A stretch of 22,301 nucleotides of DNA, taken from a virus. Positions 1 to 22,301 of this stretch are shown piece by piece. The notes below the pieces were generated by a model. It was not told the origin of the DNA and did not search any database. It worked only from the letters and a program-made list of their open reading frames with translations. Location: IMG/VR virus record IMGVR_UViG_3300009082_000065, positions 1 to 22,301 of that record; one strand, 5' to 3'. Numbering within the stretch: position 1 is the stretch's first letter; every line of letters begins with the position of its first letter. Made by a program: the position numbers and the translations under genes.

Positions 1-738
1 AATTTTTATAGTATCGCTTTTAAAAAGTGGTTTAAATCATATGTGGACGGCGATCTTTCGTATTTTAAGCAATTGAAGACACTGGAGCATACGCCGGACT
101 TCTTAGCGGGTTTTATTTCTGGCCTTATGGACACAGACGGATCGAAAGATTCAATTACCCTCGCAAACCCTACCCTTATTAAGCAGATTGGGCAGATTTT
201 AGCTTTTTTTGGTATCAATACAGTTATCAATAATGCTAGACGTAAACCCTCAACGACTAAGTATGTACCTGGGCACATAGTCACATATCATGAAGCTAAA
301 TATTCAAAACTATCTGATTTTTTGCTTCCACTGTTTGGTAAACGACAATCTTTCGTTGATTTTAGGGAAAAGCAAAATGAGCAGCATCGGTATCCATCTA
401 TTTTAGTTAAGGCTTTTGGCGAATACATCAAAGAGAAGTATGAAATTGGCAATGGTTATTGGCGACTGGAAGTTGGAAAAAAGACTCATTCTAAAATAAA
501 GTATGCTGGAGAATTATGGGGAAACAATATTGAAGGTCATATATATGGTCATAAAATTGATTACTTTATAACCCTAGCTAACTCTCTATGTGAATATGAG
601 TGGGCAGAATATCTCACATTCATCCGTAGTGGATACTATGAAACCATTGATACAGTTGTTTTTGACAAACATTATTTTTACGACTTAGAAGTCGACGTTG
701 ATCACGCATATTGGTCGAATGGCTTTATCAGCCATAAT
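1..738 (+). mobile_element. LAGLIDADG intein (C-terminal part) in the terminase
   Basis: The in-frame segment contains FLAGFISGLMDTDGS (from about 100), which fits the second LAGLIDADG motif (block E) of a DOD homing endonuclease, followed by the usual IKQIGQILAFFGI helix. The splicing C-terminus is intact: block F is YDLEVDVDHAYWSNG and block G is FISHN followed by Thr, that is the penultimate His, terminal Asn and a hydroxyl +1 residue needed for cleavage and ligation. The N-terminal splicing block and the first LAGLIDADG motif must lie upstream of the window. Nothing visible is broken, so splicing and probably endonuclease activity may be retained. The last intein codon is AAT at 736-738. 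Confidence 0.9.
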
Positions 739-2412
739 ACACTTGGAGCAGCTATTGCCGAACTTCTTATAATTTTACATGATCAGAGAGATGTCTGTCA
801 TTTAGGTGCTATTTTGAGTCAGGCAAAACGGTGTTATACATATCAGCAGAAATTCTTTTTAAATTCTAAGATGAAATCTATCTTAATGCCACATGATATA
901 CCGGAAGATAGGCGTATCTTAGAAAAGACTAATATGGAGAAATCCATATTCAATATAAACGGCAATAAAGTCTCCTTGGAAGTTCTTCCTGTTACATTAA
1001 AGAGTGTCAACGGTCCTCACGTTCCACTGATTATAGTAGATGAACTTGATACAGTATCTGGTGAAGGAATTCGTGCGTTCAAAGATATAGCTGGAATGTT
1101 AGACTCTAAGGGAAACAAAAAAGCTCTTAGAGTTGGTATTTCGACTAGAAAATCACGTTATGGTCTAATGAATCAGGCCATGGAGAATGCAGATAAAGAA
1201 GGTCGAACAGTACGCAAATGGACAGTACTAGAGTTTTCCGAACGATGCCCTGATGAACGATCGGGAAAAACTCCAACTGTTGGTTATTATAACCAAGATA
1301 AGTTAATAGTTTTAACGGCTGAAGATTATGCTAAAAAGGATAAAACAGCACAACTAGAATTTTTGCCTTATACTTTTGCCGGAGAGAAATGCTTACAATG
1401 CCCATTGGCTGCATTATGTCTTAGTGATGCTAAAAATCAAAAATCGAAATCTCCAATGTTAAAACCGATTGATGATGCTATAAAAAAGGCCATGGAGAAT
1501 GGACCTGACTGGGCCATTTCTCAGCTTTTTAATCTAAAACCTTCCGTAGAAGGAATCATATATAAAGAGTTTGAAGAAAGACTGCACGTTAAGAACTGGA
1601 ACGAGATGTGGAGTATATTAACTGGAACTCAATTTCCGGGTGAATGTACTCACGACTTGTTTGTTAAAAAATGCAAGCAGATGAAGTTATCCGCGTATGC
1701 CGCTATCGACTGGGGTTGGTCACATCCATCTACTTTAGTAGTAGCATATGTTGATTCTAAAGAAAACGTATATGTCGTTAGATGCGATGGTCGAACTTAT
1801 TATAATAATGCTAACTGGATACATTTAATAAAAACTAAATGGCATAGTTCTTACGGGATCCAGCTCTATTTTCCAGACCTAGCAAATCCAGGCGATGGAC
1901 AGTTGATGCGTCAAGAGGGATTGCCTTGTCCAGATACTGTAGATAAGAATGTTTATAATGGTATACAAATAGTTAAGAAGTGGCTACGATCCTTAGCCAG
2001 TCCGACACCTAAGATTTACTTTGCTAAGGAAACATGTCAACCTATTATCACTGAGTTTGGCATGTATCACTTTGAAGTAGATGCTGCAGGCGATATAACG
2101 GATACACCGTCTAAGGAATTTGATCACTGGCTTGATGCACTTCGTTATATGTTGTATGGATTATTTGGTAAAGCGTCTATGATTACTGCTGGTTATGGAC
2201 TAGATTTTGAAGAAAAAACACCCATGGATAACAGTGGGAACTACTTACGAACTCCTTCCGCGGCCGAATTCGCAAAACAGAACGGTATAACTATTGAGGA
2301 TGATATCAATAATATCAAGAAGATTGGCGAAGTAGGTACCTTAAGCGAACTAATGAAGGACGACGACGATGATGCACCTGGGGGTGCAGGTAACTTTTTG
2401 TGGAGTTTTTAA
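1..2412 (+). CDS. terL: Terminase large subunit (3' part), interrupted by an intein; 5' end outside window
   Basis: The frame is open from base 1 to the TAA at 2410-2412, so the gene is truncated on the left; the GTG at 43 is internal. Codons up to 738 are intein and the terminase resumes with Thr at 739. The ATPase half shows a Walker B motif, LIIVDELD, at about 1027-1050 (acidic pair at 1039-1044), followed by VGISTRKS, typical of the coupling motif. The C-terminal RNase H-like nuclease shows AAIDWGWSHPST (Asp codon at 1708), a middle acidic segment YFPDLANPGDG near 1870, and DHWLDALRY (Asp codons 2122 and 2134). TerL motors pump DNA into proheads through the portal, which is encoded next. 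The Walker A motif is not in the window, but the extein restarting with T-L-G-A-A places the intein inside the P-loop, just before its Thr. A Cys cluster (CLQC...C, about 1390-1420) lies between the two domains. The gene ends in a TAATG overlap with the next gene. Confidence 0.93.
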   Translation, partial: NFYSIAFKKWFKSYVDGDLSYFKQLKTLEHTPDFLAGFISGLMDTDGSKDSITLANPTLIKQIGQILAFFGINTVINNARRKPSTTKYVPGHIVTYHEAKYSKLSDFLLPLFGKRQSFVDFREKQNEQHRYPSILVKAFGEYIKEKYEIGNGYWRLEVGKKTHSKIKYAGELWGNNIEGHIYGHKIDYFITLANSLCEYEWAEYLTFIRSGYYETIDTVVFDKHYFYDLEVDVDHAYWSNGFISHNTLGAAIAELLIILHDQRDVCHLGAILSQAKRCYTYQQKFFLNSKMKSILMPHDIPEDRRILEKTNMEKSIFNINGNKVSLEVLPVTLKSVNGPHVPLIIVDELDTVSGEGIRAFKDIAGMLDSKGNKKALRVGISTRKSRYGLMNQAMENADKEGRTVRKWTVLEFSERCPDERSGKTPTVGYYNQDKLIVLTAEDYAKKDKTAQLEFLPYTFAGEKCLQCPLAALCLSDAKNQKSKSPMLKPIDDAIKKAMENGPDWAISQLFNLKPSVEGIIYKEFEERLHVKNWNEMWSILTGTQFPGECTHDLFVKKCKQMKLSAYAAIDWGWSHPSTLVVAYVDSKENVYVVRCDGRTYYNNANWIHLIKTKWHSSYGIQLYFPDLANPGDGQLMRQEGLPCPDTVDKNVYNGIQIVKKWLRSLASPTPKIYFAKETCQPIITEFGMYHFEVDAAGDITDTPSKEFDHWLDALRYMLYGLFGKASMITAGYGLDFEEKTPMDNSGNYLRTPSAAEFAKQNGITIEDDINNIKKIGEVGTLSELMKDDDDDAPGGAGNFLWSF

Positions 2413-2999
2413 TGGGCTTTAATGCTAATGATTTTGTTTATTTAAAAGGAACTATAAAACGCTACCGTTTGTCTTGTGATTCATGTGGATGTGATCGTGG
2501 GTATGGTATGAAATCGCGGAGTAATATGCGGTGCAAACGATGTTCGCATGCCGGTAAGGACTATATTGGGAAACGTACTGAAGAATATCGGCAAAAGATG
2601 AGTCTAGCTAAAAAAGGGCAAATTCCCAAAAATAAATCAAATATCAGTGACTCCCACCGTCGATTACGTCACAATATTAGTAGTTTAATGGGTCATTATT
2701 TATCAGATCGTAGGTATATTAATAATAAAACCAGTAAACTTAAATATTTAGAATTTTCTATAGTCGAATTAAAGGATCATTTGGAAAGTAAGTTTCAACC
2801 TGGCATGTCTTGGGACAATTATGGTAGAAAATTAGGTAAACGGTGTTGGCATATCGACCAAGCTATTCCTGATAGCTGGTTTGATTACAATGACCCGTAT
2901 AGTCCTGAGTTTAATAAATGTTGGTCATTGGCAAATTTACAACCCAAATGGGAAGATGAAAATATTGCTAAAAGTAACCGATACGAGGACCATATATGA
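2412..2999 (+). CDS. HNH homing endonuclease, first catalytic His replaced by Gln
   Basis: A 195-residue free-standing endonuclease. The ATG at 2412 is preferred because GGAG at 2402-2405 sits 6 bases upstream and the stop and start overlap as TAATG; a GTG at 2400 is also in frame but lacks this support. The N-terminus has a zinc-ribbon-like C22-x2-C25 and C41-x2-C44 pair. Residues 53-80 resemble a NUMOD3 DNA-binding motif. The C-terminal HNH block runs LESKFQPGMSWDNYG, WHIDQAIP, WSLANLQPKW and N-x2-K. The three plain relatives in this window have IDH where this protein has IDQ (Q150, codon CAA at 2859-2861), so the usual general-base His is missing and cleavage is doubtful. The bases at 2789-2807 are identical to 21569-21587 in the HNH gene at 21108. 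The last codons contain the GAGGA of the ATACGAGGA repeat discussed below. Confidence 0.85.
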   Translation: MGFNANDFVYLKGTIKRYRLSCDSCGCDRGYGMKSRSNMRCKRCSHAGKDYIGKRTEEYRQKMSLAKKGQIPKNKSNISDSHRRLRHNISSLMGHYLSDRRYINNKTSKLKYLEFSIVELKDHLESKFQPGMSWDNYGRKLGKRCWHIDQAIPDSWFDYNDPYSPEFNKCWSLANLQPKWEDENIAKSNRYEDHI

Positions 3000-3146
3000 A
3001 TACTGCGTCATCGCTTACGTCAGGCTTTAAAACATAATTATAAAGGTTGCTCAGCAATAAGGGATCTTAGCTGTACAATATAGGAGCTGAAACATAAGGT
3101 TAGCGACTAATCATACAACCTATGTAATAAGTGATAAATACGAGGA
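2981..3146 (+). repeat. 9-bp direct repeat of a ribosome-binding-site leader flanking the HNH remnant
   Basis: ATACGAGGA occurs at 2981-2989 and again at 3138-3146. Each copy is followed by exactly 6 bases and then ATG (2996 and 3153). The second copy is the portal gene's own ribosome binding site. The first overlaps the last codons of the HNH gene and leads into a short open frame of 13 codons. The matching spacing suggests that the leader of the portal gene was duplicated or recreated when endonuclease DNA entered this intergenic spot. Nine bases alone could match by chance. Confidence 0.5.
3000..3131 (+). pseudogene. Decayed HNH endonuclease remnant
   Basis: Read from 3003, the sequence translates as LRHRLRQALKHNYKG, then CSAIRDLSCTI, a TAG stop at 3081-3083, then ELK. 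This aligns without gaps to residues 120-149 of the HNH endonuclease at 21108 (LRSRLVHAIKNN... to ELK), with 18 of 30 positions identical by eye. A weaker match to that protein's KVACHYTNL segment follows directly (KVSD, a TAA at 3108-3110, SYNL). This implies that the section between, which carries the catalytic HIDH, has been deleted. The remnant is in the same frame as the HNH gene ending at 2999 but beyond its stop. It fills most of the gap before the portal gene and is unlikely to be expressed as a useful protein. Confidence 0.72.
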
Positions 3147-3152
3147 TAACCA

Positions 3153-5084
3153 ATGGGAATTATTGATAGTTTAGTTGATAAAGTACGAGAAGGATTGAAG
3201 TCAGATATCGAATCGCTTATGAAAGCTGATGCAGATTCTTTGACTGAAAAACCCCAGGAAATTAGTTCTAATAAAAACGCAACCGTAGAGAAAGCTATCT
3301 TAAGTGACCCATACTTTGAAAATGCTACTCAGCATTTTATACAACGGACTAAAATGTCGCGTTTGTCTAATAAAACCCTTAAAGACGTGTCGGTGCGGGA
3401 CTGGTTAGTATCTTCTATCATACAGGGTCGTGTTGATACTATTCTTCGCTTTAGTCGTCCGGAACATCGTAGGTTTGAGATGGGATTTCAGTTTGTTAAG
3501 CGAAACCACAATGAGCAGTACACAGATGAAGACAATCGAAAATGTCGAGAATTAGAAGACTATATATATCACTGTGGCAAGACAGACAACGTTCTTCCTG
3601 GTCGTGAGATGCTGTTTGGTGAGTTTTTGAAGTTAACTTTGAGAGATGCCATGACGTTCGGCCATGTAGCATTAGAAAAAGTCTTAACAAGACGCGGTGC
3701 TATTCATCACTTTCGTCCAGTACCCGCAGAATCGACATACCGTATTAATCAGGCAACATCACGAGAAATTATTGAGAGAGAGGTTGAAGCATCTAGACGG
3801 CATTATCTTGATAGACTAAAACGTTTAACTAATGATCCTAATGTATTTGCGGAACAACCTGCAGATCGTGATATAGCTTATTATAAATATGTTCAGATGT
3901 CATATGATAATCGGGTGTTGGCTGCATTCGGCGATGAAGATATGATTTTCAAACTATTTAATCCGCAAAACTTTCCCGATAGTTTAGGTTATTGTTATGG
4001 TCCATTGGAACTAGCTATAATTCAGATTACTAACCACTTAAATGTTGAAAATTATAATGCTAACTTCTTTACACACGGTTACGCAGCCAGAGGTTTACTA
4101 CATCTAAAGGGTACAGTAACACAGTCCGCACTGTCAGCATTCCGTCGTCAGTTCTATAACTCTATCTCCGGTACTCAACACGCGTGGCGAACTCCTATAA
4201 TATCCGGTTTAGATGACGTTCAATGGGTTCAGATGTCCGGATCTGCTAAGGAAATGGAATATATAAACTTCAATCACCATTTGATGCGTACTATTTGTAC
4301 CCAGTTTCAGATTGATCCGGTTGAATTGGGGCTTGATTTCCTTACTAGTCCTAGCAGTCGTTCGTCCGGTCAACAAGCTAACAATGAGTATAAGATCAAT
4401 TATTCTAGGGAACGCGGGTTATATCCTATATTAATGTTTTATGAAGACATGATTAACTGTGACATTATTCCTGCTTTAGATAAAGATCTTGCTAATAAAT
4501 ATATTTTTAAGTTTACCGGTTATACGGACGAAACTCCACAAACTAACATTGCTCTGTTACAGGCTGAGATGACTGTTCATAAAAGCATGAATGATCTACT
4601 TAGAGATGCTAAAAAGACACCAATCGATCATCCGTGTGGTGATCTTCCACTGAATCAACCCTTTTGGGGAGTGGTTGAGAAGAATATGACTCGAGGTGAG
4701 ATTAGAGAATTATTCTTTGGTGATAAAGAGGCTAAAGGCAAACCAGAACTTGCTTATATACCGGCTGATCCGGCATTCTTAGCTTGGAATCAATTCTTGA
4801 TGACCAAAAATCAGATGAAGAAGCAAGAAGCCCAACAAGCTGAAGCAATGCAACAGCAACAACAGCAGGCGCAAATTGACGCTAAACACGCCGAAGGTGA
4901 ACATAGTCGCGAACAGGAACAACACGATATGGAAATGCAAGAAGCTAAATCAAGACAAGCACATGCAGCCGTTACTGGTGGTCAGTCACTGCATGATACT
5001 GCTAAACAATTTGGCGCTGCAAGTAAACCGCTAGAAATTGGCGGCCAGTCAGTCGCTAATCCTATCAATGCTATGGATAAATAA
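3153..5084 (+). CDS. Portal protein
   Basis: A 643-residue protein encoded just after terL, where the portal gene sits in most tailed phages. Portals form the dodecameric ring at one head vertex, nucleate prohead assembly and serve as the DNA channel and terminase docking site. The body (roughly residues 60-480) has the mixed helical composition of portals, with an early RDWLVSSIIQGRVDTILRF segment, GYCYGPLELAI, and the conserved-looking FLTSPSSRSSGQQANNEYK stretch near residue 405. I recognise it mainly by context, length and overall pattern. The tail from about residue 545 is a charged, Gln-rich helix with a poly-Gln run near 4850-4870. The N-terminus contains LMKAD (22-26), a possible maturation-protease site. 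The start is supported by GAGGA at 3142-3146, 6 bases upstream of ATG. Confidence 0.85.
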   Translation: MGIIDSLVDKVREGLKSDIESLMKADADSLTEKPQEISSNKNATVEKAILSDPYFENATQHFIQRTKMSRLSNKTLKDVSVRDWLVSSIIQGRVDTILRFSRPEHRRFEMGFQFVKRNHNEQYTDEDNRKCRELEDYIYHCGKTDNVLPGREMLFGEFLKLTLRDAMTFGHVALEKVLTRRGAIHHFRPVPAESTYRINQATSREIIEREVEASRRHYLDRLKRLTNDPNVFAEQPADRDIAYYKYVQMSYDNRVLAAFGDEDMIFKLFNPQNFPDSLGYCYGPLELAIIQITNHLNVENYNANFFTHGYAARGLLHLKGTVTQSALSAFRRQFYNSISGTQHAWRTPIISGLDDVQWVQMSGSAKEMEYINFNHHLMRTICTQFQIDPVELGLDFLTSPSSRSSGQQANNEYKINYSRERGLYPILMFYEDMINCDIIPALDKDLANKYIFKFTGYTDETPQTNIALLQAEMTVHKSMNDLLRDAKKTPIDHPCGDLPLNQPFWGVVEKNMTRGEIRELFFGDKEAKGKPELAYIPADPAFLAWNQFLMTKNQMKKQEAQQAEAMQQQQQQAQIDAKHAEGEHSREQEQHDMEMQEAKSRQAHAAVTGGQSLHDTAKQFGAASKPLEIGGQSVANPINAMDK

Positions 5085-5096
5085 CCAATAGTACAG

Positions 5097-5126
5097 GGTC
5101 TCCTGGTATAATACAGCCAGGAGATC
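5097..5126 (+). promoter_or_regulatory. Extended -10 promoter inside a hairpin that covers the next gene's ribosome binding site
   Basis: TCTCCTGG (5099-5106) pairs perfectly with CCAGGAGA (5117-5124). One G-U and one G-C pair extend this to a 10-bp RNA stem (5097-5126). The 10-base loop is TATAATACAG, and TGGTATAAT (5104-5112) is an extended -10 promoter. The ribosome binding site AGGAG of the following HNH gene (5119-5123) is in the right arm. RNA reading through from the portal gene would hide the site. RNA starting about 7 bases after the -10 (near 5119) would lack the left arm and leave it free. The regulatory outcome is inferred. Confidence 0.75.
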
Positions 5127-5129
5127 ATT

Positions 5130-5789
5130 ATGCTAGATAAATCCGATTACCAAATAATTGCCAAATATAAAAAACGATATCGGGCAAGCTGCAACCTATG
5201 TGGCATCGCCCGCGGCTATTTAACTGAAGATGGCAGCGGCTTATGTTATTCTTGCGCTATCACTAAACGCAATATAGGACATGGCTTCGCCGCCATAGAC
5301 GATAAGATCAATGATGGTGAGCAAACCAAATATCGGGCATATTGCTCTACGTGTGGGAAAGATAGAGGTTATGTTCGCAGTAGGAATATTGGTAAGTCTT
5401 GTGCTTCCTGCGCAGCATCGATACGCAACAAGAAGCGCTATAAGTCCGCCGATCCGCTGGTAATAGCTCATCGACATCTACGCCAGATAATTAAAAGTGC
5501 TATATCCCGTAAAATGCGCCTTCGGGGATCGAGTAAAAACGGTCAATCGATAACTAAAGTCTTGCCTTATTCTGTAGCTGAATTGAAGACCAGTATAGAA
5601 TCTAAGTTCCAACCAGGAATGTCATGGGATAATTATGGTGAGTGGGAAATAGATCATCGTATACCTGACTCGTGGTTCGAGTATTCTTCTGTTACGGATC
5701 CTGCATTTATTGCTAGTTGGTCATTAGCTAATTTACAACCAAAATGGAAACATCTGAACCGCCAAAAATCTAATAAGTTCGCTGATTGA
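5130..5789 (+). CDS. HNH homing endonuclease with duplicated zinc-ribbon module
   Basis: A 219-residue free-standing HNH endonuclease. Residues 15-45 and 67-97 are two copies of the same module, [K/R]YRA-x-C-x2-CG-x2-RGY followed by a second C-x2-C (C21/C24/C39/C42 and C72/C75/C91/C94), probably zinc-binding DNA contacts. The C-terminal nuclease shows ESKFQPGMSWDNYG (157-170), EWEIDHRIP with D175-H176, SLANLQPKW with N201, and N210-x2-K213, so all expected catalytic positions are present. It is closely related to the HNH proteins at 2412, 5868 and 21108. The ATG at 5130 is 6 bases after AGGAG, which lies in a hairpin that also contains a promoter. The gene sits between portal and kinase genes and looks like a mobile insertion rather than part of the head pathway. 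Confidence 0.88.
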   Translation: MLDKSDYQIIAKYKKRYRASCNLCGIARGYLTEDGSGLCYSCAITKRNIGHGFAAIDDKINDGEQTKYRAYCSTCGKDRGYVRSRNIGKSCASCAASIRNKKRYKSADPLVIAHRHLRQIIKSAISRKMRLRGSSKNGQSITKVLPYSVAELKTSIESKFQPGMSWDNYGEWEIDHRIPDSWFEYSSVTDPAFIASWSLANLQPKWKHLNRQKSNKFAD

Positions 5790-5817
5790 AATCCACCTCC
5801 AACACCTAGATATCATT

Positions 5818-5850
5818 AACCCGCAGGTACAATATTGTTGCGGGTTTTAT
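5818..5850 (+). terminator. Intrinsic terminator-like hairpin, with a -10-like sequence in the loop
   Basis: AACCCGCA (5818-5825) pairs with TGCGGGTT (5839-5846) and is followed by TT and a short mixed tail, a plausible Rho-independent terminator for the HNH gene ending at 5789. The loop holds GGTACAATA (5826-5834), resembling the GGTATAATA promoter motif seen at other gene starts, so the element may both stop upstream transcription and start the next gene. The T run is short (TTTT), so termination may be partial. Confidence 0.55.
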
Positions 5851-5867
5851 CAATTATTAGGATAATT

Positions 5868-6608
5868 ATGATAGATGAAAATGATTATATAATCAAGCAC
5901 TATTATTCAAGGTTAGGTAGACATAAACCGAAGAGATGGGTAATGCATTATTGTGATAATTGTGGATGCAAAAGGTCTTATGCTCCAAGAAAGCAATCTT
6001 GTTTTTGCCGATCATGCGCTTGTATTGGTAGGATTATTTCGCAAAAGCAAAAAGAATCTATAAGTAAGGCACTTATAGGTAATAAAAACCATCTTGGGAA
6101 TACACCTGAGTCCAGATTGTCAGCAGCTGTGAAATCATGCAAAACTAAAAGATGCGCAACAGCAGAGAAACGTTTGGAATATAGCATAAATGCTGGTGCC
6201 GGTAAAATGGGTTTGTCAGTAGAAGAATATTTAAAAATTAAAGATGAAATAGCAATTAAGCGTAAGATTGCACACAACATGCGGTCGCAAATAGGTAATT
6301 TGATTCGTGGTAAGGTTGGCAAGTTGAGATATGTTGATTGGTCTATGGATGAACTTAAGCAACACCTTGAGTCTTTGTGGCAACCAGATATGAATTGGGA
6401 TAATTATGGTAGAAAAAAGAGTGTACGATGTTGGGAGATTGATCATGTTATTCCTATTAGAGCTAAAAAGGAAGATGGATCATATATATTTACAAATATT
6501 GGTGATCCAATGTCTGATGATTTTAAGCAATGTTTTAAATTAAGTAATTTACAACCACTATGGGCAGATATTAATAATTCCAAGAATAACAATTATAGGG
6601 GAATATAA
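5868..6608 (+). CDS. HNH homing endonuclease
   Basis: A 246-residue protein. The ATG at 5868 is chosen because AGGAT (5859-5863) lies 4 bases upstream and the N-terminus MIDENDY matches the MLDKSDY start of the HNH protein at 5130. An in-frame TTG at 5835 would start inside the terminator hairpin and is rejected. An N-terminal Cys cluster (C29, C32, C45, C47, C50) forms the shared zinc ribbon. Residues 55-95 contain NUMOD3-like motifs. The HNH block shows ESLWQPDMNWDNYG, CWEIDHVIP with H193, LSNLQPLW with N227, and N236-x2-K239, so it looks catalytically intact. The last codons contain AGGGGA (6597-6602), which serves as ribosome binding site for the kinase gene whose GTG start follows the stop directly. 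Confidence 0.87.
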   Translation: MIDENDYIIKHYYSRLGRHKPKRWVMHYCDNCGCKRSYAPRKQSCFCRSCACIGRIISQKQKESISKALIGNKNHLGNTPESRLSAAVKSCKTKRCATAEKRLEYSINAGAGKMGLSVEEYLKIKDEIAIKRKIAHNMRSQIGNLIRGKVGKLRYVDWSMDELKQHLESLWQPDMNWDNYGRKKSVRCWEIDHVIPIRAKKEDGSYIFTNIGDPMSDDFKQCFKLSNLQPLWADINNSKNNNYRGI

Positions 6609-7433
6609 GTGTTTATTATCATTGAAGGAATCGATCGAAGTGGCAAGTCCACTGTTTCTGATTACTATAAAAAACAAGGTTATGAATACATTCATTTCTC
6701 GGCTCCAGATAAAAAATATTCATCGCCAGGGTATGCAGGACCTTCGTATTTGGACGAGATTATTGAAATTTTAATGAATTGCGATGGAAAAAATGTAGTA
6801 TTCGATCGCTCATGGTTTGGTGAATTATTGTGGTCGCAGGTTTACGGTAGACAGCCGCAACTTTCAGAAGATGATATAGATGTTATCCGTGAGTATGAAG
6901 AGCACAATCAAGCCCAGCGGATCCTGATGGTCGATCTTGATGTTGAAGCTCATTGGCAACGCTGCGTAGCTAATAAAGAACCGATGAACCGCAGACAGTT
7001 TGAAGATGCACGTCGTCTATATTCCAAGATGGCACATACATATCAGTTTTCAATACTTTCTCTGCCGGAGTTTATTAAGCAGAACCCTTCTACTATCGCA
7101 GAATCTATGCCTATTATTAAAACAGATACCTTGGCACCTAGTGTAGAGGTACCTCAGACCTCTAGTCGTAATATGTCACCAGAACAAGCAACTTTAGAAA
7201 AAGCTAACGCAATAAATACTATTTTAAAAAGTAAAAGATTGTTTAAACAACAGGGTTGGCCATATGATGATTTGGAGAATCAAGTCCGCATCTTTTTAAA
7301 CGATAGATTAGGTGATTTGCTAGGTAGATCAAAAGATAACGGTATATTGTCTAAAGAAGATATTTTAATTGTTAAAGAGTTTGTTAAGAGATTAAGAGAT
7401 AAAGGAGTTAAGGTAAATGAGCAAAAGTCGTAA
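6609..7433 (+). CDS. Deoxynucleotide/thymidylate kinase-like protein with an unknown C-terminal domain
   Basis: A 274-residue protein starting at GTG 6609, directly after the TAA of the HNH gene and 6 bases after AGGGGA. The N-terminus FIIIEGIDRSGKST is a Walker A loop of thymidylate/deoxynucleoside kinase type (GIDRSGKS, residues 7-14). FDRSW (65-69) resembles the DR motif that positions the nucleotide base. The kinase fold covers about residues 1-165. The rest (about 190-274) is a predicted helical, charged domain I do not recognise. A second, more canonical thymidylate kinase is encoded at 14872, so this one may use another dNMP or a non-nucleotide substrate. The next gene overlaps its 3' end by 17 bases, which suggests translational coupling. 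Confidence 0.7.
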   Translation: MFIIIEGIDRSGKSTVSDYYKKQGYEYIHFSAPDKKYSSPGYAGPSYLDEIIEILMNCDGKNVVFDRSWFGELLWSQVYGRQPQLSEDDIDVIREYEEHNQAQRILMVDLDVEAHWQRCVANKEPMNRRQFEDARRLYSKMAHTYQFSILSLPEFIKQNPSTIAESMPIIKTDTLAPSVEVPQTSSRNMSPEQATLEKANAINTILKSKRLFKQQGWPYDDLENQVRIFLNDRLGDLLGRSKDNGILSKEDILIVKEFVKRLRDKGVKVNEQKS

Positions 7434-7992
7434 ACCGGCTAGAGTTACCAAGGTTGAGAAATGGGAACAACTAGTTAAACAAGTAGAAGCACTATCTATG
7501 GCAATTCGCCTTAACCAAATGATGGTCCAAAATATGGGGCGGGCTTTTGATGGTGTGCGTGAAAATACAGTTCAAAATACCAGTGTATTGAATGACTTTC
7601 AATATAGATTGTTAGCGCTTCAACAACTGTCTGGGACAGACTCGCAAAAGCTACAAGAGATTGCTGACCAATTGAAACTAGCGGATTTTGATAATGAAGT
7701 TATTCGTAAAGATGCCGAAGAACAAGCTATAGTGGCAGATATTGTTGAGTCAGATAATGATGTTGTGATTATCACATCGACTACTCCGGACGTATCGCCC
7801 TCTCAAGGTATTTTAAGATCGCGTATCAAAATTGCGGACATGAATCAACCAGAGTTGATGGCTTCTTTACACGGTAAAAAAGTTGGCGATACAGTTGAAG
7901 CTAAACTAAACGAAACACGCCACGTTATTGAGATTCTCGGTGTACGCAGGTTGCCAGTTACTGAAGTATCAGTAGAAGAAAAAGCCTCTTAA
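7417..7992 (+). CDS. Coiled-coil protein with GreA/GreB C-terminal-like domain
   Basis: A 191-residue protein starting inside the end of the kinase gene, with AAGG about 4 bases before ATG. Residues 12-105 are strongly helical and probably coiled coil. Residues 145-178 (LMASLHGKKVGDTVEAKL, then HVIEILGVRR) closely resemble the end of the FKBP-like domain of transcript cleavage factors GreA/GreB, where the pattern is LxGKKVGDxVE followed by EILxV. GreA is likewise an N-terminal coiled coil plus this domain, which binds the RNA polymerase secondary channel. The acidic tip residues needed for cleavage cannot be identified with confidence here, so it may act by binding only. The next gene encodes a sigma region-4-like protein, which supports a transcription role. 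It could instead be an unrelated coiled-coil virion protein. Confidence 0.5.
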   Translation: MSKSRKPARVTKVEKWEQLVKQVEALSMAIRLNQMMVQNMGRAFDGVRENTVQNTSVLNDFQYRLLALQQLSGTDSQKLQEIADQLKLADFDNEVIRKDAEEQAIVADIVESDNDVVIITSTTPDVSPSQGILRSRIKIADMNQPELMASLHGKKVGDTVEAKLNETRHVIEILGVRRLPVTEVSVEEKAS

Positions 7993-8006
7993 TAAAGGAT
8001 AAATAT

Positions 8007-8348
8007 ATGGATCAGCGTTGCCCGAGACACTTAGAAGATTATCCAGATAGTTGGTGCTATTCTGCTGTTATGAGGTTGAAAAGTATTAGAAACGCTGACC
8101 ATGAACTTTCTGAAGAAGAGGAAAGTAAATTACCTGGATGTCCCTGGAGTATTAATTGCGGTGTAGCTAATTATTGTTTTTTCTATTATGTTCAAGTTAT
8201 TATCCCGGAGCGTCAGTTGACCGATATAGAAATTGCTGGATTGTTAAATATATCTGTTGATTCTGTCCGGAAAATTGAACGTTCGGCACTCAGTAAACTA
8301 CGTAAAGACTCCAAACTGCGTGAGTATGGCGTAGATATATCAGTATAA
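8007..8348 (+). CDS. Small Cys-rich protein with sigma70 region 4-like helix-turn-helix
   Basis: A 113-residue protein with AAGGAT about 7 bases before its ATG. Residues 68-100 read PERQLTDIEIAGLLNISVDS then VRKIERSALSKLRK. This is the pattern of sigma70 region 4 (xLTxxEIAxxLxIS, then VRxIExxALxKLR), which binds -35 DNA and the RNA polymerase flap. No region 2 is present. The N-terminal half holds Cys5, His8, Cys17, Cys45, Cys51 and Cys57, a possible metal site. Phage T4 uses a separate region-4-like coactivator (gp33) with a region-2 factor (gp55) for late promoters; this protein could play a gp33-like part. A plain phage DNA-binding regulator is the alternative. Its stop codon lies within a GTATAAT promoter motif (8343-8349). 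Confidence 0.62.
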   Translation: MDQRCPRHLEDYPDSWCYSAVMRLKSIRNADHELSEEEESKLPGCPWSINCGVANYCFFYYVQVIIPERQLTDIEIAGLLNISVDSVRKIERSALSKLRKDSKLREYGVDISV

Positions 8349-8349
8349 T
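8343..8349 (+). promoter_or_regulatory. Candidate -10 promoter element (GTATAAT) before the ClpP-like gene
   Basis: GTATAAT spans the stop codon of the preceding gene. The 13 bases ATATCAGTATAAT (8337-8349) are repeated exactly at 21086-21098 upstream of another gene. No TTGACA-like -35 is found 16-18 bases upstream. A start about 7 bases downstream would give a leader of some 35 bases with the GAGAGGTG ribosome binding site of the 8391 gene. Confidence 0.5.
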
Positions 8350-8390
8350 TCATATAGATCAATGATTCAAAATACTTTGAGAGGTGAATA

Positions 8391-9200
8391 ATGGGAAGAA
8401 TAATTCGAATGTTGCCTTTGGCATTTATTATGTTTTTATTTATCGGCATGACTGCTCAGGCACGTGTAGTCACAGGTATCGAGTTGACACCAGATAATTC
8501 ATTGTTGTTGCGGGGCATGGTTGATTCTAATACTGTCAATAAATTAATATATTCTATAATTAAATCTGAAGACAAGCAAATCTATCTTTTTATTGATTCA
8601 TTTGGTGGATCAGTAATGGATGGCATCAAGTTGATGGATACAATTAAAAATTCTAATAAGAAAATAACTTGTATTACCTCTACAGCAGTATCTATGGCAT
8701 TTGCGATATTTCAAACCTGTCATCAACGATTGATTGTAGATCATGCTATCCTTATGCAACATGTAGCATCTTATGGTATTGAGGGTAGAGAACCAAATAA
8801 TTATACTTTAGCTCGCTTCCTCAAAACCATGATGCATGATATTGATTTAATACAAGCAAAACGAATTGGAATTTCACTCCGTAAGTTTAAAGATCTTACT
8901 AATAAAGATTGGTGGTTATGGAATGATAATGCAATTAGAGCTAATGTAGCTGATGGTAAAGTCAATGTTACATGTTCTAAGGAATTAATTAACAAAACTG
9001 TTTCGGAGTCCTTTCAAGTACTATTCTTCACGATTGAAGTACAGTTCAGTGGGTGTCCACTAATTCCGGGTCCTTTACCAGTAACAGTACCTACTGGTTA
9101 TAAAAATAATGTTAAATTTCAATCAGCTTTAAACAAGATTCTCTCAACCTACGATACTCGAAAATTGATTAATGATAGATTGAATCGTAAAGAAAATTAA
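8391..9200 (+). CDS. Exported ClpP/SppA-superfamily serine protease
   Basis: A 269-residue protein with a good ribosome binding site (GAGAGGTG). Residues 1-24 form a signal peptide: basic MGRIIR, a hydrophobic core, then TAQA with likely cleavage before Arg25. The body is ClpP-like. IDSFGGSVMDGIKLMDTI (68-85) matches the ClpP glycine-rich oxyanion segment, STAVSMAFAIF (97-107) places the nucleophile Ser101, ILMQH places His124, and NKDWWLWNDNAIRANVADGKV places a candidate Asp173 for the triad. About 80 further residues at the C-terminus have no ClpP counterpart. In phages such proteases may mature capsids, but a signal peptide implies action in the periplasm or at the membrane, so a role in lysis, envelope modification or host-protein degradation is more likely. 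The substrate is unknown. A strong terminator follows. Confidence 0.75.
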   Translation: MGRIIRMLPLAFIMFLFIGMTAQARVVTGIELTPDNSLLLRGMVDSNTVNKLIYSIIKSEDKQIYLFIDSFGGSVMDGIKLMDTIKNSNKKITCITSTAVSMAFAIFQTCHQRLIVDHAILMQHVASYGIEGREPNNYTLARFLKTMMHDIDLIQAKRIGISLRKFKDLTNKDWWLWNDNAIRANVADGKVNVTCSKELINKTVSESFQVLFFTIEVQFSGCPLIPGPLPVTVPTGYKNNVKFQSALNKILSTYDTRKLINDRLNRKEN

Positions 9201-9234
9201 TAGTTTACAACCAAACTCCCTAGGTTGTTTATCG

Positions 9235-9260
9235 GGTCCGACGTAAGTCGGATCTTTTTT
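9235..9260 (+). terminator. Intrinsic terminator
   Basis: An 8-bp stem (9235-9242 with 9247-9254, including one G-T pair), core TCCGAC/GTCGGA, closes on a GTAA (GNRA-type) tetraloop at 9243-9246 and is followed by six T (9255-9260). It separates the ClpP-like gene from the endonuclease gene. The same tetraloop is used by the terminator after the capsid gene. Confidence 0.88.
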
Positions 9261-9264
9261 ATTT

Positions 9265-9273
9265 TGGTAAAAT
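9265..9273 (+). promoter_or_regulatory. Candidate extended -10 promoter giving an almost leaderless mRNA
   Basis: TGGTAAAAT lies directly after a terminator and 6 bases before the ATG at 9280. A start 6-7 bases downstream falls on or next to the start codon. No Shine-Dalgarno sequence is visible before the endonuclease gene. The element is embedded in a small inverted repeat, TATTTT-GGT-AAAATA (9260-9274). Confidence 0.45.
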
Positions 9274-9279
9274 AATGAT

Positions 9280-9948
9280 ATGTATATATATAAGATAGAA
9301 AATTTAATAACCGGTAAACGCTATATAGGACAGACAAAACGAAGTCTAGATGAGCGATGGAATGAACATATACGGGCATCTCGTAATAGTAACAGTTATT
9401 TATATAAAGCTATGCGCAAGTATGGAGTAGGAAACTTTATAATAAGGTCGATCGTTCGCTGTTCTTCAATAGACGAATTGAATTCAAGAGAAAAATCACT
9501 TATACGTATATATAATACGATGTTGCCGAATGGTTATAATATGATGACGGGCGGTAATAAAAATACGATGTCACCTGTAATCATCGAAAAGATAAGACAA
9601 TCTTTGATCGGTAGACATAATACTTATTGGTTAGGTAAAAAACTACCTGATGAGGTTAAACATAAGATATCTCAAACCAAACTATATAAACGACAATCAT
9701 GCGGCGCCACTAATCCTATGTATGGTAAAACTCATACTATAGAAAGTATAAGAAAAAATTGTTTATCTAATGGTGGAGGCCGTTATTTTGAAGTAATTAT
9801 TAGTGGAATAGGTATAAGGGTTGGAATATGGGATAATAAGAAGAAGTGTTCTCGTGATTTAGGTATAAGCCGAGAATGCATTAGAGGTGCTCTCAATGGA
9901 CGACTTAAAACTATACATGGTTATATTATAAGATATTGCACGGAGTAG
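9280..9948 (+). CDS. GIY-YIG homing endonuclease
   Basis: A 222-residue free-standing endonuclease. Its N-terminus begins Y2-I-Y4 and continues to R14-Y-I-G17, the GIY-YIG signature. R27 and E71 fall where the catalytic Arg and metal-binding Glu are expected (compare T4 I-TevI), and NGYNMMTGG ends the nuclease domain near residue 92. Two NUMOD3-type DNA-binding motifs follow (GKKLPDEVKHKIS, 119-131, and NPMYGKTHTIESIRK, 145-159). A C-terminal helix-turn-helix of IENR1/NUMOD1 type (CSRDLGISRECIRGALNG) lies around 190-207. All domains look intact. There is no clear ribosome binding site, and the adjacent promoter suggests leaderless or weak translation. The final codons and stop (ACG GAG TAG) contain the GGAG that precedes the maturation protease gene. 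Confidence 0.9.
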   Translation: MYIYKIENLITGKRYIGQTKRSLDERWNEHIRASRNSNSYLYKAMRKYGVGNFIIRSIVRCSSIDELNSREKSLIRIYNTMLPNGYNMMTGGNKNTMSPVIIEKIRQSLIGRHNTYWLGKKLPDEVKHKISQTKLYKRQSCGATNPMYGKTHTIESIRKNCLSNGGGRYFEVIISGIGIRVGIWDNKKKCSRDLGISRECIRGALNGRLKTIHGYIIRYCTE

Positions 9949-9955
9949 ATAATAT

Positions 9956-10810
9956 ATGGCAAAAAAGCCTTTAGAAATCGATGGTTGTATCGGGACGCAA
10001 GTTCGGGACTCGCAAGGAGAACTTCTAGATATCGAAGGTGCTGATATCTCTGCCTTAGAACAGGGTAGAGGCTTCTTTAATGATAATCATGCTTCGGGTT
10101 TTATCAACCGTTTGGGAAGAATTACGAGTGCTAAAAAGATATTTAAGGAAGAAGACTGCGAAAATGATCGTCAACGATATTATTGGGATAAGGTAAAAAG
10201 TCCTTTTATATATGCTGCGGGTCATTTATATGACGATGAAGAGCATCCTAATGCTAAGGCTTGCGCAGCTGTGATTAGAAGTATACATAAAGGTGATGCT
10301 CCATTAAAAGTTAAGGCCTCTGTCGAGGGCGGTACCATTGCACGAGGTCTAAAGGATCCTAGTATACTTACTAGGACGAAAATAGTTGGTGCAGCTTTAA
10401 CTTTCACTCCAGCTAATCATGCTACTTTAGTAGAACCAACTTCTCTTGTAAAATCAGACTGCATACTAGAAGATGAGATATTGATAAAGTCTGTAATGCA
10501 CCTGGCCCAGACTAACGTTCCGTCATTTATAGATATTTCCCAACGGTTATCAGAAGAAAAAATTACTATTAATGTTAATAAGATATATAGACTAGTTAAG
10601 GCATTGACTGCCGGTTTTGGCGGTGGATCACCGGGTAGTCTAACTGGCGGACAAGTAATACAAAAAGAGTCTGTAGAACCATCTAAGATCAAGACTATAG
10701 CTTGTAATGACTGCGGCGATGAACAAGTGTATAGCAAATATCAAACAAAATGCAGAAAATGTGGTAAATCATTTCCATTTTCACAGTTAGTTAAGTTCTT
10801 TAAACAGTAA
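9956..10810 (+). CDS. Prohead maturation protease (HK97-type) with C-terminal zinc ribbon
   Basis: A 284-residue protein; GGAG at 9942-9945 is 10 bases before ATG. The pattern FFNDNHASGFINRLGRI (His45), PFIYAAGHLYDDEEHP (83-98) and LKVKASVEGG (Ser122) is that of the HK97/U35 assembly protease family, with His and Ser as catalytic residues; VGAALTFTPANHATLVEP (144-161) closes the domain. These enzymes cut scaffold, portal and capsid proteins inside the prohead, and the gene lies before scaffold and capsid candidates as expected. Residues 247-270 (C250-x2-C253 and C266-x2-C269) form a zinc ribbon unusual for this family, joined by a Gly-rich linker at 219-232. LVKSD (164-168), LIKSV (176-180) and LVKAL (213-217) may be self-cleavage sites. 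Confidence 0.75.
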   Translation: MAKKPLEIDGCIGTQVRDSQGELLDIEGADISALEQGRGFFNDNHASGFINRLGRITSAKKIFKEEDCENDRQRYYWDKVKSPFIYAAGHLYDDEEHPNAKACAAVIRSIHKGDAPLKVKASVEGGTIARGLKDPSILTRTKIVGAALTFTPANHATLVEPTSLVKSDCILEDEILIKSVMHLAQTNVPSFIDISQRLSEEKITINVNKIYRLVKALTAGFGGGSPGSLTGGQVIQKESVEPSKIKTIACNDCGDEQVYSKYQTKCRKCGKSFPFSQLVKFFKQ

Positions 10811-10812
10811 GT

Positions 10813-10874
10813 TTTTACTATCAACTTAGTAAAATACTAATAACTTAAGCTTTAGTATATGGTATAGTCTATAC
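10813..10874 (+). promoter_or_regulatory. Leader of the capsid operon: hairpin, -10 promoter and palindrome
   Basis: TTTTACTA (10813-10820) and TAGTAAAA (10827-10834) form an AT-rich 8-bp hairpin with no T run after it. Downstream, TGGTATAGT (10860-10868) is an extended -10-like promoter. It overlaps the perfect inverted repeat GTATAG-T-CTATAC (10862-10874), a possible operator. The 121-base gap ends with AAGGAG (10918-10923) before the ATG at 10932. Promoter and operator roles are inferred from sequence only. Confidence 0.45.
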
Positions 10875-10931
10875 TTGTACTATCTTAAGTCGCATATTAA
10901 CCTATCTCACAATGAGTAAGGAGTGGTTTTC

Positions 10932-11312
10932 ATGAATAAAACTCAGATTCTTAACAAGATCAAGAGAAACTTGGATATGTTGAAAATTTCAGCAACCCAA
11001 GATGCTACTTCGATCACGGTTGACACAGCAGTTATCTCTTGTGTTGACGCAGCAATTCAAGCACCAATGGGTGGTGTTAATGGTGCAGTTAGTCCTTTCT
11101 TGGGGATTGGCGTGGCTGCTCCTGGTCAGATCAAGCTAAAAGGTGCTGCTGGTGAAAACACAGTCGCAGCTATTGTTGATTCTGAATTACGCGCTATCGT
11201 TCTTTCGTTGTTGGTTGCTTTCGCTAATGACGTTGTAATCGAAGCTGGTGATGCCACGACTCAACTAGCGTTGATTCCTGGTAGTGTAGACCTTCAAGTA
11301 ATGGGTTCCTAA
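10932..11312 (+). CDS. Small protein of the capsid operon, unknown function
   Basis: A 126-residue protein. The ATG at 10932 is preferred because AAGGAG (10918-10923) is 8 bases upstream; a GTG at 10923 would overlap that site. After a short basic N-terminal helix (about 1-22), the rest is small and apolar, rich in Ala, Gly and Val with many short predicted beta strands (for example VDTAVISCVDAAIQAP and IVLSLLVAFANDVVIEAG), and it has no charged tail. I do not recognise a family. Position directly before scaffold and capsid genes, a strong ribosome binding site and codon use like the capsid gene suggest a structural component made in quantity, such as a decoration or minor head protein. It is transcribed with the next two genes (gaps of 37 and 15 bases). 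Confidence 0.6.
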   Translation: MNKTQILNKIKRNLDMLKISATQDATSITVDTAVISCVDAAIQAPMGGVNGAVSPFLGIGVAAPGQIKLKGAAGENTVAAIVDSELRAIVLSLLVAFANDVVIEAGDATTQLALIPGSVDLQVMGS

Positions 11313-11349
11313 TATTAACTATAACGAACTCAATTAAGAGGGAAAACAA

Positions 11350-12072
11350 ATGGAACAACAAGATCTAACGAAAAGCTTGGTCGAACTTATCGACCAAACC
11401 ATCGCCGAGATCGATGAGCTTAAGAAATCAGAGCGCTTTGCTGCTTCTGAAATTAAGCTTGAAGGACCAGGCGAAGGTATAGACGGTAAAGATCCACAGG
11501 GATCATTAGAAGCTAAAAAAGCTGAAGCTTTTGAAGGTGAAGAAACCGCAGAAGAAGAAGCTATGGAAGAAGAAAAAAAGAAAAAAGGTGCTGTTAAAAA
11601 GGGTGTTCTTGAAGAGAAAGACGTAAAAAAAGAAGAAGACGAAGCAGAAGAAGGTGATGAAGAGGGCGAAGAAGAAGCAGAAGAATCCGATAAGACTAAA
11701 AAAGCTGAAAAAGACGCTGATTCTAAAATGGGTTATCACCTTAAGAAGTCTGAAGAAGAGATGAACTCTCTTATGAAATCTATGATTGATGACCGCGTTA
11801 AGCCGATCGAGTCTAAGATCGATTCAATTCTTAACCTCATCAAAGAGATCGCCGATACTCCTGTAGCTTCGAAATCGGTTTCGTACAAAGATATCTCGCC
11901 TTTAAAGAAAAGCGAAGATAGTACAGAAGCATTGAACAAGACAGACGTGGCAAGTAAATTGTGGGATTTGAAAAAATCAGGCAAGGTAGTTGACACAAAC
12001 GATATAACACAGGCTGAATTGGGTAATCCAGTGACGCTTCAAAAAATTGTTGAGAAATACAACATCAAGTAA
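11350..12072 (+). CDS. Lys/Glu-rich protein, probable scaffold or prohead core protein
   Basis: A 240-residue, extremely charged protein with AGAGG about 8 bases before ATG. Residues 55-125 are almost entirely Glu, Lys, Ala and Asp, including long Glu runs; about 130-170 is helical (coiled coil). The C-terminus (about 195-240) looks like a small folded helical segment. There is no enzyme motif. The position between the maturation protease and the major capsid protein, the helical charged composition and the repeated LKKSE/LKKSG motifs (25-29, 131-135, 186-190, 207-211), possible protease cuts, all fit a scaffold that guides capsid assembly and is then degraded. No sequence family is recognised, so this rests on context and composition. 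Confidence 0.6.
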   Translation: MEQQDLTKSLVELIDQTIAEIDELKKSERFAASEIKLEGPGEGIDGKDPQGSLEAKKAEAFEGEETAEEEAMEEEKKKKGAVKKGVLEEKDVKKEEDEAEEGDEEGEEEAEESDKTKKAEKDADSKMGYHLKKSEEEMNSLMKSMIDDRVKPIESKIDSILNLIKEIADTPVASKSVSYKDISPLKKSEDSTEALNKTDVASKLWDLKKSGKVVDTNDITQAELGNPVTLQKIVEKYNIK

Positions 12073-12087
12073 GGAGAGAGGATACAT

Positions 12088-13536
12088 ATGGTTAACGAGC
12101 ATCTTTCCCAGATTATGCAGGGGCTAGAGCAAGGCCTCGTCTCCGCTGACGAAGTCGAAGCGTTGCAAAAAGCTATTTCGGCTGGTTACGGCTATGCCGG
12201 CAAACCAACTGACCTAACGTACGGTGGCGTGATTCAAACCGAATCACTCGAAACTACGCTGAAAAGTGTAACTTTCGATATGAAGAACTTGAAGTTCTGG
12301 CCCGCCATCAGTGTTGACAAAGCCTATAACCTGTTTGAGCAGTACAATCGCTTAACCGGTTATGGTTCTGATGCTTCTCCGTATATGGGAGAAGGTGGAG
12401 CTCCTCAGGAAGAGGATAGCACTTATATCAGAGACGGTCAAAGAATTTGTTTCTTTGGCACGAGACGTAAAGTATCGCACCAAATGACTTTGGTACGCAC
12501 TAGTGTGGGCGACGTAGTTGCTCAACAAGCTAAAGAAGGTACGATGCATCTGCTCAAAAATGTTGAGCGCGAGATGTATTGGGGACATTCTCACTTCATC
12601 AATCTTGACGGTTCGATGGACGGTTCTAGTTCTGCTCTTCCTGCTAACAGTGTTGCTATGAACGGTCTGTTACAGCAACTTCTCAAAGGCGACAGTGATA
12701 GTCAACAGCGTTCTGGTGACTTCGAAGGTTGGGGTTCTTTCCGGTCGATCGCTAAAGATATGGCTGGTGTTACGCTTACCCAAGACGACCTTGAAGATCG
12801 TGCTGTTACAGTCCTTGAGAACTTTGGTGCTCCTACTGAATTACACTTCGAACCAGCAGCAATCAGTGCTTTCGTTCGCCAGTTCTATCCTCAGTTCCGT
12901 TCAATGCCAGGTCTTGCTAGCCAAACAGTTGGTTACGACGTTAACAAAGTTACTACTACCGCTGGTGCTTTGGACTTCAAACCAAACTTGTTCTTAAGAC
13001 CAAAAGGGCGCGTAAGAGGTCAAGCTGTTAATGCTAATTGCCCATCTGTTGCAGGTCTTACCTTAGCTGGTGTAGCTGCTGCTACTGGTGCTTTGGCTGC
13101 GGGTGATTATCACTTCGCAATTACTTTGGTTAATGACTTCGGCGAGTCGGCACCGGTTTACACTGCTGCTGCTGTTAACGTTCCAGCCGCTAACCAAAAG
13201 ATTACACTAACGATTACCGGTGCTCTACCGGCTGGCGTTAAGTACATCAAAGTCTACAGAGCTGCTAATGGTGCTGCTGCTGCAACTTCAGAATTCGTTT
13301 GTAACGTTAAAACGGGTGCTGCGATCATTGATACCGGTATCAAACTACCTGGTCTTGGTGAAGGTTTCTTGCTTGATATGAGTGCTGAATGTATGAAATT
13401 CAAACAACTCAGCCCCCTAAGTAAGATCAACTTCGCTATCGTTACAACTGCTCTCGAATTTGCAATTGTACTATATGGCGCGCTGTTTATTTACACACCG
13501 CGATTTAATGGAGTTTTCCAAAACGTTGGTAAATAA
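12088..13536 (+). CDS. Major capsid protein with Ig-like inserted domain
   Basis: A 482-residue protein with a double ribosome binding site (AAGGAG then GAGG, 12071-12081) and a codon choice more uniform than its neighbours, as for a highly expressed gene. It follows the protease and scaffold candidates and is followed by a strong terminator, as is usual for the major head protein. Residues 40-310 and 425-482 are consistent with a capsid fold of HK97 type, for example MLFEQYN-type helices near 80, TELHFEPAAISAFVRQFYP near 250-268, and the C-terminal strand VLYGALFIYTPRFNGVFQN. Residues about 316-425 are a separate all-beta domain (AGDYHFAITLVNDFGESAP, KYIKVYRA), a typical Ig/fibronectin-like decoration loop. 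LQKAIS (26-31) may be a propeptide cut site. Confidence 0.85.
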   Translation: MVNEHLSQIMQGLEQGLVSADEVEALQKAISAGYGYAGKPTDLTYGGVIQTESLETTLKSVTFDMKNLKFWPAISVDKAYNLFEQYNRLTGYGSDASPYMGEGGAPQEEDSTYIRDGQRICFFGTRRKVSHQMTLVRTSVGDVVAQQAKEGTMHLLKNVEREMYWGHSHFINLDGSMDGSSSALPANSVAMNGLLQQLLKGDSDSQQRSGDFEGWGSFRSIAKDMAGVTLTQDDLEDRAVTVLENFGAPTELHFEPAAISAFVRQFYPQFRSMPGLASQTVGYDVNKVTTTAGALDFKPNLFLRPKGRVRGQAVNANCPSVAGLTLAGVAAATGALAAGDYHFAITLVNDFGESAPVYTAAAVNVPAANQKITLTITGALPAGVKYIKVYRAANGAAAATSEFVCNVKTGAAIIDTGIKLPGLGEGFLLDMSAECMKFKQLSPLSKINFAIVTTALEFAIVLYGALFIYTPRFNGVFQNVGK

Positions 13537-13565
13537 TTTCAAATAGTTAGAAATAACTAAAACTT

Positions 13566-13594
13566 AAAGGCACCATGTAAATGGTGCCTTTTTT
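13566..13594 (+). terminator. Strong intrinsic terminator after the capsid gene
   Basis: GGCACCAT (13569-13576) pairs perfectly with ATGGTGCC (13581-13588) around a GTAA tetraloop, with A-T pairs extending the stem on both sides and a T run (13589-13594). It ends the capsid operon and insulates the following endonuclease gene. Confidence 0.93.
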
Positions 13595-13601
13595 ATTTAC
13601 G

Positions 13602-13608
13602 GTATAAT
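13602..13608 (+). promoter_or_regulatory. Candidate -10 promoter element (GTATAAT) for the HNH-kinase gene
   Basis: GGTATAATAT begins 13 bases after the capsid terminator stem. The gene's ribosome binding site TGAGGAT (13623-13629) and ATG (13635) follow at suitable distance. No -35 consensus is visible; the upstream bases are terminator. Confidence 0.55.
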
Positions 13609-13634
13609 ATCTATTGAATTAATGAGGATTTTTT

Positions 13635-14804
13635 ATGTTCAATAGAGTTAGAACATCGCAAGTTTTTGGTTACGATATTGATCCAGAAGTTCGTCGCAGA
13701 ACTAAAGATGATATTTTGACTAGCGGTAGTAAAAATAAGAAAGAACTAATAGTAGTAGATAATTGTCCTATTTGTGGTATAGAGCGACAGATTAAATATA
13801 GAGCTTCGCTTAAAAATCGCCCCTGTTCAAAGTGTTTCCATAATTCACTTGAGATGCTTGCCATCAAGAAAGCCCAAAAGGGTAAAATTGTATCAGAGGA
13901 ATCTAAACAGAAGATGAAAGACAATCATTGGTCTAAGCATGGTTATATTTCTGGCTTCAAAGGACAACATCATAAAGATGAAACCAAGGAAAAGTTACGT
14001 AATGCGTATTTTTCACAATTTCAGCAATATGACGAATCCACTATAAAAGAATTTTATGAACAGGCTTCTTGTACTGTGCGTAATATTGATAGATCGGAGT
14101 TTGCTGGGTTTGTGTCTCCTGAAAATACTAGGATACGACAATCTCCCGAGGGTAAAGCTTGGTCTTATGATGTATTGGCTAAATCTAACTTTACATGTAT
14201 AAAATGCGGTGAACGAGGTGGTTCATTGCGGGCTCATCATTTAAACGCTTTTGCTTCTTATCCGGAACAGCGTTTTGATATAGAGAATGGTGTTTGTTTG
14301 TGCGGAGATTGCCATGATAAGTTTCATACTTTGTATGGTAAAGGAAACAATACCAAAGAGCAGTTCGACGAATGGTTATCTAAATCACAAATAGAAAACA
14401 CCAATTTAAAAACTATTTATATGCTTTGTGGCGCTTCAGGTTCAGGCAAGTCATGGGTAGCTAAACAACTGCTGGATAAATTTCAGTATGTTTCCTTTGA
14501 TGATACGCCTAAGAAAGACCATTTAAATTTACTGCACGCCTGTAATACAGATAAACCTATACTTTATGACCCTACGATCAAGATATCGACATTTATTAAG
14601 CGACACTCTAGCGAGTTTAATATCATCCCTGTTTTTATCATAGAAAGCGAAGATGTAATTAAAGAGCGTATAGCAAAACGCGGTGGTAAATGGACAGAAC
14701 ACATCCCCAAGCGCATGAAAGTAATGGAAGCACGTAATATTAAGTATGGTGTATTTTCGGGTACTGCTGTGGAAGTATTGGATTGGCTTAAAAACAACAT
14801 CTAA
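13635..14804 (+). CDS. HNH endonuclease fused to a P-loop kinase-like domain
   Basis: A 389-residue, apparently two-part protein. Residues 40-70 are a zinc ribbon (C44, C47, C64, C67) like that of the other HNH proteins here, and 86-124 contain NUMOD3-type motifs. The HNH nuclease lies at about 175-235: structural Cys pairs C188/C191 and C223/C226, H201-H202, N218 and H227/H231. After a linker (about 250-258), residues 259-389 form a kinase-like P-loop domain with strand IYMLCGASGSGKSWVAKQL (Walker A, 266-273), VSFDD (286-290), ILYDPTI (309-315), FIIES and RIAKRGGKW. This order resembles polynucleotide kinase/AAA_33-type small-molecule kinases; the substrate is unknown. The ribosome binding site is GAGG. 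The reading frame is continuous, so the fusion is not an obvious sequencing artefact. A thymidylate kinase gene follows. Confidence 0.82.
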   Translation: MFNRVRTSQVFGYDIDPEVRRRTKDDILTSGSKNKKELIVVDNCPICGIERQIKYRASLKNRPCSKCFHNSLEMLAIKKAQKGKIVSEESKQKMKDNHWSKHGYISGFKGQHHKDETKEKLRNAYFSQFQQYDESTIKEFYEQASCTVRNIDRSEFAGFVSPENTRIRQSPEGKAWSYDVLAKSNFTCIKCGERGGSLRAHHLNAFASYPEQRFDIENGVCLCGDCHDKFHTLYGKGNNTKEQFDEWLSKSQIENTNLKTIYMLCGASGSGKSWVAKQLLDKFQYVSFDDTPKKDHLNLLHACNTDKPILYDPTIKISTFIKRHSSEFNIIPVFIIESEDVIKERIAKRGGKWTEHIPKRMKVMEARNIKYGVFSGTAVEVLDWLKNNI

Positions 14805-14817
14805 CTGCTTACTCTAT

Positions 14818-14849
14818 AAGATGTATTAGTATAATATTATTACAATCTT
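14818..14849 (+). promoter_or_regulatory. GTATAAT promoter within an imperfect hairpin
   Basis: GTATAAT (14829-14835) lies in the loop of an AT-rich imperfect inverted repeat: AAGAT-GTA (14818-14825) pairs with TAC-(A)-ATCTT (14841-14849) with one bulged A. It precedes the thymidylate kinase gene, whose ribosome binding site (AAAGG, 14861-14865) is outside the hairpin. No -35 is seen. Confidence 0.45.
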
Positions 14850-14871
14850 AAACATTTGTGAAAGGTTTATG

Positions 14872-15519
14872 ATGACTGCTCGATTTATAGTAATGGAAGG
14901 AACGGAGGGGGTTGGTAAGACTTCTCAATGCGAATTACTGGTTAAACATCTTAGAGATAGAGGATATAAAGTTCTTCAAAGCAAAGAACCAGGAACACCT
15001 GCCCTACCGATCACTATGGCGCTGCGCAATCTTATGCTTGATGCTCGATATAATGATGAGTTGACTATTATAGCACGAGAATTAATTAGTCAGACTATAC
15101 GCTCTATTCACATGGAGAAACTGATTATTCCTGCATTAGATGGTGTAGGCGAATATGATTTCATAATACAAGATCGAGGTATAGTATCTGGTTTAGCATA
15201 CGGTGCCGCGTGCGGAAATAATCCAGCATGGTTGAAAGATATGGCACTTAAAGTATCTAAGGCAAAAAATCTATATAATATATATAGCGATGTTGTATTT
15301 TTAAGAGGCAACGTTTCAGATGGTTTAAATCGTGCTGTAGCTTGTAAACAAGAATTTGAAGCCGGTGATGCGATGGAAGCTAAAGGCGATTCTTTTATGC
15401 GGTCTGTAGAATATAATATGATGTCGCTATCATTAGATTTTCCGATGAGATTTATAGACATAGATGGATTGTCAATTCAAGACGTTCATGAGCAGATACT
15501 TAAAGTTCTCGGCTTATAA
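14872..15519 (+). CDS. tmk: Thymidylate kinase
   Basis: A 215-residue protein, dTMP + ATP to dTDP + ADP in pyrimidine nucleotide synthesis. The ATG at 14872 has better spacing (6 bases) from AAAGG than the adjacent in-frame ATG at 14869 (3 bases); both are possible. The P-loop GTEGVGKT is at residues 10-17, KEPGTP at 38-43, and QDRGIVSGLAYG at 100-111, matching the dTMP kinase DR-x3-S-x2-AY motif. A lid-like segment (D166-x2-E169 ... FMRSVEYNM) fits the family's end region. Length is normal. It lies between the HNH-kinase fusion and the phosphoesterase, inside a structural cluster rather than a nucleotide-metabolism block. A gap of 12 bases separates it from the next gene. Confidence 0.85.
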   Translation: MTARFIVMEGTEGVGKTSQCELLVKHLRDRGYKVLQSKEPGTPALPITMALRNLMLDARYNDELTIIARELISQTIRSIHMEKLIIPALDGVGEYDFIIQDRGIVSGLAYGAACGNNPAWLKDMALKVSKAKNLYNIYSDVVFLRGNVSDGLNRAVACKQEFEAGDAMEAKGDSFMRSVEYNMMSLSLDFPMRFIDIDGLSIQDVHEQILKVLGL

Positions 15520-15531
15520 CATGGGGCAACA

Positions 15532-17148
15532 ATGAATAAAAAAATAGATAAGAGTATGTCTAAGGCTGATAAGAAGAACGAGATAATTAACAAATATATT
15601 GAGCTGACCGATAAGTTACAACGTGCTGTTGCAATGAACGATTTAATAGAAGCCGGCTATACCAAGGACGTAATAGTTTATTATTTTAGATCATTGTCGA
15701 AGCTAGATGATGTATCGCGGGCAAAGTTTCCGAATAAGTTTTCAAACGTTTCAGTTAAGAGCCTAATAGGTCCTAAAGCACTCAACCGTTTACAAGGCGC
15801 TGTCAAGAAACACAAGATTTTTATAGTCACTACCGCAGTTACTGGTTGTTCCGTTGAAAATAATTTCTACAAGAGCATAAAGAACTATTGTAAACTTAAA
15901 GACGCAGAACTTTTGATACTCGTCCAGTCTGATCCTGCTCATAATATGGACCGCAATCACTACGGATATATTGATCGTACATTAGCCAATGAACAAGTAG
16001 TGGTAGTCGACACTGCACTAAACTCCAATGTATACATATCTACTATAAAATTATCTGCTAAACAGATAGATCCTATAACTGGTTTAGGTAGAATCGGGCA
16101 GCGTAATGGTAGTTTCATATATGCATCTCCTAAACAGCGATTAAAGCCGGTACCAGTATCTAATTCTAAATTTCCTCATTTTTTAATGACGACCGGCGCT
16201 ATCACCACTCCTAACTATAATACCCATAATTATATGTCAGAGCGCACGGCTCATATAGCAGAGAATGATCATGTAGTAGGTGCTTTGATAGTAGAAGTAG
16301 AAGATGATGATATCTTTCACTTTAGACAGATACAGGCAGATGAAAAAGGCTACTTTATCGATCTTGGGGTACAATACAAGCCTAACTCTACTAAGGAATT
16401 CCGTCCAGAAGCTATTGTCCTAGGAGATTGGCATTCTGGCGAGACTGATCCTACTGCTAAGAAAGCATGGTTTGAGGTTATCGAAGTTACTAAACCAAAA
16501 CAGGTTATCATGCATGATGTTTTTAACGGCATGTCTATTAATCACCATGAGGAAGATAGACGCATACTTAAGGCTCAAAGAGCACTTAGAGGTGAATTAG
16601 ATCTGGCGATTGAGATACAAAGACTAGTAGATGATCTCGACGAAATTGCTGAAAAAGTAGAAAAGGTTGTAATAGTTAAGAGTAATCACGACGATTTCTT
16701 AGAGCGATATTTACAAGATGGGAAATATGTATCTGATCCTTATAACCACCGGTTTGCATTAGATCTTGCGATCGTGTTAATGGATGGAAATGATCCTTTA
16801 CAGGCTGGCTGCGAAGGACTGGGTTTACGCAATACTAGTAAAATCAAATGGTTAAAAAGAGACGAGGATTACAAAATAGCCCGTATACAGCTCGGTGCTC
16901 ATGGCGATAAGGGTGCTAATGGTGCAAAGGGATCTCTTATGGCTATGGAGGCTGCTTATGGTAACTCTGTTACTGGTCATTCCCACTCTCCTGAGATATT
17001 AAGAGGTGCATGGAGTGTAGGTACTTCATCTTATCTTAAGTTGACATATAATTCTGGACCAAGTTCTTGGTTACACACATCTGTTTTAGTTTATAGTAAC
17101 GGCAGCAGACAGAGCATAAACTCCATTTGTGGTAAATGGCGATTATAA
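15532..17148 (+). CDS. Calcineurin-type metallophosphoesterase, A1-like
   Basis: A 538-residue protein with GGGG 5 bases before ATG. The C-terminal half carries the full dimetal phosphoesterase signature: GDWH (298-301), HDVFNG (328-333), SNHDD (384-388), GAHGDKG (455-461) and GHSHSP (482-487). The N-terminal part has a small helix-turn-helix-like stretch (about 33-57) and a region FIVTTAVTGCSVENNFYKSI onward (97-116) that recalls, from memory, the large phage proteins often labelled A1 after the T5 pre-early protein; that link is tentative. It may hydrolyse nucleic acid or nucleotides, for example in host DNA breakdown or nucleotide recycling next to tmk. A hairpin terminator begins at its stop codon. 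Confidence 0.72.
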   Translation: MNKKIDKSMSKADKKNEIINKYIELTDKLQRAVAMNDLIEAGYTKDVIVYYFRSLSKLDDVSRAKFPNKFSNVSVKSLIGPKALNRLQGAVKKHKIFIVTTAVTGCSVENNFYKSIKNYCKLKDAELLILVQSDPAHNMDRNHYGYIDRTLANEQVVVVDTALNSNVYISTIKLSAKQIDPITGLGRIGQRNGSFIYASPKQRLKPVPVSNSKFPHFLMTTGAITTPNYNTHNYMSERTAHIAENDHVVGALIVEVEDDDIFHFRQIQADEKGYFIDLGVQYKPNSTKEFRPEAIVLGDWHSGETDPTAKKAWFEVIEVTKPKQVIMHDVFNGMSINHHEEDRRILKAQRALRGELDLAIEIQRLVDDLDEIAEKVEKVVIVKSNHDDFLERYLQDGKYVSDPYNHRFALDLAIVLMDGNDPLQAGCEGLGLRNTSKIKWLKRDEDYKIARIQLGAHGDKGANGAKGSLMAMEAAYGNSVTGHSHSPEILRGAWSVGTSSYLKLTYNSGPSSWLHTSVLVYSNGSRQSINSICGKWRL

Positions 17149-17171
17149 AAACCGATAAAAACATCGGTTTT
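17148..17171 (+). terminator. Hairpin terminator overlapping a stop codon
   Basis: AAAACCGAT (17148-17156) and ATCGGTTTT (17163-17171) form a perfect 9-bp stem with loop AAAAAC. The T tract is part of the stem, and the symmetry suggests a weak or bidirectional terminator. The first base is the last base of the preceding TAA. Confidence 0.6.
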
Positions 17172-17223
17172 AGCTTATAGCATGGTATAATTTGACAGTA
17201 AGTTATATATCATGTTAGGAGCT
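17172..17223 (+). promoter_or_regulatory. Extended -10 promoter inside a stem that can cover the next ribosome binding site
   Basis: TGGTATAAT (17183-17191) is an extended -10 element. Around it TAGCATG (17178-17184) can pair with CATGTTA (17211-17217; one G-U), and AGCT (17172-17175) with AGCT (17220-17223). The AGGAG of the gene at 17231 (17217-17221) lies in the right arm. RNA starting near 17198 would lack the left arm. The arrangement parallels 5097-5126 but with a long loop (26 bases) and an internal 2x2 mismatch, so it is less certain. TTGACA at 17192-17197 lies downstream of the -10 and is not its -35. Confidence 0.45.
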
Positions 17224-17230
17224 TTATTCA

Positions 17231-17548
17231 ATGAAATCAACGAACCTTCCTTCAGGCGCGCTTCGAACTGCGGACGTCGGCTTAGTATGGCAAGAAGTGC
17301 AAACCAACACAAATGGAAGTCTTGAACTAACCCCATATACAACGTTTAGAGTTCGAGCAGTAGCTGCTTCAACGGTTAGCATCAACGGTATACTAGCTAT
17401 GACAATGATGGTGAATGAGATAGCGGTTTTCAATACCGGTGACGTAAATCCAGCAGTTGGCAAGCAAACTATTACTGTTACAACTACTGGCACTGTATAT
17501 ATGCAAGTTGCCCGTGAGATAGAGCACAGACGTCAATCACCGAATTAA
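17231..17548 (+). CDS. Small beta-rich protein, probably a virion component
   Basis: A 105-residue protein with AGGAG 9 bases before ATG. It is made of alternating short strands rich in Thr and Val (for example TTFRVRAVAASTVSINGI and KQTITVTTTGTVYMQVA), suggesting a single beta-sandwich; there are no Cys residues, signal peptide or enzyme motifs. Small beta-sandwich proteins in this part of phage genomes are often head-decoration, head-completion or tail proteins, but I recognise no family. It has its own terminator/promoter interval upstream and is followed by an 11-base gap with AAGGAG overlapping its stop, so it probably heads a transcript running through to 21080. Confidence 0.6.
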   Translation: MKSTNLPSGALRTADVGLVWQEVQTNTNGSLELTPYTTFRVRAVAASTVSINGILAMTMMVNEIAVFNTGDVNPAVGKQTITVTTTGTVYMQVAREIEHRRQSPN

Positions 17549-17558
17549 GGAGAACGCT

Positions 17559-18860
17559 ATGAGGTTAGTATCCTTACGGAGTTTATTGTTACAGCGCACC
17601 AATGATACAGCTCTTCAGCTTTTAATCAAAGGTATGGATGATTCTGTTATAGAAGGTTTGACTGTTGAAGCATTAGTTAAGATGGCTAGAAAAGGTAGTT
17701 CAGCTAATCAAGCTATTGCGGCAACTAGTGGACATGTATTGCCTGTAGAAGGTACCGATCATCCGCATGAAAGTCTGGACGCTAGCTTAATACATGATAA
17801 CCTAAGTCATCATTTAAGTCATTATAATGCCGCTTTGAAATCTGGCAATCGAGATCTAGCTGATAAACATTTAGATCAAGTTATGCGTACTATAAATTAT
17901 GGCACCAAACTAGAAGGTGCTACTGCCCGCAAATCTCATCCAGAGGGTGTTGTTCGTATTCGTAGTGGTTCTACACAGCCATATAGCCGTGATGAGTCAG
18001 GTAATTTAGTTTCGGAAGGTGCAGAAGGTAAGACCCTTATGTCACCTAGTGCCTGGGAAATGAATTATTCAGGTAGTGAACGTAAGCCAAACGGTGTATT
18101 AAAAGAAGTTACTAAAGGTTGGAATAGACAACCAACCAAAGGTCGCAAAGAGTCAGATATGTTTCCTAACTTTAAGTATATGGAGATGAAACCGCATCCT
18201 CATTCTAAGAGTGAACTATATGGGCACGAACAATCTGCATATCCTTTCCACGATTTGCAAGTAAATGGTAGATATGTTGATATACACGATGTTGATCCGT
18301 CTAAAGGATTTGTCGATCATCCATTTGATACTCATCCAGGGCGTGGACATGCATATACACATTCAACCGATCTTGGCCCGACCGCAATCAGCAAATTTAC
18401 AGATGAACACAAACAGTGGTTGAATTCACCTGCGTTTGACAGTTGGTTAAAAGTACAAGAAGCTAAGCATGAAGATCCCGAATATTCAAATCGTGGTATA
18501 AAACGTTCTGAAGTTATCCATAGGAGTGCTATGGATAACCCACATGATCTTATAAGTGGACGCCGATCTGGTAAAAGTAGCCAAGTTACTGATGCACCAC
18601 AGACGTCAACATCATCACCAGAGGATAAAGTATCATCTAGTACTGTCCCAGCAACTGATAATACACCCACAACTAGTACTGTCCCAGCAACTGATAATCA
18701 GCCTATAGCTAGCGCAGCCGATCAGGGGTCATCTGAACCACCTCATCCACAAGTTGTTGGTATAGTTAAACGTTTAGCTCAGCATACATCACCAGATAAA
18801 ATAAGTGCTATGCTGGGCCTTAGTCCTGAGCAGGTTAAAGCTGCGTTGGAGAGCAAATAA
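17559..18860 (+). CDS. Unknown 433-residue protein with Ser/Thr-rich repeat linker
   Basis: The start is supported by AAGGAG (17547-17552). The N-terminal 20 residues are basic. Residues about 60-115 are His-rich and helical. The middle (about 120-330) is hydrophilic with many His, Pro, Gly and aromatic residues and may be folded, but I find no catalytic motif. Residues 340-395 are a low-complexity Ser/Thr/Pro/Asp linker with two copies of STVPATDN. The C-terminus (about 397-433) is a short helix-turn-helix-like segment ending LSPEQVKAALESK; the following gene product has a similar PEAVKQALSNK motif at 230-240, which hints at shared ancestry or a common partner. Stop and next start overlap as TAATG. 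It is probably a virion or head-internal protein by position; function not recognised. Confidence 0.6.
   Translation: MRLVSLRSLLLQRTNDTALQLLIKGMDDSVIEGLTVEALVKMARKGSSANQAIAATSGHVLPVEGTDHPHESLDASLIHDNLSHHLSHYNAALKSGNRDLADKHLDQVMRTINYGTKLEGATARKSHPEGVVRIRSGSTQPYSRDESGNLVSEGAEGKTLMSPSAWEMNYSGSERKPNGVLKEVTKGWNRQPTKGRKESDMFPNFKYMEMKPHPHSKSELYGHEQSAYPFHDLQVNGRYVDIHDVDPSKGFVDHPFDTHPGRGHAYTHSTDLGPTAISKFTDEHKQWLNSPAFDSWLKVQEAKHEDPEYSNRGIKRSEVIHRSAMDNPHDLISGRRSGKSSQVTDAPQTSTSSPEDKVSSSTVPATDNTPTTSTVPATDNQPIASAADQGSSEPPHPQVVGIVKRLAQHTSPDKISAMLGLSPEQVKAALESK
18637..18698 (+). repeat. Two copies of a 26-bp direct repeat, period 36 bp
   Basis: The 26 bases starting CTAGTACTGTCCCAGC at 18637-18662 recur identically at 18673-18698. 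In frame they encode the repeated STVPATDN linker motif with a 12-residue period. Identity at silent sites points to a recent duplication. Confidence 0.95.
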
Positions 18861-20248
18861 TGGAAACTTTTATACAAGATGAATTGCTTAATAAAGCTGA
18901 TTCAGATGAAGAAGATAATCCATTTAGCGAATATGCTAATTGGGATGAAAAGGATAGTAGAAAACCTGGTCAATCCGAGGAAGTACCGACGACTGAGCAT
19001 GGTGTTGTCTTGCCGAAGAGAACAGATAAAAAACGTCCTTTTACTAGAGATGAAGTTAATAAATTACGCGATCTAGCTTCTAAGCAAGCAGCAAATATTG
19101 TAATAGCCCGCAATCATTATGCTGATCCCAGGAAGAATCCTAGATTACATAGAGAATCACAACTTCATTTAGCTCATGATAATGCCTTCAAGCCAATGCA
19201 TGATGCGTGGAGTGAATTATCAGATTCAGATTCTTATAAAAAAGCTTCATTACCTCAAAAACATAGAATGCAACGTGATTTTATAAATCAATGGCATCAA
19301 GAAAACCCAGAGCACTATCAGGCAGCAACAGATGCTATACAAGGTGCACACGAAAAGGGTAGTCAGGCAGATCTAGCCCATACACAAGAAGAAAAAAGAC
19401 GATTAGAGCACTCAGCAATGGGTGGTGGTTTAGGTTCTATGACTAGTCAAGAAGCTGCTGCACATTTAGGTGTGAAAGGTGACGATGATGAGATGCCGCA
19501 AACCTCTACTTCTCAAAGTGCAGGTGTTAAGTTTGCAGGTGCTAATCCAGAAGCTGTAAAACAAGCACTGTCGAATAAACGTTTTGAAGGTGTACCTGAA
19601 GAAGATATAGAAATAGAAGAAAATACCGGTAGAGCTCCTATTAAAAAACATCCAGATTTTGAGCATCCCGAGAATAAAGCTCTTATCAATGATTTTGCTA
19701 GTAGATATGCTCACTTACAAGATAAACCGTTCATTGATCGTGTAAAACAAAAAGCCGGCATCTCTGATCCCGATATAGATGATGCAGCTATAAGTGATGC
19801 CTCTCATAATGCTATGTGGTTGGGCATGCATCAATATAATGCATCGCGCAGCAATATGAACTTAGATCAGTTTATAAAAAATCGTATGGTAGATGCTGTT
19901 AAGAACAATATTAAACAGCAACATACAGATAAAGTTACTTCATCTGCAAAACGAGCTGCAAAACAGATGCCTGCGGCTCAAGAAGCTAGAACTGCAGGTG
20001 TGAAAGTTTATACACCAGAAGAAAGAGCAGCATTACAAGCAAAGATGACTGGTCAACCTGTAGCTAAACCAGCCGTTGAATCACAACCAAAACCAGAGGC
20101 TGCGCCAGTACAGCCAGCACCTACAACTCAACCTGTGTCACAGCCAGTTAAACCTCATTTTTCAGAGCATTTAGATGATGCGGCTAAAGAGCGATTAAAA
20201 AATGTTAATGCTGCTAAGACAATAATCCGTAGACCGGGAGGTCAATAA
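18860..20248 (+). CDS. Unknown 462-residue protein with a sigma70 region 2-like segment
   Basis: It starts in a TAATG overlap with the preceding gene. The N-terminus is acidic (LLNKADSDEEDN, 9-20; LNKAD may be a protease site). Residues 60-185 are charged helices. Residues about 273-354 contain DPDIDDAAISDASHNAMWLG, then HQYNASRS, then LDQFIKNRMVDAVKNNIKQQ. This follows the sigma region 2 layout (D-x2-DA...AxxxAxxxYxxSRxxxFxxxIxxRMxDAV...), the part that contacts core RNA polymerase and the -10. Two turns later the sequence becomes a Pro/Ala/Gln-rich linker (about 396-432) and a short charged tail. The similarity is by eye and moderate. A structural protein that has borrowed a helical fold is just as possible. 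Neighbouring genes are probable virion genes. Confidence 0.55.
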   Translation: METFIQDELLNKADSDEEDNPFSEYANWDEKDSRKPGQSEEVPTTEHGVVLPKRTDKKRPFTRDEVNKLRDLASKQAANIVIARNHYADPRKNPRLHRESQLHLAHDNAFKPMHDAWSELSDSDSYKKASLPQKHRMQRDFINQWHQENPEHYQAATDAIQGAHEKGSQADLAHTQEEKRRLEHSAMGGGLGSMTSQEAAAHLGVKGDDDEMPQTSTSQSAGVKFAGANPEAVKQALSNKRFEGVPEEDIEIEENTGRAPIKKHPDFEHPENKALINDFASRYAHLQDKPFIDRVKQKAGISDPDIDDAAISDASHNAMWLGMHQYNASRSNMNLDQFIKNRMVDAVKNNIKQQHTDKVTSSAKRAAKQMPAAQEARTAGVKVYTPEERAALQAKMTGQPVAKPAVESQPKPEAAPVQPAPTTQPVSQPVKPHFSEHLDDAAKERLKNVNAAKTIIRRPGGQ

Positions 20249-20249
20249 T

Positions 20250-21080
20250 ATGCCTATAACAAATACACCACCGATAACACCGTTTCCGCTTTGGGCGACC
20301 GATCAACAGGAACCTTCGGTTACTAGATATACAGCGTTACCTACTCCCGCAACTATGAGAAATAGTTCTCTTTTTGGTATTCCACTGCGTTCAGCTTTAA
20401 CGGGACAGGTCGTTGAAGACTCAACTTTACAAGCTTATATAGATCAAGCGACGTCGCAACTGGAACACACCCTAGATCTCTATATAACTCCAGTAACTTT
20501 TACAGATAAGCACGACTATAACAGGGATATGTTTGCTTTTAGCTTTGCATATCTAAAACTTAGCCATCCCAACGTACTAAAAGTAAGTGCTGTTCAGATA
20601 TCGTTTAATAATGACAGTCAGATACCTGCGGTTGTTACATTTCCACTAGAGCACGTTATGTTGATGCCTCAAGAGGGCGTAATTCAACTAGTTCCTGCGT
20701 ATGGTACTAGTTTGTCCGGTTTTTTACTGTCGGCTTTCTCGGGTGTACAGTACCACGCTTTTCAACAAGCGCTTTTGCAAAACTGGCCGGGTGGTGTCCG
20801 TGTAACTTACACTTGCGGTTTTGAAAATGGTAAAATTCCTGCTATGATAAGCGGACTAATCGAACGTATGGCTGCTTATAAGTTACTTAGTGTAATAGGC
20901 CCACTTCTGTTTCCTTACAATTCTGTAAGTGTCGGAATTGACGGAACAAGTCAAAGTTCAGGTACGTTAGGACCGGCCTTTCTGCGCCAACGTATGCAGG
21001 AACTAGACCAGATTATCAAAGAAGAGTTAGATGCAGCAAAAGGTTATTATCAACGTCGCATCCTATTAGACTATATTTAA
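20250..21080 (+). CDS. Probable head-tail connector / neck protein
   Basis: A 276-residue protein with GGGAGG (20236-20241) 8 bases before ATG. Residues 57-82 (DSTLQAYIDQATSQLEHTLD then LYITP) give the helix pattern common at the start of phage connector/adaptor proteins, and the segment 195-218 (IPAMISGLIERMAAYKLL) resembles their C-terminal helices. The middle is beta-rich. It ends in an amphipathic helix (244-265). These features suggest the ring that sits below the portal and seals the filled head. No diagnostic motif proves the role, and it may be a tail-completion protein. A spacer with a GTATAAT promoter follows. Confidence 0.5.
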   Translation: MPITNTPPITPFPLWATDQQEPSVTRYTALPTPATMRNSSLFGIPLRSALTGQVVEDSTLQAYIDQATSQLEHTLDLYITPVTFTDKHDYNRDMFAFSFAYLKLSHPNVLKVSAVQISFNNDSQIPAVVTFPLEHVMLMPQEGVIQLVPAYGTSLSGFLLSAFSGVQYHAFQQALLQNWPGGVRVTYTCGFENGKIPAMISGLIERMAAYKLLSVIGPLLFPYNSVSVGIDGTSQSSGTLGPAFLRQRMQELDQIIKEELDAAKGYYQRRILLDYI

Positions 21081-21082
21081 CA

Positions 21083-21109
21083 ATAATATCAGTATAATAA
21101 CAGTATTAT
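21083..21109 (+). promoter_or_regulatory. GTATAAT promoter with weak stem over the start codon
   Basis: GTATAAT (21092-21098) is preceded by ATATCA exactly as at 8337-8349. ATAATA (21083-21088) can pair with TATTAT (21104-21109), covering the start codon at 21108-21110. A start 6-7 bases after the -10 leaves about 3 bases of leader. No Shine-Dalgarno sequence precedes this gene. The stem is AT-only and weak. Confidence 0.45.
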
Positions 21110-21746
21110 GGATAATAAAGTTTGTAAAATTTGTGGAGCAACAGAGACCAGCGGGTGGTATTCTGGTCCTATATGTCGTAAGTGCTACCGTAAGGAACAC
21201 TTCAAAAAAACATATATACCTAAACAGTTTAAAACTACAAAAAAATGTAAATTATGCGGTATAGATTTTTTAGATAATACTAGTAATCAAATGGCGTTGT
21301 ATTGTTGTACAGAACATATGCAAACTGCCAATAGCCAAGATCCTGATAAACAAGCTATAAAGAGACAATACGATATAGATCATAGAGAAAATAAGCGACG
21401 ACACAATGCCGCTTATTTCAGACGTAGATTGGAAACTGATATTTTATTTAGACTTTCATGTAGTTTACGATCACGGTTAGTTCATGCTATCAAAAACAAT
21501 CAGAAATCAGGTTCCGCCGTTAGAGATCTAGGATGTTCTATAGAAGAATTAAAATCATATTTGGAATCTAAGTTTCAACCTGGCATGACCTGGGAAAACT
21601 ACGGATTATACGGTTGGCATATAGATCACATTCAACCACTCTCTAAGTTCGATCTAGGTAATCCTGAGCAATTTAAAGTTGCATGTCACTATACCAACTT
21701 ACAACCACTTTGGGCAGAAGAAAACCTTAAGAAAGGTAGCAGATAA
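21108..21746 (+). CDS. HNH homing endonuclease
   Basis: A 212-residue protein with two N-terminal Cys clusters (C6/C9/C23/C26 and C47/C50/C66/C67 with H70), a basic helical middle (80-130) and a complete HNH block: LESKFQPGMTWENYG (152-166), WHIDHIQP with H174, YTNLQPLW with N197, and EENLKK. It shares a 19-base identical stretch with the HNH gene at 2412 and is the best visible relative of the remnant at 3000. There is no ribosome binding site; a GTATAAT promoter sits 9 bases before ATG. Its last codons contain GAAAGG (21731-21736), the likely ribosome binding site of the next gene, and its stop overlaps that gene's start as TAATG. Confidence 0.9.
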   Translation: MDNKVCKICGATETSGWYSGPICRKCYRKEHFKKTYIPKQFKTTKKCKLCGIDFLDNTSNQMALYCCTEHMQTANSQDPDKQAIKRQYDIDHRENKRRHNAAYFRRRLETDILFRLSCSLRSRLVHAIKNNQKSGSAVRDLGCSIEELKSYLESKFQPGMTWENYGLYGWHIDHIQPLSKFDLGNPEQFKVACHYTNLQPLWAEENLKKGSR

Positions 21747-22301
21747 TGAGTGCGGATAATAAGGTCAAAAATATTATGAAGCAAGAGCCAACTAAAACTA
21801 TGCCATTGGATGAACTAGTTGATGAACATAGTAAACTAGTAGATGACTTAAAATCTGGGGATGAGAATAAGTTAAAGGCTCAAGCTAGAGATCAAGCAGA
21901 AGAGTTGAAAGACTACAAGAAGGAACGTAAAGCAAAAAAGAAAAATCAGACTGAGATGACAAAAGATGATCAGCATGTTGTAGTTAGTCCAGCCGGTCAC
22001 AGGGATACCTTTCCTGGTGTAGAACCTCTCGATAAGCCATCGAAGCGAAGCAGTGTCAGTAAAGCTATAGTAGATAAGTGGGACCTTTTAAAGGCTAAAA
22101 TAAGTGCAGATGAAGCGTTTCTAAGTATGGAAGATCCAGAAGAGCAGGAAACTTCAGGAGATACAGACAATAAATCCCCTTCCGAAGATTCCGATCCTGA
22201 TCAGCAGCAATCGCAGTTATCACCTGAAGAAGAACAACAACTGATGCAGGCTCATCAAGAACAGGGTCAAGAACAGGGTCAAGAACAGGGTCAAGAACAG
22301 G
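21746..22301 (+). CDS. Charged protein with QEQG repeats, 3' end outside window
   Basis: An open frame of 185 codons to the window edge without a stop. It starts MSADNKVKNIMKQEP in a TAATG overlap, with GAAAGG 9 bases upstream. Residues 18-65 (LDELVDEHSKLVDDLKSGDE, then KLKAQARDQAEELKDYKKER) are a coiled-coil helix pair of a kind I associate with phage structural or accessory proteins (EHxxLVxxLxSGD). Residues 75-130 look partly folded, and from about 133 the protein is acidic and Gln-rich. It ends in a QEQG repeat that runs off the window. No enzyme domain is visible; the main domain may lie downstream. Confidence 0.7.
   Translation, partial: MSADNKVKNIMKQEPTKTMPLDELVDEHSKLVDDLKSGDENKLKAQARDQAEELKDYKKERKAKKKNQTEMTKDDQHVVVSPAGHRDTFPGVEPLDKPSKRSSVSKAIVDKWDLLKAKISADEAFLSMEDPEEQETSGDTDNKSPSEDSDPDQQQSQLSPEEEQQLMQAHQEQGQEQGQEQGQEQ
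22256..22301 (+). repeat. 12-bp tandem repeat CAAGAACAGGGT, cut by the window edge
   Basis: Three full identical copies (22256-22267, 22268-22279, 22280-22291) and ten bases of a fourth, encoding QEQG each. Exact identity implies recent slippage or expansion; the total copy number lies outside the window. Confidence 0.97.

Follow-up and report, generated by a model that had tools for sequence, protein, structure and literature searches.

The gene at positions 13635 to 14804 joins a predicted homing endonuclease to a kinase-like domain, which raises the question whether the kinase benefits the phage, the mobile element or the homing step itself. It lies in a viral contig of 22,301 bases, called the window here, whose capsid protein is distantly related (about 30%) to the capsids of SPO1-like phages. 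The gene has an ATG start and runs for 389 aa in a single frame without an internal stop, as expected from the original prediction of one continuous frame for an HNH nuclease and a P-loop domain. Its parts are as follows.

13635..14804, + strand: fusion gene, predicted HNH homing endonuclease with a C-terminal P-loop kinase-like domain, 389 aa
13635..14390, + strand: nuclease half, residues 1-252, with zinc ribbon C44/C47/C64/C67, NUMOD3-like stretch and Cys4-type HNH C188...H231
14391..14408, + strand: linker, residues 253-258, with low model confidence at 252-256
14409..14801, + strand: P-loop kinase-like domain, residues 259-389, about 130 aa

The nuclease half resembles the free-standing phage HNH homing endonucleases (phrog_119/phrog_144) in its HNH, zinc ribbon and NUMOD3-like stretch, and also in its intergenic insertion beside a capsid gene. 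Residues 188-231 match the Pfam families HNH (18.3 bits) and HNH_2, both slightly below the cut-off, as well as several PHROG HNH families, the best at 2.8e-10. The HNH motif is present, with His201/His202, Asn218, His227 and His231 invariant in 8 relatives, and a weak NUMOD3 match covers residues 83-122. The 'HNH homing endonuclease III' of Bacillus phage Staley shares 46% identity with the window protein over 87 aa, but no match in the isolate-phage collection reaches over the kinase tail. The tail itself is absent from the isolate phages of the INPHARED set at the sensitivity of tblastn. The domain boundary falls in a linker of approximately residues 253-258, and the kinase-like domain proper starts at about residue 259. 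In the full-length model (pTM 0.40) the linker is poorly defined at residues 252-256 and the two halves have no trusted placement.

Is the C-terminal domain a kinase? Three conserved features bear on this.

14430..14453, + strand: Walker A GASGSGKS, residues 266-273; Lys272 is kept in 31 of 32 nuclease-linked copies
14499..14501, + strand: Asp289 (FDD), invariant; hhalign pairs the region with the Asp35 region of T4 Pnk
14679..14681, + strand: lid-type Arg349 (R349-G-G), invariant in all 38 copies

The kinase likeness proposed earlier holds for the fold, which is predicted with high confidence. An AlphaFold2 model of the tail, based on 19 relatives, reaches pLDDT 91.9 and pTM 0.85, and Foldseek matches it to gluconokinases, guanylate, adenylate and dephospho-CoA kinases of the PDB (E from 1.6e-5, TM by query about 0.5-0.7) and to adenylate, guanylate and thymidylate kinases among viral structures. 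The suggested closeness to T4 polynucleotide kinase did not hold up. E. coli gluconate kinase GntK shares the fold, Walker A and lid arginine and aligns over 97 columns (hhalign E 3.5e-9), whereas the T4 enzyme, PseT, aligns over 33 columns that cover Walker A and the Asp35 region (E 1.6e-5), with nothing aligned past T4 residue 37. The tail also has no counterpart of the phosphatase domain of PseT, and no Pnk is found within the top 50 PDB folds. E. coli Gmk aligns over a 38-column lid region. The two thymidylate-kinase-like genes of the window (6609-7433 and 14869-15519) encode P-loop kinases like the tail, but the product of the second aligns with it at the P-loop alone (23 columns, probability 6%).

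All 32 nuclease-linked copies have G266, D289 and R349, 31 have K272, 29 have D312 and 28 have R360; the YDPT strand of the window protein starts at residue 311. The kinase fold, the Walker A lysine and the lid arginine together are those of P-loop small-molecule or nucleotide kinases, and from the conserved residues and the predicted fold we infer an active ATP-dependent phosphotransferase. The tail alone exceeds the Pfam guanylate-kinase cut-off (26.4 against 25.2 bits) with a match that spans the lid part only, and this model matches 4 of 19 relatives of the domain; the tail lacks the GMP-binding segment and does not belong to the guanylate kinases. Gluconate and NMP kinases have 175-207 aa, whereas the tail has about 130, and it differs from them in its acceptor-binding segment, which takes only about 20 residues from the conserved Asp to the YDPT strand. 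This is short for a nucleotide kinase, and the acceptor site would therefore be unlike that of nucleotide kinases.

HNH plus P-loop fusions were also to be looked for in other phage contigs, and we found 30 further distinct nuclease-kinase fusions of the domain. For this reason the joint is neither chance nor misassembly. The probability that the assembly joined two genes is negligible, given 31 distinct fusions across different contigs, including close copies that recur on several of them (L130-L133).

Altogether 38 distinct proteins in viral contigs carry the kinase-like domain: 31 are fused to a nuclease, one is adjacent to a nuclease and six are alone (L137-L139, L166, L168, L169). The fusions involve four unrelated kinds of nuclease, namely two HNH classes, GIY-YIG and PD-(D/E)XK/Vsr-like, where the partner type was set by motif for members without a Pfam/PHROGs scan. 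Seven proteins have the HNH type of the window (HNH-a) and ten a second HNH type (HNH-b) with a WDNYG...IDH motif, which is endonuclease VII-like in PHROG. Eight are GIY-YIG proteins, in one of which (L112) the order is inverted and the kinase stands in front, and six combine helix-turn-helix repeats with a PD-(D/E)XK domain (PD-ExK), L033 being above the Pfam Phage_endo_I cut-off. The adjacent case, L074, has an unfused kinase with its own ATG about 14 nt behind the ORF of a phrog_3339 homing endonuclease, a fifth type. A further HNH-b fusion, L177 on the L142 contig, comes in addition to the 38.

Scanning viral contigs with the tail as a single protein gave no relatives; they surfaced only through the neighbourhood of the capsid gene and through subfamily profiles. 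Via the capsid gene 80 loci were gathered, about 20 of which encode the tail, and profile scans supplied further ones. The tail alignment (A3) exceeded the divergence that the pattern scanner can handle and was divided into subfamilies. A scan for DNA patterns with an HNH end and a P-loop at similar spacing gave four matches, all of them chance. The sole match in a bacterial genome, L142, comes from a contig in a Flavobacteriaceae MAG that itself belongs to this phage family, and a bacterial origin was rejected after 199 other genomes of the Flavobacteriaceae gave one weak partial match. We also observed one protein with two kinase tails in tandem (L136:3101-4483), the first without the Walker A lysine (GASTSW) and the second running off the contig.

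In the window the fusion gene occupies a site between two phage genes.

12088..13536, + strand: major head protein gene, upstream flank of the homing site
13566..13591, + strand: hairpin resembling an intrinsic terminator, in the gap that separates the major-capsid and fusion genes
14869..15519, + strand: thymidylate-kinase-like gene, downstream flank of the homing site

The tail is found directly 3' of the capsid gene in 17 distinct alleles. The nuclease at this site is HNH-a in the window, L054, L060 and L142, HNH-b in L012 and L057, GIY-YIG in L022, L026, L048 and L059, and PD-ExK in L015, L030, L033, L038, L046 and L056, and in L074 the unfused kinase stands there behind the phrog_3339 homing endonuclease. 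Six relatives (L013, L017, L019, L024, L025 and L079) have an empty site, with 98-180 bp from the capsid gene to the thymidylate-kinase-like gene, and the element is therefore optional, an intergenic insertion with empty alleles as is typical of homing endonucleases. L002 (59% identity) and L018 have the HNH type of the window at this site without a kinase tail, so the tail is optional too. Different nucleases thus precede similar tails at one site, and L074 has a separate kinase ORF, as would be seen if the kinase gene belonged to the phage and resided 3' of the capsid gene, with homing genes inserting and fusing in front of it. This explanation is quite improbable, since the kinase is missing from the empty sites too, a lone kinase without a nuclease was never seen among the alleles examined at the capsid-gene site, and the domain is fused at other loci as well (L026b, L033b, L086, L105-L107, L112, L177).

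One of these loci points to a second homing hotspot (9280-9948 and L177:831-1922), where L177 has HNH-b and a kinase tail just 5' of a gene whose counterpart in the window is preceded by a GIY-YIG gene without a tail. At the capsid site, relatives whose site is empty have hairpins similar to that of the window 3' of the capsid gene. At 13566-13640 and in the counterparts in L013, L015, L019, L024 and L079, a TATAAT-like box comes after the hairpin, whether the allele is occupied or empty. The hairpin and box suggest that the insert may use a promoter arrangement resembling that of the next gene.

How often have the nucleases changed? A tree of 33 tail domains requires at least 13 partner changes among the fused copies. 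Three of the four partner labels are as scattered as shuffled ones, with equally low values in 500 of 500 shuffles for HNH-a, 500 of 500 for PD-ExK and 232 of 500 for GIY. HNH-b is the only partner type that clusters on this tree, and therefore not every fusion is a recent swap. Up to and including the capsid gene, the DNA of L014 and L015 is 98.6-99.3% identical to that of L074. Unrelated nucleases follow, a fused PD-ExK in L014/L015 and the separate phrog_3339 homing endonuclease in L074, and from the very first position of the kinase domain onwards the DNA is again 95-96% identical. The original prediction took separate genes in related phages as a sign of an assembly error; L074 does show such a separation, as a natural nuclease swap and not as an error. 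Between the kinase copies of L015 and L074, dN/dS is 0.065 and 12 of 15 differences are synonymous, and in this one pair the kinase is constrained across the change of nuclease partner. The tails of L046 (PD-ExK-linked) and L142 (HNH-linked) are 80.6% identical in DNA over 391 nt.

Judged from this tree and these alignments, nuclease partners are exchanged repeatedly, often within the single site that separates the capsid gene from its downstream neighbour. On our preferred reading, selfish nuclease genes carry the tail as a swappable kinase module that is probably active. Among the ideas put forward at the outset, a kinase captured by a mobile gene fits the evidence best. We consider it an evenly balanced matter whether the window gene is a free-standing homing endonuclease with a P-loop kinase domain that serves it as an exchangeable accessory. 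For the family we lean slightly towards an active kinase module exchanged among at least four unrelated classes of homing endonuclease, with a common function other than cleavage, either as a payload or in DNA-tethered modification.

If the kinase is a payload, the nuclease half would spread the gene by cutting alleles without it, and the kinase would act in the infected cell outside the chemistry of cutting and repair, most likely in nucleotide or small-metabolite metabolism. Welded to the nuclease, it would be inherited together with it. This role is favoured because order, partner class and separation are tolerated and because HNH-only alleles and stand-alone relatives exist; we hold it tentatively, at a little under an even chance. 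A kinase tethered to DNA is possible but rather unlikely. In that case the nuclease half would bring the kinase to its target, where it would phosphorylate a 5'-OH end, a sugar or a modified base and so aid copy transfer or protect the phage copy. Such a role is consistent with the domain being nearly always joined to a DNA nuclease of whichever class: 31 of the 32 nuclease-linked copies are physically fused, which is needless for a pure payload. The acceptor region, short and without the usual nucleotide-binding insert, and a Walker A/Asp layout compatible with polynucleotide kinases also fit. However, the cuts of homing endonucleases are reported to have 5'-phosphate/3'-OH ends (PMC3943268), so that cutting does not call for a 5'-end kinase, and it is unlikely that the kinase processes the nuclease's 5' ends, as the early idea had it. 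The short alignment to T4 Pnk and its absence from the top folds, the varying order and linker (L112) and the separate protein of L074 also speak against tethering.

A hypermodified-DNA kinase was considered and rejected, as the helical domain of the 5-hmdU DNA kinase (HMUDK, PF18723) occurs in none of the 14 large relatives, which counts against tethering too. One member of alignment A3 weakly matches PF18748 at 0.004. Distant thymidylate-synthase-family proteins are found in 12 of the 14 large relatives (including L143, L144, L145 and L146) and are possibly pyrimidine hydroxymethylases; several relatives with thymidylate-synthase-like genes lack the tail.

Another explanation is that the P-loop domain does not phosphorylate anything and gates binding or oligomerisation of the nuclease by ATP. 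Its fusion to many nucleases and weak matches to several AAA/P-loop NTPase models agree with such a switch, yet it is improbable because the lid residues Arg349 and Arg360, expected for phosphotransfer, are conserved; stand-alone copies without a nuclease and HNH-only alleles without the domain also count against it. It is very unlikely that the domain is a zeta-like nucleotide-kinase toxin, an addiction device which penalises loss of the homing gene. The Pfam Zeta_toxin model does match 6 of 19 domains (best 1.1e-6), but other P-loop kinase models match equally or more often, the window protein stays under the cut-off (13.8 against 22.3 bits) and no antitoxin-like partner was noted beside the gene.

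To our knowledge, the modules common to homing endonucleases are DNA-binding parts. NUMODs, shared by HNH and GIY-YIG homing endonucleases, resemble the tail in spanning nuclease classes, but they bind DNA, whereas the tail has a kinase fold with conserved catalytic residues, is linked to nucleases of four kinds and also exists as a stand-alone protein. DNA-binding modules are known to be tethered to a variety of catalytic domains (PMC1564403, PMC3943268). Our search of the openly licensed literature found no paper on kinase-fused homing endonucleases, and the term 'P-loop' is absent from the text of a survey of the GIY-YIG superfamily (PMC1564403). The recurrence of the domain on at least four unrelated kinds of nuclease, often at one position in the genome, suggests that it is a portable accessory part of mobile nuclease genes, for which we found no described family. 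If so, an enzyme module found on HNH, GIY-YIG and PD-(D/E)XK homing enzymes, and staying put when the nuclease is exchanged, would be a common second activity of selfish nuclease genes. The persistence of homing genes after site saturation would then become testable; for a payload, the kinase would pay for the persistence of the element. The pairs L014/L015 and L074, together with the HNH-only alleles, are ready material for such comparisons.

The window probably contains further mobile elements. Five more probable homing endonuclease genes (2400-2999, 5130-5789, 5835-6608, 9280-9948 and 21108-21746) have no kinase tails; four are of the HNH-b type and one is GIY-YIG with NUMODs. With the fusion gene this makes about six such genes in the 22 kb of a structural module. 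The terminase-like ORF 43-2412 has a LAGLIDADG-like stretch at its start and then an intein-like C-terminal splice motif, ...DVDHAYWSNGFISHN before T, and the Pfam matches are below the cut-off. From the stretch and the motif the terminase gene probably carries an intein, the start of which would be lost at the window edge. The two thymidylate-kinase-like genes lie in the head-gene region and are kept in many relatives, and they are unusual neighbours for structural genes.
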